Shown here: positions 1 through 64,000 of the stretch, piece after piece
How the letters are laid out: every line of letters starts with the position of its first letter
Numbering within the stretch: the stretch's first letter is position 1
NCBI GenBank assembly: GCA_018817125.1
Contig: JAHIUN010000005.1
Coordinates: 1 to 64,000, forward strand
Length of the DNA: 64,000 bases
Source: Patescibacteria group bacterium
GTDB taxonomy: Bacteria; Patescibacteriota; Gracilibacteria; UM-FILTER-43-11
Reading direction: 5' to 3'
Position numbers and translations under genes: made by a program
The notes under the pieces: generated by a model
Database searches by the model: none
Told to the model about the DNA's origin: nothing
What the model saw: the letters and a program-made list of their open reading frames with translations, nothing else

Positions 1-770
1 AAAATCGAGAGGAACAATTGTTTGCTTTCACGCAGTTTTTGTTCCGATTTAACCCCTTCCGGCCCTTTCCAGAAGCTTTCAAAAAACCGGTCGCTTAACA
101 CATTGCTTTCTACCGCCCGTTCAAAGGCGGTAACCGCGTCTCCGAATTCACGTTTATCTTTAAACTCTTTCCGTTTTTTCATAATCTCCTCAACGCGTTC
201 CCCCTTCAGTGTCAATCGTTTATGGCGCCGATAGATCACAGCTGTTTCCGCTTTTTTAAGTTCTTCAAGGATTTTTTCATGCTCTTCAATACGTTTTAAC
301 AGCGCCTCAAGAACGGCTGGCTGTTCCTGTCTTTTTTCAAAGTATTTTTTAACATCTGCAAACGGATGCCATTTTTTACCTTTATCATCTTCATAAAAGA
401 ATTGAGATTTAGGCCCCTGAATCGCTTTGATTTGATCTTTAGTGGCTTTTAGGTCTTCCAGATTCAGTTTTACTGCCTGTTCGTGGGGTCGTCTTTGTTT
501 GGTGGCATCATCCCATCCATCAAAATCCTCATCCGCGTATTTTTTGTTGTATTTTTCTTCCGTGTCTTTTAACAATGTTTCCCGGTTTTTTTCTATTGAT
601 TTTTTCAGCCCCTCAACCACCTTTTCTAGTTCTTTTATAGTTTTTTGTTCCAGGTCTGTTTCAATGCCGGCTTCTTTTTCCAGCCGAAACTCCTTAAAGA
701 CCGGCCGGTTTATCCACAAGCCGAAGTCTCTATTTTCAGAGTGGTGATGGTTCCAGTGGGTACGAAGCAT
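1..770 (-). CDS. Hypothetical coiled-coil protein, 3' end outside the window
   Basis: An uninterrupted reading frame runs from an ATG at 770 to the window edge (256 codons seen). The protein begins MLRTHWNHHHSENRDFG and is very rich in Lys, Glu and Asp. It contains long helical stretches such as LEQKTIKELEKVVEGLKKS and RIEEHEKILEELKKAE that should form coiled coils. No signal peptide, membrane segment or catalytic motif is visible and I do not recognise a family. The ATG is chosen because a good -10 box (TATAAT) lies about 36 bp upstream. The gene belongs to the set of poorly conserved hypothetical genes that occupies the first 7 kb, all on this strand. Function unknown; the reading frame itself is well supported. 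Confidence 0.75.
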   Translation of the reverse strand, partial: MLRTHWNHHHSENRDFGLWINRPVFKEFRLEKEAGIETDLEQKTIKELEKVVEGLKKSIEKNRETLLKDTEEKYNKKYADEDFDGWDDATKQRRPHEQAVKLNLEDLKATKDQIKAIQGPKSQFFYEDDKGKKWHPFADVKKYFEKRQEQPAVLEALLKRIEEHEKILEELKKAETAVIYRRHKRLTLKGERVEEIMKKRKEFKDKREFGDAVTAFERAVESNVLSDRFFESFWKGPEGVKSEQKLRESKQLFLSI

Positions 771-803
771 GCGTTTTTATTTTTCACCAATAAATTTATC
801 TTA

Positions 804-817
804 ATATTATACCAAAA
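804..817 (-). promoter_or_regulatory. Extended -10 promoter of the 770-bp partial gene
   Basis: On the minus strand the sequence reads TTTTTGGTATAATATTAAG, an extended -10 element (TGG-TATAAT). Almost the same string (TTTTTTGGTATAATAT) stands upstream of the 862-aa gene near 5090, which suggests a shared promoter type for these hypothetical genes. Confidence 0.5.
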
Positions 818-872
818 ATTCCGCCCTTTTGCCAGAGAGTAAAGTTGACGGAATTTATAAATGGTTTATTTT

Positions 873-968
873 ATTAAGATTTTTATGACTTTTGCGACTA
901 TTGCGAAACACAAATTCAATCTTAATAGTCGTAAAAGTCCTTATTATCCTAAAAGTCCTGATTTATTT
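873..968. repeat. Palindromic element, family P1, copy 1
   Basis: The left arm (GACTTTTGCGACTATT) pairs with the right arm (AATAGTCGTAAAAGTC), followed by ATCCTAAAAGTC. Two further copies of the same imperfect inverted repeat lie at about 21922-22036 and 40231-40343. This copy is intergenic, between the 770-bp partial gene and the 337-aa gene. Confidence 0.7.
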
Positions 969-986
969 GTTTTTCTTTTTGGCGGA

Positions 987-2000
987 TTAGCGCTGTTTTT
1001 GCCGTTCGGCAATGGCATTTTTGTAGCCATCGGGTAATGCCCATATAACAAATCCTTCATTGTGTCCTACTGCTTCCATTAAATACCCTTCTTCCGATAC
1101 ACCCAGTATCGGCTCAAAAGATCTATAGGTGGGCACCTTTATCACAAAAACACCCGGATTGTATTTATTGGTTACTACATGGAACTGCATGGTTTTTTCC
1201 GGCTCCCCTCCCTCCCGGATTATTTGCAGATTTTTATTGAGCTCTTCACGCGATTGAGGATGCTGTTCTAAAAGACTGAGGAATCTCCCGTATCCGGAAT
1301 TGACTGCCGCGTTTTCTGCTTCAGGATTAAGATCGCCCCGTAACTGGATTAATTTTGCCAGCCGATGGGGCAGTTTTATGCGATACATATCATAAATATC
1401 CTGATCGCGGTCTTTTTTATCACGCCGCTGATTTCTCCGATTGGCAAATATTTTTCGGTTTACTTCAGGAACAGTCTTTTCAAATTTTTCCCAATCCAGC
1501 CAACCGAGAGGATTCAGCTCCACCCCATTGATTTCTACGAGCTGGCCGAACTGAATACGCACAGAAAAATGAGCCGGAATATTTTTGGCATCATCCCTGG
1601 GCGTTATGGTAAAAACACCGGATGTGACCTGGCGGTAATGCAGTTCGTCCGGATGCCGGATGGCTAATTCAAGCGCTTTATCCACTTTTTCCTGCTTTTC
1701 AGTTCTTTCGATATAAAGCAAAAATGAAGGATTGAGATAAAAACGATAAAGTGTTTCCTGACAGTTCTGAAGTCGTTTCAGTTCTTCTGGCCCGAATTCG
1801 GCAGGGGTGCGGTAACGGTCCATTTCGCGCTGACATGAGATGTCTAATTGGCAAGGGGGCACCTCTGCTTTTGCTTCCCCAAATGGACTGACGACTTTCA
1901 GGACGGCCGTGGCTACAGCCAGGCGTAACAAAGTCCGCCGGTCTATCGTCGGATTTTGAGGTTTTTCACCCTTAAATTTATCAGGCTTCTTCACGCTCAT
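987..2000 (-). CDS. Exported hypothetical protein with twin-arginine-like signal
   Basis: A 337-aa protein. The N-terminus contains DRRTLLRLAVATAVLKVV followed by SPFGEAKA. This is an RR pair followed by a moderately hydrophobic stretch and an Ala-x-Ala-like cleavage site, compatible with a Tat or Sec signal peptide. The mature part is charged and carries no motif I recognise; FSVRIQFGQLVEINGVELNPLGW could be a beta-rich segment. The ATG lies downstream of a TATAAT box at about 2030. Likely acts outside the cytoplasm; the activity is unknown. The export prediction is an inference from the N-terminus only. Confidence 0.75.
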   Translation of the reverse strand: MSVKKPDKFKGEKPQNPTIDRRTLLRLAVATAVLKVVSPFGEAKAEVPPCQLDISCQREMDRYRTPAEFGPEELKRLQNCQETLYRFYLNPSFLLYIERTEKQEKVDKALELAIRHPDELHYRQVTSGVFTITPRDDAKNIPAHFSVRIQFGQLVEINGVELNPLGWLDWEKFEKTVPEVNRKIFANRRNQRRDKKDRDQDIYDMYRIKLPHRLAKLIQLRGDLNPEAENAAVNSGYGRFLSLLEQHPQSREELNKNLQIIREGGEPEKTMQFHVVTNKYNPGVFVIKVPTYRSFEPILGVSEEGYLMEAVGHNEGFVIWALPDGYKNAIAERQKQR

Positions 2001-2119
2001 TGGTGGTCAATAGTTATTAAGTGAATTTTATTATACATCATAAATATAATTTGTCAACCTTATTTCAGATACCATTAAAATTCCGTCCAACGTCCCTTCT
2101 CCAGTAAAAGTTCAGCAGT

Positions 2120-2464
2120 TTATTGCGGATTTTTGAATGAGTCGTAGGTCTCAACCGTTTCCGTATAAAACCGATCCAATGCTTCAATAATGGCATATTG
2201 GGCTTCGGGGCTGATTTCGACAAGTTTTTCGATAAATGTGGCTAAATCCTCTAAATCACCACTATTTATTAAAGTCTCATCAATCTGTTCCGGTTCCACA
2301 TACAGGGTAATGGCATTCAGAATCAGATAATTGACCTGTTCCGACAGCGCTTCGGACATCTGAGCCCTTTCGTTTTCAGAGGCGTCTTTAAATCCGATAT
2401 CTTCCATCAGTGATTCGAGGTAAGCGCCTGGCTCAAAAACATTAATTGTTATATCGGTTTGCAT
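2120..2464 (-). CDS. Small acidic hypothetical protein
   Basis: A 114-aa, strongly acidic protein (MQTDITINVFEPGAYLESL...). It contains a predicted helical core, ERAQMSEALSEQVNYLIL and YAIIEALDRFYTETVETY. There is no signal peptide and no recognisable domain. It begins 9 bp after the stop of the 862-aa gene upstream, so the two are probably co-transcribed. The tight coupling suggests a partner role, but this cannot be shown from sequence. Confidence 0.65.
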   Translation of the reverse strand: MQTDITINVFEPGAYLESLMEDIGFKDASENERAQMSEALSEQVNYLILNAITLYVEPEQIDETLINSGDLEDLATFIEKLVEISPEAQYAIIEALDRFYTETVETYDSFKNPQ

Positions 2465-2473
2465 AAGGTTTTT

Positions 2474-5062
2474 TTATTTAAAAATTTTACCAAGTGTCCA
2501 CATCGTGCCGCGCCATACGCCTACTACCGGCAGGCCAACGGTCCATTTCAGCAATTTACCGCCCCCTTTTGCCGCTGCCAATGAGGCGCCGGGAACTTTT
2601 TTGGCGACTGATACGCCGCCTTTTCCGATTTTTTGTTTTTCTTTCCATATTTTTTTGCCGATTTCCGGCGACATTGCTCCTGCTCCTGCTCCTATGGCGC
2701 CCAAAGCAAACGGAAGCGCTATACCGCCTGTAAACAATGTTCCAAGGGCCACTCCGCCAATAGCCAGACCATTGGCCACTACAGCCCTTAAAGCGGCCTT
2801 TTGGACCGCCGGACGGTGTTTTTTGGGTATTCGGTGCGTGTAGCTGGCTGCGAACGTTGGAGCGGCCAGAAAGGCGGGCAGGGTCGCCAGGAAAGGCAAA
2901 GGGGAAAAAATGGCCGCGGCGCCCAAACCAGCTCCTGCAACCCCCTTTAAAGACACTGATTTAAAGACATTCCTGCTGAGGATTTTTTTGTTGATGTCGA
3001 CTGTGTGGCGTGTAGATTGATTCAATTTTTGTAAATATAGCAGCATTTTCCCCTGATTATTCATATTGGGGTTTCTTTTGAATTCTTCTTCCACTCCCGC
3101 CCGTATATGTTCCTGCTGAATGTTTTTAAGATGCCGTACCAGATCTCTGGCGCGCCCGGTTTTAAACAAACGGCTGACATTCCCGTCTCTTATCGCCAGT
3201 TCTAAATAGGCAATAAGCCGTGGGATCGTGGTTTTAATGTGTTTTTCAAAACCTCCGGGCAGATTTTCAATCCATTGTTTTACCTTATCGGGGCTATTTT
3301 CAAAAATCCCCGTCAGTTTTGCCAGTTCATCGGCCGGTTTTTCTCCGAGCCGGGCAAATTCGCGGTCTTTTGCTAATGCTTTTAGAGTTGTTTTTAGTGT
3401 TGGCCGCAAAAAGAATCCAAAACGGTTTATCGTTGCCCTTGTGCCTGAATAAAGAGCTTCTTTTTGTTCATTGACCTGCCTTTCGATTTCTGATCCCAAT
3501 GCTTCAATTGGCATATCGGCATCATTTCGATGGAGATAGAAATTGACAAGGGCAAGTACGTGACGTGGTGAATCGTAGACCATGGTACGGCCTTTTAACT
3601 TGATGATGTTGCCCGTTTCACGTATGAGCTGTTTGATTTCACTTATTCTCTCAAGTGCTTTTGTTCTTTTTTCTATCTCATCTTGCGACAGTCTCATCTG
3701 TCCCTTGATTGATTCAAGGAAGTTTTTATTTTGTTCCGACTCATCTTCTAATTTTTGCAAAAGACCTTCGTAATCTGATACTTTTTGTTTTTCCATTTCG
3801 TCTTTGACTTTTTTTTCATCAATATTTTTTCGAAGAAATTCAGGATTTTGCAGAAAGTTTTTAAGTTTTTCCAGATCGATGCTTTTTCTGTTTACCAGCG
3901 CATTGATTGCCAGACAAACAGGGTCATCATCACTAACCAGTTCCTTTTTGGCCAAAATTGATTCCAGCAAATCCCGCACGGGCTTGTTGATTGTTTTTTC
4001 AGGCGTTGCGGTGGCTGTTTCGGGGGTAGGCTGTTCTTCTTTGGCGGGTTTTTCTTCCTCCTGAGACGCGCCGCGGCGCGTCTCTACAGCATCGCTTTCT
4101 GCTTCTGCTGTATCGTCGGAGGGGGTGGTTTCTTTTTTCGGTTCATTTTCCGGTTTACCCATGGACGGAGGAGGTGCGGCAAAGGCACTGGGAGGCGGAG
4201 AGGGTGGTGTTGGGGGTTCTTGGGTGGCGGAAGTTTCATCTTGTTTGCTTAAAACGTCATCTATTCGTGGCTCTATCCGCTTTATTTTATCCATAAATCC
4301 CTGAAGAATGGCTTCGTTTTTCAGCTGAGCTGGATTTAGTTTGCCGTAGACATCGATTATGGTTTTTAACTGTTTTTGGAGGATTGATATTTCCTCTGAG
4401 CCCGTCGCGTCCAGCCCCTGTAGGCGGGCGATTTTTATATAGAGTTTTTTAGCCTCAGGTTTGTCTTTTACATAAGCCTCCAATATGTCTGGAAAAGTCT
4501 GCGTTTTCGGCACCCCTATTTTTTGTTCTAATGTTTTTTGGGCAAGCGCCAGACCTGCCTCAATGGTTGCCCGCTCTTTTTCAATTTCCTTTTTCTTTCC
4601 GGTTAAATCTGCGATAAGTGACTGAAGTTCTTTTACGTCCATGGCCTGTACTACTTCTCCAAACTCCTGTTCGTTCAGTGGTTCGGGGGCGGGTTGTTCA
4701 TCTGGTTCATTAAGTAGAGCGTTTAATTCTTCCAGAGCTTTATCTTCATCTTCGGCAGTTTTTAATTGCTGTTCAGCCTTTTTTAGCCCCCGCCTGATCT
4801 TTTTTCTTTGTCCTCCGCGCAATTGATATTGGTCTGGATTTTTTAAAAGCATGGTCGCTTTTTCACGCGCCAGGACGATTTGGGTTTTTTCAGCTTCTTC
4901 TAAAAAACCAACGCGATCCAGATTATCCACATATTTCTGAAGAGCTTGCTCAACTTCCTCGATGGTGTGTTCCCGGCTCAGTATCTCCTCAATCGTTTCC
5001 ATACCCTGAACAACAGCGTGTTTGTCCTGTTCGGCGGCGGGATGTTTTGGCTGTGTAACCAT
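2474..5062 (-). CDS. Large coiled-coil protein with glycine-rich hydrophobic C-terminus
   Basis: An 862-aa protein. Residues 1-280 are charged and helical; about 280-370 form a low-complexity Pro/Glu/Thr linker (PPTPPSPPPSAFAAPPPS). Residues 370-700 are helical again. About 700-800 contain several hydrophobic, Gly/Ala-rich segments (GVAGAGLGAAAIFSPLPFL, VVANGLAIGGVALGTLF, GAIGAGAGAM) that could insert into a membrane, followed by a basic tail. No enzymatic motif is visible. The linker contains DAVETRRGASQE, which is encoded by a 22-bp perfect palindrome at 4063-4084 and recurs in the unrelated lipoprotein at 6804-7238. The gene lies at the head of a probable operon with the 114-aa gene. Function not recognised. 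Confidence 0.8.
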   Translation of the reverse strand: MVTQPKHPAAEQDKHAVVQGMETIEEILSREHTIEEVEQALQKYVDNLDRVGFLEEAEKTQIVLAREKATMLLKNPDQYQLRGGQRKKIRRGLKKAEQQLKTAEDEDKALEELNALLNEPDEQPAPEPLNEQEFGEVVQAMDVKELQSLIADLTGKKKEIEKERATIEAGLALAQKTLEQKIGVPKTQTFPDILEAYVKDKPEAKKLYIKIARLQGLDATGSEEISILQKQLKTIIDVYGKLNPAQLKNEAILQGFMDKIKRIEPRIDDVLSKQDETSATQEPPTPPSPPPSAFAAPPPSMGKPENEPKKETTPSDDTAEAESDAVETRRGASQEEEKPAKEEQPTPETATATPEKTINKPVRDLLESILAKKELVSDDDPVCLAINALVNRKSIDLEKLKNFLQNPEFLRKNIDEKKVKDEMEKQKVSDYEGLLQKLEDESEQNKNFLESIKGQMRLSQDEIEKRTKALERISEIKQLIRETGNIIKLKGRTMVYDSPRHVLALVNFYLHRNDADMPIEALGSEIERQVNEQKEALYSGTRATINRFGFFLRPTLKTTLKALAKDREFARLGEKPADELAKLTGIFENSPDKVKQWIENLPGGFEKHIKTTIPRLIAYLELAIRDGNVSRLFKTGRARDLVRHLKNIQQEHIRAGVEEEFKRNPNMNNQGKMLLYLQKLNQSTRHTVDINKKILSRNVFKSVSLKGVAGAGLGAAAIFSPLPFLATLPAFLAAPTFAASYTHRIPKKHRPAVQKAALRAVVANGLAIGGVALGTLFTGGIALPFALGAIGAGAGAMSPEIGKKIWKEKQKIGKGGVSVAKKVPGASLAAAKGGGKLLKWTVGLPVVGVWRGTMWTLGKIFK
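4059..4096. repeat. Palindromic element, family P2 (GAGACGCGCC), inside a CDS
   Basis: GAGACGCG-CCGCGG-CGCGTCTC is a perfect 22-bp palindrome (4063-4084), followed by TACAGCATCGC. The 36-38 bp block recurs with one mismatch at 7069-7104. It lies in frame in the linker of the 862-aa protein and encodes DAVETRRGASQE. Confidence 0.85.
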
Positions 5063-5086
5063 TCAAGGGGGGATAAAGTAATCTTT

Positions 5087-5100
5087 ATATTATACCAAAA
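5087..5100 (-). promoter_or_regulatory. Extended -10 promoter of the 862-aa gene
   Basis: The minus strand reads TTTTTTGGTATAATAT about 27 bp before the ATG at 5062. This matches the element at 804-817. Confidence 0.5.
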
Positions 5101-5139
5101 AATACCCCCAAAAGCAAGACAGCATCCACTACATATCAC

Positions 5140-5523
5140 TCAAAAGAACTTGAGTAAAATTTTACCCAAATCCCATATCGCAGATGCGGGCATATTTAGA
5201 AAATATTTTTTTCTAAAATGATTTGCCCCGCCCAGGCTTTTTTCCGGCATACTAAATTTTCCGCTATTAAGATCTCGTTTTAATTTTTTTATCCCTTTTT
5301 TTGCCCAAGCCTCTCTTTTTTTGTTTTTGATAAAATCGATTAAAGCCTGATTGGCTTCTTTTTTATCCTTCGACAAATACTGCTTCAGGGAATTGGGATT
5401 ATTGATGAATCGGTTGATCAGTCCTGGATTTCGTTTGATTTGATCATAAAATTTTAATTTTTTCGGAACTGGCTGTTTTTCATGTTTTTTGGTTTGATGA
5501 GGGGTTTCTTCGGGGACAGGCAA
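5140..5523 (-). CDS. Basic 127-aa ORF, probably the frame-shifted tail of the upstream gene
   Basis: The frame opens with a weak TTG and no ribosome-binding site. It is Lys-rich (KLKFYDQIKRNPGLINRF, ANQALIDFIKNKKREAWAKK) and ends in a hydrophobic ...IWDLGKILLKFF. The same frame is open further upstream, back into the last codons of the 371-aa gene, where the two frames differ by one base across an A9 tract (5598-5606). Loss of a single A would fuse this ORF to the 371-aa protein (about 510 aa in total). It may therefore be the true C-terminus separated by an indel or by phase variation, rather than an independent gene. Confidence 0.5.
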   Translation of the reverse strand: MPVPEETPHQTKKHEKQPVPKKLKFYDQIKRNPGLINRFINNPNSLKQYLSKDKKEANQALIDFIKNKKREAWAKKGIKKLKRDLNSGKFSMPEKSLGGANHFRKKYFLNMPASAIWDLGKILLKFF

Positions 5524-5581
5524 AGCAGATGGGGCTGATTTTTCATCTTCCCACCACTTTTTTCCCCCATTTTCCAGAGGC

Positions 5582-6697
5582 TTATCGTTTACTTCCGTTT
5601 TTTTTTACCCTTTTTCCGATTTTTTTCTCCTGCTTTTTCTTTTTCCACCACTCCTTAAGATCCTTGCCTTTTTCTCCAACCCACTTAACGCCATCTTTTC
5701 CAAGCTCTACAACAGCCCGCCCTTTCTTTTTTGCGTAATTTTTAAGAGAGCCCAGTCTGCCGTCCATTAGTCCGCTGATCACATCATCCATCCCCTCTTC
5801 CTGGAAGGGCGGATCGTCTAGTAAAAGCTGACGTTTATCGGAATATGTCGGCGTTCCCGGTTTGCATTCACTTTTCGAAGGGAATGTAAAATGCCAGGGG
5901 TCCCGTTTAGGGCCGCAAATACCACCATTGCCATCAAGTATCGGCGCACAATGCTCAGCTATTAATATGTGCATACCACGGACATGAGAACGCAGTTCTT
6001 TTTTTATATCTTCATTGTCTTTCATTGATTTATCTACCCAAATCACTTCTCCATTTTTATCTAAATCATAAGGAACGCGTCCATAGGCATCTGATTGACT
6101 GATGTCAAATACGCAGAGAGGTTTAGTATGAGGAGAATACCCTTCACTTTCTACGGTGGCCGTTGAGTCGATTGATCTAAGCCGCGCTTTTTGTTCCGCT
6201 TTGGCAAAATTACTCAGCCACCCTACCCCTACGTTTATATCAGTTCCAAGTTTTTCATTGGCGCATTCATTGAGTTTGATAAGCAGGTCGGCGCAATGTT
6301 TCGGAGTCGGAATTAATTGAGGGCTTTGTTCTGTTAATTTTGAAGTAATATTTCCTTCCTCATCTTTTTCAAATTCCCGATGCCATCTTGAACCGGGCAA
6401 TTCCACATCTGCGATTTCATCATCTTCCAGCTCTTCTTTGGGGTCATAAACCGCATTTCCAGCCAGAATCCGAAATGCTTTATTTCTCATTAGTCTTGCA
6501 TTGACTTCGTCATTCAGCTGTTTTTCAACTGCTGATATTCGATGCGGAGTAATATTTGGTTTATTCCAGAGATATTTAACTGCCAAAAAGCCCATTAAAA
6601 TAATGGCAAAGCAAATACGGCGTCTTGAAATATATTTTTTCAACTGCTTTTTTTCATCTTGCGCCTCAATGGTGTTGTTTCCGGGTACTTCAGCCAT
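5582..6697 (-). CDS. Membrane-anchored M15-like peptidase (putative D,D-carboxypeptidase)
   Basis: A 371-aa protein with a cytoplasmic start and one transmembrane helix (about residues 28-44, ICFAIILMGFLAVKYLW), leaving the rest outside. GYSPHTKPLCVFDIS (H190, D198) and DPWHFTFP (D266, H269) resemble the zinc-binding SxHxxGxAxD and ExWH motifs of the M15 (VanY/VanX-type) peptidases that trim cell-wall stem peptides. The spacing between H190 and D198 is one residue longer than usual and the usual catalytic Glu is Asp here, so activity is uncertain. The C-terminus is extremely Lys-rich and ends at an A9 homopolymer, downstream of which another frame continues (5140-5523). An unrelated secreted protein cannot be ruled out. 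Confidence 0.6.
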   Translation of the reverse strand: MAEVPGNNTIEAQDEKKQLKKYISRRRICFAIILMGFLAVKYLWNKPNITPHRISAVEKQLNDEVNARLMRNKAFRILAGNAVYDPKEELEDDEIADVELPGSRWHREFEKDEEGNITSKLTEQSPQLIPTPKHCADLLIKLNECANEKLGTDINVGVGWLSNFAKAEQKARLRSIDSTATVESEGYSPHTKPLCVFDISQSDAYGRVPYDLDKNGEVIWVDKSMKDNEDIKKELRSHVRGMHILIAEHCAPILDGNGGICGPKRDPWHFTFPSKSECKPGTPTYSDKRQLLLDDPPFQEEGMDDVISGLMDGRLGSLKNYAKKKGRAVVELGKDGVKWVGEKGKDLKEWWKKKKQEKKIGKRVKKNGSKR

Positions 6698-6803
6698 TAT
6701 TTGAATTGAGTAAAAGGCTAAGTTGTATTAAATGCTTGTTTATTTTAAAATACTTTTATATTTTTGTCAATATAAAATAAGTAAATAAAAAAATCGTTTC
6801 TAT

Positions 6804-7238
6804 TTAAGCCACCCGTTTTCGGTAATGCCGTTTTTTGCGGGGGTTGTGGTAGGGTTGGTCTCCGCTTTTTTCAGGTTTTTTCCCGCATTTCTGAAATAGT
6901 CCCTTGAGTTTTTCCGGGTATTTTGATGTGCCGTTTTCACATTGTTTGTCGCAAGCGGTTTTATCAAATTCGCCTATTGCTCCTATGTTACGCATCCTGC
7001 ACATGTCTATGCATAACTCCATTGCCTTTCTTAGCCGTTCCTCACATGTTTTTTCACCCGTCTTTCCTTCCTGAGACGCGCCACGGCGCGTCTCTACAGC
7101 ATCGCCTGACGGCCTTGCTGTATCGACAGGCTTATCGGCTACCACATCTACATCTGCACAACTTAAGGTCAATAAAACCAACCCGATTAAAACACGTGTT
7201 GAGTTTTGGTGAGTCGGTTTTTCGGAGAGTCGGCGCAT
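6804..7238 (-). CDS. Small cysteine-rich lipoprotein
   Basis: A 144-aa protein. The N-terminus STRVLIGLVLLTLSC gives a lipobox (LTLS-C), so the mature protein should be lipidated and anchored outside the membrane. The mature part has five further Cys residues in CEERLRKAMELCIDMC, CDKQC and KCGKK that could form disulfides. The tail is basic and His/Arg-rich (NPRKKRHYRKRVA). DAVETRRGASQE just after the lipobox is encoded by the P2 palindrome, implying an in-frame insertion between signal peptide and core. No family recognised. Confidence 0.7.
   Translation of the reverse strand: MRRLSEKPTHQNSTRVLIGLVLLTLSCADVDVVADKPVDTARPSGDAVETRRGASQEGKTGEKTCEERLRKAMELCIDMCRMRNIGAIGEFDKTACDKQCENGTSKYPEKLKGLFQKCGKKPEKSGDQPYHNPRKKRHYRKRVA
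7069..7104. repeat. Palindromic element, family P2, inside a lipoprotein gene
   Basis: GAGACGCG-CCACGG-CGCGTCTC plus TACAGCATCGC matches the copy at 4059-4096 with one mismatch. It is in frame and again encodes DAVETRRGASQE. Confidence 0.85.
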
Positions 7239-7323
7239 GATTTATTGGCTACGGGAGAAACACCATAAATCAAGATTTGATTTATGTCAAGTTATTGGGG
7301 GTGGGCAAAGGCAGTGCCTATTC

Positions 7324-7355
7324 CTGAAAGTGCGGATGTCTATCCGCACTTTCAG
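7324..7355. repeat. Hairpin element, family P3, at the 3' end of pepA
   Basis: Two perfect 14-bp arms (CTGAAAGTGCGGAT / ATCCGCACTTTCAG) enclose a 4-base loop. The TGA inside the first three bases of the minus-strand arm is the stop codon of pepA. A related hairpin lies at 8911-8950 upstream of the same gene. There is no T-tract, so it is not a classical terminator. Confidence 0.8.
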
Positions 7356-8845
7356 TTTGTCAGGAGTTTTGATAACAACCCCACTCCAATGCCCGATGAA
7401 AATCCTTTACGTCTCCAGGCCTTACCTTTTTCGTGCATGTCGATTGTGGCGGCAATATCGAAATGGCTGAATTTAGCCTGCTCACTTTCTTTTTTCGCCT
7501 TTGGCACGAAGCGGTAAATAAACAATCCCGCCTTTACCCAGCCAGCCTCCCTGTCGTTTTCGCCCAAATTAGCCATGCTGGCATTCGGTGAGTTGTTGTC
7601 ATCGTAATCCAGATCCCAAGGGCCAACATACATGTATTCGCCCACTTCTTTTCCGATTTTCATCACTTCGCATCCTAAGGCTTCATCGTTGCACACCACA
7701 CCCGTGTAATGTTCGCCCAATGCGATAATACAGCTGCCGGTAAGGGTGGCGATGGTGTAAAAATGATCGATATTTTTGAAATTGTTTTTCATATAGCAAA
7801 TACAGTCGCTCAACACTAATCGTCCTTCCGCATCGGTGTGGATAATTTCAACCGTTTGCCCATCTCCAGCCGTGTATATGTCGTCCGCGCGCATGGCCCG
7901 GCTCCCCATCATACTTTCGGCCAACCCAATTACAAAGTGTGTTGTCTGCCTTATAGCTAAACCACCTTTTACAATTGTCCACACGGTTCCTAGAACTGAA
8001 GCACTGCCGGCCATATCCTCTTTCATGAATTTCATGTGGCTTTGTTTGCCCTGCAGACCGCCGGAATCGTAACACAGGCCTTTTCCGATCATGGCGGTAG
8101 CCTTTTTAGTCTTTCCTTTTTTCGGGTGGATTGTCAGGATCAGGAGCTCGGAATTGTGCTGACTGCCTGCGGACACTGCATTAATCAGTCCGTATTTTTT
8201 CAATTGAGCATGAGGGACACGCACACATTTTACTTTCCATTTTTTGGCGAGTTGTATAATGATGTCCGCATAAACCTGCGGGCTCAGAACATTTGGCGGG
8301 ATGGTTCCTAAAACTCTCATCAGGTTTTTACCTTCAGCAATCGTCTGACCCCGTTTCATGTCTTTGACAGCCTGAGCTTTTTTGGTTTTAAAATCAGGGT
8401 GCACCAGAATAACATCAGGCTCCTTTTCTTTTTTGAATTTAGGTTTGAGCATGGCAGGGTTCAGTGCGGCCACATCTACCCCTAAGGCCGCCTCTTTTAC
8501 CCACTCAGGCGGGCAAAACAGTCCGATTGTTTTAGGTTTGTTGGCGGAGGCAGACAGATAGGCTCCCCCAAAAAACCGGCGCATGTTACGGCTGGTGATG
8601 TCTTTTTCTTTCCCGATTCCTACAAAATAAAAGACCTGATTGTTATGCACCACCTCTTTTTTCTCCCCCTTTTTTCCCGATATTTCATCTTTTAAAAACC
8701 TGAAAACGGTTTTCAGCTCTTTTTCTGCACCCTCAACAACCGGTACGATTACGGTGGAGATGTCCTTAAAATCATGTTTGATTTCTGTGAAAGGAAGGTT
8801 TTGATTTTTAGGCTCTAAAAAACTGATGATTTCTTTGATCGTCAT
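7352..8845 (-). CDS. pepA: Leucyl aminopeptidase family protein (peptidase M17)
   Basis: A 497-aa cytosolic metallo-aminopeptidase releasing N-terminal residues from peptides. The C-terminal catalytic half carries MIGKGLCYDSGGLQGK, MKFMKEDMAGSASVLG and HTDAEGRLVLSDC. These correspond to the metal-binding K/D/D/D/E set of M17 enzymes and to the catalytic Lys/Arg positions. The N-terminal ~170 residues are the variable domain. Length is typical of the family (about 480-500). The stop codon is supplied by a palindrome (7324-7355), and a second related hairpin precedes the gene (8911-8950), so the gene is bracketed by copies of one repeat. Substitutions around the SGG motif (GLQGKQSH instead of the common ISLKP) mean substrate range may differ. 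Confidence 0.9.
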   Translation of the reverse strand: MTIKEIISFLEPKNQNLPFTEIKHDFKDISTVIVPVVEGAEKELKTVFRFLKDEISGKKGEKKEVVHNNQVFYFVGIGKEKDITSRNMRRFFGGAYLSASANKPKTIGLFCPPEWVKEAALGVDVAALNPAMLKPKFKKEKEPDVILVHPDFKTKKAQAVKDMKRGQTIAEGKNLMRVLGTIPPNVLSPQVYADIIIQLAKKWKVKCVRVPHAQLKKYGLINAVSAGSQHNSELLILTIHPKKGKTKKATAMIGKGLCYDSGGLQGKQSHMKFMKEDMAGSASVLGTVWTIVKGGLAIRQTTHFVIGLAESMMGSRAMRADDIYTAGDGQTVEIIHTDAEGRLVLSDCICYMKNNFKNIDHFYTIATLTGSCIIALGEHYTGVVCNDEALGCEVMKIGKEVGEYMYVGPWDLDYDDNNSPNASMANLGENDREAGWVKAGLFIYRFVPKAKKESEQAKFSHFDIAATIDMHEKGKAWRRKGFSSGIGVGLLSKLLTN

Positions 8846-8910
8846 ATCTTTGTGTTAGTGGTTGATGTATTAAAATTAACAGAATTTTAGGGGGAAAACA
8901 ACTGATATCT

Positions 8911-8950
8911 ATATCTGAAAGTGCGACGATGTTGTCGCGCTTTCAGATAT
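8911..8950. repeat. Hairpin element, family P3, upstream of pepA
   Basis: ATATCTGAAAGTGCGAC pairs with GTCGCGCTTTCAGATAT apart from one G-T position. It shares CTGAAAGTGCG with the hairpin at 7324-7355. Confidence 0.75.
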
Positions 8951-8960
8951 GGCTGGGGAT

Positions 8961-8969
8961 TGGTATAAT
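8961..8969 (+). promoter_or_regulatory. Extended -10 box of cca
   Basis: TGGTATAAT lies 26 bp before the GTG start of cca, so the mRNA leader would be only about 20 nt. No clear Shine-Dalgarno sequence separates them. Confidence 0.5.
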
Positions 8970-8995
8970 CCAAACGTCAAATAAATAATAAATAA

Positions 8996-10336
8996 GTGGA
9001 GAGAACTGCCATCCAAATCGTCAAAGCATTTCAAGAAGCCGGACATGAGGCGTATTTTGCGGGTGGGTCGGTTCGTGATATGCTGATGGAGCGTGAGCCG
9101 GAGGATTACGATATCGCCACTTCCGCCAAGCCCGATGAGATTGAAAAAATCGTCGATGCTATTCATCTGGAATCCAAAACCATCCCCATTGGCAAAGAGT
9201 TCGGCGTTATTCTGGGTGTGGTGAATGGCCATCATTTCGAGATCGCTACGTTCCGTTCCGATAGCAGTTATTCCGACGGCCGGCGTCCCGATGCAGTCAT
9301 TTTCACATCTGCTAAGGAAGACGCGGTGCGTCGGGATTTTACCATCAACGGCCTTTTTTACGATCCGATTAAAAAAGAGGTCTTGGATTTTGTGGAGGGG
9401 CAAAAAGACATTAAAGAAAAGAAAGTCCGTTTTATTGGTGAAGCTCACGAGAGGATTAAAGAAGATCATCTTCGTCTGCTTCGTGGGGTCCGTTTTAAAA
9501 ACAATTTTGGCTTCGATTACAGTTCGCGTACTGAAAGTGCCATCAGAGAACTGGCTCATCTGGTCGATAATGTCAGCAGAGAACGTGTGGCGGATGAGCT
9601 CACCAAAATGCTTTTACATCCGCACCGTTCTCATAGTATGAAAGAGCTGGATGAGCTGACTATTCTGGAGCGGATCCTGCCCGAAGTTACTGCCGGGAAG
9701 GGCGTTAAACAACCCACCCAATATCATCAGGAGGGAGATGTGTTTACTCATGTGCTCAAGGCTTTGCATGACATGCCCGAGGAATTTGTAAGTAAAGAAT
9801 TGGTGTGGGCAGTACTTCTGCACGACATCGGAAAACCCGCCACGTTTGAGGAGCGGGAGGACCGGGTACATTTTGACACCCATGCGGAATTATCCGCCAA
9901 AATGGCTCGGAATGTCTGCCAACGGATGAAATTAAGCAAAGCCGAAACCGTCAAAATCACCTGGCTGATCGGCCACCATATGACCATTGGCCTTATCCCT
10001 AAAATGCGTCGCGCCCATCAAGTCCAATTATTCTGGAACCCCTGGTTCGAAGATCTGATGCGTCTGCATTATTGTGATGAACATGGCTCTCATCCAGTCG
10101 ATTTATCGCTCTATGATGAGATTATGAAATTGTATGAAGAGTTTAAAAGCGAACCGCTTTTGGAAGATCATTTTAAACCGATTCTGACCGGTCTGGATTT
10201 ACAGGAAGAATTTAACCTGAAACCAGGTCCTCAGCTCAAAGAAATTCTTGAAGAACTTCGTTTTGCTCAAATCGAAGGAGTGGTGAAAGATGGTGATGAG
10301 GCGCGGAAGTTTGTGTCGGGATACCTGTCGGATTGA
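8996..10336 (+). CDS. cca: CCA tRNA nucleotidyltransferase / poly(A) polymerase family with HD domain
   Basis: A 446-aa protein. FAGGSVRDMLMEREPEDYDIATSA is the nucleotidyltransferase signature (GGxVRD...DxD), here with the catalytic Asp pair in DYDIA. The RRDFTINGLFYDP segment and the RNA-binding helices (RLLRGVRFKNNFGFDY) follow. The C-terminal half contains an HD domain (VWAVLLHDIGKPAT, ...HHMTIG). The enzyme adds or repairs the 3' CCA of tRNAs, and the HD domain could supply phosphohydrolase activity. The start is a GTG at 8996, chosen because the conserved AIQIVKAFQEAGHEAYFAGG begins right after it. CCA-adding and poly(A)-adding enzymes of this family cannot be separated by eye. Confidence 0.88.
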   Translation: MERTAIQIVKAFQEAGHEAYFAGGSVRDMLMEREPEDYDIATSAKPDEIEKIVDAIHLESKTIPIGKEFGVILGVVNGHHFEIATFRSDSSYSDGRRPDAVIFTSAKEDAVRRDFTINGLFYDPIKKEVLDFVEGQKDIKEKKVRFIGEAHERIKEDHLRLLRGVRFKNNFGFDYSSRTESAIRELAHLVDNVSRERVADELTKMLLHPHRSHSMKELDELTILERILPEVTAGKGVKQPTQYHQEGDVFTHVLKALHDMPEEFVSKELVWAVLLHDIGKPATFEEREDRVHFDTHAELSAKMARNVCQRMKLSKAETVKITWLIGHHMTIGLIPKMRRAHQVQLFWNPWFEDLMRLHYCDEHGSHPVDLSLYDEIMKLYEEFKSEPLLEDHFKPILTGLDLQEEFNLKPGPQLKEILEELRFAQIEGVVKDGDEARKFVSGYLSD

Positions 10337-10402
10337 TATCGCATTGACTGCGAATCGACTTCGGATGGACCAGTCTATTCGATGTCTATTCGACGTCCAT
10401 CC
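10336..10402. repeat. Palindromic repeat, family P4, between cca and dnaE
   Basis: The stretch ATATCGCATTGACTGCG...GACTTCGGATGGAC recurs at 26381-26419 with three mismatches over 39 bp. GGATGGAC here also pairs with GTCCATCC to form a hairpin. Confidence 0.65.
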
Positions 10403-10445
10403 GTTAAATATGGTATTCTAGAAACCTCTCAAATCTTGGTTTTTT

Positions 10446-13400
10446 ATGTCTGAAAAAAAGTTTGTACATCTTCACGTTCACTCCTATTATTCGTTGCTGG
10501 ACGGCCTCGGTAAACCGGAGGCGTATGTTAAAAAGGCTGTGGAGCAAGGCAGTCCGGCGATTGCCCTTACCGACCATGGAGTGATGCATGGATGTATTGA
10601 GTTTTATAAAGCAGCTCAGAAACATGGCATCAAACCTGTGATCGGCTGTGAGGTGAATATCGCTTTTAACCGACTCACTGACAAACGCCATCAAATTGAC
10701 AATAAGCGCACTCACGCTCTTCTTTTGGCTGAGACCCAGGAAGGTTATGAAAATCTGCTGAAGATGACTACCGTAGCTCATCTGGAAGGGTATTATTACA
10801 AACCCCGTGTGGATTGGGAGCTTATGAAAGAACATTCAAAGGGAATTATTGCATTATCCGGCTGTTTGCAAGGGAGTATTCCAGAGGCGATTCTGAATGA
10901 GGATGAAGAAAAAATCAAAGAGCTCATCGAACGATTCCAGTCTACGTTTGGCAAAGATAATTTTTATCTGGAAATCCAAGATCATCCTGCGCTCCCTCAG
11001 CAGAAAGTGGTTACCGATAAGCTGATTGAGATTCATAAAGCGCAAGGAATTCCCATTGCCGCCACGGCAGATTGTCATTATGCAAACAGGGGCGATAACG
11101 AAGCGCAAGACATCATGCTGTGCATCCAGACAGGCCGGAATCTGGATGAGGCAGGACGGATTTCTATGATGAATTCCGATTATTCTATGCGTCCGCCGGA
11201 GGAAATGTATGAAGTGTTTTCCCATATTCCTGAGGCGCTAGAAAACACGGTCAAAATCGCTGAACGATGCGATGTTAATTTTGAATTCGGCAAGTATCTG
11301 ATTCCTGCTTTTCATACTCCTGAAGAAAAAGACCCGGCTCAGTATTTAACGGAACTTTGTTTTAAGGGACTGATTGAAAAATACAAGCTTAGCCGTTCTT
11401 ACCATTATCTGATGAATGGGCAGGCTCAGGATTTGACCGAGCAGGAGCAAGTCTTGATCAATCGTCTGAATTATGAACTGAAGATCATTAAAGACATGGG
11501 ATTTGTGGGGTACTTTCTGATTGTGTGGGATTTTGTGAAATGGGCTAAAGATCGGCAAATTGTGGTCGGTCCCGGTCGTGGTTCAGCGGCTGGCGCGCTG
11601 GTATCTTATACGCTCGACATTACCGAAATCGACCCCCTTCAATACAATCTTCTTTTTGAACGATTCCTGAATCCCGCTCGTATTTCCATGCCGGATATCG
11701 ATTTGGACTTTGCGGACAACCGTCGGGATGAAGTGATTGATTATGTGTGTGAAAAATACGGTCGTGATCGGGTGGCGCAGATCTGCACCTTCGGGACTAT
11801 GGCGGCACGGGCCGCCGTAAAAGATGTCGGGCGAGTTTTGGGAGTGCCGTTTGTTGAGATGAATGAATTCGCCAAATTAATTCCTGAAAAGCCGGGCACT
11901 AAATTAAAAGAAGCGTTGGAACAGTCGCCGGAAATGCGGGAAGTGATTGAAAAATCAGATATTTTTAAACAGGTGATGAGCAATGCTCTTAAATTAGAAG
12001 GGGCGGTCCGCCATGTGTCCGTTCATGCCTGCGCAGTGGTTATTGCCGATGAGCCGCTGACCAAATATACAGCCCTTCAGCATCCTCCCAAAGATGACGA
12101 GGGTATTATTACCCAATACGAAGCCAAATCTCTTGAATCCTTAGGTCTTCTGAAAATGGACTTTTTAGGCCTTAAAAACCTGACTATCCTTCAAACATCA
12201 CTCAAAGTTATAGATCGCACGAAAGGCAAAAAGATCAATCGCAGAGAAATTCCCATTAAAGACCGAAAGGCTTACGCGCTGATGGCACGCGGAGAGACGA
12301 CGGGTGTGTTTCAGCTGGAATCTGCTGGCATGAAACGGTATTTAAAAGAACTTAAGCCCACCGAATTTGAAGACATTATTGCGATGGTGTCGCTGTACCG
12401 TCCCGGACCCATGGAGTGGATCCCTGATTACATCAAGGGCAAACATGGCCGCAAAGCCATCACCTACATCCACCCCTCTCTCAAACCTATCCTTAAAACC
12501 ACCTACGGTATCGCGATCTACCAGGAGCAGATCCTCCAAATCGCTCAGGAGTTTGCGGATTTTTCATTGGGAGAGGCGGATATTCTGCGCCGGGCTATTG
12601 GTAAAAAGATCATTACAGAACTCGAAGCTCAGCGTGAAAAATTTATTGAGGGTGCGATTGCGAAAGGCCACAAAAAGGATTTGGCTATCACTATTTTTGA
12701 AAAGGTTATCGAACCATTCGCGGGTTACGGATTTAATAAATCTCATGCGGCTTGTTACGCCATGATCGCTTATCAAACGGCTTATTTAAAAGCTCATTAT
12801 CCTACCGAATTCATGACCGCGCTGATGTCTGCGGATTATGGCAATACGGATCGTATCGTCATCGAAATCGGTGAATGTGAACAGATGGGCATTCAGGTTC
12901 TGCCTCCGGATGTCAACGAATCACTGTCTAATTTTACTTATGTTGAAGACGGCAAAATCCGCTTCGGTCTATCAGCCATTAAAGGGCTCGGACAGGGGTC
13001 GGTTAAAATGATTATCGAAGCGCGGGATGAGGGAGGAAAGTTTCAGTCTATCGAAGATTTTGCCCGGAGGGTGCCTGCCAAAATCCTGAACAAAAAAACC
13101 ATCGAAGCGTTGGCTTTTGGCGGCGCCATGGACACCTTAGGTGAACGAAAGCAAATTGGTTTGAGCTTTGATTTAATCGCTGGTTTCGGGAAGAAATCTG
13201 TCTCCACTCATCACGAAGATCAGGTAGGGTTATTTGATGAATTAGAAGAAGTTATTGCCGACCATCTTGAGCTGGCGAATGTGGAGCCTGCTACGCCGAG
13301 CGAACGCCTTAAATGGGAAAAGGAATACCTTGGTCTTTATGTTTCTTCCCATCCTCTTACGGGGTTAAAAAACTATTTTCAAAGAAAAGTTGTTCCCATC

Positions 13401-14069
13401 AATCAGCTCTCCGAGAAGGCTGTCGGCAAATCGATTAAAATTGGAGGTATTATCCAATCTTATCGTAAAATCACTACCAAAAAAGGCGATATGATGGCCA
13501 TGCTTACACTAGAAGATCCTTTTGGTAAAGTGGATGCGGTGATGTTCCCTAAGGCCTATCGCGAGAATGCCAGTACCTTGATTGAAGATCAATTATTGTT
13601 TGTGGAAGGAGTTCTGGAAAAGCGCATGGGAGAACCCCAAATCGTTATTCAAAATGCTACTCCGATCTCTTTAGAAAAGCTGCAGGAGGTTGCGAAAGAA
13701 GAGGGGTTGTGGACCGAGAATGAAAAAATAGACCGCGTTACCCGTCAGAATTCGGAAGAAGATGATTTGGCGGATGCTGAGGAGGTTTTGGATGTTTCTG
13801 AAGAAGAGACAAAGGATTTGGATGAGGCGGATAATGACGTTGAGTCAATTCTTATTAATCAGGAGGTGGGGAAAGCTTTTTTTGTTAAATTAAAAGCGGT
13901 GCTTGAAAAACATCCTGGTAACCAAAAAATTCAATTGGTCATCGGCGACAAGATCCTTCCCGCGCCTATGACTGTTACCTTTACGCCTGAACTTATGGCG
14001 GAGATTGATGAATTGATGAGGGGGGGGGTAGACCCCCTCGCCAATGACCGTTCTACCTCGTCATTCTGA
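10446..14069 (+). CDS. dnaE: DNA polymerase III subunit alpha
   Basis: A 1207-aa replicative polymerase. The N-terminal PHP domain (about residues 5-270) keeps metal ligands (HLHVHSYYSLLDG, LTDHGVMHG), so an active PHP exonuclease is possible. The polymerase core has GPGRGSAAGALVSY and PDIDLDFADNRRDEVIDY (catalytic Asp residues), then HVSVHACAVVI and the fingers region YRPGPMEWIPDY. A helix-hairpin-helix region (about 840-900) and an OB-fold (SIKIGGIIQSYRKITTKKGD, about residues 1000-1080) follow. Length and order are those of DnaE1. The last codons (GGVDPLANDRSTSSF) run into low-complexity and repeat-derived DNA and are probably not conserved. A weak -10 (TATTCT) lies about 30 bp upstream of the ATG. 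Confidence 0.95.
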   Translation: MSEKKFVHLHVHSYYSLLDGLGKPEAYVKKAVEQGSPAIALTDHGVMHGCIEFYKAAQKHGIKPVIGCEVNIAFNRLTDKRHQIDNKRTHALLLAETQEGYENLLKMTTVAHLEGYYYKPRVDWELMKEHSKGIIALSGCLQGSIPEAILNEDEEKIKELIERFQSTFGKDNFYLEIQDHPALPQQKVVTDKLIEIHKAQGIPIAATADCHYANRGDNEAQDIMLCIQTGRNLDEAGRISMMNSDYSMRPPEEMYEVFSHIPEALENTVKIAERCDVNFEFGKYLIPAFHTPEEKDPAQYLTELCFKGLIEKYKLSRSYHYLMNGQAQDLTEQEQVLINRLNYELKIIKDMGFVGYFLIVWDFVKWAKDRQIVVGPGRGSAAGALVSYTLDITEIDPLQYNLLFERFLNPARISMPDIDLDFADNRRDEVIDYVCEKYGRDRVAQICTFGTMAARAAVKDVGRVLGVPFVEMNEFAKLIPEKPGTKLKEALEQSPEMREVIEKSDIFKQVMSNALKLEGAVRHVSVHACAVVIADEPLTKYTALQHPPKDDEGIITQYEAKSLESLGLLKMDFLGLKNLTILQTSLKVIDRTKGKKINRREIPIKDRKAYALMARGETTGVFQLESAGMKRYLKELKPTEFEDIIAMVSLYRPGPMEWIPDYIKGKHGRKAITYIHPSLKPILKTTYGIAIYQEQILQIAQEFADFSLGEADILRRAIGKKIITELEAQREKFIEGAIAKGHKKDLAITIFEKVIEPFAGYGFNKSHAACYAMIAYQTAYLKAHYPTEFMTALMSADYGNTDRIVIEIGECEQMGIQVLPPDVNESLSNFTYVEDGKIRFGLSAIKGLGQGSVKMIIEARDEGGKFQSIEDFARRVPAKILNKKTIEALAFGGAMDTLGERKQIGLSFDLIAGFGKKSVSTHHEDQVGLFDELEEVIADHLELANVEPATPSERLKWEKEYLGLYVSSHPLTGLKNYFQRKVVPINQLSEKAVGKSIKIGGIIQSYRKITTKKGDMMAMLTLEDPFGKVDAVMFPKAYRENASTLIEDQLLFVEGVLEKRMGEPQIVIQNATPISLEKLQEVAKEEGLWTENEKIDRVTRQNSEEDDLADAEEVLDVSEEETKDLDEADNDVESILINQEVGKAFFVKLKAVLEKHPGNQKIQLVIGDKILPAPMTVTFTPELMAEIDELMRGGVDPLANDRSTSSF

Positions 14070-14079
14070 ACACTAAAAG

Positions 14080-14220
14080 TCATCCTGAATTTAGTTCAGG
14101 ATCCCCTGACAAGCCAAATGGCTATATGCCAGGCTTTTAGGATTAAAACAAATAATCCTTTCATCTCGGTTAAAGGAATTGTCGGAAGATTGGGAGATCC
14201 TGAAACGAGTTCAGGATGAC
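14080..14220. repeat. Inverted repeat of the GTCATCCTGAA...TTCAGGATC type
   Basis: The arm at 14080-14104 (GTCATCCTGAAT...GTTCAGGATC) is inverted at 14196-14220 (GATCCTGAAAC...TTCAGGATGAC), with about 90 bp between. Further partial copies (TCATTCTGAA at 14061, TTCAGGATGAC at 14230) flank it. It fills the gap between convergent dnaE and the recombinase gene. This repeat type is widespread in bacterial genomes. Confidence 0.75.
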
Positions 14221-14256
14221 GAGGGAGCGTTCAGGATGACGTTTAGAATAACAAAG

Positions 14257-15177
14257 CTATTTATGATACTTCTGATGTACCTCCCTCAGTTTCTTATTGG
14301 TGATATGCGTGTAAATTTGGGTGGTGGTGATGCTGGAATGGCCCAAAAGTTCCTGGACGGAGCGGATGTCGGCGCCGTTGATCAGAAGTTCTGTTGCGAA
14401 GGAGTGGCGAATGGTATGAGGGGTTACATGTTTGGTAATACCGGCTTGGCAGGCAGTGGTCCGCACCATTTCCTGAATCGTATAATCCGTCAATCGCCGA
14501 TGCTCTCCTTTTAAATCCAAATCTCCTTTTTTCTTTTCCCTGCTTCTCCGATGGTTTAGAAATAAGGGGCCAAAGTTGTCGTCGCGCGCGTCCAAATACT
14601 CTTTTAACCATCCTTTCGCCCGTTCCGAGAGGAATACGATGCGTATTTTTTTACCCTTTCCGCGAATACTAAACTCTCCCCGCTCCAAGTCTACATTCTG
14701 CCGGCTTAAGGCAGTTAGTTCGCTGATGCGAAGGCCGGTTGAATAGAGCATTTCTACAATAGCGCGATTGCGCAAACCCGTTATTTTTCCATCGTCTATC
14801 GTTCGGAAAAGCCGCTCCAGCTCCTCGCGTGTTAAATATTCCACCTCCCTATCCGGAATTTTTGCCAAATCCACTTTTTCCGGCGCCAGCACCTTCCAAT
14901 CACTTTTAACACAGAACTTCAAAAAGGCTCTTAGGGCGATGACGTGATAGTTCTGGGTTTTTACGCTCAGGTTTTCATGAGGCCGGAATTCATAACGGTT
15001 CAGGAACAGCCGATACTTTTTAATGAGCGGAAGATTGATTTTTATGATGTCGATGTCTTTCGCGAATTCTAAAAAACGCTCCAGATAATGCGCATAGCTG
15101 ACCAGCGTCCTTTTAGACTGGTTTTTTTCAATTTCACAGTGCTCTAAAAATTGCCGGATGGCTACGCTGAGCTTCAT
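14257..15177 (-). CDS. Tyrosine recombinase (XerC/XerD-like)
   Basis: A 306-aa protein. An N-terminal SAM-like core-binding domain (about residues 1-95) is followed by a catalytic domain with the Arg of STGLRISELTAL, a central basic beta segment (RGKGKKIRIV), HTIRHSFATEL (His/Arg) and LGHSSITTTQIYTH with the nucleophilic Tyr. All catalytic residues are present. The length fits chromosomal Xer recombinases that resolve dimers at dif, but an integrase role is possible. It is the last gene of a tight minus-strand run after smr, rdgB, aroB and aroF. No dif-like site was identified. Confidence 0.88.
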   Translation of the reverse strand: MKLSVAIRQFLEHCEIEKNQSKRTLVSYAHYLERFLEFAKDIDIIKINLPLIKKYRLFLNRYEFRPHENLSVKTQNYHVIALRAFLKFCVKSDWKVLAPEKVDLAKIPDREVEYLTREELERLFRTIDDGKITGLRNRAIVEMLYSTGLRISELTALSRQNVDLERGEFSIRGKGKKIRIVFLSERAKGWLKEYLDARDDNFGPLFLNHRRSREKKKGDLDLKGEHRRLTDYTIQEMVRTTACQAGITKHVTPHTIRHSFATELLINGADIRSVQELLGHSSITTTQIYTHITNKKLREVHQKYHK

Positions 15178-15212
15178 TTATTTTGATTATTACCATTTTT
15201 TATTATACGGGA

Positions 15213-15896
15213 TTATTTTAAATACACAATGAGCACCCCGCTTTTGGTTTTCCGTAAGTTTTCCCATTTGAAATGAAGGATCAGCCCGTGTTTTTTCAGG
15301 TCAACGATTTTTTCTTCCGCCACATCACGGAGTACGGACCTGCTGTCTTTTGAATGAGTTCCTTTACCTGTTATGATCTCTACTGTTTTCAAGCCCCTCT
15401 CATGTACAGTCCTTATGAAAGAGTCGATTTCTGACTCCGCTTCAACTGCTTTTAAGCCGTGAAGATCAAGCTTGCGTTCAGGCTTGACCGGATACTGCAA
15501 AAGTATTTTATGGATGGACTTAGCCCCGTCATCCATATCAGCTTCTTTTTCCTCTAGTGCGGCCTCGAATTCTTCATCGCCAATTTTTTCTAAAAGTTCA
15601 GCCATTTCGTCTGGCCGGCGATCAGAAGATACTCCCTGTTTTTCCATTAGTTGGCGTTTTTTTTCAGCCCTGCGGGCAACCCTTTTGGCATGACGTTCGA
15701 CAGGATCAAGTCTTGTTTTTTCAGAAGGCGGCAGTTCAACAATTTGAGCCATCGTAACAGTTTGTTTTTTATTGTCAGGCTCAGCTTCTTTTTCCGGTTC
15801 GCGGACAACTTTTTTCCGCCTCAGTATACGTGAAAACTGATCGCGCCAACGACTTAAAAATCCGGGTTTTTCTGCAGCCGATTCCTTTGGAGGCAT
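15213..15896 (-). CDS. Smr-domain protein
   Basis: The C-terminal ~85 residues form an Smr domain: KLDLHGLKAVEAESEIDSFI, EIITGKGTHSKDS, SVLRDVAEE and a final beta-strand GVLIVYLK. The LDLHG and GKGTHS motifs are those of MutS2/SmrA-type nucleases, which cut DNA junctions or collided mRNAs. The N-terminal ~140 residues are charged and disordered (FLSRWRDQFSRILRRKKVV, then an acidic EKEAEPD stretch). I chose the ATG at 15896; a GTG three codons earlier is possible. It lies 41 bp after rdgB in the aro-rdgB-smr-xer run. A free-standing Smr protein, not the MutS2 fusion. Confidence 0.82.
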   Translation of the reverse strand: MPPKESAAEKPGFLSRWRDQFSRILRRKKVVREPEKEAEPDNKKQTVTMAQIVELPPSEKTRLDPVERHAKRVARRAEKKRQLMEKQGVSSDRRPDEMAELLEKIGDEEFEAALEEKEADMDDGAKSIHKILLQYPVKPERKLDLHGLKAVEAESEIDSFIRTVHERGLKTVEIITGKGTHSKDSRSVLRDVAEEKIVDLKKHGLILHFKWENLRKTKSGVLIVYLK

Positions 15897-15937
15897 TTTT
15901 TCCACGATTATTTATTATATTCTTTTTTCCTTTTTTG

Positions 15938-16537
15938 TCAAATAAAGTGTTTCAGCAAATAGTCATGACATTGTTTAATGGCTTTTCCGCGATGTGAGAT
16001 TTCATTTTTTTCATTTTTACTAAGTGCGGAAAATACCTTCTCCTTTCCTTTAGGCAAAAATACGGCGGATAGCGGAATTCCGGGTTCCAAGTCGGCTTCA
16101 GGCTTGGGCAGAATTATCCCTTTGCATTCCCCGCGGAACGTCATAGTCTCCTCACCCGGGCGATACAAAGCTACCACGCTGATGAATTCCGTCTGCCTGT
16201 TTTCCTCCCGTTGCATTCGGCTTAAAAAGAAGCTTAGCCATTCCTCGTCAGTCGCCTGTCCGCCCGCGCCCCAGCGCCGGGTCTTCACGCCCAATTCCCC
16301 CTCCAGCGCGTCCACATGAATCCCTGAATCATCGGCAATCGTCGGCAAGCCTGTTAGCCGTCCAAAAAACTCCGCTTTGATGATGGCATTCGCTTCATAC
16401 GTGTCTCCATCTTCTTCTACATCCTCCTCAATTCCTTCGTCATTCAGAGAGACAAATTTAATAGGCAGTTCTTCCAGAACTTCCATCAGCTCTTTAAATT
16501 TGCCGAAGTTGTGAGTGGCGATTAATACTTTATTCAT
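15938..16537 (-). CDS. rdgB: RdgB/HAM1 family non-canonical purine NTP pyrophosphatase
   Basis: A 199-aa protein. Starts VLIATHNFGKFKELMEVL (S/THNxxKxxEL motif) and has IADDSGIHVDALEGELG and SHRGKAIKQ, the nucleotide and metal-binding motifs of inosine/xanthosine triphosphate pyrophosphatases. It hydrolyses dITP/XTP to the monophosphate and keeps deaminated purines out of DNA and RNA. Length is standard. It lies downstream of aroB in the same transcriptional direction, separated by a short hairpin (GGTTGGA/TCCAACC at 16538-16556). Confidence 0.92.
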   Translation of the reverse strand: MNKVLIATHNFGKFKELMEVLEELPIKFVSLNDEGIEEDVEEDGDTYEANAIIKAEFFGRLTGLPTIADDSGIHVDALEGELGVKTRRWGAGGQATDEEWLSFFLSRMQREENRQTEFISVVALYRPGEETMTFRGECKGIILPKPEADLEPGIPLSAVFLPKGKEKVFSALSKNEKNEISHRGKAIKQCHDYLLKHFI

Positions 16538-16613
16538 GGCGGTTGGAATCCTCCAACCTCCTTTATCCCACCTTCGCCGGGGCTCCGGCGGGCAGGCAAG
16601 GAGGCAGAATCGG

Positions 16614-17639
16614 TTATTTTGCCAATTTTACTAATTCTTCAGGTTTCATAGGCAGAATTTCTGTTTTTCCGAAGTCAGTTACGATGACGAAATGGATAAT
16701 GTTGCCGGTTCGTTTTTTGTCTTTTTTCATATACTCCAATAGAGGGTTCAATTGGAGGTCAGATGGGAGGTCACATGGGAGGCCAAATTGTTGCAGAGTT
16801 GATTTGATTTTATCGCCCACCTCTTTATTTTGTTTGCCGAGATTTTGGGCGACTTTGTTCGCCAGCACCATGCCGATGCTAATGGCCTGGTCGTGGGTCA
16901 GTTGGTAGTCGGTGGCCGCTTCGATGGCATGGCCGAAGGTGTGGCCGTAATTCAGGATATGTCGTTGTCCGGATTCTCTAAAATCCTGCTCCACCACATT
17001 TACCTTGGCCTGGGCAGATTTGATGATTACAGGTTCAAGCTCAAACGGATCGAAATGGTCGAATAACGTTTTGTCGATGATGGCGGCGTATTTAATCACC
17101 TCTCCCATTCCCGGCATTTTTTTGGGACCTTCGAAGCTTTTTAAAACCCCCGGGTCTATTAAAACCTGTTCGGCTAGGTAGAATGTGCCGATGATGTTTT
17201 TGGCTACAAAATCGATGCCTGTTTTCCCGCCGATGGCCGCGTCGACCATGCCGAGTAATGAGGTCGGAACCGCGATATATTTCATCCCCCGCATATAAAT
17301 AGAGGCCACAAATCCCGCGATGTCCGTGATTACACCACCCCCGAAACCGATCAGCACATCCGCACGTGTAAATTCCTTTTTCAGCAAATGTTCACACAGG
17401 GAAATCACCCGTTCAAAGTTCTTGCTGGTCTCGCCCGCCGGTATCGTCAGGAATAAAACGCCCGGAAACATCTCTTTTAGCTGTTTACCGTAAATCGATT
17501 CAAGATTGCTGTCGGTTATAATTGCGAAACGGCTTTTTGGGTAATCCTTTTTTAACAGGTCTCCGATTTCGCTAAACAATCCCTCTTGGATGAGGATTTT
17601 TGAGGTACCCGATGGGGTTTTGAGGTTGATTGTAGCCAT
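16614..17639 (-). CDS. aroB: 3-dehydroquinate synthase
   Basis: A 341-aa shikimate-pathway enzyme converting DAHP to 3-dehydroquinate with catalytic NAD+ and a divalent metal. Visible motifs: FGGGVITDIAGFVASIYMRG, PTSLLGMVDAAIGGKTGID and NYGHTFGHAIEAA, which supply NAD and metal-binding residues (Glu in MGEVIKY, the two His of HTFGH). Length is typical. Only 44 bp separate it from aroF upstream, so the first two steps of aromatic biosynthesis are co-expressed. An intact start of the shikimate pathway is unusual for many reduced candidate-phyla genomes. No other aro gene is in the window. Confidence 0.94.
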   Translation of the reverse strand: MATINLKTPSGTSKILIQEGLFSEIGDLLKKDYPKSRFAIITDSNLESIYGKQLKEMFPGVLFLTIPAGETSKNFERVISLCEHLLKKEFTRADVLIGFGGGVITDIAGFVASIYMRGMKYIAVPTSLLGMVDAAIGGKTGIDFVAKNIIGTFYLAEQVLIDPGVLKSFEGPKKMPGMGEVIKYAAIIDKTLFDHFDPFELEPVIIKSAQAKVNVVEQDFRESGQRHILNYGHTFGHAIEAATDYQLTHDQAISIGMVLANKVAQNLGKQNKEVGDKIKSTLQQFGLPCDLPSDLQLNPLLEYMKKDKKRTGNIIHFVIVTDFGKTEILPMKPEELVKLAK

Positions 17640-17683
17640 GTGGCTATTGTGGTTGCCGATGGCGCGGTGACGTCACAGCGCTT

Positions 17684-18688
17684 TCAGTTGATGAGGTGCA
17701 TTTTTTTCAGATTGCCCATCATCTCTTCAAAGCTTTCCAGTATTAGGGATTGTTTTCCGTCACTCAGAGCTTCGTCCGGTTTATTGTGAACTTCCACAAT
17801 CAGTCCGTCCGCGCCGGTCGCCAGAGCGCCTAAGGCCAAGGGGACGACTAAATCATAACGTCCGGCCGCGTGACTCGGGTCGGCGATGATGGGAAGGTGG
17901 GAAGTCTCCTTAATGAGCGTCAGCGAATTCAGATCCAGAATGTTGCGCGTGGATTGTTCGAACGTCCGGATGCCCCGTTCACACAATACCACATTTTTAT
18001 TCCCTTCATTCAGGCAGTATTCGGCGGCCAGCAAAAACTCCTCAACCGTTGCCGACATCCCCCGTTTTAAAAGGATAGGCCGGTTTGTTTTTGCCGCCCT
18101 TTTAAGCAGTTCAAAATTCTGCATGTTTCGCGCGCCGAGCTGAATCATGTCGATGTCGTATTTTTCAAATAAAGGAATATGCTCCACTGAAATCAGTTCC
18201 GTGACCACTGGCAGGCCGGTTGCTTCGCGGGCCTGCGCCAGTAATTTTAAACCCTCCTCCTCCATGCCCTGAAAAGAATAAGGCGATGTCCGGGGCTTGA
18301 AGGCTCCCCCGCGCAGCATATGGGCGCCGCGTTCTTTAACGCCTTTCGCAATCGTCATAATCTGATCTTCTGATTCCACCCCGCAGGGGCCGGCGATGAT
18401 GACAGGCGAACCGGCTCCGAATGCCACCTTACCTATTTTTACCACGGTGTTTTCGGGTTTGTATTCCCTGCTTACCTTTTTATAAGGTTTGGAAACGAGC
18501 AGAATTTCTTTAACGCCCGCCAAACGTATGACTTTGCCTTCATCGAGCTTTTCTTTTTCGCCGATCACGCCGATGGCGGTGCGCTGGTCGCCGTACATGG
18601 CCTCACCCCTTAATCCGTGTTCTTCAATAATATGGAGCACGTGTTCCGTCATTTCGCGCGTGGCGTCTTTGTGCATGACTACGATCAT
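17684..18688 (-). CDS. aroF: 3-deoxy-7-phosphoheptulonate synthase (DAHP synthase, type I-beta)
   Basis: A 334-aa protein. Residues 1-~70 (MIVVMHKDATREMTEHVL...) form the ferredoxin-like regulatory domain typical of Thermotoga/Bacillus-type enzymes. The TIM-barrel follows, with IAGPCGVESEDQ, KPRTSPYSFQG, IQLGARNMQNFELLK, CERGIRTFE, ADPSHAAGRYD and VEVHNKPDEALSDG. These carry the PEP/E4P and metal-binding residues. It condenses PEP with erythrose 4-phosphate, the first step of the shikimate pathway. It heads the aroF-aroB run and has a terminator-like hairpin just before its ATG, which could allow attenuation. Confidence 0.94.
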   Translation of the reverse strand: MIVVMHKDATREMTEHVLHIIEEHGLRGEAMYGDQRTAIGVIGEKEKLDEGKVIRLAGVKEILLVSKPYKKVSREYKPENTVVKIGKVAFGAGSPVIIAGPCGVESEDQIMTIAKGVKERGAHMLRGGAFKPRTSPYSFQGMEEEGLKLLAQAREATGLPVVTELISVEHIPLFEKYDIDMIQLGARNMQNFELLKRAAKTNRPILLKRGMSATVEEFLLAAEYCLNEGNKNVVLCERGIRTFEQSTRNILDLNSLTLIKETSHLPIIADPSHAAGRYDLVVPLALGALATGADGLIVEVHNKPDEALSDGKQSLILESFEEMMGNLKKMHLIN

Positions 18689-18702
18689 GTGAATTTTGGT
18701 TA

Positions 18703-18726
18703 AAGAAAAACCGCCTGTTTAGCGGT
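18703..18726 (-). terminator. Terminator-like hairpin in the aroF leader
   Basis: On the minus strand ACCGC-TAAACAG-GCGGT is followed by TTTCTTT and ends about 15 bp before the aroF ATG. A sister sequence CCCGCTAAACGG stands about 40 bp upstream and could pair in an alternative fold. It may terminate upstream transcription or act as an attenuator; sequence alone does not decide. Confidence 0.4.
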
Positions 18727-18887
18727 CGATATTTTTATTACATCAAACAACGACCGTTTAGCGGGCTTTAAAATAAAAACCGAAAAAGTAAGAAAGTCGT
18801 TTAATCATGTGATTTGATTTTAGCAAAACTTCCTTTGAAGTCAAATGCGTGTTTTCTCAGTCCAGGCAGAGGTAACCATCTTGTTCC

Positions 18888-21263
<2,376 letters not shown>

Positions 21264-21294
21264 ATCAAATAACGTAATAACGAAATAACGCTAC

Positions 21295-21394
21295 TTATTG
21301 TAACTTGTAATTTGTAATTTGTAACTCGTAATTTTAACAAAATATTCAAATTACGCCCCGTAAAGCGGGGTAAATTACAAGTTACAAGTATCGT
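21295..21394. repeat. Intergenic TTGTAA(C/T) word repeat with inverted arms
   Basis: TTGTAACTTGTAATTTGTAA recurs in inverted form (TTACAAGTTACAAG) about 50 bp later, around a CCCCGTAAAGCGGGG hairpin. Similar words lie upstream of other genes (36197, 36584, 56249). Confidence 0.6.
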
Positions 21395-21399
21395 TAATG

Positions 21400-21912
21400 T
21401 TATTTGGAAGTTTTTTTGGCAGCGGTTTTGGTCTTTGCGGCTGCTTTTTTCTCAGTCATTTTCTTAGCCTCCCCGACCTTTTTTTGCGCCATTTCCTTTG
21501 CTTCTCCTGCCTTTTTTTTGGCCGCTTCCCCCCTTTTCTGCAGATATTCAATCGGGTGATGCAAAAAGGCTCCCCCTTCTTCTTTGAGTTTTTTAAACAC
21601 GTGAGATTGTCCTCCTTCTTCACGCTGAACGAAGTTGATGATGTCATTGGTCATAGCAAAAAGTTCCTCTCCCATCACCATCGGAACGTCTTTTAGATGT
21701 TCATATTTAGTGCGGTTTTTGGGGACGGCCAGCCATTTTTCCTGCCAGGCATCCACCTTTTTGTTGTCGACACCGGTTTTGGTTTTGATTTTGGTAAAAA
21801 TATCACCCGCCGCCTTGGTGACAGCGTTGTTTTTTAATTTATCTTTAGCGACTAAGGCTGTTTTTTTAGCCTCGGTTGCCGCTTTTTTAGGGCCGACTTT
21901 TGGTGTAGGCAT
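21400..21912 (-). CDS. Lys/Ala-rich basic protein (histone H1-like tail)
   Basis: A 170-aa protein from ATG 21912. The first ~45 residues and the last ~55 are Lys/Ala repeats (KKAATEAKKTALVAKDKLK, KKAAAKTKTAAKKTSK), like bacterial histone H1/Hc1-type or nucleoid proteins. The middle (KVDAWQEKWLAVPKNRTKYE, MVMGEELFAMTNDIINFV) is a compact, non-repetitive segment. An upstream TTG could add 28 residues, but these would be translated palindromic repeat DNA (21922-22036), so I reject it. Likely binds nucleic acid through charge; specific function unknown. Confidence 0.65.
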   Translation of the reverse strand: MPTPKVGPKKAATEAKKTALVAKDKLKNNAVTKAAGDIFTKIKTKTGVDNKKVDAWQEKWLAVPKNRTKYEHLKDVPMVMGEELFAMTNDIINFVQREEGGQSHVFKKLKEEGGAFLHHPIEYLQKRGEAAKKKAGEAKEMAQKKVGEAKKMTEKKAAAKTKTAAKKTSK

Positions 21913-21921
21913 AGTTTTTTT

Positions 21922-22036
21922 GTTAGGACTATTAAGATTTTTAGGATTTTTACGACTATTGCGATGGTGTATTTTATTATTTAAGTCCAATCTCAATAGC
22001 CGTAATGGTCTTCATAATCCTAAAAGTCTTAATTTA
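21922..22036. repeat. Palindromic element, family P1, copy 2
   Basis: TTAGGATTTTTACGACTATT on the left pairs imperfectly with AATAGCCGTAATGG...ATCCTAAAAGTCTTAA on the right. It is homologous to 873-968 and 40231-40343 and lies between divergent genes for the Lys/Ala-rich protein and polX. Confidence 0.75.
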
Positions 22037-22051
22037 TTTCATTGTATCAAA

Positions 22052-22057
22052 TATAAT
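22052..22057 (+). promoter_or_regulatory. -10 box of polX, implying a nearly leaderless mRNA
   Basis: TATAAT ends 6 bp before the ATG at 22064, so transcription would start at or next to the start codon. No Shine-Dalgarno sequence is present. Confidence 0.4.
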
Positions 22058-22063
22058 GAGTGC

Positions 22064-23023
22064 ATGAAAAGTTATAACGAAGAACTTAGTCAGTGTTTCG
22101 ATGAAATCGCGGATCTCATGTCTCTTTCGGGCGAGAATTCATTTAAAATCCGTGCGTATCGCGAGGCGGCTCGACGGCTGAAACAGGATCTTGAACCCAT
22201 CACTAAAAAACAGCTGAATAGGCAGTCGCTGATGGCCATGCCTCGAATCGGCCCTGCTCTTGCCGATAAGATCATTCAATATATCAAAACAGGAAAAGTC
22301 GATTATCTGGAACGGTTGCGCAAACAGATTCCTAAACCCGTGCGCGATTTGCTTAAAATCCCTCATCTTGGCCCCCGCCGCGTGCGCGACCTTTATATTA
22401 ATTTGGGCATCAGATCCAAGTCCGATTTAAAAAAATGTGCCGAAAACGGTCAAATTGCTGAACTCCCTGGTTTTGGTAATAAATTAGTGACAACTATTTT
22501 GTCCGCTTTGGAAAAAGGGCAGGAGAAAAAGAAACGTCATAACCGTTCGGATGTCGAGCCTATTGTCAAAAAATTCACCATGCTTCTTAAAAAAATAAAA
22601 GGGGTCAAAAAAGTGGAGGTGGCAGGCAGTTATCGGCGGCAAGCTCTCACAGTCGGCGATCTGGATTTGCTGGTTGTAGGCAAACGGTCAGCTGCGGTTA
22701 ATGCTGAAAAGCAGATCACTAAAACATTCCCAGGTCTTACAATCCTGGCGGGCGGTGAAACCAAAATTGCCTTTGTCATCTTCCCGCAAAATTTACAAGT
22801 CGACATTCGTTTCGTGCCCGAAGAAAGTTACGGAGCCGCCCTTTTATATTTTACGGGCAGTAAAGATTACAATGTGATGATGCGCAAAGTGGCTATCGAA
22901 AAAGGTTATCTGCTGAATGAATATGGATTGTTCCAGAATGGTGAATATGTGGCGGGTCGTACAGAAAAGGAGGTTTATGAGAAATTAAGCCTACCTATAA
23001 AATCCCCCAAAGCACGAAAATAA
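22064..23023 (+). CDS. polX: Family X DNA polymerase without PHP domain
   Basis: A 319-aa protein. Residues 1-~90 form the helix-hairpin-helix lyase-like domain (SFKIRAYREAARRLKQ, LMAMPRIGPALADKIIQYI). A second HhH follows (KIPHLGPRRVRDLY, AELPGFGNKLVTTIL). The palm has GSYRRQALTVGDLDLLV (GS...DxD catalytic Asp residues) and VDIRFVPEE with the third acidic residue; the thumb has ALLYFTGSKDYNVMMRKVA. Bacterial PolX is usually about 570 aa with a C-terminal PHP exonuclease; that domain is absent here, so the protein resembles eukaryotic Pol beta in architecture. Role: gap filling in base excision repair. The start is the ATG at 22064, directly after a -10 box. Confidence 0.88.
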   Translation: MKSYNEELSQCFDEIADLMSLSGENSFKIRAYREAARRLKQDLEPITKKQLNRQSLMAMPRIGPALADKIIQYIKTGKVDYLERLRKQIPKPVRDLLKIPHLGPRRVRDLYINLGIRSKSDLKKCAENGQIAELPGFGNKLVTTILSALEKGQEKKKRHNRSDVEPIVKKFTMLLKKIKGVKKVEVAGSYRRQALTVGDLDLLVVGKRSAAVNAEKQITKTFPGLTILAGGETKIAFVIFPQNLQVDIRFVPEESYGAALLYFTGSKDYNVMMRKVAIEKGYLLNEYGLFQNGEYVAGRTEKEVYEKLSLPIKSPKARK

Positions 23024-23097
23024 GTTGTCAACAATAGGATAAATCGGTTAAAATTAAGTTAGACTGAAACATACGTTTTTTGCTTATAATTTCCTCT

Positions 23098-23280
23098 ACA
23101 CTTTCATCTATGGGATTCCTATTATCACCTTGCGCTGTGGTGTAAGGTTGCGGAGACCCACCTGGTTTACCCGGGGATTAAAGGAGGCAAAGAACGGTGT
23201 TTCGGTTGTTCCGATATATTCGGATTATGGGCCGATGGTGGACTACAATTGCCCCACTATTGAATTGGTTGTCATTTTAA
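23098..23280 (+). ncRNA. Candidate structured RNA, possibly 6S-like
   Basis: The gap between polX and the next gene has a -10 box (TTATAAT near 23086). It is followed by a G+C-richer, hairpin-forming stretch: ACCTTGCGC...TAAGGT, CCTGG...CCGGGG and CCGATATATTCGG. The phrase GCGGAGACCCACCTGG reminds me of bacterial 6S RNA, but I cannot verify this. No coding frame of interest is present. Confidence 0.35.
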
Positions 23281-23322
23281 GGTCAAGTCGGTATGATGAT
23301 TTTACCTCTTAAAATCGATTAT

Positions 23323-24552
23323 ATGCTGAAAAAATTATGTATCACATTATTCGGTGTTGTGGCACTGGCTATTCCTTTCGCCTATGCTGTCGACACACCG
23401 ACTGACACCGTTCGTGTTGAAGTGTTTGAACGGCAGGATTGTGGTCATTGTCAGGATGAAAAAGAATTTTTGAACCAGCTTTCCAAAACGCGTGGTGATC
23501 TGATTGTGGTTTATCATGACATTGCGGAGAAGGAGCATAAAAAGCATTTTATTCAATTGGCTGAACTGGAAGGTATTCCCAAGGTCACTCCTATTACAAT
23601 AATAGATGGTGTTTTACTACAAGGATTTTCGACGGCTGAAACCACTGGCAAGCAAATTGAGTCATTAATTGAAAGTGCCAAGGGTAAGCAACAATATACC
23701 TTTGAAGAATTTATAGCGGCTGGGGGAAGTAAAGAGGTGCAGTCCGGTGGTAGTGCGTGCGATATTGATGGCGAGACGGTTCAGTGTGGTGTGGAGGCAA
23801 TTAATTATATTATTGATGTTCCTTTTATCGGTCCAGTAGACGCTTCTAAATACTCCCTACCTGTTCTGTCCCTTGTACTTGGGTTTGTAGACGGTTTCAA
23901 TCCTTGCGCGATGTGGGTGCTCGTTATGTTCCTTACTATTCTGGCCGAAGCGGGCTCCCGCCGCCGTATGTTTGAGATGGCCGGCATCTTTATTTTTGCG
24001 GAAGCCGTCATGTACTACCTCATTCTTAACGTCTGGATGACCACGTGGGATTTTGTTGGACTGGATCGCATCGTTACTCCGATTGTCGGTTTGGTGGCCG
24101 CGGGCGCGGGTTCTTATTTCCTCTATCTTTTTTACAAAAAAGACACCGCCTGCAAGGTCGGTAGCCTGGAGAGAAAACGTAAGACGCAAGAGAAGATTAA
24201 AGGTTATGCGCAGGCGCCGATGACCATTATGGTCGGTTTGGGGATTTTGGGTCTCGCATTTTCCGTTAATATCATTGAATTTGCCTGTTCTATCGGTATT
24301 CCTCAAACCTTTACCAAAGTCCTTGATATGAGCTATCTCAGCTGGGCTGGTAAGCAGCTGTACAACGCTCTCTATATTCTCATGTACATGATTGATGATT
24401 TGATCATCTTTGCTTTGGCGCTTTATAGCTTTGATAAAATCGGTCTGACTACCCACAAATACACTCGCGCCTCTCACTTTATCGGCGGGCTGATCATGGT
24501 AATTCTGGGTGTCATTTTACTTACCAATCCAACGTTGTTGGTGTTTGGATAG
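23323..24552 (+). CDS. Thioredoxin-like/CcdA (DsbD-type) membrane fusion protein
   Basis: About 409 aa. A signal peptide (MLKKLCITLFGVVALAIPFAYA) leads to an external thioredoxin/glutaredoxin-like domain with the CGHC redox motif (EVFERQDCGHCQDEKEFL). A DsbD/CcdA-like membrane domain of six or more helices follows, with the conserved Cys in FNPCAMWVL and EFACSIGIP. It should carry reducing equivalents across the membrane to extracytoplasmic disulfides. The order (soluble domain first) differs from E. coli DsbD. I chose the ATG at 23323; an ATG at 23293 would add ten residues before the signal peptide. The pathway fits the many Cys-rich secreted proteins of this window. Confidence 0.82.
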   Translation: MLKKLCITLFGVVALAIPFAYAVDTPTDTVRVEVFERQDCGHCQDEKEFLNQLSKTRGDLIVVYHDIAEKEHKKHFIQLAELEGIPKVTPITIIDGVLLQGFSTAETTGKQIESLIESAKGKQQYTFEEFIAAGGSKEVQSGGSACDIDGETVQCGVEAINYIIDVPFIGPVDASKYSLPVLSLVLGFVDGFNPCAMWVLVMFLTILAEAGSRRRMFEMAGIFIFAEAVMYYLILNVWMTTWDFVGLDRIVTPIVGLVAAGAGSYFLYLFYKKDTACKVGSLERKRKTQEKIKGYAQAPMTIMVGLGILGLAFSVNIIEFACSIGIPQTFTKVLDMSYLSWAGKQLYNALYILMYMIDDLIIFALALYSFDKIGLTTHKYTRASHFIGGLIMVILGVILLTNPTLLVFG

Positions 24553-24555
24553 GGG

Positions 24556-24616
24556 GAAGAATTGCCTAAGTATTGCTAAAAGGATTGCTAATAAGGCTAT
24601 TCTTAGGCAATTCTTC
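24556..24616. repeat. Perfect 15-bp inverted repeat between convergent genes
   Basis: GAAGAATTGCCTAAG (24556-24570) is perfectly inverted at 24602-24616. The 31-bp centre has the internal repeat ATTGCTAA. It has no T-tract. The right arm overlaps the last codon of the FkbM gene. Confidence 0.7.
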
Positions 24617-25307
24617 AGCTATTTTTAATGCACCACAAAAATCCCAATTCCTTCATTTTGTGATTGGGATATTGCTCCACGCGGTAACCTAGCTGTTCCA
24701 AAAAGAATCTGAGTTCCTTACTGCCTTCGCCTTCTATCCAGTTATGATATTCCAGAAAGATATGATGGATTTTTTTAAAGAGTTCTTTTGAGGCTGAATA
24801 AATGATCTTAAATTCACTGCCTTCGCAATCCAGTTTTAGCAGATCACATTGTTCCAATTGATTCTTCTGGAAAATCCGTTGCAGGGTCGTTGTCTGGATT
24901 TTTTGGGTTTCTCCCGTGGGTTCAATAGCTTTTTCAATTGAGTGGTTTAAGTCCTCCTGGCTGATCTGAAGCCCTGTTTCTCCCACTGCATCGCTCACAG
25001 CCAACTGTTTTGGATGCACATTTTTTATCCGGTTTTGTTTTAGATTGGCCTTCAGAATTTCATAATTGCCGCTATGAGGTTCGAAGGCGTAAATCGGAAC
25101 CGTTGGATTTAATGTGGCGGCCAGCAGGCTGAAAAAGCCGAGATGCCCACCAATATCCAAAATACTGTGGCTGGCTTTCCTGATTACTTCATCGCAAAAC
25201 CGATACTGATGGTCTAAAAACAATTCATTGGCCACAATAAAGTCTCCCTCATTTCTTAATGTGAGCTGAATACGCTGTCCGAATACTTTGATTTCCCTTT
25301 GAGTCAT
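24615..25307 (-). CDS. FkbM-family methyltransferase
   Basis: A 230-aa protein. SILDIGGHLGFFSLLAA is the SAM-binding motif I, AFEPHSGNYEILKANLKQN the acidic loop/motif II region, and LLKLDCEGSEFKII the FkbM signature (LKiDvEGaE). Such enzymes O-methylate sugars or small molecules, often in surface polysaccharide pathways. It overlaps the preceding hydrolase gene by four bases (ATGA), indicating translational coupling. The substrate cannot be inferred. Confidence 0.85.
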   Translation of the reverse strand: MTQREIKVFGQRIQLTLRNEGDFIVANELFLDHQYRFCDEVIRKASHSILDIGGHLGFFSLLAATLNPTVPIYAFEPHSGNYEILKANLKQNRIKNVHPKQLAVSDAVGETGLQISQEDLNHSIEKAIEPTGETQKIQTTTLQRIFQKNQLEQCDLLKLDCEGSEFKIIYSASKELFKKIHHIFLEYHNWIEGEGSKELRFFLEQLGYRVEQYPNHKMKELGFLWCIKNS

Positions 25308-25837
25308 AGTGAGAAGGCTTTCATTTGTTCATTCATCCATTCCCAGTCGCCATGCAGAGGGGCGTTGATGTGGCCGGCGCCCGGCAAGATTCTAAGGGGT
25401 ATTTTCAGATTATCCGCTAAAGTCTTAAATTCTTCTTCCAAGATAAAATTGTCATTATCCGAACCGATCATTTGGTAATTTTGTACACTTAAATCCAATT
25501 CCGGAAGCGGAAAGAAGCTGGCCAATTCTTCAATATCACAGTCATTTAAAGGCGGAGCAACCAGAAAGACTTTTTTCGGTTTTACTTCAGGATGTCGTGC
25601 TACATAATGCAGCCACAAGGTACATCCTAAGCTGTGAGCGGCCACCACCAAGTCCGGACTTCTCTGTAAAACATCTTCCAAATACCCCAACCACTCGTTT
25701 AGCTGGGGTCGGTCGGCATTCGGTAAGTCTGGGAAAAGCACTGTCTGCCCTTCGTCTTTTAACCGGTTTGCCAAATAGCTTTGCCAATGTTCGGGGTGAG
25801 TTCCCCCGTAACCGTGAAGCAAGAGAAAGGTGGTCAT
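25304..25837 (-). CDS. RBBP9/YdeN-type alpha/beta hydrolase
   Basis: A 177-aa protein. FLLLHGYGGTHPEHWQSYL is the oxyanion/HG motif, VAAHSLGCTLWLHY contains the nucleophilic Ser (AHSLG), GSDNDNF the likely catalytic Asp and PGAGHINAP the catalytic His. Length and motifs fit the RBBP9-like (DUF1749/YdeN) serine hydrolases of unknown physiological substrate. It overlaps the fkbM gene by 4 bp and follows tspO by one base, so the three genes form one operon. Confidence 0.85.
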   Translation of the reverse strand: MTTFLLLHGYGGTHPEHWQSYLANRLKDEGQTVLFPDLPNADRPQLNEWLGYLEDVLQRSPDLVVAAHSLGCTLWLHYVARHPEVKPKKVFLVAPPLNDCDIEELASFFPLPELDLSVQNYQMIGSDNDNFILEEEFKTLADNLKIPLRILPGAGHINAPLHGDWEWMNEQMKAFSL

Positions 25838-25838
25838 G

Positions 25839-26357
25839 TTAGGCGTTTAAAATCAGGAAAGTGGTATTTAAATAGGTCGCGAACAATACCCATAATAAAT
25901 AAGGAAGGAGCATGTAAGCGGCTTTGTGATTGTTTTTAAACGCCGTCAGAATCATCAGTTCAATCACAATAATCATCCCGATAATCACATACAAAGCTCC
26001 GCTAATGGACTGCTTTGTGAAAAATACGTAGGGCCATAAGTACACCAGCACTCCATTGATCGCGTAAAGGCCCGCGAAGATCTTTCGAAGCTGATCGCTT
26101 TTGTAAAAATTCCACGTGTGGTAAGCAGCGAGGCCAATGAGTACAAAAATTGTTGTCCACACAAAAGGAAACACCCAACCTGGAGGCGTAAAACCAGGTT
26201 TCAGCAGGGATTCGTAGAATGTCCATTCATTGCCCTGCATCATATTTCCGCGAAACCCCAATAGGAATATGTAGACAAAAAATATGAATCCGGAGATCAG
26301 TTTTTCTTTTTTAGAGGTCTGTTCCCGGTGGAACAGTTTTTGCAGCCAGTCAAACAT
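25839..26357 (-). CDS. tspO: TspO/MBR family protein
   Basis: A 172-aa membrane protein with five predicted helices. EWTFYESLLKPGFTPPGWVF and the following FVWTTIFVLIGLAAYHTW match the family signature (W...L.KP.f.PP.wvF...W). These proteins bind porphyrins or sterols and may sense oxidative stress or degrade porphyrin. The N-terminal ~20 residues (MFDWLQKLFHREQTSKKEK) are cytosolic and amphipathic. First gene of the tspO-hydrolase-fkbM operon. Ligand unknown. Confidence 0.88.
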   Translation of the reverse strand: MFDWLQKLFHREQTSKKEKLISGFIFFVYIFLLGFRGNMMQGNEWTFYESLLKPGFTPPGWVFPFVWTTIFVLIGLAAYHTWNFYKSDQLRKIFAGLYAINGVLVYLWPYVFFTKQSISGALYVIIGMIIVIELMILTAFKNNHKAAYMLLPYLLWVLFATYLNTTFLILNA

Positions 26358-26380
26358 AATTACGGATGGTTAACGAATAG

Positions 26381-26419
26381 ATATCGAATTGACTGCGAAT
26401 AGACTTCGAATGGACAGCC
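26381..26419. repeat. Repeat family P4, copy 2
   Basis: ATATCGAATTGACTGCG...GACTTCGAATGGAC matches 10336-10373 with about three mismatches over 39 bp. It lies upstream of tspO. Confidence 0.65.
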
Positions 26420-26488
26420 AATCCTTTTTTATTTTACCTCGCAAGAGGGCATAAAGAAAGATGGAAAAGAATCTTATTTTATATAGCC

Positions 26489-26520
26489 AAAAACCCCGCG
26501 CGACTAAGCGCGGGGTTTTT
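26489..26520. terminator. Strong intrinsic terminator
   Basis: AAAAACCCCGCGC-GACTAA-GCGCGGGGTTTTT is a perfect 13-bp stem flanked by A and T runs. It can work in both directions and serves the SWIB gene on the minus strand. Confidence 0.92.
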
Positions 26521-26544
26521 ATTTCTGACTTAAGGCAGACAAAA

Positions 26545-26802
26545 TTAGCTGAGGTGCCTGAAGACCATTTTGGTCATTTCAAACATACTGACTTTGCCTT
26601 TTCCGCCGAAAACATCTTTCAAAGCGGCATCCGCATTGATCATGCGTTTGTTGACTTTGTCCTGTAGGCCATGCCTTTTGATGTAGCCCCACAGTTTCTT
26701 AATGACTTCTGTGCGAGGCATTGGGCCGTTACCAACGACTTTGGCCAATGTGGCAGAAACTTTCATAGGCTTCATGAAAGCTGGATTTGGTTTTCTTGGC
26801 AT
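26545..26802 (-). CDS. SWIB/MDM2-domain protein
   Basis: An 85-aa protein made almost entirely of one SWIB domain: NPAFMKPMKVSATLAKVVG, MPRTEVIKKLWGYIKRHGL, and ADAALKDVFGGKGKVSMFEM. In eukaryotes this fold is part of chromatin remodellers. Bacterial stand-alone copies are known in Chlamydiae and in some candidate phyla, where they are thought to bind DNA or condense the nucleoid. A strong terminator follows. Its presence together with the PUR protein and the Lys/Ala-rich protein suggests an unusual set of nucleoid proteins (inference). Confidence 0.9.
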   Translation of the reverse strand: MPRKPNPAFMKPMKVSATLAKVVGNGPMPRTEVIKKLWGYIKRHGLQDKVNKRMINADAALKDVFGGKGKVSMFEMTKMVFRHLS

Positions 26803-26967
26803 AATATTTTATTTAAATAATAAATCGTGTTCACTATACCGAACCCCCAAGATAATGTACAGAGGAGTTTAAATTTTCATTTTACAAGTTTCATTTTCAT
26901 TTTTTATTAAATATTTTGCCATTTCTTTATTTTTATTCTAAAATCATTTCCTTTAGTATCACTTGAT

Positions 26968-27696
26968 ATGGAAATCATCAACAAGCGCTTAACGCTTCAT
27001 GAGTTTCGGGATTATATAAAGGGGTATTATTTTGGCTCGCTTCCTGCTAACAAACTGGTCATTCATCACACTTGGCGTCCCACTCGGGAATCCTGGCAGG
27101 GGGAGCAAACGATTGCCGGTTTAAAAAACTATTATGAGGGCAAGGGCTGGAAAGTTGGTTCTCACCTATTTATAGCGGATGACGGCATCTGGCTTTTTAC
27201 CCCCATGCAAAAGAACGGCATTCACGCAGGATCCTTAAACCTTCGCTCCATCGGCATTGAAGTGGTGGGTAATTATAATGTGGAAAAATGGAGCGGTGAA
27301 ACTAAAACCAATGCGCTTGGGGCGATTAAGGTTTTAATGGAACGGTTGGGATTAACGGAAAACGATCTTTTTTTTCATCGTGACGTTTCGTCTAAATCCT
27401 GTCCCGGTTGGGCCATCACCAAAGAGTGGCTGTTTAAAGAACTGACAGTATTTCGTTTAAAGCCCCGTATTCCGACAGCTGATTCCGCATCACTCGAAGC
27501 GCTGTCAGCCCCCACTCCTGTTTCTCCACCTTCTGACTCTGATGAAATGGTGTTTATACCGGTGCCGGCATGGGCTCAGGAAGCTGTGGATTTTGTGGTC
27601 ACTCATCGGCTTTTTAAAATCACTTCTTCAGAAGACATTCGTGACGCGGTTAAATTTTACCGATTTTATCTTTTAATCCGACAAACCCATGGATAG
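26968..27696 (+). CDS. N-acetylmuramoyl-L-alanine amidase (amidase_2/PGRP type)
   Basis: A 242-aa protein. NKLVIHHTWRP provides the first zinc His, LFFHRDVSSKSCPG the second His and the Cys ligand; GIEVVGNY lies between them. This is the complete T7-lysozyme-like zinc set. No signal peptide is seen. The C-terminal ~75 residues have a Pro/Ser linker and a helical tail (MVFIPVPAWAQEAVDFVV). Its stop overlaps the start of a small hydrophobic protein by 8 bp. Lack of a signal peptide plus this partner resembles phage lysis modules, where a holin releases the endolysin. It could also be a domesticated wall-remodelling enzyme. Confidence 0.85.
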   Translation: MEIINKRLTLHEFRDYIKGYYFGSLPANKLVIHHTWRPTRESWQGEQTIAGLKNYYEGKGWKVGSHLFIADDGIWLFTPMQKNGIHAGSLNLRSIGIEVVGNYNVEKWSGETKTNALGAIKVLMERLGLTENDLFFHRDVSSKSCPGWAITKEWLFKELTVFRLKPRIPTADSASLEALSAPTPVSPPSDSDEMVFIPVPAWAQEAVDFVVTHRLFKITSSEDIRDAVKFYRFYLLIRQTHG

Positions 27697-27973
27697 TAAG
27701 GCTGAAAAGATTGCGGCTATTATTGCTATTACCCAGGTGTTTAAATACTATGGTGTTCCTTCTAAATTCTGCCCCATTGTCGCGATGGGTTTTGGCGCGG
27801 CTTTCGGTTACGCTGACAATCCCACCGCTCAGGGTATTATTGATGGCGTGGTACTGGGTGCTATGACTACAGGAAGCTATGGTGTATTAAAAGGATCTGC
27901 TCGAGCTGTTTTAAAACCACTTCAAAAAACCCCTGTCGATATTTTGGAGCCGGATGATGATAGAGGGGTTTAA
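27689..27973 (+). CDS. Small membrane protein, candidate holin
   Basis: A 94-aa protein with two hydrophobic segments (about residues 6-40 with IAAIIAITQVF and FCPIVAMGFGAAFGYA, and 48-66, GIIDGVVLGAMTTGSYGVL), followed by a charged tail (LEPDDDRGV). The ATG overlaps the amidase stop by 8 bp, so the two are translationally coupled. Size, topology and position directly after an amidase lacking a signal peptide are those of holins, but I do not recognise a specific holin family. Confidence 0.55.
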   Translation: MDSKAEKIAAIIAITQVFKYYGVPSKFCPIVAMGFGAAFGYADNPTAQGIIDGVVLGAMTTGSYGVLKGSARAVLKPLQKTPVDILEPDDDRGV

Positions 27974-27980
27974 AGGTTTT

Positions 27981-28241
27981 TTAGACTTGTATCCATTCAC
28001 CTTTTATTAATTTCTCCTTTTTAGCCCTACACCATCCTTTAATTTGCCTTTCCCGCTTTTCTGCCTCTGCCCTGGTTGCACATTCTTCAAAATAGACCAA
28101 TTTAGTTGGCCTATATCTTTTTGTATATTCTGCTCCCTGGCCTAAATTATGTTTTTTGACACGATCTTTCAAATCATCCGTGGAGCCGACATAATAGGCT
28201 TTATTATTGCACTGAACAATATACATAAAATATTTTTTCAT
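27981..28241 (-). CDS. GIY-YIG domain protein (YhbQ/UPF0213-like)
   Basis: An 86-aa protein. MYIVQCNNKAYYVGSTDDL is the GIY-YIG core (Y-I-V...Y-V-G), followed by RVKKHNLGQGAEYTKRYRP with the catalytic Arg region and AEAEKRERQIKGW with the conserved Glu. These small single-domain nucleases are common in many bacteria, and their role (DNA repair or degradation) is unclear. It converges on the holin-like gene with a 7-bp gap. Confidence 0.9.
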   Translation of the reverse strand: MKKYFMYIVQCNNKAYYVGSTDDLKDRVKKHNLGQGAEYTKRYRPTKLVYFEECATRAEAEKRERQIKGWCRAKKEKLIKGEWIQV

Positions 28242-28273
28242 CCTTATTAAATTTCATTTAAATGCTAAATATT

Positions 28274-28400
28274 TGTCCTTCGACACTTCGGTACTTCGAC
28301 AAGCTCAGTACTCAGTGCTCAGGACATGCTTCGACAAATTATTTTGCCACCTTCATGCGCCGACAAGATTCCGCAGGCGAAGTGCTGAGCTTGTCGAAGC
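28274..28400. repeat. TTCGACAAGCTCAG-type repeat cluster
   Basis: ACTTCGACAAGCTCAGTACT at about 28292 is inverted as GCTGAGCTTGTCGAAGC at 28384-28400. Related pieces (CCTTCGACAC, CTTCGACAAA) lie between. The cluster abuts the 3' end of tmRNA. This repeat type is known from many genomes. Confidence 0.7.
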
Positions 28401-28401
28401 A

Positions 28402-28819
28402 TGGAGATGGCCGGAATCGAACCGGCGTCCAAAGATGAAGACTGAAAATCTCTACAATCATAGTTGGTTTATTTTTTTCGACGCCGGCATAGAAACGAAC
28501 AAAAACACAGACGCTTATCCGGGTTAAATTGTCGACGCTTATCCCTCCGGAGGCGTGATAAGCGCTTAACCTGCTGAATAACGCCTGATCAGGTTAGCAG
28601 GTGTCCCCTGAGCAGACGAAACCGCGAATTGGCGGTTAGGACGCGTAAAACAATTAAGCCATAACAGGAACAAGTGCTCCGTTGGCGATTGCTTTGACAC
28701 GTGCAAAGAAATTATCTTTTGCATTTGTTGTGCGCTGGGCTAATTAGCAGGCAGACAGCGCGATACCTGGATTGCCATTTAAAGTCTTGAGTCATCTTTG
28801 TCAAAACCAAGTCATCCCC
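28402..28819 (-). ncRNA. ssrA: Transfer-messenger RNA (tmRNA)
   Basis: The 3' part reads GGACGCCGGTTCGATTCCGGCCATCTCCA, a T-arm plus acceptor strand. It pairs with the 5' end GGGGATGA at 28819 over seven base pairs (one G-U). Length about 418 nt; CCA is not encoded. Between them an open frame ends AIANGALVPVMA followed by TAA at 28656-28654. The tag frame opens after a TAA and reads ...NAKDNFFARVKAIANGALVPVMA, longer than the usual 8-15 residues, with the small hydrophobic C-terminus expected for protease recognition. The resume codon cannot be fixed by eye. tmRNA rescues stalled ribosomes together with SmpB. Confidence 0.9.
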
Positions 28820-28877
28820 ATCGAAAAATGATGCTCGCCTTAGGGTCGTGATAAATCACACCTCTACTTTGTTTCGC

Positions 28878-28914
28878 CTACCTACCCTACCTACCGGCAG
28901 GCAGGCGGCAGGCA
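28878..28914. repeat. CCTACC/GGCAGG palindromic repeat
   Basis: CCTACCTACCGGCAGGCAGG with flanking CCTACC and GCAGGCA units lies between tmRNA and the pseudo-receiver gene. It can fold on itself and is of a repeat type often seen in candidate-phyla genomes. Confidence 0.5.
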
Positions 28915-29019
28915 TTTTGCGAAGATCCCGCTAGAGGGTATATCTGGTTTTGCCATGATTATGGCTGGGCCGTCTTTTAAAGGAGCAAGAACAGATTGAT
29001 TATAGCACGAAAAATAAAA

Positions 29020-29048
29020 TTGACAATAATTGACAAAAAGGTTAAAAT
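29020..29048 (+). promoter_or_regulatory. Promoter of the signalling gene at 29097
   Basis: TTGACA (29020-29025), 17-bp spacer, TAAAAT (29043-29048). The transcript would begin about 40 nt before the TTG start. Confidence 0.7.
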
Positions 29049-29096
29049 TCTTCCCTCGATATACATTTTCGCCATTTATACTAATTTTTAAGCGCC

Positions 29097-31511
29097 TTGA
29101 CTTCAAAAAAGATCTCCATCGAAGATGTTCATGTTGTGGTTGCTGATAATAATCAGAAAAGTCGTGAAATTGCCCTTAAATATTTAAAGGAAATGGGCTT
29201 TCGGCGTGTCGATATTGCTTCTGATGGAGCAGAAGGTCTTTCTAAGATTGTTGAAGATACGCGCTTGCTGATTGCCAATATCTGTATGCCTCGTGTAGAC
29301 GGTATCGCGCTTTTGCAAATTGTACGTGAAGCACAGGATTTTGAGCGCGGAATAGACAAGGCAATCACCAATAGCCGTAAAAATCTGAAATTGGTTTTTG
29401 ATGCCAGGGATTCAAACCGTCCCTTTGGAGTTGTTCATATGATCCAAAAGAAAAATGAAACAGGTGAAGTGTCTTGGGATAACAAAGATAATGGAGAATG
29501 GGATTTATCTAATGCACCGGAAACGGATGACAATTGGCAGGAACCGGAAGGTGATGAACGTTCCGAAAATATTATCCATGTTCCTGATAATCTTTCAGCG
29601 ATCATGATGGCGAAAGTGTTACGTCCGGATGATCTTGAAAAGATTTTGGTCGGGTGCGGAGAATTTAGACGCAAACCTATCAATAAAACCGATTTTCAAT
29701 TTGCAATTCAGAAAGCTTTGTTAGCCGCCTCCATTAATGAAGGAGTTCGTGCTAAATATGGAGCATGGGCAAGGAGTTTAGAGACTTCCGGGCGAGAATT
29801 GATCCGCTATCTGGGCATGGAAGATAAAAATTTTGAATTTACTTATAAAACGCGCCATCCTAATCCTTTAGATGAATTTAAAACGGACGAAGGAAAAAAT
29901 ACCGAAATTCAGCCATTTTTGAATTCCAACCCCAATTGGACTACTGATCGGAGCGCTCATCATATCAGCACTCGCTGGAAAATTGTTTTTGCCAGTTTAA
30001 TTAAGGCTAATTTTGAGTATTGCCGCATGTTATACGCGCAAGAACATGGCATAGAAGACGTTGATAGCATTAAAGATAAAATATTGGTTTGTGATTTAGG
30101 ATTGGGTAGCGGCAGAACCCTTAAGGGGCTGCGGCAAAAGGGCATTCCTGAAGAATCATTGGTGGCCGTAGCTAATACATTATATTTTGAATTGCAGTCC
30201 ATGCTTGAATCTGCGCTTTTGCCAGATATAAAACAAGAGGATGATTCAGCGCTTAGTCAGTTTTTAAGATATTTTTCTGTTGAGTTTCTGAATCAGAAAG
30301 GAAGGGGCGGGTTGCTTGATATTCAGATTGGTGAGTCTGCACAGGAGGCCCGTTTACGGAGATTGCTTCGCGAAGTGGATGTCAGCGAAATCTGTCAAAA
30401 CAAAACACTGCTTTTGCCTGGTATGTTCAGCCAGGAGAGAAAGGAAACACTTTCTGACGAAGTCGTCCAGCTTTTTCAGGAATATCAGCAAGATCCTCGC
30501 GCTTTTTTTGAAAAATACTTTCAGCCTGCATTAACCGATTCCAGCAAAGGCCGTCTTCAGCGATTTGTTCAGACGCATGGTAAATATATATTATCTTTGG
30601 ATTTTAGGGATATTGGAGAACATTTAAGCAAAACTCAAATGCTCGGGCCTACTTATGATTGCAGGTCTTTATCCCACCTTCCTGATCCAGGTTACCATAA
30701 TACAATGCTGGCGGTGCTGACACGTTTACTTCCAGGTGCAATTTATATTGGGGATGGCGTTATGGAATCTTATTCCTGGCATATGCGCGGTGGTGAGTTA
30801 ACTGAATTATTAGAATTTTTTGAATCGGAAGAAGGTAAAAAAGAGTACAGTGGATGGTGGGCAGGAGATGATAAGGGTCCACTTTTTTTGACTTGCCAAA
30901 GAGGAGTTAAAGACAAAAACACAGAAGAATATCATTTTTGGGATGCGGAAGGCGATGATCAGTATAGTTTTGGCGCTTATTTAAGAGGCGCTGAGATGAT
31001 TCCTTCGAATCAGTTTTATAAAAAGTGGCCGAAATTAGCGTTAAAAGATTTATTGGTTCGTGAAATCCGAAAACGTTGCTGGGATGAGGCGGCCAAAGAA
31101 ATAGTAGATCCAAACGATCCAACATCCGTTGAATATGTCAGAACATGGATGAGTGATAAAATGAGAATCCCATCAAAACAGGCTGCCAAATTACCTGACT
31201 GGGAGAGGTCCACTGAGCCAGGAGTACGTGTTTTTGATTATCTGGATGTTTTCTTTAAATCCACTTTTGAAAGCGAAGAATTCCAAAAACATGCTGATGA
31301 GGATAATGCTGCCGGGATTGAAAAATGGATGAAACGGGAGATGGATGGCAAAGAGCAGGGTTGGATCCTGAAATTAGCTGATGAATTTATGGAATTACGC
31401 GATAACATTATCGCATGGCAAGAACTGGAAGAAGAGCAGTGTGAAAAAGAAGCACCTGAATCGCAAGAAGAAGAAGACCCTGAAGAAGGTACGGCATCAG
31501 CAACCTCGTAG
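29097..31511 (+). CDS. Pseudo-receiver protein with methyltransferase-like core
   Basis: An 804-aa protein starting at TTG (no ATG fits the N-terminal fold). Residues 10-115 look like a response-regulator receiver (VHVVVADNNQKSREIALKYL, ICMPRVDGIALLQIVREA). However, the phospho-accepting Asp is Asn (N61 in LLIANICMP) and one acid-pocket residue is Ala16, so normal phosphorylation is unlikely. Around residue 327 ILVCDLGLGSGRTLKGL resembles SAM-binding motif I of a Rossmann methyltransferase. The rest (QFLRYFSVEFLNQKGRGG, GPTYDCRSLSHLPDPGYHN) and the acidic Glu-rich C-terminus are not recognised. It is followed after 86 bp by a histidine kinase on the same strand, so it is probably part of that pathway. 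Confidence 0.75.
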   Translation: MTSKKISIEDVHVVVADNNQKSREIALKYLKEMGFRRVDIASDGAEGLSKIVEDTRLLIANICMPRVDGIALLQIVREAQDFERGIDKAITNSRKNLKLVFDARDSNRPFGVVHMIQKKNETGEVSWDNKDNGEWDLSNAPETDDNWQEPEGDERSENIIHVPDNLSAIMMAKVLRPDDLEKILVGCGEFRRKPINKTDFQFAIQKALLAASINEGVRAKYGAWARSLETSGRELIRYLGMEDKNFEFTYKTRHPNPLDEFKTDEGKNTEIQPFLNSNPNWTTDRSAHHISTRWKIVFASLIKANFEYCRMLYAQEHGIEDVDSIKDKILVCDLGLGSGRTLKGLRQKGIPEESLVAVANTLYFELQSMLESALLPDIKQEDDSALSQFLRYFSVEFLNQKGRGGLLDIQIGESAQEARLRRLLREVDVSEICQNKTLLLPGMFSQERKETLSDEVVQLFQEYQQDPRAFFEKYFQPALTDSSKGRLQRFVQTHGKYILSLDFRDIGEHLSKTQMLGPTYDCRSLSHLPDPGYHNTMLAVLTRLLPGAIYIGDGVMESYSWHMRGGELTELLEFFESEEGKKEYSGWWAGDDKGPLFLTCQRGVKDKNTEEYHFWDAEGDDQYSFGAYLRGAEMIPSNQFYKKWPKLALKDLLVREIRKRCWDEAAKEIVDPNDPTSVEYVRTWMSDKMRIPSKQAAKLPDWERSTEPGVRVFDYLDVFFKSTFESEEFQKHADEDNAAGIEKWMKREMDGKEQGWILKLADEFMELRDNIIAWQELEEEQCEKEAPESQEEEDPEEGTASATS

Positions 31512-31597
31512 GCTTTGTTGAAATCATCGGCTTTGTTGTGTATAATAATAGTTACCCGAAACAAAAACAAAAGACCATTTAATTTGTAATGGTTTTT

Positions 31598-34288
31598 ATG
31601 GCAAAGGTTGAAAAAATTACCAAAACACGTCGGCCGGCTGCCCCCAAAAAGGTTTTCCGCCTGAAAAAGCCGATTGTTTTGAGGAAAAAATCATCCGATA
31701 TGTCTGAAATTAAATTCAGAAGGCTTGTTGAGAATATGAACGAGGCGGTTTGGATGGGCAACAAAGATGAACGAACGGTATATGCCAACCCTAAGTTCTG
31801 TCAGATCATGGGCTACACATTGGAGGAGATGATCGGGCGTGAATCATATGATTTCTGGACCGAAGAAAGCGTCAAACGAGTTAGGGAAGTTAATAGTGCC
31901 GATCGCCAATCAGGTGTCAGCTCCAGTTATGAGGGGGAACTTTTGACGAAAGCGGGTAAAAAGATTCCCGTTCTGGTGAGCGGAACCCCGTTGCCGGATG
32001 GCGGGACCATCGGGATCATCACAGATTTAACGGAGGTTAAGAAGAGAGAGGAGGACATTAAAAAGCTTTCTAATGTCGTGGAGCAGACCGCCGATATTGT
32101 TTATATAACTGATAGAAATGGTGTAATTGAATATGCTAATCCTGCTTCAGAAAAGATAACAGGTTACACCCAGCAAGAGATTATTGGGCGAAAACCTAAT
32201 TTTCTTAAGTCCGGTAATCACTCGCAATCGTTTTATAATGAACTATGGGAAACGATTCGTGCAGGCAGGGTCTTTTGCGGTGAATTTGCTAACAAGAAAA
32301 AGGATGGAGAGATCTATTATGAAGAAAAGACCATTACGCCGTTAAAAGACAGCAGGGGGGATATCACTCATTTTGTGTCTACCGGTAAAGACATCACTCA
32401 GCGTAAATTAACCGAAAAGGCTCTTGGTGAATCCGAGAGTAAATATCGGACCATTTTCGAAAATACGGGGTCAGCCACCATTATTATCCAAGAGGATACG
32501 ACCATTTTCCTAGTCAATACGGAGTTCGAAAAGATATCGGGTTATCCCAAACGGGAAATCGAAGGTAAGAAAAGCTGGAAAGATTTTTTCCATAAAGACG
32601 ATCTTAAGCGAATGATAGAATACCATCGTTTAAGACGGATCGATCACAAAAAAGCCCCGCGCAATTACGAGGCACGTTTAGTGGATCGTAAAGGAAATAT
32701 CCGGGATATTTTTATTACCGTTGACCTTATCCCCGGGACCAAAAGCAGTGTGGCCTCGTTCCTGGATATTTCAGAACGCAAGAAGATGAGTGAATTCCTG
32801 GCGAATCGCCTGCGTGAATTCCAGGTGCTTTATCAGGTGAATGCCCATACCCGTATGGTCACTCCGCTCAAAGAGGTTTTAAAAGACATTACTAAAGTGT
32901 TGGTGTTGGCTTGCGATGAGGTAAAACCCGCCCGGGCCCGGATTGTTTTTGACGGAAAAACGTATGCCACACTTAAAAAAAATGAAACTTTTTTATCCAA
33001 AATTCAGGAATCGCTTATTGTGTTTGGCGTCAAACGCGGAACCATCGAATTGGGTTACATCGAGAAAATTGCCGACCCTTTTTCTTTTCGTTTAAAGCAG
33101 GAAAAAAAGGTGCTTCACATTGTGGCCCAGACATTGACGAAGCATGTTCAGAGCCGTGAAATCATGGAGCGCTATCAAAAGGTGGTAAATAAGTCCATGA
33201 CTGGCATTTATATCATCGAAAATGGGGTTCTGCGTTATGCCAATCCTCATTTTTATAAACTTTTTAAGTACAAAGAGAATGAAGTGTTAGGTCAGCCCAT
33301 CAATCTTTTTATTCCGGATGACCAATATTACCTTACCCTTTTGAAAAATCCGACCAAAGGCACTTTACGCCATGAGGCAAGAGGACGCCAAAAAGACGGC
33401 ACTTTTATTAATCTAGAGACTGTAACTCAGCGCATTGATTATCATGGTAATCAGGCCATCCTTGGTCGTGTCCAGGACATCACCCAGCTTAAAGAAGCGG
33501 AAGCCCGCCTAAAAAGCTTTAATAAAGATTTGCAGGAAAAGATTAGTGAAAAAACCAAAGATTTACAGCGCGCCAACCGTCGGTTGAAATCCCTGAATGA
33601 GTTAAAGGATGAATTTATCGCGGTTACTTCTCATGAACTTCGTTCTCCTCTTACGGCTATTCGTGGCTACCTTTCTTTTCTGGTTGATGACGGGTTGGTC
33701 GGCCAGATATCTGCGGAGGCAAAAGATTATCTTATGCGGGTTTACGACAATGTGAATACTCTGAATAATCTGGTTAATAATATTTTGGACGTCTCCCGCA
33801 TTGAAACGGATCGCTTTGAACTCCACCGCAAGCCGACTGATATCGTGGAGTTGGTTCAGAAAATCATTCAGGATTTCAGTTTCCAGGCTCGTGAAGAGCG
33901 GCTGGACATTCATTTTAAGAATAAACTTAGCAATCCGGTTGTTTTAAATATTGACTCGGTCCGTATCCAACAGGTTTTACGGAACGTTCTCGACAACGCC
34001 ATCAAATACACCATGAAGGGGAAGGACATTACTGTGGAGGTCTCGATAAGAGGTATCGGCGTTCAGATTGCTGTCATCGATCAGGGGGTAGGGATTCCAA
34101 AGTCGCAGATTTTCGAGATTTTTGATAAATTTAAACAGGCGAAAAACTGCTTAACCCGTTATAAAGGCGGGGCAGGACTCGGCCTTTTTATTACCAAGAA
34201 AATCGTTGAATTGCATGGGGGCATGATCTGGGCGGAAAGTGAGGTGCGCAAAGGAACGACTTTCCAGATACAGCTCCCGCTTGATTAG
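31598..34288 (+). CDS. Multi-PAS sensor histidine kinase
   Basis: About 896 aa, no transmembrane helix, so a cytosolic sensor. PAS domains lie at about residues 40-155, 160-285, 285-400 and 540-650, recognisable from NEAVWMGNKDERTVYANPKF, YITDRNGVIEYANPASEKIT and YIIENGVLRYANPHFYKLF. The segment 405-530 may be a degenerate GAF. A coiled coil leads to HisKA (FIAVTSHELRSPLTAIRGYL, phospho-His near residue 678) and HATPase_c (NVLDNAIKYT, DQGVGIPKSQIFEIFDKF, GGAGLGLFITKKIV). All catalytic boxes are intact. Its likely partner is the receiver protein encoded 70 bp downstream. The ATG at 31589 is an alternative start. The signal is unknown. Confidence 0.92.
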   Translation: MAKVEKITKTRRPAAPKKVFRLKKPIVLRKKSSDMSEIKFRRLVENMNEAVWMGNKDERTVYANPKFCQIMGYTLEEMIGRESYDFWTEESVKRVREVNSADRQSGVSSSYEGELLTKAGKKIPVLVSGTPLPDGGTIGIITDLTEVKKREEDIKKLSNVVEQTADIVYITDRNGVIEYANPASEKITGYTQQEIIGRKPNFLKSGNHSQSFYNELWETIRAGRVFCGEFANKKKDGEIYYEEKTITPLKDSRGDITHFVSTGKDITQRKLTEKALGESESKYRTIFENTGSATIIIQEDTTIFLVNTEFEKISGYPKREIEGKKSWKDFFHKDDLKRMIEYHRLRRIDHKKAPRNYEARLVDRKGNIRDIFITVDLIPGTKSSVASFLDISERKKMSEFLANRLREFQVLYQVNAHTRMVTPLKEVLKDITKVLVLACDEVKPARARIVFDGKTYATLKKNETFLSKIQESLIVFGVKRGTIELGYIEKIADPFSFRLKQEKKVLHIVAQTLTKHVQSREIMERYQKVVNKSMTGIYIIENGVLRYANPHFYKLFKYKENEVLGQPINLFIPDDQYYLTLLKNPTKGTLRHEARGRQKDGTFINLETVTQRIDYHGNQAILGRVQDITQLKEAEARLKSFNKDLQEKISEKTKDLQRANRRLKSLNELKDEFIAVTSHELRSPLTAIRGYLSFLVDDGLVGQISAEAKDYLMRVYDNVNTLNNLVNNILDVSRIETDRFELHRKPTDIVELVQKIIQDFSFQAREERLDIHFKNKLSNPVVLNIDSVRIQQVLRNVLDNAIKYTMKGKDITVEVSIRGIGVQIAVIDQGVGIPKSQIFEIFDKFKQAKNCLTRYKGGAGLGLFITKKIVELHGGMIWAESEVRKGTTFQIQLPLD

Positions 34289-34293
34289 CGTAG

Positions 34294-34346
34294 TTATGAA
34301 TAGATGCGTATCGATTGGCTTGAGTCAATCTGCATCCGTTCGTAAC
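34294..34346. repeat. Imperfect inverted repeat between kinase and regulator genes
   Basis: GTTATGAATAGATGCG...GATTGGC pairs with GTCAATC...GCATCCGTTCGTAAC. It may belong loosely to the P4 repeats near 10336 and 26381. Confidence 0.45.
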
Positions 34347-34358
34347 CAATTAACCACT

Positions 34359-34760
34359 ATGCTTATGCCTAAATCCATCAGAAACATCAAAATTTTAATT
34401 GTTGAAGACGATAAGGATATATGCGAATTATATTCCACCGCCTTTATGCGGGAGGGTTTTAAGGTGCTTAAGGCGATGGAGGGAAAAAGCGCTATCGAAA
34501 AATATCAGCAAAAAAATCCTGACATTATGCTCCTTGATATCATGATGCCCGGGGTTGATGGTTATGCTGTCTTAAAAGAAGTCCGCAAACAACACAGTAA
34601 ATATGTTCCGGTTATCATGCTCACCAATCTGGACATGGGACATTTCAACCGCCATGAAACGGTGGATAATGTAGATGATTATCTGATTAAATCCAATTAC
34701 ACTCCGTCTGAAATTGTTGAGCGGACGAAGGAGATTATGAGATTGAATAAAATATTGTAA
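34359..34760 (+). CDS. Single-domain response regulator
   Basis: A 133-aa protein consisting of one receiver domain: ILIVEDDKDICELY (acid pocket), DIMLLDIMMPGVDGYAVL (phospho-Asp), VPVIMLTNLD (Thr switch) and DYLIKSNYTP (Lys). No output domain. I place the start at ATG 34359 (or 34365), because an upstream frame reaching 34239 overlaps the kinase gene and includes a palindromic repeat. It should be phosphorylated by the neighbouring kinase and pass the signal to the partner-switching proteins downstream (inference). Confidence 0.88.
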   Translation: MLMPKSIRNIKILIVEDDKDICELYSTAFMREGFKVLKAMEGKSAIEKYQQKNPDIMLLDIMMPGVDGYAVLKEVRKQHSKYVPVIMLTNLDMGHFNRHETVDNVDDYLIKSNYTPSEIVERTKEIMRLNKIL

Positions 34761-34761
34761 G

Positions 34762-34918
34762 TCTTAAGTCCTAAGTCTTAAGCCTTAAGGGGTTATTTGA
34801 TTGAAAACTTTCTCTTTTTGTGGTAAAATAAATAGATTATTTATTGAAAATTGAAGATTAAAACGCTTCGCTATTGAAAATTAATTTTCAATCTATAATT
34901 TTCAATCTTCAATCTCGT
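34762..34918. repeat. Intergenic word repeats (CTTAAGTC and ATTGAAAATT)
   Basis: GTCTTAAGTCCTAAGTCTTAAG is followed by ATTGAAAATTGAAGATT and its inverted counterpart AATTTTCAATCTTCAAT, just before the next start codon. It looks like decayed short-word repetition. Confidence 0.55.
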
Positions 34919-34919
34919 A

Positions 34920-35771
34920 ATGCCAAAACAAAAAATCCAACTTACCTTACCGGCCAACCTTAGCTACTCCTCGCTTGTCCGCCATGTGGCAGACGAAGTA
35001 TTCTCGACTGCCAAGTTTGATAAAGCCTGGTGCAGCCGTTTAAAGCTGGTGGTGGATGAGTTGTTTATGAACGCGGTTCGCTATGGTTCTATTCAGGACA
35101 AAAGTTCTGTTTACGCCACCTTTGAATACGATGAGAACGGCATTCAGTTCACTATTGAAGACGATGGAACCGGGGAGGGTGTGGTTTCTGCGGGTGAGCT
35201 GAAAGCGATTATAGAAAAAAATGAAGCCAATAGCGATTTAACCAGAACCTCCGGACGAGGGCTGGCGATGATCACAAAATTATGGACTGATGGAATTGTG
35301 ATTGGGGAAAGCCGGTATGGGGGAATTTCGGTCAGTTTTAAAAAAGCTCTTAGTACTGCCGGGGAAGCCCCTCCTCCTCCACCAATTCCTACCGGATTAA
35401 TCGCTCAGGCGGCGGCGGCTCAGGCGGCTCCTAAGGCACCTTCTCAAGCTCCTGCCCCTTCTGCTTCACCTGTGCCCAAAGGGCCTTCATACGAAATCAA
35501 ACTCTCTGGTGAGATCGACCAATCCAATATCGATGAAAAAGTGGCACCGATTTATGATCAGATCGAAGTGATGCCGGAAGGAGGTACTTTGATTCTTGAT
35601 TTTTCCGAACTCGAATACATCAACAGCACTTTTATCGGCAATCTTGCCGCCTGGTACACCAGCCTTCAGCAAAAAGGAGGACGTGTCTGTTTAAAAAATG
35701 TGAATGAAGAGATACGTGAGGTGTTGTCGCTCGTTGGACTGCTGGAGATTCTTGAATGTCCTGTAACTTAA
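34920..35771 (+). CDS. RsbW-like ATPase fused to a STAS domain
   Basis: A 283-aa protein. Residues 1-~140 are a GHKL/HATPase domain of the anti-sigma kinase type (LKLVVDELFMNAVRYG = N-box, FTIEDDGTGEG, SGRGLAMITKLW). A Pro/Ala linker (APPPPPIPTGLIAQAAAAQA) follows. Residues ~190-283 form a STAS domain (YEIKLSGEIDQSNIDEKV, LILDFSELEYINSTFIGNLA). In Bacillus the kinase RsbW and its STAS antagonist RsbV are separate interacting proteins; here both are one chain, which suggests self-regulation. STAS phosphorylation would fall on the Ser/Thr of INSTF. Partners are the STAS protein and SpoIIE phosphatase downstream. Confidence 0.88.
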   Translation: MPKQKIQLTLPANLSYSSLVRHVADEVFSTAKFDKAWCSRLKLVVDELFMNAVRYGSIQDKSSVYATFEYDENGIQFTIEDDGTGEGVVSAGELKAIIEKNEANSDLTRTSGRGLAMITKLWTDGIVIGESRYGGISVSFKKALSTAGEAPPPPPIPTGLIAQAAAAQAAPKAPSQAPAPSASPVPKGPSYEIKLSGEIDQSNIDEKVAPIYDQIEVMPEGGTLILDFSELEYINSTFIGNLAAWYTSLQQKGGRVCLKNVNEEIREVLSLVGLLEILECPVT

Positions 35772-35846
35772 AAATCCGAAATCCGAATACCGAAACTCGA
35801 AACAAATCTTAAATTCTAAATCCTAAACTTTTAACTCTTAACTTAA
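35772..35846. repeat. Intergenic word repeats (CGAAATC, CTAAATC)
   Basis: AAATCCGAAATCCGAATACCG then CTTAAATTCTAAATCCTAAAC form a degenerate 6-9 bp repetition ending directly at the next ATG. Confidence 0.5.
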
Positions 35847-35847
35847 T

Positions 35848-36204
35848 ATGGCCACTGTCGCAAACATCACCGTGGAATCCGCTCCTGACAACCCCTCTGT
35901 CCAGATTGTCCATTTATCTGGTGAACTGGATGAATCGAATTTACCTGATTTTGAGCAGGTGATACGGCCATTAGTCGCCGATCTGAGCTGCAAGGTGCTT
36001 CTGTTTGATCTTGATGGCCTGAAGTTCATCAGCAGTAAAGTAATCGGTCAGTTCGCCTACCTTTACACAACGCTCAGTCATTCCCAACGTCAGTTGGTAT
36101 TGGTCCGTATGGATGAAAATATTAAAGATATTTTTGCACTCGTTGGTCTGGATCAGATCATCCCCACTCATCCCGATATCGAATCTGCCCTGAGTAACTT
36201 GTAA
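35848..36204 (+). CDS. STAS-domain protein (anti-sigma antagonist-like)
   Basis: A 118-aa single STAS domain: VQIVHLSGELDESNLPDF, VLLFDLDGLKFISSKVIGQF and LVLVRMDENIKDIFALVGL. The Ser pair in KFISSKV is at the position phosphorylated in RsbV/SpoIIAA proteins. It should be phosphorylated by the RsbW-like domain and dephosphorylated by the SpoIIE-type phosphatase encoded 400 bp downstream. Close relative of the C-terminal half of the upstream fusion. Confidence 0.88.
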   Translation: MATVANITVESAPDNPSVQIVHLSGELDESNLPDFEQVIRPLVADLSCKVLLFDLDGLKFISSKVIGQFAYLYTTLSHSQRQLVLVRMDENIKDIFALVGLDQIIPTHPDIESALSNL

Positions 36205-36220
36205 CTTGTAACTTGTGAAT

Positions 36221-36583
36221 ATGGATCTTAAGGACTTAGAAATTTATAAAATATCACGCAATGTCAGTACAATGGCCTGGGAAATTTATGAAAAAATGGA
36301 TTGGCAGATTAGAAAAGTACTGGGAGATCAATGGATTACTTCAATTGATTCAATCGGCGCCAATATAGCGGAAGGATTTGGACGGTATCATTATCTCGAT
36401 AAGAATAGATTTAATTACAACGCCCGAGGTTCGTTACTAGAAGCTATCTACTGGACTGAATTGCTTAAAGAGAGAGACAAAATGACTGCCGCTCAATTTA
36501 AATCTTTTATTTCAGAGTTTGATGCCCTGTGCCCAAAACTCAATAGTTACATAAAATCTACAAAGAATCAGGCGAGTAAATGA
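36221..36583 (+). CDS. Four-helix bundle protein (S23/23S-rRNA intervening-sequence type)
   Basis: A 120-aa helical protein. DLKDLEIYKISRNVSTMAWE and SIDSIGANIAEGFGRYHY match the S23 family first found in rRNA intervening sequences and now known as small stand-alone proteins of unclear role (IANIAEG motif). The ATG at 36221 is preferred; a GTG two codons earlier lies in a TTGTAAC word repeat. It interrupts the signalling operon and is flanked on both sides by TTGTAACTTG-type repeats, so it may be a later insertion. Confidence 0.85.
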   Translation: MDLKDLEIYKISRNVSTMAWEIYEKMDWQIRKVLGDQWITSIDSIGANIAEGFGRYHYLDKNRFNYNARGSLLEAIYWTELLKERDKMTAAQFKSFISEFDALCPKLNSYIKSTKNQASK

Positions 36584-36609
36584 TAACAAGTTACAAGTTA
36601 CGAATTATT

Positions 36610-37791
36610 ATGAAATTTTTACGAGACAGTCTAACCAAAAAGGCACTTTTTCTTTTCACTCTTCTGGTGTGTGCTTTGGTGGCGGGCGCGGTCATGCTGT
36701 TTCGTGAGCAGGTCGAGACCGTTTCTGTGAATTTGTTTTTGGGCAGTTTTGGAGGCCTGCTCATTCTCCTGCTCCTTTTGTTTTTGTTTGATGTAGTGGT
36801 GCCCCTTAAGCATGTTGCCAAACAAGTCCGGAATTTGCTCACCGGCAAAGCTTATCATCGTGTTGACCCTATCACGATTGATGAAATCGGCATGTTTACT
36901 CATTTTTTCAACGAGATCACCAAGGATCTGGAGAAGATTTCCTACGATGTAAAAGAGCGCCGCCGAATGTCTTCTGAATTGGATATTGCGGCTCAGATCC
37001 AGCGGGATGTGCTCCCCAAAGAAGCACCAATGGCTCCGGGATTAGACGTTGTGGCTAAAACCCGTTCGGCCGCCGAAGTAGGAGGTGACAGTTTTGACTT
37101 TCTCCAGTCCCCGGACGGCAACCAGACCTTCATCTACATCGGTGATGTGACGGGGCATGGGGTGCCTGCGGGGTTGGTGATGGTGATGGTGGACACCCTG
37201 ATCCACGCGGCGGTTTCTATGGGGCTGGCAAACTCCAAAGACGTTATTGTCCACACTAATTCTATGCTGACGCCTCGTATCAGCGCCCGGCTTTTTATGA
37301 CACTGGTCATGCTGCGCTGGGATGCTTCACTCCAGAAGATGTTTTATACCGGCGGCGGCCATGAACACATATTGGTCTATAAGGCAAAAGAGGAGAAAGT
37401 GGAAGCCATCCGTTCAGGCGGAATCGCGCTTGGTATGATTCCGGATAACTCTAAAATTATTGAAGAAAGAGAAATCCCTCTGGAGTTGGGCGATGCTATC
37501 ATCCTTTACACAGATGGTCTTACTGAGGCCAAAAATCAATCCGGTGAAATGTATGGACTGGAACAAATGACAGACTCTTTAAAAAAACATGGCTATCTGC
37601 CTTCCGCGGAAAGCATTTTTGATCATGTGACGCAGGATTTTTCTAAATTTGTCGGCGAATACGTTCAAGTTGATGACACCACCATGATTGTCATCAAATA
37701 CACCGGTAAAGACGCCGGCGGAAAGATGAAGCTTGCCATTGCCGCCGATGAATCCAGAGTACCGAGCGCGGAATGGGGATGGGGAAGTTAA
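36610..37791 (+). CDS. HAMP-SpoIIE (PP2C-type) phosphatase
   Basis: About 393 aa. Two transmembrane helices (ALFLFTLLVCALVAGAVMLF and LFLGSFGGLLILLLLLFLF) enclose a very short external loop and lead to a HAMP linker (DVVVPLKHVAKQVRNLL). A coiled segment then leads to a PP2C/SpoIIE catalytic domain with AEVGGDSFDF, YIGDVTGHGVPAGLVM, and ILYTDGLTEAKN providing the metal-binding Asp residues. It should dephosphorylate STAS proteins, as RsbU/RsbP do. The start is ATG 36610; ten upstream in-frame codons come from a repeat. Last gene of the partner-switching block, followed by a terminator. Confidence 0.9.
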   Translation: MKFLRDSLTKKALFLFTLLVCALVAGAVMLFREQVETVSVNLFLGSFGGLLILLLLLFLFDVVVPLKHVAKQVRNLLTGKAYHRVDPITIDEIGMFTHFFNEITKDLEKISYDVKERRRMSSELDIAAQIQRDVLPKEAPMAPGLDVVAKTRSAAEVGGDSFDFLQSPDGNQTFIYIGDVTGHGVPAGLVMVMVDTLIHAAVSMGLANSKDVIVHTNSMLTPRISARLFMTLVMLRWDASLQKMFYTGGGHEHILVYKAKEEKVEAIRSGGIALGMIPDNSKIIEEREIPLELGDAIILYTDGLTEAKNQSGEMYGLEQMTDSLKKHGYLPSAESIFDHVTQDFSKFVGEYVQVDDTTMIVIKYTGKDAGGKMKLAIAADESRVPSAEWGWGS

Positions 37792-37797
37792 TATTTC

Positions 37798-37834
37798 AGA
37801 TTTCGCATTTCTGATTTCTGATTTGGATTAAAAC
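37798..37834. repeat. TGATTTC/TCAGATTTC word repeat
   Basis: TCAGATTTCGCATTTCTGATTTCTGATTT just after the phosphatase gene resembles the repeat at 59580-59690. Confidence 0.45.
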
Positions 37835-37870
37835 AAAAAATCCCGTTACCATTTTGGGGCGGGGTTTTTA
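37835..37870. terminator. Intrinsic terminator, duplicated at 49734
   Basis: AAAATCCCG...CGGGGTTTTT; the loop TTACCATTTTGGGG is almost identical to the loop of the terminator at 49734-49767. It ends the phosphatase operon and can serve the convergent membrane-protein gene. Confidence 0.85.
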
Positions 37871-37895
37871 GTTTTTAAAATATCAAACACAAGCA

Positions 37896-38240
37896 CTAAA
37901 GATTGGCAAATCCACTTATTACAGATAAGAAAAAATAGATATTGAAAATAATACAAAGAATAAGCGGAATATCTAAATAAATGTATCGAGTTCGGTTTTT
38001 GATGAGGCTAATAATAGGAAAAGAAAAAAGAAGAATTGTGTAACCAATAAATATTGGCCAAACAAAATTTTGTAGACAGTTCAAATGTAAAGGCCATAGC
38101 GTTAGGCGTAGGCTAATAGCAGATAAAAAAGAATCTGAAATAAAATGGTTAAGATAAATTCCTAAATCGATTACGAAGTAGAGAATTAGTAGGAATATCT
38201 CAAAATATAATAATAATTTTTTTTCATTTTTTTTCATCAT
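37896..38240 (-). CDS. Small multi-spanning membrane protein, candidate immunity protein (unit 1)
   Basis: A 114-aa protein with three or four hydrophobic helices (LLLYFEIFLLILYFVI, PIFIGYTILLFSFPIISLI, DIPLILCIIFNIYFFLSVI). It has no homology I recognise. The gene starts 13 bp after the stop of the RHS-core gene upstream on the same strand. Equivalent small membrane proteins of different sequence follow each of the other RHS-core genes (44577, 50415) and the orphan tip (49776). That pattern is typical of toxin-immunity pairs; the immunity role is an inference. Confidence 0.65.
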   Translation of the reverse strand: MMKKNEKKLLLYFEIFLLILYFVIDLGIYLNHFISDSFLSAISLRLTLWPLHLNCLQNFVWPIFIGYTILLFSFPIISLIKNRTRYIYLDIPLILCIIFNIYFFLSVISGFANL

Positions 38241-38253
38241 ATTTTCTTGCTTG

Positions 38254-39321
38254 TTAGCGAAGCTTATCTAATGAAGTTTTTATAAATGCTGCATTTCGAT
38301 CCTGAGCTGTAGTTGAGTCTTGAGGTGAGTTTCCGTATTGAATCCACGGTAGCACATCAAGTTGAAAATGTGAGTCATAAAGATCATTAATTGTTGGCTT
38401 TGCGAAATCAAACGTCCCCATATTTTCTGCAGTTTCTACCCTTTTGCCATTATTGTCATAAATAACCTGTTTACCTATATTTACTCCCGAACCACGATAG
38501 TCTTTATTCCCTGAGATGCCAATATTGTGAGTCGCTGTTTCGCCAAAGTATTCCCATTGGTCACCAAGTTCTGCCATCCATTCACTTGGTGGGGCATAAC
38601 CCTGAAACAGATTCCTCCCATAATGCGTTATTTTCTGCTGTCCCTCATTCAAACTGTTCCAATACCCTATGGTCACCTCACTGGAATCATAAGCCCTTAG
38701 CCATGTACCGCCGTCATCATTATAAGCCCCCATCTTTACCGTGTCACCTATATGGATCACGTCCGGGTTGCTTATGCTGTTAAAAGCCGCCACATCTTTA
38801 AAGCTATAATCTGTACCGAAATAATCGTTTAACTCGCCAGTGATACTGGAAAGTGTGTCGTCTTTTTCCACCTCTCCCGTTTCCATGTTATACATCCCTG
38901 TCGGGTCTATATACCGCACAGGATTATTCAAAACATAACTGTATTTGTTCAGTGTCTGCGGGTCGTTCAAATCTCCTTCCCACGGATCCAAACCTGCGAA
39001 CCTCCCGACCACCGGATCATAATACCGTGCTCCGTAATAATACAATCCCGTTTCTTCATCCAGCTCTTTACCCGTGAACCCGTAATCCTCGCCCGCACTT
39101 CTTTCTGTCATCCGTTCATTGCCATACGGCAAATAATCCCGTTGCTCCACCACATTGCCTTCCTCGTCCAAAACCGCGTCCACACCGCCTAAATGGTCGT
39201 TTAGGTAATAATAAACCTTTTCTTCAGGGTCTACACCCTTGGCGAATGAAGAAGGGATAACAGAAAAAACAAAACTGATGATAGTAAGGGGAGCGACAAC
39301 CTTCTTATATAAGCTGTTCAT
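38254..39321 (-). CDS. Miniature secreted RHS-core protein with variable tip (unit 1)
   Basis: A 355-aa protein. A signal peptide (MNSLYKKVVAPLTIISFVFS...SSFA) precedes a single RHS-associated core: YYYLNDHLGGVDAVLDEEGN, YGFTGKELDEETGLYYYGAR, YDPVVGRFAGLDP and NKYSYVLNNPVRYIDPTG. Conventional RHS toxins have more than 1000 residues of YD repeats before this core; here they are missing. The tip begins with a LysM-like segment (DTLSSITGELNDYFGTDYSF...IGDTVKMG) and ends with GTFDFAKP...DVLPWIQYGNSPQDSTT, shared with the tips at 50189 and 50804. Likely a secreted polymorphic toxin; the tip activity is not recognised. A membrane protein gene follows immediately. Confidence 0.82.
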   Translation of the reverse strand: MNSLYKKVVAPLTIISFVFSVIPSSFAKGVDPEEKVYYYLNDHLGGVDAVLDEEGNVVEQRDYLPYGNERMTERSAGEDYGFTGKELDEETGLYYYGARYYDPVVGRFAGLDPWEGDLNDPQTLNKYSYVLNNPVRYIDPTGMYNMETGEVEKDDTLSSITGELNDYFGTDYSFKDVAAFNSISNPDVIHIGDTVKMGAYNDDGGTWLRAYDSSEVTIGYWNSLNEGQQKITHYGRNLFQGYAPPSEWMAELGDQWEYFGETATHNIGISGNKDYRGSGVNIGKQVIYDNNGKRVETAENMGTFDFAKPTINDLYDSHFQLDVLPWIQYGNSPQDSTTAQDRNAAFIKTSLDKLR

Positions 39322-39349
39322 GACAAAGAAAGTTGTTAAGTGGTTATTA

Positions 39350-39378
39350 TTTATAATAGTTATTTATGTAAATGTCAA
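39350..39378 (-). promoter_or_regulatory. Promoter of RHS unit 1
   Basis: TTGACA (39378-39373), 17-bp spacer, TATAAA (39355-39350). It nearly duplicates the promoter at 51953-51981. Confidence 0.8.
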
Positions 39379-39407
39379 GGTGAAGTGGCTGTTGTCATGG
39401 GTGGGAG

Positions 39408-39462
39408 GAAGGTGGCTCCCCTTGGCATTGTCCTGAGTTTACCGAAGGGATCAAGGGGAGAG
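39408..39462. repeat. Nested intergenic repeat upstream of RHS unit 1
   Basis: GGCTCCCCTTGG and CAAGGGGAGAGG form arms around TTGTCCTGAGTTTACCGAAGGG, a copy of the widespread TCCTGAGxTTxxCGAAGGA repeat. The corresponding spacer at 52015-52045 has only the outer hairpin (GCTCCCCCTA/TAGGGGGAG). Confidence 0.5.
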
Positions 39463-39483
39463 GAAGAGGGGTTAGATGACGGA

Positions 39484-39927
39484 TTAATTATTTTTCAACC
39501 CACCCGCAACATAAATCAGCTCCTCAACCACCCCATCCAGATTTTCGTAGATATCCGTATTAGTAAAACGCAAGAAATGTATATTGAACCGCTCAATAAA
39601 CCGCTGGCGTCTACGGTCATATTCTTCTGCCCCTTCCTGAAAATGACTATCCCCGTCCACTTCAATGGCCAGTTTCAATGCCGGACAGAAAAAATCAATC
39701 ACGTAAGGACCCACTCCGTACTGCCTTATAAATTTCAGACCTTCCACCTGTTTGTTCTTTAGCTCACCCCACAAAATAATTTCAGCCTTAGGGGATTCGC
39801 TTCTTAGCTTTCGGCGACGCTCTCTGAATTCAGGGCTGTTAAATAAATAATCCAAATACAAAAAAATAAGCAATAAGTTAGTCAGTATAGCATAATTTTT
39901 TATTTCATCATCATAACACCCCTTCAT
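39484..39927 (-). CDS. DUF559-type endonuclease-like protein
   Basis: Up to 147 aa. FNSPEFRERRRKLRSESPKAE, ILWGELKNKQVEGLKFIRQYG, IDFFCPALKLAIEVDGDSH and RQRFIERFNIHFLRFTNTDI match the DUF559/Vsr-like nuclease fold with the EVDG catalytic motif. The first ~28 residues (MKGCYDDEIKNYAILTNLLL) are atypical and AT-rich; the true start may lie near residue 28, where no ATG exists. The gene sits between the EGF remnant and RHS unit 1, a position where units 2 and 3 have no gene, so it is probably inserted. Confidence 0.78.
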   Translation of the reverse strand: MKGCYDDEIKNYAILTNLLLIFLYLDYLFNSPEFRERRRKLRSESPKAEIILWGELKNKQVEGLKFIRQYGVGPYVIDFFCPALKLAIEVDGDSHFQEGAEEYDRRRQRFIERFNIHFLRFTNTDIYENLDGVVEELIYVAGGLKNN

Positions 39928-39977
39928 CCCCTCTTATCTTAAGAGGGGCCACCTTTCTCCTTGCTTTGTGGATATGA

Positions 39978-40015
39978 AGAAGACCCCGCCCATGCTTTCG
40001 CACAGGCGGGGCTTC
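39978..40015 (-). terminator. Hairpin following the EGF remnant, duplicated at 52152
   Basis: CCCCGCC-CATGCTTTCGCACA-GGCGGGG with flanking GAAGA/CTTC. The same hairpin and flanks occur at 52152-52187 after the second intact EGF-lipoprotein gene. Confidence 0.7.
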
Positions 40016-40030
40016 AATGAGCTTTCTTCT

Positions 40031-40105
40031 TTAGATTGTTGTTGCTTCGTCGTATGCGTTGTCGGGGTTGCCGTCACCGGTGCAGGTGATGGTGATTCGG
40101 ATTGT
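40031..40105 (-). pseudogene. Remnant 3' end of an EGF-lipoprotein gene
   Basis: The minus strand encodes TIRITITCTGDGNPDNAYDE and four further codons before a TAA. It is homologous in position and pattern to the C-termini NVIRITATVYGPGGEDSDFI (52213 gene) and DVIQITANVIGPGGNDSTYI (46383 gene). It is joined directly to the promoter region of such a gene, so nearly the whole coding sequence was deleted. No start codon. Confidence 0.6.
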
Positions 40106-40107
40106 TA

Positions 40108-40135
40108 ATTATATATTATTTTATGTTTATGTCAA
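40108..40135 (-). promoter_or_regulatory. Orphan promoter of the deleted EGF gene
   Basis: TTGACA, 16-bp spacer, TATAAT on the minus strand. The spacer TAAACATAAAATAATA is identical to that of the promoter at 53118-53145. Confidence 0.75.
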
Positions 40136-40221
40136 TATTAAGGGACTTTAGACCGACTTTTGTTTTACTTTTTCGCATGATTTTGAGATAATGCTTCATT
40201 GAAGAAACATAAAAAAATATC

Positions 40222-43200
40222 ATGAAAAAATTAATTAAGACAATTAAGACTTTTGGAACGATTACGACTATTAAGGATGGATTTTTTGATAACAGCAATC
40301 TTAATAGTCGCAAAAATCGTAATAACCCTAAAAGTCTTAACCAAAAAGGATTTTCTTTAATCGAACTCATCATTGTCGTCGTATTAATCGGCGTCCTGTC
40401 GGCGGTGTCTTTTATGGCGATTCAGCGGACGCGGGCACGGGTGATGAATGAAAAGGTACTGGATGACATGATGGCGATTTATAACGCTCTGGAAGATTTT
40501 CAGCGTGATCATCAGGGTGTATTCCCTATTCCTCAGACCAATAGTAATCAAAATATTCTTTGTTATTTTTCCGACGCTACTTACGCTCATGATTGCGACC
40601 ATGAGCTGGTCGCTTTTCGGCAGGGAATGATCGACAACGTATTGCTTACCAAGCGCTATCTGCGTGAAGTGCCCACCGATCCCCGAACGGGCAGCCGATA
40701 TATGTATGGAGCTACCAATGACGGCAAATACTTTCAGGTTGCCGGTAATTATGAACGGGAAGACGGCACGTACGAAGCCCGCACGACAGAGAATATCGCC
40801 CGAGGATTCCATCTGCCCAGCCTCATTCGTTCGTTTGACGGGGCGGATTTTGTTATCGACAAAGAAGCTTATCTGCCGTACAGTCCCGATTATTTGGTGC
40901 TCACGGCTCGTCTGGAGAATGTGAATGGTGTTGTGAAAGTCAACGGCGACCCAGCTGTAAACGGTCAGGTGCTTCGTCAGGATGATGTGATTACCACCGA
41001 CCTTACCGGTACCGCGGATTTGTACTTTTCTGACGGCAGTGTGACGTATCTGGCTCCCGGACAAAATGAATTGATATTAAAACAGATGAAAGTCGACAAA
41101 AACGACGCGGACGGCACGTTTACCAAAATCCTCCTGCGCTTAAAAGCGGGTAAGATCTGGAGCAAGGTCGTTCGCCTGGCGTCCGAATCTGAATTCCGCG
41201 TGGAAACCAACGGCGCGATTGCCGGCGTGCGCGGTACGGAGTTTGGTGTGGACGCGGACGGTAACGTTAAACTGAAGAGCGGTGAGGTGTGGACGGAGGG
41301 AAGAGTCGCCGGAATGGATGAAGAAGTTCCTGCTGAGGAAATAATGGATATCCCCGAACCGACAGATGATAATGCTTACGTTCCCCCAACTGCTCCTGAA
41401 TATTTGACGGAGGAATATGAGAATTTTTACCAGGTCATCCAGCTGAATACCGGCATGCAGCCACACATTTTATCGGTGAATGAGGGCGGGATTATTACCG
41501 TCCGCAATGTGAACCATTTTGTGGATGAGGTGGACTATGCGGTCGGGTTTGACCGCTCTATTCAGGTCACTCATCTGGCGGCGTATGACGCGGAAGAAAT
41601 GGATCCGGAAACCGGTGAGCCTATTTTGATTATCAGTCAGCCGTTAGTCCTTGCTTCCAATGGCGATCCGCATGTTTTTCAGGCCACTGCTTTTCTGGGG
41701 CACTCCGTTATTCTCCGCTTTGAAGACCACGATGACGATGACACGCTTCTGCATTATTCCAGCTTTTCGGAGCCGCCAATACAGATTGAGGACAATACTG
41801 AACTAAATGAAGGGGAGATCTACGAAGAGGATATTGTGGAGGAAGTGCCGATGCTTACCATTATACATTCTCCTTTTATTCCCGTCGGTGGTACAGAGTT
41901 GCTGGAACTTGGTATTGAGCCTCCGCTGGATGATGTGGCGTATGCGGTGGCGGTTGGGGATGCAGGGGTTTGTGGCGTTACTCCGCTCGCGGAAGGGCAG
42001 TTTGAAATATCGGCTGTTGCCGTAGGGGATTGCGTATTAACCATTACTGCTACTGCCACTATGCCTGATGGCATGATGGAAATCCCCGGCGAAACCATTA
42101 CTATCGAAGTGATTGAAGCCTCCGCTAATTTGCTGCTGATTTCGCCATATGAGGGAGAGGAGCTGTTTACCATGGAAGACACCATGCCGGTCAATTTTGT
42201 GTGGGAGGCGCCCAACGCGCCGGCGGATGTGACGTTTACAATCAATGTTGATGGAACCGAGGTTCCATTGGGTTATGTTTTTTCTTCTGAACAGATATTG
42301 GCGGCCAGTTCTCATAACTGGAGCGTGACCATGACAGGCGCTGATGACAATACGGAAACCAAAAATTCCAGTTTCACCATCACTGCCATCCAGGCGGGCG
42401 GCGCGGTTTTTACCATTCATAATTCTGACCCCAATGGCAATCAGCCGGATAATGGGAATCTTATCACTTTTACTGATTCGGTTTATTTAGATGTGAATGT
42501 GGCGGCGCCTGATCCTAATTATACTTACCAGTGGAGTGGCAGCCTGCCTGTTACGAATATGGAGGGCCAATCTACTACGGCGAACGTCTCCGGTCTGATA
42601 CCCAATACACCTCAGCCTTACACGGTAATTTTAACGGTGATGAACTCGGATGGCGCTCAGGTGGATCAAAGCTCTAAGCAGTTGACGTTGACGTATGAGC
42701 CCAAGCCTACTGTCGGGGCTATTGCCTTTAACCCGCCACCTCCCACCAGCGTCAATCAGGGAAGCAGTTTTTATGATGAAATCATTCTAAACGCGAGCGT
42801 CAATGTCGTTATTGATCAGTCCAGTGATCCGAACGCCGTCGGCCAGCCTGTTAAATCTGATTGTAAATGGTATTTAGATGCTATAGAAGTAACCGATCCT
42901 GTTAATACCGTCTTCTCGCCTGAGGGAGACCATATGGTGGAATGTAAATTGTTTACTGCCGGATTTAGTAACCCGGATTATATTCTGCCGGCGGATGTTA
43001 CGACTGGCGAGGTGGTGGTGAATGTTGTACAAGGGGCAGTTTGCGGAAACAGTATTGTTGAAGGAGGAGAGGTGTGTGATCCTCCCAATACTACGACCAC
43101 TGAGAGTTCTTGTGTATCAGAAGGTTTTCCGTTTGGTGGTAATTTATTCTGTAATGCTGACTGTACCGCATTTGACACCACCAATTGTGATACCCTGGAG

Positions 43201-43548
43201 ACCATCTGTTTACAGAACAGTGGTTATTGGGATGGGACGGATTGTTGGGTGCTGGGAGCGACTGGTCAAGCTTGTGGTGAATATGAAGACCCACAAGATC
43301 CTGGAAACTTTTTACTAGGTGCATGTGAGGATGCTGGTTTGAGTTGTGTGGTGGGGGATTGGAATGATGAGGGCTGTACAATCTGCAATGCACTGACTGG
43401 TGCGAATAATTGTGCAGTTGATAATATCGAGCCCTTTGCACCTTATGCTCTTGGAATTTTTGCATGTCGATATCGTGGCATCTCTTTGCCACCAAATTAT
43501 TGTGATATATCATCTGGATCAGAATTTAGAATTTGTAAATGTGAATAA
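40222..43548 (+). CDS. Prepilin-like protein fused to FecR and Ig-like domains
   Basis: A 1108-aa protein. After a 40-residue leader comes QKGFSLIELIIVVVLIGVL, a type IV prepilin motif (cleavage before Phe, Glu at +5) and helix, then a pseudopilin-like segment (~residues 60-200). A FecR domain follows (about 240-380: PAVNGQVLRQDDVITTDLTG, ESEFRVETNGAIAGVRGTEF). Several Ig/cadherin-like beta domains come next and a Cys-rich C-terminus with CGNSIVEGGEVCDPPN. The leader itself is encoded by a P1 palindrome (40231-40343). Presumably exported and processed by prepilin peptidase to form a surface or pilus-tip protein; the combination with FecR is unusual. The single long frame is intact. Confidence 0.8.
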   Translation: MKKLIKTIKTFGTITTIKDGFFDNSNLNSRKNRNNPKSLNQKGFSLIELIIVVVLIGVLSAVSFMAIQRTRARVMNEKVLDDMMAIYNALEDFQRDHQGVFPIPQTNSNQNILCYFSDATYAHDCDHELVAFRQGMIDNVLLTKRYLREVPTDPRTGSRYMYGATNDGKYFQVAGNYEREDGTYEARTTENIARGFHLPSLIRSFDGADFVIDKEAYLPYSPDYLVLTARLENVNGVVKVNGDPAVNGQVLRQDDVITTDLTGTADLYFSDGSVTYLAPGQNELILKQMKVDKNDADGTFTKILLRLKAGKIWSKVVRLASESEFRVETNGAIAGVRGTEFGVDADGNVKLKSGEVWTEGRVAGMDEEVPAEEIMDIPEPTDDNAYVPPTAPEYLTEEYENFYQVIQLNTGMQPHILSVNEGGIITVRNVNHFVDEVDYAVGFDRSIQVTHLAAYDAEEMDPETGEPILIISQPLVLASNGDPHVFQATAFLGHSVILRFEDHDDDDTLLHYSSFSEPPIQIEDNTELNEGEIYEEDIVEEVPMLTIIHSPFIPVGGTELLELGIEPPLDDVAYAVAVGDAGVCGVTPLAEGQFEISAVAVGDCVLTITATATMPDGMMEIPGETITIEVIEASANLLLISPYEGEELFTMEDTMPVNFVWEAPNAPADVTFTINVDGTEVPLGYVFSSEQILAASSHNWSVTMTGADDNTETKNSSFTITAIQAGGAVFTIHNSDPNGNQPDNGNLITFTDSVYLDVNVAAPDPNYTYQWSGSLPVTNMEGQSTTANVSGLIPNTPQPYTVILTVMNSDGAQVDQSSKQLTLTYEPKPTVGAIAFNPPPPTSVNQGSSFYDEIILNASVNVVIDQSSDPNAVGQPVKSDCKWYLDAIEVTDPVNTVFSPEGDHMVECKLFTAGFSNPDYILPADVTTGEVVVNVVQGAVCGNSIVEGGEVCDPPNTTTTESSCVSEGFPFGGNLFCNADCTAFDTTNCDTLETICLQNSGYWDGTDCWVLGATGQACGEYEDPQDPGNFLLGACEDAGLSCVVGDWNDEGCTICNALTGANNCAVDNIEPFAPYALGIFACRYRGISLPPNYCDISSGSEFRICKCE
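40231..40343. repeat. Palindromic element, family P1, copy 3, encoding a prepilin leader
   Basis: TTTTGGAACGATTACGACTA pairs imperfectly with TTAATAGTCGCAAAAATCGT and CCTAAAAGTCTTAA. It is homologous to 873-968 and 21922-22036, but here it is translated as the N-terminal leader of the prepilin/FecR protein. Confidence 0.75.
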
Positions 43549-43559
43549 TTTAAAACCAG

Positions 43560-43594
43560 GAATTTCCGTCAGTATTATTTGTTAGCGGAAATTC
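43560..43594. terminator. Hairpin after the prepilin/FecR gene
   Basis: GAATTTCCG...CGGAAATTC, 9-bp perfect arms with a 17-bp loop, directly after the stop. It has no long T-run, so termination is uncertain. Confidence 0.45.
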
Positions 43595-43612
43595 TTATGA
43601 ATAAGAACAAAT

Positions 43613-44020
43613 ATGCCCTGTAAACCAAAACTATCATTAAAAGAACAGGCTGTTGAGAACCAGTATCTTGAAGCTATTTTCAGATACCTTTACCCTAACC
43701 TCAAAACCTGCCCCAAGTGCAGGAAAAAAACCAAGTTCCATAAGGTCAGAAAACTGAAAATCTATACTTGCCAGCGCTGCGGACACAGCATAAGCCCTCT
43801 TTCTAATACCATTTTCCATAAATCCTCAACTCCTTTAGCCAAATGGCTTAAGGCATTTGACCTTTATTCCAAAACAAACGGAAAAATTACCATCCATGCC
43901 CTTAAAAAAGAACTTGGGGTTACGCAAAAAACCGCTTGGCGGGTGAAACATAAAATCCAAAAACTCCTTTCGGACAAGGATGATCCGCTTTATGATTTTT
44001 TGAAAGGACGTGTTATTTGA
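43613..44020 (+). CDS. IS1595-type transposase zinc-ribbon fragment
   Basis: A 135-aa protein. CPKCRKKTKFHKVRKLKIYTCQRC is the N-terminal zinc ribbon and SPLSNTIFHKSSTPLAKWLKA the following conserved segment of IS1595/ISXO2-type transposases. GVTQKTAWRVKHKIQKLL is the HTH. The catalytic DDE domain that should follow is missing: the frame ends with a stop. No terminal inverted repeats are evident. It is either the relic of an insertion sequence or a domesticated DNA-binding protein. It lies between units 1 and 2 of the RHS system, where it may have helped rearrangement (speculation). Confidence 0.75.
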   Translation: MPCKPKLSLKEQAVENQYLEAIFRYLYPNLKTCPKCRKKTKFHKVRKLKIYTCQRCGHSISPLSNTIFHKSSTPLAKWLKAFDLYSKTNGKITIHALKKELGVTQKTAWRVKHKIQKLLSDKDDPLYDFLKGRVI

Positions 44021-44084
44021 GTTTTTTCCTTTTCAGATTCTCTGGCCTCCTTTTCAATTCTTGATCCGACTTTGCCTTCGGTCA

Positions 44085-44402
44085 TTAAATATTCTTTTTA
44101 TTCTTTATTTTGCGGTGAACAAAGTAAATCAGCAGAAATAGTACTGCATATGAAATTGGGAAAATATATTTCATGTGCGGGATGCAATTGAAGCTGTCTA
44201 CAGAAAAAAGGTCACAAATAATAACCCCGATAACGAAAGGGAACATTAGAGTATAGTTTAAGACTTTGAAAATAGCCGACTGCATGAACTCTTGGTTTCC
44301 TAAAAAAAGGAAATAAAGATACACCTTAGCCATGCCATAACCAACTGCCAATCCAAGAGAGAGGACGGCTAACAGGTTTCTTTTTGTATTGGATTTTTTC
44401 AT
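44085..44402 (-). CDS. Small multi-spanning membrane protein
   Basis: A 105-aa protein with three hydrophobic helices (LLAVLSLGLAVGYGMAKVYLY, VLNYTLMFPFVIGVIICDLF, YIFPISYAVLFLLIYFV) and a Lys-rich tail. No family recognised. It lies downstream of the unit-2 membrane protein with a ~175-bp gap. It may be a second or displaced immunity protein of an RHS cassette whose tip has been lost (inference). Confidence 0.5.
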   Translation of the reverse strand: MKKSNTKRNLLAVLSLGLAVGYGMAKVYLYFLFLGNQEFMQSAIFKVLNYTLMFPFVIGVIICDLFSVDSFNCIPHMKYIFPISYAVLFLLIYFVHRKIKNKKNI

Positions 44403-44426
44403 AACTATATTATTTTATAAAATATT

Positions 44427-44525
44427 TTAATCTTCCCTTTCATCATTTTTAGATTTTTCGGCAATTCGGGCCAACGTTTCAATTTTGCTTCCCTTCTTGT
44501 TCTCCAGATAATAAACAATCCTAAT
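44427..44525 (-). pseudogene. Possible gene remnant between two membrane-protein genes
   Basis: A short open stretch after an in-frame TAA reads IRIVYYLENKKGSKIETLAR...KSKNDERED and ends in TAA. It looks like a protein C-terminus, perhaps of a RelE/HigB-like toxin, but has no start codon. Weak evidence. Confidence 0.25.
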
Positions 44526-44576
44526 AATTTAATTAGAAATAGCTTTTTAGGTTCATAAATTGTTTATAGAATTTAG

Positions 44577-44897
44577 CTATCGCGCCCTTCTCTTTTCGAT
44601 CAATAATTTTATCAAAAAATATAGTAATTCAATCATCAATAAAATAGTGATTATTGGCGTGATTAACCAATAAAGCATAAAAACTGAAGCATCGGACGAT
44701 TCTCCGCTGGGCACTGCAAAAGACCAAGGGAAATCACCACTTTGAGTACCCCAATAAACAATATTCCAATAGGCGAATAATGCCAATTGGATATACCATA
44801 TTTTTTTTCTGCTTTTGTGAGACCGATTTATCGGAAATAAGAATCCTAGGGGGGACACTAGTAGAACGATAAGTGATGCCAGTGTGAGAAAATACAT
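44577..44897 (-). CDS. Small membrane protein, candidate immunity protein (unit 2)
   Basis: A 106-aa protein with three hydrophobic helices (YFLTLASLIVLLVSPLGFLF, IWYIQLALFAYWNIVYW, FMLYWLITPIITILLMIELLYFLIKLL) and a basic tail. It begins 8 bp after the stop of the RHS-core gene of unit 2. It differs in sequence from the membrane proteins of the other units, as expected if each matches its own toxin tip. Function inferred from position only. Confidence 0.65.
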   Translation of the reverse strand: MYFLTLASLIVLLVSPLGFLFPINRSHKSRKKIWYIQLALFAYWNIVYWGTQSGDFPWSFAVPSGESSDASVFMLYWLITPIITILLMIELLYFLIKLLIEKRRAR

Positions 44898-44905
44898 ATG
44901 AATTA

Positions 44906-45976
44906 TTATTTATCTTCGTCTACAAATTCTTTCATGACTTTTTCGTAATCATTTAGCCCAAAGAAGTCTTGTTGAGCTTCATCGCCCGCTTTATTAAACG
45001 TATCTACTTCGTTAGAAATATTATTCCACAATTCATCACTTTTTGCATCAAATTGTCCAGAAGTTAAGTCACCTGTTCCCTGGACATTTTTTATATATTT
45101 TCTTATATAATAAAAGGTATCTTTTGCCATTGCATTTGCCTGATCGATATTATCATAAGTTTTGTCAGGGTTTTTAGATAGGCCTAACGCTGACAATACG
45201 CTATCCAGGATATGACCTCCCTCTGTCCATTTATAGCCATTATCATAATGGGAATATGTATCTTGGTAATAATGTAATAAGTTTCCAAATGTTTTTAAAT
45301 CTGCCTTATTTGATATTGCTTCGTCTAACCACATTCCAGCAACGTCTCTATTCACGAAGTGCTTCCAGCCATTTTCTTTATTCCAGGGGCCTGTATTTTT
45401 ATTTATATCGGTTAGTTGGTTGTTATATGCAATGTCTAATGCTTGGTCATCATTTAACCCAGTCGCCTTACCTAAATATAAACTTAAATCAAAATGTACG
45501 GGGATTTGCCATTCACCGTTCCTGTCCACATACCTCAAAGGATTATTCAATACATAGCTATACCCATTTAACGCCTGTGGATTCGCTAAAACAGAGGTAA
45601 ACGGCTTTTCACTTTCACCTAAAATCAAAGGATCCAAACTAGCGAATCGTCCTATTTTTGGGTCGTAATATCTAGCTCCGTAATAATACAATCCCGTTTC
45701 TTCATCCAACTCCTTGCCTGTAAACCCGTAGCTTTCGTTAGTGTTTCCTTCTGTCATCCTTTCGCTGCCGTACGGCAAATAATCCCTACGTTCCACCACA
45801 TTGCCCTCCTCATCCAAAACCGCATCCACACCCCCCAAGTGGTCGCTTAAGTAATAGTAAACTTTCTCCTCAGGATCTACGCCTTTGGCGAAGGCGGAAG
45901 GAATAATCAAAGACAGGCTACCTAAGAAAAGGACAGGGGTAACAAATAACGAAATGATTTTTCTGGGAATTTTCAT
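44906..45976 (-). CDS. Miniature secreted RHS-core protein with zinc-phospholipase-like tip (unit 2)
   Basis: A 356-aa protein. The signal peptide (IISLFVTPVLFLGSLSLII...SAFA) and RHS core (YYYLSDHLGGVDAVLDEEGN, YGFTGKELDEETGLYYYGAR, NGYSYVLNNPLRYVDRNG) are closely similar to the 38254 and 50804 proteins, but the tip is unrelated. The tip contains HFDLSLYLGKATGLNDDQA, GWKHFVNRDVAGMWLDEAI and LLHYYQDTYSHYDNGYKWT. His/Asp pairs arranged like this are typical of zinc-dependent phospholipase C-like or DUF6765-type folds. A membrane-directed lipase toxin is plausible but not proven. A membrane-protein gene follows after 8 bp. Confidence 0.82.
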   Translation of the reverse strand: MKIPRKIISLFVTPVLFLGSLSLIIPSAFAKGVDPEEKVYYYLSDHLGGVDAVLDEEGNVVERRDYLPYGSERMTEGNTNESYGFTGKELDEETGLYYYGARYYDPKIGRFASLDPLILGESEKPFTSVLANPQALNGYSYVLNNPLRYVDRNGEWQIPVHFDLSLYLGKATGLNDDQALDIAYNNQLTDINKNTGPWNKENGWKHFVNRDVAGMWLDEAISNKADLKTFGNLLHYYQDTYSHYDNGYKWTEGGHILDSVLSALGLSKNPDKTYDNIDQANAMAKDTFYYIRKYIKNVQGTGDLTSGQFDAKSDELWNNISNEVDTFNKAGDEAQQDFFGLNDYEKVMKEFVDEDK

Positions 45977-46382
45977 AAAACCGCGATATTAAATTGTAAT
46001 ACCGGCAGGACAACAAAGGGGTTTATTAATTTATATTATTATTTACTAAATGTCAAGATTATTTTATTTTATTAATAAATATAGCATATATCATCTGAGT
46101 GTCATTAAAATGGAAAGATTAAGAGAAATCTCATGAGTGTCGGCAGTGCGGCATTGAAAGCGGATAAAAAGACTTTTCAGTTTTTTTCTTATAATGGCGA
46201 TTTCCTGCATTTTTTCTTTAAGAAATAATGAATTCATTTTTGCAATTAGACGTCTTTATATTAAATGAGGTTGGAACTGTTGTAAAGGGAAAATTAAAAT
46301 AACATAAAAATCCGGACAAGGAAAAAAGGCCGACAGCATAAAGCTGATCGGCCTCTTGTTCCAATGAAGCTTCCTTTCTGAG
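45977..46382. other. 406-bp intergenic region of unit 2
   Basis: It holds the RHS unit-2 promoter (TTGACA 46056-46051; TATAAA 46035-46030 or TAAATT 46033-46028) and, at its right end, the terminator of the EGF gene. The central 46070-46310 part is AT-rich with no convincing ORF or repeat. Confidence 0.6.
46322..46354 (-). terminator. Intrinsic terminator of the unit-2 EGF gene
   Basis: On the minus strand AGGCCGATCAG-CTTTAT-GCTGTCGGCCT is followed by TTTTT. It ends about 30 bp after the stop of the 46383 gene. Confidence 0.85.
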
Positions 46383-48101
46383 TTAATCGAGCGTTACATC
46401 GATGTAAGTGCTATCGTTACCGCCTGGACCAATGACGTTGGCTGTGATCTGGATCACATCGTTGACATCAGAACCTGTAGTGTAGGTAAAAGAGCCGGAG
46501 TTGCCATTGATCGTGCAGCTGGAGGTGGAACCAGATGTGCCTGATCCTGATATTCTTACTGTGTCGGCTGTACAGGAAGTAGCGTCGGTGGCGGAGAAAG
46601 TGACAGGATAAGAAAATCCACCTGCTATACACCATCCTCCCGTACTACTACAATCAATCGTTAGGTTGCTGATGGTGGGTGCATCCGCCGTTTCACACTG
46701 ATCACCACTGTAACCTGGATCACAATCACACCAGTACAGGTCACTCGCGTCGTATTCGCACGAGCCGTGGTCACTGCAGTAATCCACCGGGCATTCGGCG
46801 AGGCAGTCACCGTCGTTGTTGGTGTCTTGGTAGCCATCGTCACACGCGCAGGTTCCCGAAGGTTCCTGACATGTGGCGTTGGCTCCACAAGTGATGCCGA
46901 AGCACAAGTCTTCGACGCACTCGTCGCCGTCCAGCCGGTAGCCGACGGCGCAGGTGTTGCACAGGTCGCCGGTGTAGCCGGTGTCGCAGTCGCAGACCGC
47001 TTCACCCGTGCTGTTGCCGCAGGTGCCGTGGTCGCACGGGTTGGGCACGCAGGGATCATTCCCAACGCACTCGCCGTCCAGTTCACGGCAGGTCTCCCAC
47101 AGTTCGCAGGTGACGTCGGCACACAGGTCGACGTACGTGCTCAGCTCCATGGAATCACTGCTTCCGTTGGAATCTTCCACGGTCGCGAGGACCGTGTGGG
47201 AACCGCCGGAAAGCGTTGCCGTAAAGCAATGTGAATCCTGAGTCGGTGTCAGTGGCAAAGGAGTCCCGTCCTCTTCCACTGAAAAACTCAGGAAGTAGGC
47301 GGACGGATCTCTCTCGTCCAGGGTCCCGGTGAAGCAGAACGTCACTTCATGGGAATCGGTGGTCTCGGGCGCGCTGGTCGCGATGACCGGATCGGTGTCC
47401 AGCAGGAGGAAATCGCTGAAGGCGATGACCATGGCGCTGGAGCCGGTGGGTTCAATGACCACATCGATGTAGTCGAAGTGGCCCACTCCGCCGTTCTCCG
47501 GAACGTGCCGGAGGACGCGGGCGCGGTGGCCCGCGAAGTGGATCTTCACTTCTTTTTTGGGCGGAACATCGTTCCACGTGTTGTCCTCGTTTCGGGGAAG
47601 TTCGGCATCCACGGCATAGATGGCCATGCCGTAGGTCTGATCCAATACCCGTCCCTCGTCGGGATCGGGCACGTTGGCCGCGATGAGTTCGCGGATGAAG
47701 AGGTAGACGCACTTACCGAAGGCGCCTTCCCCGTACTCGGCATAGTAGCCGTTGAGCACGGGGCCGGTGATCGTCAGGCGTCCGGAATCATCCGGACATA
47801 CCAGTGCGCAGGCCAGGGAGTCGGAGCAGTCGAAGTACACACCACAGGTCTTCCCGTAGTAGTTGTCGTCGCAGGCACATTCGCCGTTGACACAGTCGCC
47901 GTTGCCGCATTCGATGCCGAAGCAAAGGTTCTGCTCGTCGCAGGAGTCGCCCTGCCAGCCGTCGTCGCAGTCACAGACGCCGTCGACACAGTCCCCGTGG
48001 GAACCGCAGTCAACGTCGTCGCAGGGGTTGGGGTTGGGTCCGGGACATCCAACAGTCAGCATGCTGGCGATAATCGCCACCAAAAGGGTTACACGTTTCA
48101 T
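46383..48101 (-). CDS. EGF-repeat lipoprotein (unit 2)
   Basis: A 572-aa protein from ATG 48101 (GAGGA ribosome-binding site 7 bp upstream). LVAIIASMLTVGC is a lipobox. The mature part has two EGF-like modules (CDDVDCGSHGDCVDGVC, CFGIECGNGDCVNGECACDD), a ~270-residue non-EGF domain (residues ~100-330), then four or more EGF modules (CDHGTCGNSTGEAVCDC, CSDHGSCEYDASDLYWC). A ~100-residue Ig-like C-terminus (TISNLTIDCSSTGGWC...IDVTLD) ends the chain. The base composition is visibly richer in G+C than its neighbours, suggesting acquisition from elsewhere. It lies upstream of the RHS unit-2 gene, with its own promoter and terminator. Surface adhesion or toxin display are possible roles. Confidence 0.8.
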   Translation of the reverse strand: MKRVTLLVAIIASMLTVGCPGPNPNPCDDVDCGSHGDCVDGVCDCDDGWQGDSCDEQNLCFGIECGNGDCVNGECACDDNYYGKTCGVYFDCSDSLACALVCPDDSGRLTITGPVLNGYYAEYGEGAFGKCVYLFIRELIAANVPDPDEGRVLDQTYGMAIYAVDAELPRNEDNTWNDVPPKKEVKIHFAGHRARVLRHVPENGGVGHFDYIDVVIEPTGSSAMVIAFSDFLLLDTDPVIATSAPETTDSHEVTFCFTGTLDERDPSAYFLSFSVEEDGTPLPLTPTQDSHCFTATLSGGSHTVLATVEDSNGSSDSMELSTYVDLCADVTCELWETCRELDGECVGNDPCVPNPCDHGTCGNSTGEAVCDCDTGYTGDLCNTCAVGYRLDGDECVEDLCFGITCGANATCQEPSGTCACDDGYQDTNNDGDCLAECPVDYCSDHGSCEYDASDLYWCDCDPGYSGDQCETADAPTISNLTIDCSSTGGWCIAGGFSYPVTFSATDATSCTADTVRISGSGTSGSTSSCTINGNSGSFTYTTGSDVNDVIQITANVIGPGGNDSTYIDVTLD

Positions 48102-48119
48102 GTCTTTTTCCTCAACTTT

Positions 48120-48144
48120 CAGACGCAATGAATGGCGTCTCTAC
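48120..48144. repeat. Degenerate P2 palindrome in the EGF leader
   Basis: The minus strand reads GTAGAGACGCCATTCATTGCGTCTG; AGACGC pairs with GCGTCT. It has the same GTAGAGACGC head as the copies at 4063 and 7073. Confidence 0.5.
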
Positions 48145-48206
48145 GGTTTTTTCAAATGCCATGAATGGTTACTATTTTAACCCTGGTTGGGACAGAACAC
48201 GTCAGT

Positions 48207-48299
48207 GTTCACCAGAGGGCCGAACCCCCCGTCTCACCTACGCGCAAGACTTCGGTGAGCCGACCCCCTTGTCAGGGGGGACTCGACTCTCTGGTGAAC
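48207..48299. other. 93-bp structured element in the EGF unit-2 leader
   Basis: GTTCACCAGAG (48207-48217) is perfectly inverted at 48289-48299. Inside, CCCCCC can pair with GGGGGG and TCACC with GGTGA. The region belongs to the long (~360 nt) 5' leader of the EGF gene. Either a repeat or a regulatory fold. The gap 48102-48690 otherwise holds only this, the P2 relic, the two promoters and a conserved AAAGCCTCATTGTTAAG block shared with 53052. Confidence 0.6.
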
Positions 48300-48454
48300 T
48301 TTAATGAAAGGAAAGCCTCATTGTTAAGGATCAGTCCTTGTCCGCCTCCGCGCAAGCGGAGAGGAAGAGGACATGAGTGGGGATTATTACCCCGTAGCGG
48401 GGCGTGAAACGCAGGGAATCCGGCGCCACGTTTACGGGATAAGAATGTAATTTA

Positions 48455-48483
48455 ATCCTACACTATTTTTAGTATTTTGTCAA
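48455..48483 (-). promoter_or_regulatory. Promoter of the unit-2 EGF gene
   Basis: TTGACA (48483-48478), 17-bp spacer, TAGGAT (48460-48455) on the minus strand. Confidence 0.65.
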
Positions 48484-48647
48484 CCCATTCGACTCTCTTC
48501 ACCGGACTTGGAATTGCTAAGGGTTTTCAGAGATAAAAACACATTCATTTTTTAAGAATCAACGTTTGTTTTTGTTCCGGTGAGGGCAAGGTAATTATAA
48601 CAGAGGGAAGATTTTTAAAACAAGTGCTTTACTTTCGTCTAAAAATC

Positions 48648-48661
48648 GTCTAATATTAGAC
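48648..48661. promoter_or_regulatory. Palindromic operator candidate before the Fic gene
   Basis: GTCTAATATTAGAC is a perfect 14-bp palindrome, with half-site echoes on both sides (CGTCTAAAAAT, TATTAGATTT) and overlapping AT-rich -10-like boxes. It lies 30 bp before the Fic ATG. Likely a repressor site. Confidence 0.5.
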
Positions 48662-48690
48662 TATATTATATATTAGATTTTTATTTGCTT

Positions 48691-49722
48691 ATGTTCAACC
48701 CCAAATACACCATTACTCCGAAACTTCTTGAAAATATTAAGCAGATTACTGCTTTGGTCACGCTGCTCAATAGTAAAAAGTTCTCCAGAACAATACTGAT
48801 GAGATTAGAAAAAGCCGCGCAGGAATTTTCCGCTTACTCTTCCACAAGCATTGAAGGGAACCCCCTGCCGCTTACTGAGGTGAAAAAAATCCTTAAAAAT
48901 AAACCCGCTCATTTGCGGGACAGCGAAAAAGAAGTGGTCAATTATAACCGCGCCCTCCAGCGTTTAGACAGCCTGATTGCGGATAAAAACCCCACTCCTG
49001 ATTTAAAGCTTATTTTAAAAATCCATGCGGATGTTATGGAGGGGTTGGCCGCTAAAACCCGATGCGGGCATTTGCGCGCGGAGCCGGTTTTTGTCAATGA
49101 TCCGAAGACGGGTAAGCACGTTTATCTGCCACCTGACCATAAAGATGTAAGGCTGTTAATGGAGGGTTTGGTTCGTTATGTGAAAAAAAATCAGACCGCA
49201 GATCCTCTTATATTGGCAGGCCTGTTTCATAGGCAGTTCGTGATCATTCATCCTTTTATCGACGGAAACGGCCGGACCGCCCGTTTAGCGACCAAGGTTA
49301 TTCTGGCCACGATGGGCATCAACACTTTTCCCTTGTTCAGTTTTGAGAATTATTACAACCAGAATGTCACCCGTTATTTTGAAAAAGTAGGGGTTTTTGG
49401 GGATTATTATGAACTGAAGGACGATATCGATTTCACTTCGTGGCTGGAATATTTTACGGACGGTATTATTGATGAGCTTCTCAGGGTGGAGAAGGAGCTT
49501 AAGACTTCTGCCGCCACTCCCGATACCACGCTGAAGGATTATCATCTTAAAATGCTTCGGCATATACGGGAAAACGGTTATATAACCGATAGTGACTATG
49601 CCCGTTTTTCCAACAGGGCAAAGGCCACGCGCAGTCTGGATTTTAAAAAAATGATCGGCATGGGGCTGATAGAAAGGCTCGGCAAAGGAAAATCCACTTA
49701 TTATAAAATAAAAGATGAATAG
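48691..49722 (+). CDS. Fic-domain AMP-transferase with winged-helix C-terminus
   Basis: A 343-aa protein. Near residue 53 SSTSIEGNPL contains the inhibitory-helix motif (S/T-x-x-x-E-G/N) of class II Fic proteins. The Fic core has FVIIHPFIDGNGRTARLAT (HPFxDGNGRxxR) with a complete active site, preceded by the beta-flap region (KHVYLPPDHKDV). The C-terminal ~80 residues (LKMLRHIRENGYITDSDYA, FKKMIGMGLIERLGKGKST) form a winged helix for DNA binding. It transfers AMP to target proteins and probably binds its own promoter, where a perfect palindrome lies. Start: ATG 48691; an upstream TTG is unlikely. Confidence 0.92.
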   Translation: MFNPKYTITPKLLENIKQITALVTLLNSKKFSRTILMRLEKAAQEFSAYSSTSIEGNPLPLTEVKKILKNKPAHLRDSEKEVVNYNRALQRLDSLIADKNPTPDLKLILKIHADVMEGLAAKTRCGHLRAEPVFVNDPKTGKHVYLPPDHKDVRLLMEGLVRYVKKNQTADPLILAGLFHRQFVIIHPFIDGNGRTARLATKVILATMGINTFPLFSFENYYNQNVTRYFEKVGVFGDYYELKDDIDFTSWLEYFTDGIIDELLRVEKELKTSAATPDTTLKDYHLKMLRHIRENGYITDSDYARFSNRAKATRSLDFKKMIGMGLIERLGKGKSTYYKIKDE

Positions 49723-49733
49723 ATTTATATACT

Positions 49734-49767
49734 AAAAATCCCGTTACCATTGTGGGGCGGGATTTTT
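49734..49767. terminator. Intrinsic terminator, copy of the one at 37835
   Basis: AAAAATCCCG-TTACCATTGTGGGG-CGGGATTTTT. Both copies mark the left border of an RHS cassette, suggesting that the cassette boundary was duplicated with it. Confidence 0.85.
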
Positions 49768-49775
49768 GGGTATTG

Positions 49776-50162
49776 CTAAACAGATGCTATTGCCTTGAGC
49801 GTGAAGTAGAGCTGATTAAAAACAATTAAATGAGCAATAATTAACATTAAAAGAAAAATATGTAATGCAATGTGCCATTTTTTTTGCCTTAAATAAATTA
49901 ATCCAAAGATAGGGAAGAAAGAAAGAAATGTATAAAATAATATATTAATCAACATCCCCCCAAATTTATATTGATAGACAATAAAATTAATCCAATATAA
50001 ATAAATCCAAATAGTATCAAAGGGGCGTAAAGCTATTAAATTATTTGAATTAAATGACTCAGATAAATTTGAATATGAAAACAGAGAAACAGAAATAATT
50101 GCCATTAACAATAATGAAAGAATTATTTCAAATTTTATATTGTTTTTTAGAAGGAATTTCAT
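49776..50162 (-). CDS. Small membrane protein following the orphan tip, candidate immunity protein
   Basis: A 128-aa protein with four hydrophobic helices (IILSLLLMAIISVSLFSY, TIWIYLYWINFIVYQY, LINILFYTFLSFFPIFGLIYL, ALHIFLLMLIIAHLIVFN). No family recognised. It follows the orphan toxin-tip ORF by 26 bp, so it is probably the cognate protector of that tip. Not similar in sequence to the 121-aa protein upstream. Confidence 0.6.
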   Translation of the reverse strand: MKFLLKNNIKFEIILSLLLMAIISVSLFSYSNLSESFNSNNLIALRPFDTIWIYLYWINFIVYQYKFGGMLINILFYTFLSFFPIFGLIYLRQKKWHIALHIFLLMLIIAHLIVFNQLYFTLKAIASV

Positions 50163-50188
50163 TTGATTTTGAATAATTGATTATTTTT

Positions 50189-50407
50189 TTATTTTAAAGT
50201 CTGTTGTCGTTCTTTATAGGTGGTACTGTCTTTTGGAGAATTTCCCCACATTAACCATGGCTTTACATCGATTGTATAATGATTAAATAGACTTTTTGCG
50301 CTTTCGATAGGATCTAATATGTTTTTAGTTGGTGGTTTAAAGTCAAAAGTTCCTTTATTTTCTTCTGATGTTACTAGATTGCCTTTTTTGTCATAACTGT
50401 TTTTCAC
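50189..50407 (-). CDS. Orphan RHS toxin tip
   Basis: A 72-aa ORF without signal peptide or RHS core. YDKKGNLVTSEENKGTFDF and DVKPWLMWGNSPKDSTT correspond to the C-terminal ends of the 38254 protein (DVLPWIQYGNSPQDSTT) and the 50804 protein (DVRPWLSWGNSPQDTST). It has its own ATG but is most likely a displaced C-terminal cassette that could recombine into an RHS core gene. A membrane-protein gene follows, as after the full-length genes. Confidence 0.65.
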   Translation of the reverse strand: MKNSYDKKGNLVTSEENKGTFDFKPPTKNILDPIESAKSLFNHYTIDVKPWLMWGNSPKDSTTYKERQQTLK

Positions 50408-50414
50408 AATTTAA

Positions 50415-50780
50415 TTAAGTTGTAATATAGTGTATTCCAATTGCAACAAATCCAAATAAGAACCAAATTATCATGCCTATACAAAACAGTATTTTAAATA
50501 ACTTTGCTTGGTTAAATTTCCATATACTTATCAGTATTAATAAGACCATTATGGTTAAGGATACCAGAGAGATGTAATTAATCGTGTCGTCAAGAGTTAA
50601 ATATAATAGCCTAGAGTCCATTTCAGCTAATTTTAATGGGCCCAAAAATAAAAATAATACTTTTTCTGAATAATCCAGTACACGAATTTTATTCGAAAAA
50701 TGGCTATAGGTAATGAGTAAAAAAAATGGCAAATAACTTAACAAAATTAATAACAAAATTTTTCTGAATCTATTTTTCAT
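50415..50780 (-). CDS. Small membrane protein, candidate immunity protein (unit 3)
   Basis: A 121-aa protein with an N-terminal hydrophobic helix (ILLLILLSYLPFFLLITY) and two C-terminal ones (YISLVSLTIMVLLILISIW, LFCIGMIIWFLFGFVAIGI), separated by a charged loop. The gene begins 23 bp after the stop of the RHS unit-3 gene and ends 7 bp before the orphan tip. Role inferred from position. Confidence 0.65.
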   Translation of the reverse strand: MKNRFRKILLLILLSYLPFFLLITYSHFSNKIRVLDYSEKVLFLFLGPLKLAEMDSRLLYLTLDDTINYISLVSLTIMVLLILISIWKFNQAKLFKILFCIGMIIWFLFGFVAIGIHYITT

Positions 50781-50803
50781 TATATTTATTTAATTTATAA
50801 AAA

Positions 50804-51925
50804 CTATTCACCCTTTGATCTTAAATAGCTAAAGTATGCCAATGCAGCTCTTCCTTCTATTGACTGGGATAATGCATTTACTCTATCTTGCCTTGTGCTG
50901 GTATCTTGTGGTGAATTGCCCCAACTTAACCAGGGTCTGACATCAATCCTTGCATGCCCCCGTGCATTATTTTTTGGGGAGATGAAATCAAATGTTCCCA
51001 TATTTTCAGGGTCATCAACCCTTACTCCATTTTTATCATATATTACCTGATAACCTTCAAATTTATTTTTACCTCGATAATCTTGATTGCCAGAAACACC
51101 ATTCAAATTGTGGGCAATAGCTACACCCATATTCTCAAAATTATCTGAATTTAGGAAATGATATTTCGGAAGATTGCCCATAAACAAATTCCTCCCATAA
51201 TGTGTTATCTGTTTCTGCCCCTCATTTAATCCATTCCAATACCCTATGGTTACTTCGGCTGAGTCATAAGATCTTAGCCACGTACTGCCATCATTATTAT
51301 AGCCTCCCATCTTTACGGTGTCACCTACACGGATTAAATTCGGATTACTTATATTATTAAAAGCAGCAGTATCTTTGTAGGTATAATCGGTTCCAAATTG
51401 ATCATTTAATTCAGTGGTGATACTAGAAAGTGTATCGTTTTTTTCAACTTCCCCTGTTTCCATATTATACATCCCTGTCGGGTCTATATAACGTACAGGA
51501 TTATTTAGTACATAACTATATTTATTCAGCGTTTGTGGATCATTCAGATCACCTTCCCACGGGTCCAAACTGGCAAATCTCCCGATTACCGGATCGTAAT
51601 AACGTGCTCCGTAATAATACAATCCAGTCTCTTTATCAAGCTCCTTGCCCGTAAATCCGTAGTCCTCATCGGCACTTCCTTCTGTCATCCTTTCACCGCC
51701 GTACGGCAAATAATCCCTCCGTTCCACCACATTTCCTTCTTCATCTAAAACCGCGTCCACACCACCTAGGTGGTCGCTTAAGTAATAATAAACCTTCTCC
51801 TCAGGATCCACGCCTTTGGCAAATGTGGAAGGAATAAGGAATAAAAGTAAGCCGATGATAACAAGGGGAGTGACCAGCCCGACAAGTCGGCTCTGGCGGG
51901 CAACCTTCTTGTATAAGCTGTTCAT
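50804..51925 (-). CDS. Miniature secreted RHS-core protein (unit 3)
   Basis: A 373-aa protein. Core motifs as in units 1 and 2 (YYYLSDHLGGVDAVLDEEGN, TGLYYYGARYYDPVIGRF, NKYSYVLNNPVRYIDPTG). The tip is related to unit 1: a LysM-like segment (DTLSSITTELNDQFGTDYTY...VGDTVKMGGY), then YWNGLNEGQKQITHYGRNLF and, at the end, DVRPWLSWGNSPQDTST plus a new tail (ALAYFSYLRSKGE). The signal peptide is nine residues longer than in unit 1, because a 27-bp palindromic insertion (51874-51900) added RQSRLVGLV-like residues in frame. Probable secreted polymorphic toxin; membrane protein follows. Confidence 0.82.
   Translation of the reverse strand: MNSLYKKVARQSRLVGLVTPLVIIGLLLFLIPSTFAKGVDPEEKVYYYLSDHLGGVDAVLDEEGNVVERRDYLPYGGERMTEGSADEDYGFTGKELDKETGLYYYGARYYDPVIGRFASLDPWEGDLNDPQTLNKYSYVLNNPVRYIDPTGMYNMETGEVEKNDTLSSITTELNDQFGTDYTYKDTAAFNNISNPNLIRVGDTVKMGGYNNDGSTWLRSYDSAEVTIGYWNGLNEGQKQITHYGRNLFMGNLPKYHFLNSDNFENMGVAIAHNLNGVSGNQDYRGKNKFEGYQVIYDKNGVRVDDPENMGTFDFISPKNNARGHARIDVRPWLSWGNSPQDTSTRQDRVNALSQSIEGRAALAYFSYLRSKGE
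51874..51900. repeat. 27-bp palindromic in-frame insertion in an RHS signal peptide
   Basis: Comparison with the otherwise similar unit-1 sequence (39290-39305) shows an extra CCAGCCCGACAAGTCGG plus CTCTGGCGGG. The insert contains the hairpin CCGAC-AA-GTCGG. Its length is a multiple of three. Confidence 0.75.
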
Positions 51926-51952
51926 GACAAAGAAAGTTGTTAATGGTTATTA

Positions 51953-51981
51953 TTTATAATATATGTTTTTATAAATGTCAA
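51953..51981 (-). promoter_or_regulatory. Promoter of RHS unit 3
   Basis: TTGACA (51981-51976), 17-bp spacer, TATAAA (51958-51953), near-identical to 39350-39378. Confidence 0.8.
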
Positions 51982-52151
51982 GGTTAAGTGGTTTTTGTTA
52001 TGGGTGGGAGAACGGCGGCTCCCCCTAGATTAGGGGGAGAGGAAGAGGTGGTAGAATAGTAGAATGTAGGAATATGTCTATTGTACTACCCCTCTTTCCT
52101 TCTCCCCTGAACCAGGGGAGACCACCTTCCTCCTTGCCTTGTGGATATGGT

Positions 52152-52187
52152 GAAGACCCCGCCCATGCTTTCGCACAGGCGGGGCTT
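52152..52187 (-). terminator. Terminator-like hairpin of the unit-3 EGF gene
   Basis: CCCCGCC-CATGCTTTCGCACA-GGCGGGG, identical to the hairpin at 39984-40011, lies 26 bp after the EGF gene stop. Confidence 0.7.
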
Positions 52188-52212
52188 CAATGAAGCCTTG
52201 TCCTTTCTATCT

Positions 52213-53031
52213 CTATTCCAGGGTGACATCGATAAAGTCGCTGTCTTCACCTCCTGGTCCGTACACTGTGGCTGTGATTCGGATTACATTACTAGCAGTT
52301 GAGCCTGTGGTGTAAGTGAACGAACCACTGTTGCCGTTAATCGTGCATCCAGAAGTGGAGCCAGATGTCCCCGACCCTACTATTACTTCTGCACTAGCTG
52401 TGCAAGTTGTAGCGTTTGAGGTGGAAAAAGTAACAGGATAATCAATTCCAGCCGAGAGACACCATCCGCCCGTGCTGCTGCAGTCAATCTGCAGGTTGCT
52501 GATGGTCGGCAGCGGCGGCACTTCACACTGGTCACCAGACCAGCCGTCCGTGCAGTTGCAGTAGTACTCGTCGTCAGCATCGTACTCGCACGCGCCATGA
52601 TCACCGCAGTAATCGGCCGGGCATTCCGGCAGGCAGTCGCCGTCGGAGTTTCCGTCCTGGTAACCAGCGTCGCACGCGCAGTCGCCCGAAAGCTCCTGAC
52701 ACGCGGCGTTGGTACCGCAAGTGATGCCGAAGCACAAGTCTTCGACGCACTCGTCGTCGCCGTTCAGCCGGTAGCCGACGGCGCAGGTGTCACACAGGGT
52801 GCCGGCGTAGCCGGTGTCGCAGTCACAGACCGCTTCACCGGTGCTGTTGCCGCAGGCGCCGTGGTCGCACGGGTCGGGCACGCAGGGGTCATCCCCCACG
52901 CACTCCCCGTCCAGTTCACGGCAGGTCTGCCACGGTTCACAGGTGACGTCGGAACACAGGTCTCCTCTGCCCGGCCCGCAGGCGGCTATTGTCATCACAG
53001 TAAACACCAGACCGATTCGCAGCTTATTCAT
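52213..53031 (-). CDS. EGF-repeat lipoprotein (unit 3)
   Basis: A 272-aa protein from ATG 53031 (GGAG ribosome-binding site). IGLVFTVMTIAAC is a lipobox. It corresponds to the C-terminal half of the 46383 protein: CSDVTCEPWQTCRELDGECV, CDHGACGNSTGEAVCDC, CGTNAACQELSGDCACD and CGDHGACEYDADDEYYC, then the Ig-like C-terminus (TISNLQIDCSSTGGWC...IDVTLE). The first two EGF modules and the ~270-residue middle domain are absent. G+C-rich like its paralogue. Upstream, a short ORF (MRLFFLKRSLK) overlaps the start by ATGA. Confidence 0.8.
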   Translation of the reverse strand: MNKLRIGLVFTVMTIAACGPGRGDLCSDVTCEPWQTCRELDGECVGDDPCVPDPCDHGACGNSTGEAVCDCDTGYAGTLCDTCAVGYRLNGDDECVEDLCFGITCGTNAACQELSGDCACDAGYQDGNSDGDCLPECPADYCGDHGACEYDADDEYYCNCTDGWSGDQCEVPPLPTISNLQIDCSSTGGWCLSAGIDYPVTFSTSNATTCTASAEVIVGSGTSGSTSGCTINGNSGSFTYTTGSTASNVIRITATVYGPGGEDSDFIDVTLE

Positions 53032-53117
53032 TTTAAGCTCCTTTTCAGAAAGAAAAGCCTCATTGTTAAGTAACAACCCCCGCCCACTGCAAACAGAGGC
53101 AGAGATATGGATTGTTA

Positions 53118-53145
53118 ATTTTATATTATTTTATGTTTATGTCAA
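53118..53145 (-). promoter_or_regulatory. Promoter of the unit-3 EGF gene
   Basis: TTGACA, 16-bp spacer identical to that at 40114-40129, TAAAAT. Confidence 0.75.
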
Positions 53146-53218
53146 TCTTTATAGCATGACAAAAATACGTTCATTTTTTGACAATCAACGTTTGTTTTTT
53201 TAGTGAGGGCAACGTTTT

Positions 53219-53665
53219 TTACTGATTGTTCACAGCCAGGACGGTCTTGACTCCCTGGCGGGAGCCGAAGATGTTTTTTAAGGCGGAAAGCATTCGAAAG
53301 GCCTTTTCTTTTTCCCCTAAAAAGTAGGGCCGTTCTTCCCCTTCCGCAAAGATGAAATACCGCCCGTCTTCATCCACGATCAGCTCACAGGCTTTGTTGT
53401 CGAGCGTGAGAGACTGGACCGTCTTGCCTTTTGCCCGGTTGATTCCCGGATTGTTTTTCAGGCTAAAATGGCCAAGCGCCACATGAAGACGGTCGCGGCT
53501 TTGGCTGATTTTCTCTTTTGCCTGCGAACGGGCATCCGCTTTTAAGCCTGAATTGATCTGGCTGGCGACCGGGCCGTACCCCATTATGCCTAAAAAAGCC
53601 AATGCTGCCGGTAAGACTGTTCCTTTTTTCCTTATTCCCTCTGATGGCTGGTTTCGTGTAGCCAT
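53219..53665 (-). CDS. Hypothetical protein with N-terminal membrane anchor
   Basis: A 148-aa protein from ATG 53665. KKGTVLPAALAFLGIMGYG is a hydrophobic N-terminal segment (signal or anchor). The rest is a small soluble domain with CELIVDEDGRYFIFAEGEER and EKEKAFRMLSALKNIFGS. No family recognised. The start is placed after a clear promoter (TTGACG, 17 bp, TATTAT). A longer frame to 53722 would start inside that promoter. Confidence 0.6.
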   Translation of the reverse strand: MATRNQPSEGIRKKGTVLPAALAFLGIMGYGPVASQINSGLKADARSQAKEKISQSRDRLHVALGHFSLKNNPGINRAKGKTVQSLTLDNKACELIVDEDGRYFIFAEGEERPYFLGEKEKAFRMLSALKNIFGSRQGVKTVLAVNNQ

Positions 53666-53693
53666 TTTTATTACTAATGGTTGAGTGTAATTT

Positions 53694-53722
53694 ATAATAC
53701 ACTTAACTCTGTGCGGCGTCAA
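53694..53722 (-). promoter_or_regulatory. Promoter of the 148-aa gene
   Basis: TTGACG (53722-53717), 17-bp spacer, TATTAT (53699-53694). Confidence 0.6.
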
Positions 53723-53813
53723 TGTCCCTTGTCGGTTTTTAAAAAAAGGGGACGCGGCAGGATTACCGCGCCCCCCGATTTGGCCTATCTCTCCCTGGCG
53801 TATCAGCTAGATG

Positions 53814-54548
53814 TCATTCCCTCCTTTCTAACCGTACCGTGACGGGGGTAAAGGTGCATGTTGGGGCGACCACGAAGCCGAAGCTTTCGTTGTCGCCTAG
53901 ACTGATGTCGCTACTGGTTGTTAGGAGCCGCCCCCCTCGCTGAATCCACGCCTGACAGCCTTCCGGCCAACGGATGAGAAAGTTCCCGGCCTCGCCTGAA
54001 TTGGCGAAATACGCTCGTGCCGCTGTCCCGAAACGAGTCTCCAGCCACAGTTCGGTGAATTCCTCGGAGGAAATTTCTACCTCACTATCAGTCTCCAGCG
54101 GATGCTCCACCCCAAAGTCCTTCAGGACCACTGTGGGACGATCCACGACCAGGTCGCGATACGTCTCCATAGTATGTCGGGGTTGGATGTCCGCCTTGAA
54201 GCTGACACCCTCAGTTCCGAGGAACTGAAGGTGCGGACTAGCGATTTCGTCCCGGAAGAGCTTGAGCGTGACTACCGTCCAGTCATCAGTGTCCACCCAT
54301 TGGACTCCGATATTCTGGTCGGTCAGCCGGTCTGTGGCGACAACGCCGATACAGCCGTCCAGCCTTTGAAAGGCCAGAGATACCAGAGAGATTTCTCCCT
54401 GCTGGTCGTCTGCAGCAGCGTGTGCCACGCTTTCCCCCGGTACCTGAAAGGCGGGGCGCCCGAAGACCACCTCATTGTGGTCATATTCGGAACATCCCGT
54501 CAGGGCGAGGAACGCAAGAGTTGCGGCTCCCCATCGGTATGGAACGAT
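53814..54548 (-). CDS. Lipoprotein apparently starting at an AUC codon
   Basis: With an ATC start at 54548 the protein is 244 aa and begins (M)VPYRWGAATLAFLALTGC, a perfect lipoprotein signal peptide with lipobox LTGC. GGAGG stands exactly 6 bp upstream of that ATC; no ATG, GTG or TTG exists in frame before a stop codon upstream. The next usable start, GTG 54470, would remove the whole signal peptide. The mature protein is beta-rich and Trp-poor (VSLAFQRLDGCIGVVATDR, FLIRWPEGCQAWIQRGGRL) and not recognised. Either a rare AUC start or a mutated/mis-sequenced ATG. It has a good promoter (54655-54683). Confidence 0.65.
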   Translation of the reverse strand: MVPYRWGAATLAFLALTGCSEYDHNEVVFGRPAFQVPGESVAHAAADDQQGEISLVSLAFQRLDGCIGVVATDRLTDQNIGVQWVDTDDWTVVTLKLFRDEIASPHLQFLGTEGVSFKADIQPRHTMETYRDLVVDRPTVVLKDFGVEHPLETDSEVEISSEEFTELWLETRFGTAARAYFANSGEAGNFLIRWPEGCQAWIQRGGRLLTTSSDISLGDNESFGFVVAPTCTFTPVTVRLERRE

Positions 54549-54654
54549 AGCTCACCTCCGTATTCTAAGGGAAGAGAGGGCCAAATTTATAATGAACAAT
54601 GAACGGTAAGCAAATGCTTCCATTCACTGACTTTTGCGAAAAAACGCAGAGTTG

Positions 54655-54683
54655 ATTTTAGCATAAGAATAAAAGTATGTCAA
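54655..54683 (-). promoter_or_regulatory. Promoter of the 244-aa lipoprotein gene
   Basis: TTGACA (54683-54678), 17-bp spacer, TAAAAT (54660-54655). Confidence 0.75.
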
Positions 54684-54721
54684 TCAATATTATTCCATTT
54701 TTGTCAATTTGCTTAGATGTA

Positions 54722-54749
54722 GAAAAAGACCGCATGTGAGTGCGGTCTT
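54722..54749 (-). terminator. Intrinsic terminator
   Basis: On the minus strand AAGACCGCA-CTCACA-TGCGGTCTT is followed by TTTCT. It ends the transcription unit that begins at the promoter 55100-55128. Confidence 0.85.
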
Positions 54750-54803
54750 AAACCTTATCCTCAGATTGGATGTTGTAGGAACCCTGAATCGGACTTAGCC
54801 TTC

Positions 54804-55055
54804 TCACCCATTCATCTTTCTCAATTTGGAGTATCCTCCATCAGGAGAATTTCCTTCCTCTTTCCGGTTGACGGTATGAGGAGTGTGAAAGATGAATCCC
54901 CCCGCTCTCCTAGCTAAGCTGGATTCGACTTTGCCCCAATGAATAAATGAGGCTTTGTTCGGCAGATTTGGATCTACTTGCCTTTTTGGGCTCAACCAAA
55001 AACATCGATCTGGGTTAAGGTTTATTCTTATAACATCGGACGACAAGGAGGGCAT
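54804..55055 (-). CDS. Small ORF of uncertain coding status
   Basis: An 83-aa ORF (MPSLSSDVIRINLNPDRC...) between a near-consensus promoter and an intrinsic terminator. The protein has no signal peptide and no recognisable domain; ARRAGGFIFHTPHTVNRKEE is its most distinctive segment. Because the transcript would be only about 360 nt and the ribosome-binding site is poor (GGAAGG abutting the ATG), the unit could equally encode a structured RNA. I could not find RNase P, SRP or 6S signatures in it. Confidence 0.4.
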   Translation of the reverse strand: MPSLSSDVIRINLNPDRCFWLSPKRQVDPNLPNKASFIHWGKVESSLARRAGGFIFHTPHTVNRKEEGNSPDGGYSKLRKMNG

Positions 55056-55099
55056 CCTTCCATCCGCTGTATGTAAAAGGTGAAAAATTCACCCGAATG

Positions 55100-55128
55100 A
55101 CTTTATTCCAGTGACTGTTAAATGTCAA
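55100..55128 (-). promoter_or_regulatory. Promoter of the small ORF/RNA unit
   Basis: TTGACA (55128-55123), 17-bp spacer, TAAAGT (55105-55100). Confidence 0.65.
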
Positions 55129-55175
55129 ATCTTTTGCGATAATGGCAGTGACCAGGGATCAGCGCTGGTTACTGG

Positions 55176-56243
55176 TCACTGGCTACCGAGAGCCTGTAAG
55201 GTTCTTTCCGCGCATTTCTCCCAGGAATAGTTCTGAAGGGTTTCATCATGATTTTTAACCAGCTCCGCCCACAGCTCTTTCTGCTCCGCCAGCGTCTTCA
55301 TGTGCTCCGCCAGTGTTTCACTATCATGCGAATCGAAGAAGAGCGCATTGTTTTTGGCGATTGCGTAAGAGGTTGGAATCCGAGAGGCAATAATTGGCAC
55401 TTTGGCGTCCATTGCTTCTAAGAGCGGCAATCCAAATCCTTCGAAAAGGGAAGGAAAAACAAACGCTAAACAATTCTGATATAAAACAGTTTTTGTTTTA
55501 TCATCGATATAACCGGTAACAATAATATTCTTGTTTCGAACCGATTTCAGAATAGCCTCCCCACCCACGCCGGTTTTACCTGCCAAAACCAATTTCAGAT
55601 AGGGGTGTTTTTTATGGATTTTTTCAAAAGCTTCAATTAATACGCCAAGATTCTTTTTGCTTTCAATCCGCCCGACAAATAAAAAATAATGGCGTGGTCT
55701 TACATGATATCGGCCTGCTATTTCATCGATCTCATTCTGTTCTACTTTGGTCTCATCCGCCTCGAATCCCAATGGGACAACACTAATTTTCTGAAAGTCG
55801 GCTTTATAAAATTCAATCAGATCATCCCTTGTTGTTTCTGAGGGGACAATGATTTGTCTGGTATGCTTAACAGCAAATTTTGTTCCCCAATCCAAATAAC
55901 ATCGGCTTAACCATCCGTAGCTTTCCGGAAAACGCTTAAAAGCCACATCGTGAATAGTGATGGTCGTGTTTTTAGGGTGTATGAGTGGTATTAGATGAGA
56001 GGGGACGAACAGGTTGCCGATTTGTTTATTCCTCCAAACTTCCCAGCTCAGCCGTACCTGCGTCCACAGCCGGGGAAACGGAATGGTCATCTGCGGAACA
56101 GGCAGGTCGATTTTCCGCGGGCTGATGAGCGTGATATTGTCCGGATTTTGTTTAACGAGTTCATTGATTAAAAAATAGGAGTAATTTTCTACTCCGGTTC
56201 GCTTGGCGGTGTTGTTGTAGCGAGAGGCGTCTATATAAATCAT
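55176..56243 (-). CDS. GT4-type glycosyltransferase
   Basis: A 355-aa protein from ATG 56243 (MIYIDASRYNNTAKRTGVEN). The N-terminal half contains TITIHDVAFKRFPESYGWLS and QIIVPSETTRDDLIEFY. The C-terminal half has the nucleotide-sugar site YFLFVGRIESKKNLGVLIEA and PSLFEGFGLPLLEAMDAKVP (E-x7-E motif). This is the family 4 / glycosyl transferases group 1 fold, probably a mannosyl- or rhamnosyl-type transferase in surface polysaccharide synthesis. A longer frame to 56306 is translated TTGTAA-word repeat and is rejected. Stand-alone gene, no cluster around it. Confidence 0.9.
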   Translation of the reverse strand: MIYIDASRYNNTAKRTGVENYSYFLINELVKQNPDNITLISPRKIDLPVPQMTIPFPRLWTQVRLSWEVWRNKQIGNLFVPSHLIPLIHPKNTTITIHDVAFKRFPESYGWLSRCYLDWGTKFAVKHTRQIIVPSETTRDDLIEFYKADFQKISVVPLGFEADETKVEQNEIDEIAGRYHVRPRHYFLFVGRIESKKNLGVLIEAFEKIHKKHPYLKLVLAGKTGVGGEAILKSVRNKNIIVTGYIDDKTKTVLYQNCLAFVFPSLFEGFGLPLLEAMDAKVPIIASRIPTSYAIAKNNALFFDSHDSETLAEHMKTLAEQKELWAELVKNHDETLQNYSWEKCAERTLQALGSQ

Positions 56244-56248
56244 AAATG

Positions 56249-56293
56249 CATTATAAACTTGTAATTTGTAATTTGTAACTTGTAATTTGTAGC
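56249..56293. repeat. TTGTAA(C/T) word repeat upstream of the glycosyltransferase
   Basis: AACTTGTAATTTGTAATTTG and TAACTTGTAATTTGTAG, then CTCCAAAGCTCCAAG. Same words as at 21295, 36197 and 36584. Confidence 0.6.
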
Positions 56294-56358
56294 TCCAAAG
56301 CTCCAAGTTTCAAATTTCTAAATTTCAAGTTTTCATTTGAATTCGTGATTCAAATGGG

Positions 56359-56364
56359 TATAAT
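56359..56364 (+). promoter_or_regulatory. -10 box of the PUR-protein gene
   Basis: GGG-TATAAT-ACGG, 30 bp before the ATG at 56395. Confidence 0.55.
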
Positions 56365-56394
56365 ACGGACGCTTATTTTTTAACCTTATTCAAA

Positions 56395-56757
56395 ATGGCA
56401 GATGATGATATTAAAGATGATGTTGCTACCGAAGAGACTCCCGCTGAGGAGAAGGTGGAAGACGTCAAAGAAGATGGAGGCTATCAATTTGATGATGATC
56501 TCACTTCATCTGAGCCCAGTGAGGCTCCCGCTCCCGCTTCGGCCGGTGGTCGTGGTGGTAAATACGCTGATGAAATTTTTTCAAAAACCATCCATGCTAA
56601 ATTCCGCACGTTTTATGTGGATTTGAAAGAAAGTACGAATGGCAAGTTTGTGAAGGTCAGCGAGAAAAGTCACGGACGCAAAAGCACTATCATGATGGAT
56701 GCAGAAGACGTGCCGGCTATGATCGAGGCTTTACAGGAAGTTCAGGCAAAACTGTAA
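56395..56757 (+). CDS. PUR-family nucleic-acid-binding protein (DUF3276)
   Basis: A 120-aa protein. The first ~55 residues are acidic and disordered (DDDIKDDVATEETPAEEK). Residues ~58-120 form one PUR repeat: EIFSKTIHAKFRTFYVDLKE, GKFVKVSEKSHGRKSTIMMD and VPAMIEALQEV. PUR domains bind single-stranded purine-rich DNA/RNA; bacterial members (e.g. in Borrelia and Bacteroidetes) bind nucleic acid or ribosomal proteins. The gene converges with rny, with a shared bidirectional terminator between them. Confidence 0.9.
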   Translation: MADDDIKDDVATEETPAEEKVEDVKEDGGYQFDDDLTSSEPSEAPAPASAGGRGGKYADEIFSKTIHAKFRTFYVDLKESTNGKFVKVSEKSHGRKSTIMMDAEDVPAMIEALQEVQAKL

Positions 56758-56782
56758 CTCCTCATTCGATTGTCGTATAAAC

Positions 56783-56821
56783 AAAAAACAGGACTAAGCC
56801 GTTGGCAAAGCCCTGTTTTTT
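56783..56821. terminator. Bidirectional terminator between PUR gene and rny
   Basis: AAAAAACAGG-loop-CCCTGTTTTTT with A and T runs on both sides. Confidence 0.85.
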
Positions 56822-56835
56822 AATTGAATAATGAG

Positions 56836-58395
56836 TTATTTGGCAATCGTAATGGCCCTTGTTTCCCTTAGCACATTCACTTTTACGGTGCCCGGGTAGG
56901 CGAGTTCTTTTTCGATCTTGCGGGCAATATCGTGCGATAGCTTAATGGCAGCCAGGTCATCGATTTTATCCGGTTTCACCATAACGCGTATCTCACGTCC
57001 TGCCTGGATGGCGTAGGCTTTATCGATTCCGCTGAAGCTGTGAGCCAGATCTTCAAGATCCTGCAGACGTTTTAGATAGGTAGCCAGCGTTTCACGCCGG
57101 GCGCCGGGCCGTGAAGCAGAAATCGCGTCTGCGGCATGGACGATCATGGCAATCGGGGATTCAAACGGCACTTCTTCATGATGCGCTTCGGCCGCGTGGA
57201 TCACCTCTCGCGGTAAACCGTATTTCTTTAAAATATCCCGGCTGATCAACGCGTGGCTTCCTTCAATCTCATGATCCACCGCCTTACCGATGTCATGCAG
57301 AAAGCCAGCGGTTTTGGCGAGTTGCACATCCAGCCCCAATTCCCCAGCCATACCGGCCGCCAGAAAACCGACTTCCATGCTGTGCTTAAGCGCGTTTTGA
57401 CCGTAACTGGTACGGAAGCGGAGTCGGCCGATGATTTTGATCAGATCAGGATGAAGTCCGAAAATCCCCATTTCCTGAGCAGCCTTTTCGCCAAAGTCGA
57501 CCATCATCTGATTGATTTCCTTTTTCGTTTCTTCCACAATTGTTTCGATCCGTGCTGGGTGGATACGTCCGTCTTCAATCAGCTTTTCCAGCGCTCGTTT
57601 GGCCACATACCGGCGCACCAGATCAAATCCGGAGATCACAATGGCTCCCGGTGTGTCATCCACAATCACATCTACACCGGTCAGGTGTTCAAAGGCATTG
57701 ATGTTACGGCCTTCACGGCCGATGATACGACCCTTAATATCATCCCCCGGCAACTGCACCAGGGTTTGAGTGGATTCGGAAGTGACTTCGGAGGCGATCT
57801 TCTGAATAGCCTGAGCGATGATGTTTTTAGCACGCTTTTTCGAATCTTCTTTAACGTCAACCTCCACCTTGTTGTAGCGCTCCACAATTTCATCTTTATA
57901 ATCCCGTTCCACGTTTTCGAGCAGCATTTCCTTAGCTTCTTCTTTACTCAGCTTGGTGATTTCAGAAAGGGCTTCTTCCTGTTCTTTATAAATGGCATCC
58001 AGCTTTTCTTCCTCTATTTTCAAATCTTCCATTTTTTTATGGCAGGTCTCTTTGAAGTTTTCATTTTCCGTGATCTTTTTTTCAAGCTGATCTTCCTTAT
58101 TATTCAGGCGCTCCTCTTGTTTTTCCAACTGTTTACGCCTTTCTACTTCTTCTTTTTTTGCCTCATTGATAATGTCGAGGGCCTTATCCTTGGCATCAAT
58201 TATTTTTTCTTTGATCTTGGTTTCAACGGTACTGGCTTTACTCTCAAGGTCTTTTAGGTGTTTTTCGATTTTGGCTATTTCCGAATCCGCCTGAGCCCGG
58301 ATTTTTTGCAGGCGCTTACCGCCTTCCATTTGGAAATAACCATAGATCGCCCCACCCCCTATTGCCAGCCCGAGGATTAAAAATAAAACACTCAT
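56836..58395 (-). CDS. rny: Ribonuclease Y
   Basis: A 519-aa endoribonuclease. An N-terminal membrane helix (VLFLILGLAIGGGAIYGYF) is followed by a long coiled coil (residues ~25-200, ERRKQLEKQEERLNNKEDQL). A KH domain (GRIIGREGRNINAFEHLTGV) and an HD domain (TAGFLHDIGKAVDHEIEGSH) complete the protein. It initiates mRNA decay at the membrane. The length is the standard for RNase Y. The gene has an unusually long upstream region with a structured element, which may allow feedback on its own mRNA (inference). Confidence 0.95.
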   Translation of the reverse strand: MSVLFLILGLAIGGGAIYGYFQMEGGKRLQKIRAQADSEIAKIEKHLKDLESKASTVETKIKEKIIDAKDKALDIINEAKKEEVERRKQLEKQEERLNNKEDQLEKKITENENFKETCHKKMEDLKIEEEKLDAIYKEQEEALSEITKLSKEEAKEMLLENVERDYKDEIVERYNKVEVDVKEDSKKRAKNIIAQAIQKIASEVTSESTQTLVQLPGDDIKGRIIGREGRNINAFEHLTGVDVIVDDTPGAIVISGFDLVRRYVAKRALEKLIEDGRIHPARIETIVEETKKEINQMMVDFGEKAAQEMGIFGLHPDLIKIIGRLRFRTSYGQNALKHSMEVGFLAAGMAGELGLDVQLAKTAGFLHDIGKAVDHEIEGSHALISRDILKKYGLPREVIHAAEAHHEEVPFESPIAMIVHAADAISASRPGARRETLATYLKRLQDLEDLAHSFSGIDKAYAIQAGREIRVMVKPDKIDDLAAIKLSHDIARKIEKELAYPGTVKVNVLRETRAITIAK

Positions 58396-58417
58396 GGCTA
58401 AATTGGGTTAAAAATAC

Positions 58418-58612
58418 AAATTTAACCTCAAGTTAATAAAGCTTGATGAGTCTTATCTTTCAGCCGTTTTTAATTTTGAAGGGTTTCAAATAAGGAGATT
58501 AATCAAGGGATGAAGAGGGCTGATCGTTACAGGATTCCGTCGTGTATCAGCGACCTGTCTGGTTCCAATCCTTTTGCTAGTATTAACTTGAGATTCGGTT
58601 AAAATTATTGTT
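58418..58612 (-). other. Structured leader region of rny
   Basis: TCAAGTTAATA near 58427 is perfectly inverted as TATTAACTTGA near 58582, enclosing about 145 bp with an inner hairpin (CAGGATTCCGTCG...CGACCTG). A -10-like TATAAA at about 58648-58653 would give a ~245-nt leader. It could be a cis-regulatory fold or a separate small RNA. The 58396-58800 gap holds no ORF of interest. Confidence 0.45.
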
Positions 58613-58782
58613 TGCTAATAATTTTGGGTTATATTACTTTTTCATTTTATACTAGAAATTTGTATTTTCAAAATGCTTTTTCCCTTTTCCAAAAATATTT
58701 AAAAATGGCTTAAATAAGCCAAATAATTTTTTTTATCCACTAGGCCGCCTCCCCGCTAAATAAAAAAAGAGAAGTAAAGGGG

Positions 58783-58811
58783 TTGATTTTATTTTTTAAA
58801 TTTGCTATAAT
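58783..58811 (+). promoter_or_regulatory. Strong promoter of the repeat RNA
   Basis: TTGATT (58783-58788), exactly 17 bp, TATAAT (58806-58811); a second TATAAT lies at 58815-58820. Confidence 0.8.
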
Positions 58812-58819
58812 AGTATAAT

Positions 58820-59578
58820 ACAAAAGAAAAAATGATCATTTACATATGGGGCGACAGTGGGAATAGTCTGCTTGGGAAAACAAAAATCAAATAGACCTCT
58901 CTTGATTCCGTTCGCGGGATTGAGTCCGGTCTCTGGTTCTATGCTCTCAGGCAGTCTGATCCTACTGTCCGATAGTGAGAAGAGTCTGTCTAGGAAAACA
59001 AAAATCAAAATCTCCTCCGTCCGCTTTCATCTTTCGTAGCTTGCTACGGAGAATGTACTGGCGGTCGGTGGTCTCTGGTTCCATGCTCTTAGGCAGTCTG
59101 ATCTCACTATCATGTATCGGTGAGAAGAGTTCGCCTAGGAAAACAAAAATCAAAACTTTCATCTTTTGTGGCTTGCTACGGAAGATGGATCGGTTCTGGC
59201 TTTATGTTCTTGGGCGGACTTCTCTCACTGATTGTGTTACCGCTTTCTCACTTCCGTACCTGTTTGCTTCGGCGTTCAGTTGCGTGGTGAGGTTTGTGGC
59301 TTTGGCCTTTCATTTCTGCCTTCGGGTGGTTCTGAATGGTCGGGTCGCTTTTCTCCTCTCAAAGCAAAATAAAAGCTCATTTCTTGACCGCTTTCGGCCT
59401 TCGTAGTTTACTATGGAGAATGTGGCGGGTGAGTATGAACACCTTGTTTGGTTTTGTTGGAGTGTAGTGGTCTGTCATTTTGTTTTTTTAAGACAGGATG
59501 TCGGACGGCTACGTTTTCAACGGTTTCGCCGTCGGTGGGAGACTAAAAAAACCTTTATCTTCGGAAAAAGGTTTTTTT
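58820..59578 (+). ncRNA. Candidate long non-coding RNA built of tandem ~120-145-nt units
   Basis: Between the promoter above and an intrinsic terminator lies a region without a convincing gene. CTAGGAAAACAAAAATCAAA (58989, 59137; TTGGGAAAACAAAAATCAAA at 58872) recurs three times, and GGTCTCTGGTTCTATGCTCT twice, at 58928 and 59069, with a decayed third copy near 59195. Hairpins recur too: CGTAG-CTTG-CTACG (59035), CGTAG-TTTA-CTATG (59402), CTCAC...GTGAG (59104-59124). Stem positions vary as G-C or G-U, which suggests selection for structure. ORFs crossing it on either strand translate the repeat and look spurious. No RNase P, SRP, 6S or intron signature was found. Confidence 0.6.
59545..59578 (+). 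terminator. Intrinsic terminator of the repeat RNA
   Basis: AAAAAAACCTTT-ATCTTCGG-AAAAAGGTTTTTTT. Confidence 0.85.
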
Positions 59579-59579
59579 A

Positions 59580-59690
59580 TGTCTGATCTCAGATTTGTGA
59601 TTTCTGATTCAATTTTAGATTTTGAAATTTTACATTTAAGATTTAGATCAGAAATCAGACATCAAACATCTGAGATCAGAAATGTTATAT
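59580..59690. repeat. TCTGATTTC/AGATTT word repeat with inverted arms
   Basis: GTCTGATCTCAGATTTGTGATTTCTGA is echoed in inverted form by ATCAGAAATCAGACATC and CTGAGATCAGAAATG. Same word family as 37798-37834. Confidence 0.55.
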
Positions 59691-60944
59691 TTTCTCCCAA
59701 GCTTTATCCTGGCGGCAGAGGAGGTCGCGGGCTTTTTCGGGATACTTCATAATCAACTTTACCAATCGTTCCATCCGCACACGATTCTGAGATCCTTTTA
59801 CCAGTATCAGGTCATCAGGTCTTAGAAAATCTTTGAGAAAATGTCCGGCTTCTTCCGAATCAAAAAACGTATACACATTGTCTTCGGCCATGCCGGCTTC
59901 AATAGCCCCTTCTTTAATAGTGGAAGCTTCCGATCCTACCGCTATTAATACCTTCGCGGCTTCAGCCCCCTGGGTTCCCAGGGTTCTGTGGGCTTCTTTG
60001 TTTAAGTCTCCTAACTCATTCATGGTTCCGAGTACCGCGATTTTACGTTTGGCGGGCAGTTCCGCTAATAGTTCCAACGCTTTGGTCATGCTGGTGGGTG
60101 AAGCGTTGTAAGAGCTGTCGATGATCGTGCTGTCATTTATGCCCGGAAGAGGATTCATTCTGCTGGAGGGCAGTTTGAAATCGGCTAATGCTTCCGCGCA
60201 TTCCTGCAAATTCATTCCCAGTTTCAATCCTACCGCGATGGCAGGGAGTAGTACATACACCTGAAAACGCCCCAAAAGAGGGACTTTGAAAGGCAGAGAT
60301 TCCCCTTTATAGCTCACCTGAAAACGGATTTGTTTGCTGGAAAGCGTTATGTCGCTGACCCCGACATCCATTCCTTCACCTAATCCATAACGCACCCTGT
60401 GGGCGCTGGTCTCCATCGATTTGACCATCGGATCGTCAAAATTCAAAACAGCCATCCCATTGATGGGCATATGGCGGATAAGGCTGTTTTTTTCTTTTCG
60501 AATATCTTCCAGGTTTTCGAATTGTCCTTTTTCTAAATGTACAGGGTTTACGTTAGTCACGATGCCGATTTTGGGCGGGGCGATTTTAATTAGTTTTTTG
60601 ATATCTCCCGGTTTATCCGCTCCCATTTCCAGAATGATTTTTTGATAAGGCTCAGGCTCTTTGAATAAAACCCGTTTTAATATTTTAAACCATGCTACCG
60701 GTGATGAAAAACCGGATTGTTCTTCCTGTAAAATAGCCAGACTGATGCCCACTTCCGTATTGAAGCCTTTTGGGCTGCTATAAACTTTGAACTGCTTTTT
60801 CAACAGATGGGCAATCGCTTCTTTGGTGCTGGTCTTTCCGATACTTCCGGTGATGGCGATAACCTGAACACGATGCTTTTTTAAGTAGTGCCTTGCTTTA
60901 TGAACAAGGATTTTGGTGATCAGAAATCGAAATAGGGTTTTCAT
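59685..60944 (-). CDS. Mur ligase family protein (MurF-like)
   Basis: A 419-aa protein. VIAITGSIGKTSTKEAIAHL is the ATP-binding loop (GS-x-GKTST), ILEMGADKPGDIKKLIKIA and IGIVTNVNPVHLEKGQFENL the substrate/metal region, then VLNFDDPMV and the C-terminal ligase domain (TIIDSSYNASPTSMTKALEL). It matches UDP-MurNAc-tripeptide-D-alanyl-D-alanine ligase (MurF), though it is slightly shorter and lacks the full N-terminal UDP-binding domain, starting almost directly at the central domain. It may be a MurF-like ligase with another substrate. Monocistronic. Confidence 0.82.
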   Translation of the reverse strand: MKTLFRFLITKILVHKARHYLKKHRVQVIAITGSIGKTSTKEAIAHLLKKQFKVYSSPKGFNTEVGISLAILQEEQSGFSSPVAWFKILKRVLFKEPEPYQKIILEMGADKPGDIKKLIKIAPPKIGIVTNVNPVHLEKGQFENLEDIRKEKNSLIRHMPINGMAVLNFDDPMVKSMETSAHRVRYGLGEGMDVGVSDITLSSKQIRFQVSYKGESLPFKVPLLGRFQVYVLLPAIAVGLKLGMNLQECAEALADFKLPSSRMNPLPGINDSTIIDSSYNASPTSMTKALELLAELPAKRKIAVLGTMNELGDLNKEAHRTLGTQGAEAAKVLIAVGSEASTIKEGAIEAGMAEDNVYTFFDSEEAGHFLKDFLRPDDLILVKGSQNRVRMERLVKLIMKYPEKARDLLCRQDKAWEKI

Positions 60945-60959
60945 AATTCAAGTTTAGTT

Positions 60960-60993
60960 AAAAAACAGACTGTGAGCAAGAAGTCCGTTTTTT
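60960..60993 (-). terminator. Terminator of the antiporter gene
   Basis: Minus strand: AAAAAACGGAC-TTCTTGCTCACA-GTCTGTTTTTT, a stem with one G-U pair between the antiporter stop and the MurF-like ATG. Confidence 0.65.
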
Positions 60994-61025
60994 GGATGGG
61001 CGGGGGCAAATTACAATTTACTATT

Positions 61026-61979
61026 TTATCCCCGCATAATTAAAAAGACAATGTAGCCAGCATACATCATAACAAGGATTCCTCCTTCTGCGCGATCTAT
61101 TTGATAACGACTTTTAGTGAAACAGAAGGCAAACAGCATAATGGTAGCAATGAGGCAGACTAAAATGTCTGTGTTGATCATCGGATTAAAAGGCATTGGT
61201 TTGATCACGGCGCTTAAACCCAGAACCCAGAAAATATTAAACAAGTTGGAACCCACCACGTTCCCGATTGCGATATCGGTTTTATGTTTATAGGCGGCCG
61301 TAGCTGAGGTCGCCAGTTCCGGCAGGGAGGTGCCAACCGCCACAATCGTTAGCCCAATAAGCGCTTCGCTGAGTCCAAATTGCTTGGCTACTGTTATGGC
61401 GCCATCCACTACCCATTGCCCTCCGTAAGCCAACCCCACTATCCCCAATAGGGTCATGCCAATCGCTTTGAGAGGAGGGTGTTTGTGCCGGCCGTCATGT
61501 TTTTCTTTATGAGCCTTGGCCAGACCGAAGGTGTAGTACATAAAGATGATAAAAAAGATCATCAGAATAATGCCGTCGCTCCGCGATAATATAGAATTGG
61601 CGGCTTTGTCGATCCATATATCATTTACCAGAAGAAACAGTACGATCACGGCGATCATGTTGAGCGGAATTTCTTTCCAGGTAGTGTTGTGTTTGATTTT
61701 AAGCGGGTAAATCAGAGCCGAAATACCGAGTATCAGAAAAATGTTTGAGATATTGCTCCCCAAAATGTTGCCGATTCCAATATCCGCATTTCCTTTCAGG
61801 CTGGCCACAATGTTTACCAAAAGTTCCGGAGCTGAGGTGCCCAGCGATACAATGGTGAGCCCGATCACAATGTCTGAAATGCCGAGTCGCTTGGCTAGTG
61901 AGCTGGAACCTTCCACTAATAAATCCGCCCCCTTGATCAGGAAGATGAAGCCGAGAATGAATAAGATATAAATTAACAT
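61026..61979 (-). CDS. Calcium/sodium antiporter (CaCA family, YrbG-like)
   Basis: A 317-aa inner-membrane protein with about ten helices in two inverted halves. Each half carries an alpha-repeat: VSLGTSAPELLVNIVASL...GNILGSNISNIFLILG and VAVGTSLPELATSATAAY...GNVVGSNLFNIFWVLG. The Glu of the PEL motifs and the Asn/Ser of GSN form the ion site. Exchanges cytosolic Ca2+ (or K+) for Na+ or H+. Length is standard for YrbG. Its own terminator follows. Confidence 0.93.
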   Translation of the reverse strand: MLIYILFILGFIFLIKGADLLVEGSSSLAKRLGISDIVIGLTIVSLGTSAPELLVNIVASLKGNADIGIGNILGSNISNIFLILGISALIYPLKIKHNTTWKEIPLNMIAVIVLFLLVNDIWIDKAANSILSRSDGIILMIFFIIFMYYTFGLAKAHKEKHDGRHKHPPLKAIGMTLLGIVGLAYGGQWVVDGAITVAKQFGLSEALIGLTIVAVGTSLPELATSATAAYKHKTDIAIGNVVGSNLFNIFWVLGLSAVIKPMPFNPMINTDILVCLIATIMLFAFCFTKSRYQIDRAEGGILVMMYAGYIVFLIMRG

Positions 61980-62082
61980 TTTTTAATTTTTAATTTTCAT
62001 TTACATCTTAACGCCCTCCTCTTATTTTGCCAAATCCGTTTTTTTGGATCCGGAATCAGCCGCCCTTTTGCATTTTTGTCTC

Positions 62083-62607
62083 TTACCCCCTTTTTTTATT
62101 GTCCCGGTCAAATGCCTGTTCCATTTCCCTGCTGATTCTCATAAAATCCTCAACCCTTTTACAGTTCTTATAAGCCATTTCTTTCCATTGCGGATGGATG
62201 TCATTGGCATGCCTGCCGCCAAACAGAGACAAGCCTGGCCGAGGGCCCTTTAATATTATATGGATACCATCTCTTATCTTTAAGACCCTCTGATCGACTT
62301 CCTTGCCTTCCAGCTGACACGTCGTTTTATACAATGCGCCAGAAAAAATCACCTTTGCCAATATATGACCTGCGATTGTTCTGTAATCCTGGATTGATGC
62401 GCCCCAACGCCTAAGCAGGGATTCTAATTCCCAATATTGGTTTTCCGGTTCCTCTACGGTGATCTCAAAATCAAGACCCTCGTTTCCCTCTTCATCTTCA
62501 ACCGCTTCGGTCAATTCAAGAGGACTTTCAGAGGCATGGTCATTCAATGAGGTAGCAGTGCCTTTCGGTTCAGGCGTTTTCGGTGATGGGGGGGGCAGTT
62601 TGTTCAT
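62083..62607 (-). CDS. Acidic hypothetical protein with one copy of an unnamed repeat domain
   Basis: A 174-aa protein. The first ~55 residues are Pro-rich and acidic. Residues ~70-165 (GHILAKVIFSG, KIRDGIHIILKGPRPGLSLF, GGRHANDIHPQWKEMAYKN) can be aligned with two segments of the neighbouring 319-aa protein. No signal peptide or known domain. It follows that gene by 11 bp, so both are in one operon and descend from one domain. Confidence 0.7.
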   Translation of the reverse strand: MNKLPPPSPKTPEPKGTATSLNDHASESPLELTEAVEDEEGNEGLDFEITVEEPENQYWELESLLRRWGASIQDYRTIAGHILAKVIFSGALYKTTCQLEGKEVDQRVLKIRDGIHIILKGPRPGLSLFGGRHANDIHPQWKEMAYKNCKRVEDFMRISREMEQAFDRDNKKRG

Positions 62608-62618
62608 AATAGTATGTC

Positions 62619-63578
62619 TTAATCATCTTCTTCTCCATTTTCAAGCTCATTTATTTCGTCCGTTAGCTTATCTAATTCTTCGTCTAATTGGCCTTCAGGA
62701 ATTTCGGGTACTTCGCCTTCTGTTGTTATCGGTTTATCTAGCTCACTTATAATCTTTTCAAGATCACGGGTTTTTATTTCTATTTCTTTATTCGCATCCT
62801 CCTGCAGGCCCTTAATATATTCTTTAAGCTTACTGTCTGCATCGAAAAAGTGGGCTGGGTTGTGAATGGTTTCGTAAATGGTTTCGGCGATTTCCGGATC
62901 CAAACGATAGGCTTCTTTACCGCCCAAAACCTTTATACCAGCTTCCCCTTTTGAAAGTAATGCGTAAATTCCATCTCTCAATCCTTCCACGCAGTCAATT
63001 TGCTCACCTCTTCCAATCAGAGCCATTTGCAGACGTTTAGGGTCTGTTTTTTCTTCGGCGAATGCGGCCTCCTGAAATCCTTTGTAGATTCTTACCAATG
63101 CCAGCAGATTATGCCCCAGAAAGCGATATTTTTTAATAATGCCACCGATAGTGAATACCTCCTTTTTTAATTTATCGATTCGTATTTTCTGTTCCATGTC
63201 TATTCCCTCTTTATATTCAGCTCCCATTTCTAAGAATTGCTCGGTCGATGTGATAGCTGTGTAAGCCATACCAATGGTTTTTTGGTCTAATTTGTCCGCA
63301 TGATCTTCGCCAAAAATCATAAGGGCTTTACCCTGCATTTTTAGAATTAAATAGACCCCTTCGCGATGTCCTAAATTGTTTTTTTCCACCTCCATTTTAG
63401 CGAGCAAATTGTTGTCGATTGGTTTGGATTCTATAATTTTACCCGCCATTCCGGCAAGCTCTATATCCAATTCAGCTTCCAGCTCCTTTATATTCCTGTC
63501 TTCTTCTGCCAATTCAAATTCATCTCCTTCCAAAACCTCCAAACCATCGTCTGATTCTTCTATGGCCGGTTCATCCAC
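62619..63578 (-). CDS. Acidic hypothetical protein with two copies of the unnamed repeat domain
   Basis: 319 aa from GTG 63578. Copy 1 (about residues 58-120: LLAKMEVEKNNLGHREGVYL, ILKMQGKALMIFGEDHADKL) and copy 2 (about 160-245: GHNLLALVRIYKG, GLRDGIYALLSKGEAGIKVL, GGKEAYRLDPEIAETIYETI) align with the 174-aa protein. The C-terminus is a charged helix with a Glu-rich tail. A promoter (TTGACA, 17 bp, TAAAAT at 63693-63665) and an ATG at 63651 (MTNKPLKTPADTPEEQAIQI) lie upstream, but that frame stops at 63573; deleting one base near 63587 would join it to this ORF. The real protein is probably about 340 aa with an N-terminal frameshift. Confidence 0.7.
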   Translation of the reverse strand: MDEPAIEESDDGLEVLEGDEFELAEEDRNIKELEAELDIELAGMAGKIIESKPIDNNLLAKMEVEKNNLGHREGVYLILKMQGKALMIFGEDHADKLDQKTIGMAYTAITSTEQFLEMGAEYKEGIDMEQKIRIDKLKKEVFTIGGIIKKYRFLGHNLLALVRIYKGFQEAAFAEEKTDPKRLQMALIGRGEQIDCVEGLRDGIYALLSKGEAGIKVLGGKEAYRLDPEIAETIYETIHNPAHFFDADSKLKEYIKGLQEDANKEIEIKTRDLEKIISELDKPITTEGEVPEIPEGQLDEELDKLTDEINELENGEEDD

Positions 63579-63664
63579 ACTCCCTGCCAGGTATTTGTAT
63601 AGCCTGTTCCTCAGGGGTGTCTGCCGGTGTTTTGAGGGGCTTGTTGGTCATAATAAAGGATAAC

Positions 63665-63693
63665 ATTTTATTATAAATATTTATTTTTGTCAA
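63665..63693 (-). promoter_or_regulatory. Promoter of the acidic-protein operon
   Basis: TTGACA (63693-63688), 17-bp spacer, TAAAAT (63670-63665). The predicted start site is 7-8 bp before the ATG at 63651. Confidence 0.75.
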
Positions 63694-63778
63694 CTATATC
63701 ATACACATAAAAGCCATTTTTGCTACAGTAAGAAAGAACAATTCCGAAAAAGTATTGTTTGTCATAATTAATAATTTT

Positions 63779-64000
63779 TTAGAGATTATCCAGATCTTCA
63801 ATTTTTTCAGCTAGCACAATTTCATCTTCAATAAGAATTTCACGTATTTTATTAAAAATTTCAATAATTTTTTGTTCTTTTGTTTCAGGATCCATTGATT
63901 GATCTTCCGATAAATTTGTCAAACTGGTTCTTAGGCTGCGTATTCGATCAGCCCTAAATTCTTGACCCCTTTTACTATTGGCCGTTCTTTCTGCCTCATC
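63779..64000 (-). CDS. Hypothetical helical protein, 5' end outside the window
   Basis: 73 codons plus TAA are visible on the minus strand: DEAERTANSKRGQEFRADRI, then IRSLRTSLTNLSEDQSM, ending KIREILIEDEIVLAEKIED-LDNL. It is charged and entirely helical in appearance. The frame is open to the window edge. No family recognised; composition resembles the other acidic hypothetical proteins here. Confidence 0.6.
   Translation of the reverse strand, partial: DEAERTANSKRGQEFRADRIRSLRTSLTNLSEDQSMDPETKEQKIIEIFNKIREILIEDEIVLAEKIEDLDNL

Follow-up and report, generated by a model that had tools for sequence, protein, structure and literature searches.

The DNA window analysed here, 64,000 nt of a Candidatus Peregrinibacteria genome (G000), very likely encodes a stand-alone structured noncoding RNA (ncRNA) of ~760 nt on its plus strand (58783-59579); transcript data are not available. 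It is a large orphan RNA that falls into no family tested and appears to be built from known parts, namely a boxA, a putative leader-trailer-like closure and duplicated hairpins. By a narrow margin we favour the reading that it is made with an antitermination system of the rRNA type and displays repeated protein-binding loops. The antitermination half of this reading is well supported by the sequence, the protein-binding half and hence the function are inferred.

The locus starts with a promoter (58783-58811, plus strand) consisting of TTGATT (58783-58788), a spacer of 17 nt and TATAAT (58806-58811) with an extended TTTGC before the -10 box. All homologues with sequence at this site show a TTG-type -35 box, the 17 nt spacing and TTTGNTATAAT at the same position. 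An intrinsic terminator formed by an inverted repeat lies at the other end (59544-59579, plus strand). The minimum free energy of the 762 nt RNA is -307.9 kcal/mol compared to -216.0 kcal/mol (sd 7.1) for shuffled sequences, corresponding to z = -13. Moreover, each of its three units folds singly into one long arm (z = -8.1, -6.2 and -9.4 for units 1, 2 and 3).

The divergent neighbour is rny, encoding RNase Y (56836-58395, minus strand), whose product is 93% identical to the copy on JAFGCR010000037.1, a Candidatus Peregrinibacteria MAG from a series labelled Zod and the closest relative of G000 that bears a name. The taxon names used here rest on only a few such relatives. The convergent neighbour (59685-60944, minus strand) is a gene which we take to encode a MurF-like ligase, named from its sequence without a family search; it adjoins the ncRNA in several relatives too. 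Between rny and the ncRNA we found a palindrome, TGGCTTAAATAAGCCA (58706-58721), possibly a regulatory site or a piece of the rny leader. Similar TGGCTT..AAGCC palindromes are present in several relatives. An imperfect inverted repeat with arms of 31 nt (59579-59683) directly follows the ncRNA terminator. The same window also holds a 6S RNA (23058-23212, barely over the cut-off) and a tmRNA (28399-28819).

The body of the RNA is dominated by three tandem units on the plus strand, each with a stem of a 5’ strand (U5) and a 3’ strand (U3) and an A-rich internal loop. Unit 1 (58853-58969) comprises U5 (58853-58875), the A-rich loop (58876-58891), a variable tip (58892-58933) and U3 (58947-58969). 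Unit 2 (58971-59111) has U5 at 58971-58993, the loop at 58994-59009 and U3 at 59089-59111. Unit 3 (59116-59232; U5 59116-59138, loop 59139-59154, U3 59210-59232) is of the last type and nearly all paired. The underlying 40 nt copies begin at 58852, 58970 and 59115, resulting in start-to-start distances of 118 and 145 nt. A recurring hairpin with a YUUR loop forms the tip of unit 2 (59021-59056) and of unit 3 (59153-59188), and a third copy is located inside the 3’ domain (59388-59428, all plus strand). The original prediction had described the promoter, the gene-free stretch, the three units, this distant extra hairpin copy and the terminator, and all of them were confirmed. The sequence it gave as shared by the units needs only a minor correction, as CTAGGAAAACAAAAATCAAA occurs unchanged in units 2 and 3 and unit 1 reads CTTGGGAAAACAAAAATCAAA instead.

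Covariation of the unit stem (~23 bp), proposed as a check in the original prediction, is pronounced. In an alignment of 27 units (A3) two-sided changes occur in 20 of the 23 pairs. The number of cells with two-sided changes is 80 where 25.5 are expected, and none of 500 shuffles was as good. Sliding the register of U5 and U3 against each other drops the pairing from 87% to ~40%. A3 excludes four units bearing indels, and the 3’ strand of one genome (G002) was re-registered by hand before alignment. Internal units mostly retain two stem mismatches (columns 11 and 15 of A3) and end in GAUCUC. The last or sole unit shows more complete pairing and ends in CUUCUCUCACUGAU or similar.

Each unit carries the same A-rich internal loop, GAAAACAAAAAUCAAA, which hardly changes among close relatives and can be recognised in nearly every one of the RNAs. 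Past the loop, the tip has been lost or swapped even between the congeners G000 and G001. From this constancy of the loop and turnover of the tip we infer that the loop, and not the tip, is the working part. The number of units varies as well: among 16 complete RNAs ten have a single unit, G007 has two, G000 and G016 have three, G003 and one of the two copies in G012 (G012a) have four and G010 has five. Within one RNA of the relatives some units are nearly identical to each other. As the counts stem from MAG assemblies, tandem copies may be miscounted. With unit numbers from one to five and one unit in ten of the 16 complete RNAs, the ncRNA grew by unit duplication, as originally claimed.

Just 3’ of the promoter the ncRNA carries a boxA, GATCATTTACA (58834-58844, plus strand), a putative NusB/S10 antitermination site with the consensus GWUCHUUNAMA. 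It is found in all 16 ncRNA leaders of the family, and the positions G.TC.TT.A.A are invariant in the 16 sequences (alignment A1). By itself the motif is no rarity, as the window contains 5 matches against an expectation of 4.0. Being short, it is convincing only because of its fixed place in 16 relatives. We call it boxA since the same element occurs in the rRNA leaders of the family and NusB is encoded: rRNA leaders of six family genomes carry GCTCTTTGAAACC, GTTCTTTAAAACAC, GTTCATTAACAAC, GTTCATTAACAGC, GTTCTTTTGAATC and GATCTTTTGAATC, likewise after their promoter, and the NusB gene is present in 16 of 18 family genomes including G000. The rRNA leader of G000 is truncated at a contig edge, so the comparison rests on the other genomes. 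Taken together, the ncRNA likely uses boxA antitermination, whereby readthrough is inferred from sequence alone.

Further putative boxA-led transcripts were noted. In G272 a tmRNA-like RNA (L186, G272:C128) is preceded by a promoter and boxA (GCTCTTTGAAA). A second boxA-led transcript within the family (L253, L254 and L258 on G008:C73, G005:C112 and G002:C1) shows hairpins followed by GGCCAAAAACAAAAACAAA-like words; it extends over 500-800 nt ahead of similar membrane protein ORFs in G008 and G002 (..HFKKLIWYAFIPAF.. and ..HLKKLIWYGTVPAF..).

Downstream of unit 3 follows a 3’ domain (59233-59530, plus strand). Its structure is predicted by a folding model only and no covariation test was made: an A-rich box (59356-59376) faces GGUUUUGUUGGAG (59450-59462), and the fold of 59347-59466 reaches z = -2.7. 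The words are conserved in relatives. About a dozen RNAs have a long 3’ domain with pairable A-rich and UUUUGUU words; it is short in G010, G012 and G003.

Directly before the terminator lies a strand of 11 nt, the T element (GUCGGUGGGAG, 59531-59541, plus strand), which is complementary to U3 of the last unit, here unit 3. Since U5 and T are both complementary to U3, the two pairings compete. In 16 of 18 RNAs, no other downstream window is as good a partner for U3 as T. The U3:T helix is 93% paired, compared to 85% for U5:U3, and exhibits 21 two-sided changes, a value reached by none of 2000 shuffles (15 distinct sequences). Within the family alone the signal is modest, with 16-20 of 2000 shuffles as good. 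These changes were counted by script; MAFFT lost the register between U3 and T once other families were included. A covarying complementary 3’ strand as expected for leader-trailer closure of the rRNA type is hence present, its partner being U3 rather than the strand closest to boxA. Downstream of T, most family members have a separate terminator of the classical kind.

The ncRNA was found in 16 of the 18 genomes of its GTDB family with E = 4.5e-9 or better, using a sequence model of its first 91 positions (R1). BLAST recovered pieces of it in several family members, and inspection of the DNA upstream of rny genome by genome revealed it in nearly every one. The two genomes without a match are G006, where rny was not detected, and G014, where rny is split across two contigs. 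Wherever one contig covers both, the ncRNA lies divergent beside rny, except for an extra copy in G012. In G004, G005 and G016 the contig ends between the two; adjacency is compatible with these data but not shown. G012 holds two copies of the ncRNA (L034, L033), a one-unit RNA beside rny and a four-unit RNA away from it.

None of the 4227 families of Rfam 15 matched at gathering score over the window ncRNA, its 16 homologous loci or the RNAs of other families. Matches below threshold mostly concern microRNA families and fall on the inverted repeat just past the terminator (59579-59683); a weak match to rne5 remained far under its cut-off. RNase P was rejected, as the ncRNA has no match to RF00010, which is located elsewhere in 14 of 18 family genomes. 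RF00010 was not found in G000, a genome 89% complete. The family-specific sequence and structure of GOLLD, ROOL and OLE gave no Rfam match in the window ncRNA either. An explanation as coding and repeat ALTERNATIVES was likewise rejected: a crossing ORF of 143 aa is not conserved in the homologues, whose longest plus-strand ORFs range from 24 to 137 aa, and tblastn matches do not keep to one frame but track the DNA repeat. All matches of the hairpin word in G000 are inside the ncRNA, with no copy elsewhere in that genome, and it does not qualify as a REP or MITE element. Solely in G016 four copies of the word occur elsewhere in the genome, so the hairpins may sometimes move. We also considered the A-rich loop as a mimic of translation start regions and discarded this, the motif being upstream of only one of 45 window genes. 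With regard to the original prediction, the inference of a structured RNA is supported by its retention in 16 of 18 family genomes and by the covarying stem, and its claims that the RNA is noncoding and no known large RNA held. The boxA leader, the T strand competing for the last unit, the synteny with rny and the wider distribution were absent from it.

Searches beyond the family with R1 and a second model (R2) showed that additional families of the class have boxA with a hairpin after it, of the form GGGAGnAACCUG ... CAGAUnnUCUCUC. Several of these matches entered the training of R2, whose scores for them are therefore no independent evidence. Neither model included the 3’ half of the hairpin, which hence provides independent support. 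Three of these RNAs are apparently stand-alone (G263 in family f24, 355 nt; G315 in f31, 372 nt; G325 in f32, 199 nt). All three share the T element, with a U-run directly after T. The G263 RNA folds with z = -10, and it and the G315 RNA adjoin a gene which we take to be rmuC-like, named from sequence. The RNAs of other families share leader, hairpin and T only; the A-rich loop is absent. We thus regard them as relatives of the leader module and claim no homology of their bodies to the window ncRNA. A phylum-wide search in a sample of 380 genomes yielded three matches outside the class, all chance-like. Several weak R1 or R2 matches within the class turned out to be coding DNA or bare promoters and were not counted, and class-wide BLAST with the G263 RNA returned mainly AT-rich noise.

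The boxA-hairpin module is also found ahead of other genes. In f29 the module forms the leader of 16S rRNA itself, where ACAUUUAGAGUGUAAUAGAGAAACC pairs with the 16S trailer and the leader strand AGAGAAACC after boxA pairs with it over more than 20 bp. The f29 leaders L246, L248 and L250 keep AGAGAAAC past boxA, and the trailer pairing of >20 bp was seen in G298 and G300. In some other families the gene behind boxA and hairpin has a ribosome-binding site and is predicted to encode a membrane protein. Leaders of this type precede protein-coding ORFs in G024, G326, G276 and G304 (L202, L203, L204, L242); the proteins have a single membrane segment at the N terminus and a tail of low complexity rich in A and K. 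In two more families (L243 in G269, L252 in G331) such leaders lie directly before transporter-like ORFs, which are possibly boxA-regulated genes.

From promoter and boxA through a paired element and the body to a complementary 3’ strand, the order of parts matches E. coli rRNA, from which we infer transcription with an antitermination complex and closure by U3:T. In E. coli NusB binds boxA, and boxC located 18-19 nt downstream pairs with the emerging trailer; in the model boxC is meanwhile held near the exit channel (PMC10250234). As in the E. coli rrn leader (boxB-boxA-boxC), the window ncRNA is long and untranslated with boxA just past the promoter, and an element downstream of boxA pairs with a 3’ strand, a role that AGAGAAACC fills in the 16S leader of f29. 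Unlike an rRNA operon leader, it has no rRNA inside, U3 lies close by and T at the end, and the units are duplicated in tandem. Known examples of boxA in non-ribosomal transcripts are suhB (PMC5725501) and CRISPR arrays, in which boxA likewise precedes a long array of noncoding repeats (PMC7862264 citing Stringer et al.). In contrast to those arrays, which consist of direct repeats with spacers, the units are structured covarying hairpins; cas genes were not searched. GOLLD, ROOL and OLE are also large, highly structured, noncoding and of unknown or only partly known function, but the ncRNA is chromosomal beside rny, varies in unit number, has a boxA and lacks an Rfam match. Sponge RNAs of the CsrB/CsrC type repeat a conserved loop motif in varying copy number, as the ncRNA does. 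However, their motif is a GGA hairpin loop, whereas here it is an A-rich internal loop of 16 nt; a link to csrA was not tested.

In our preferred reading RNA polymerase would load the NusB/S10 antitermination complex at boxA, allowing the long untranslated transcript to escape Rho. The hairpin strand adjacent to boxA would act like boxC of rRNA. At the end of transcription U3:T pairing would close the 3’ domain similar to a leader-trailer helix; the U3:T helix with its immediate U-run would itself be the terminator in three other families. For such a closure we see slightly more reason to doubt than to accept it. The finished RNA would be a multivalent scaffold or sponge for a protein recognising the A-rich loop, with valency set by the number of units. 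A protein-binding module is the best reading of a constant unpaired loop with covarying stem and variable copy number. It is nevertheless the weakest step and no more than a possibility, being inferred without a known protein partner. RNase Y is an attractive candidate on account of the rny synteny and of its reported preference in S. aureus for a G with A/U-rich sequence after it (PMC4608709), but the synteny is lost outside the family. As ten of the 16 complete RNAs have a single unit, multivalency is not required.

Several alternatives deserve consideration. The conserved synteny with rny would fit an RNA that regulates RNase Y or serves it as a decoy, since in each unit a G is followed by unpaired A/U-rich sequence next to a stable helix, as at sites which RNase Y cuts. 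In A/U-rich RNA the S. aureus enzyme is reported to cleave on the 3’ side of G (PMC4608709), a preference which fits the GG-AAAACAAAAAUCAAA loops of the units. We consider this unlikely: the boxA-led RNAs of other families adjoin rmuC-like or other genes and not rny, the second copy in G012 is away from rny, and a cut site would need no such constancy of sequence. A precursor of small RNAs is hardly better supported. Here the long, nearly perfect U5:U3 helices of 20 bp and more would be RNase III sites freeing A-rich loop pieces, with the leader-trailer helices of rRNA as analogy and an array format in its favour. Against it stand the fixed mismatches in internal units (columns 11 and 15 of A3) and tips differing even among congeners.

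Size and strong fold would be consistent with a self-assembling RNA like GOLLD, ROOL or OLE, the conserved A-rich loops making RNA-RNA contacts. Large self-assembling RNAs use A-minor and kissing contacts (PMC12286853). Conserved kissing loops were however not found and a variability of one to five units is hard to square with a defined cage, so we doubt this option too. Still less likely is an attenuator in which U5:U3 as antiterminator and U3:T-UUU as terminator would switch a downstream gene upon ligand binding by the body. The pairings are mutually exclusive and related boxA-hairpin leaders precede ORFs in other families, but both in the window and in several relatives T has a second terminator behind it, and the gene beyond is convergent. 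An array of dispersed repeats or a remnant of coding repeats without RNA function can be practically ruled out. The further hairpin copies in G016 and the crossing ORFs speak for it; it is contradicted by the two-sided covariation of the unit stem, the absence of the hairpin word elsewhere in G000, the lack of ORF conservation and the constant promoter and boxA.

A bolder version of the preferred antitermination reading, against which the balance leans slightly, is a class-wide non-ribosomal RNA of Peregrinibacteria transcribed and closed like rRNA. Nus factors bound to boxA would tether the leader hairpin while the body loops out, until T captures U3. This capture would close the RNA and, outside the family, also terminate it. 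One family would have duplicated the leader hairpin into an array of A-loop binding units.

The ncRNA represents a new, strongly covarying RNA family, and it comes from a candidate phylum for which few descriptions of regulatory RNAs exist. The competition of U5, U3 and T provides a clear, testable model of how a transcript may be closed and ended, and the natural series of one to five units permits a comparison of valency across species. Its boxA leader points to antitermination of the rRNA type serving a non-ribosomal structured RNA.
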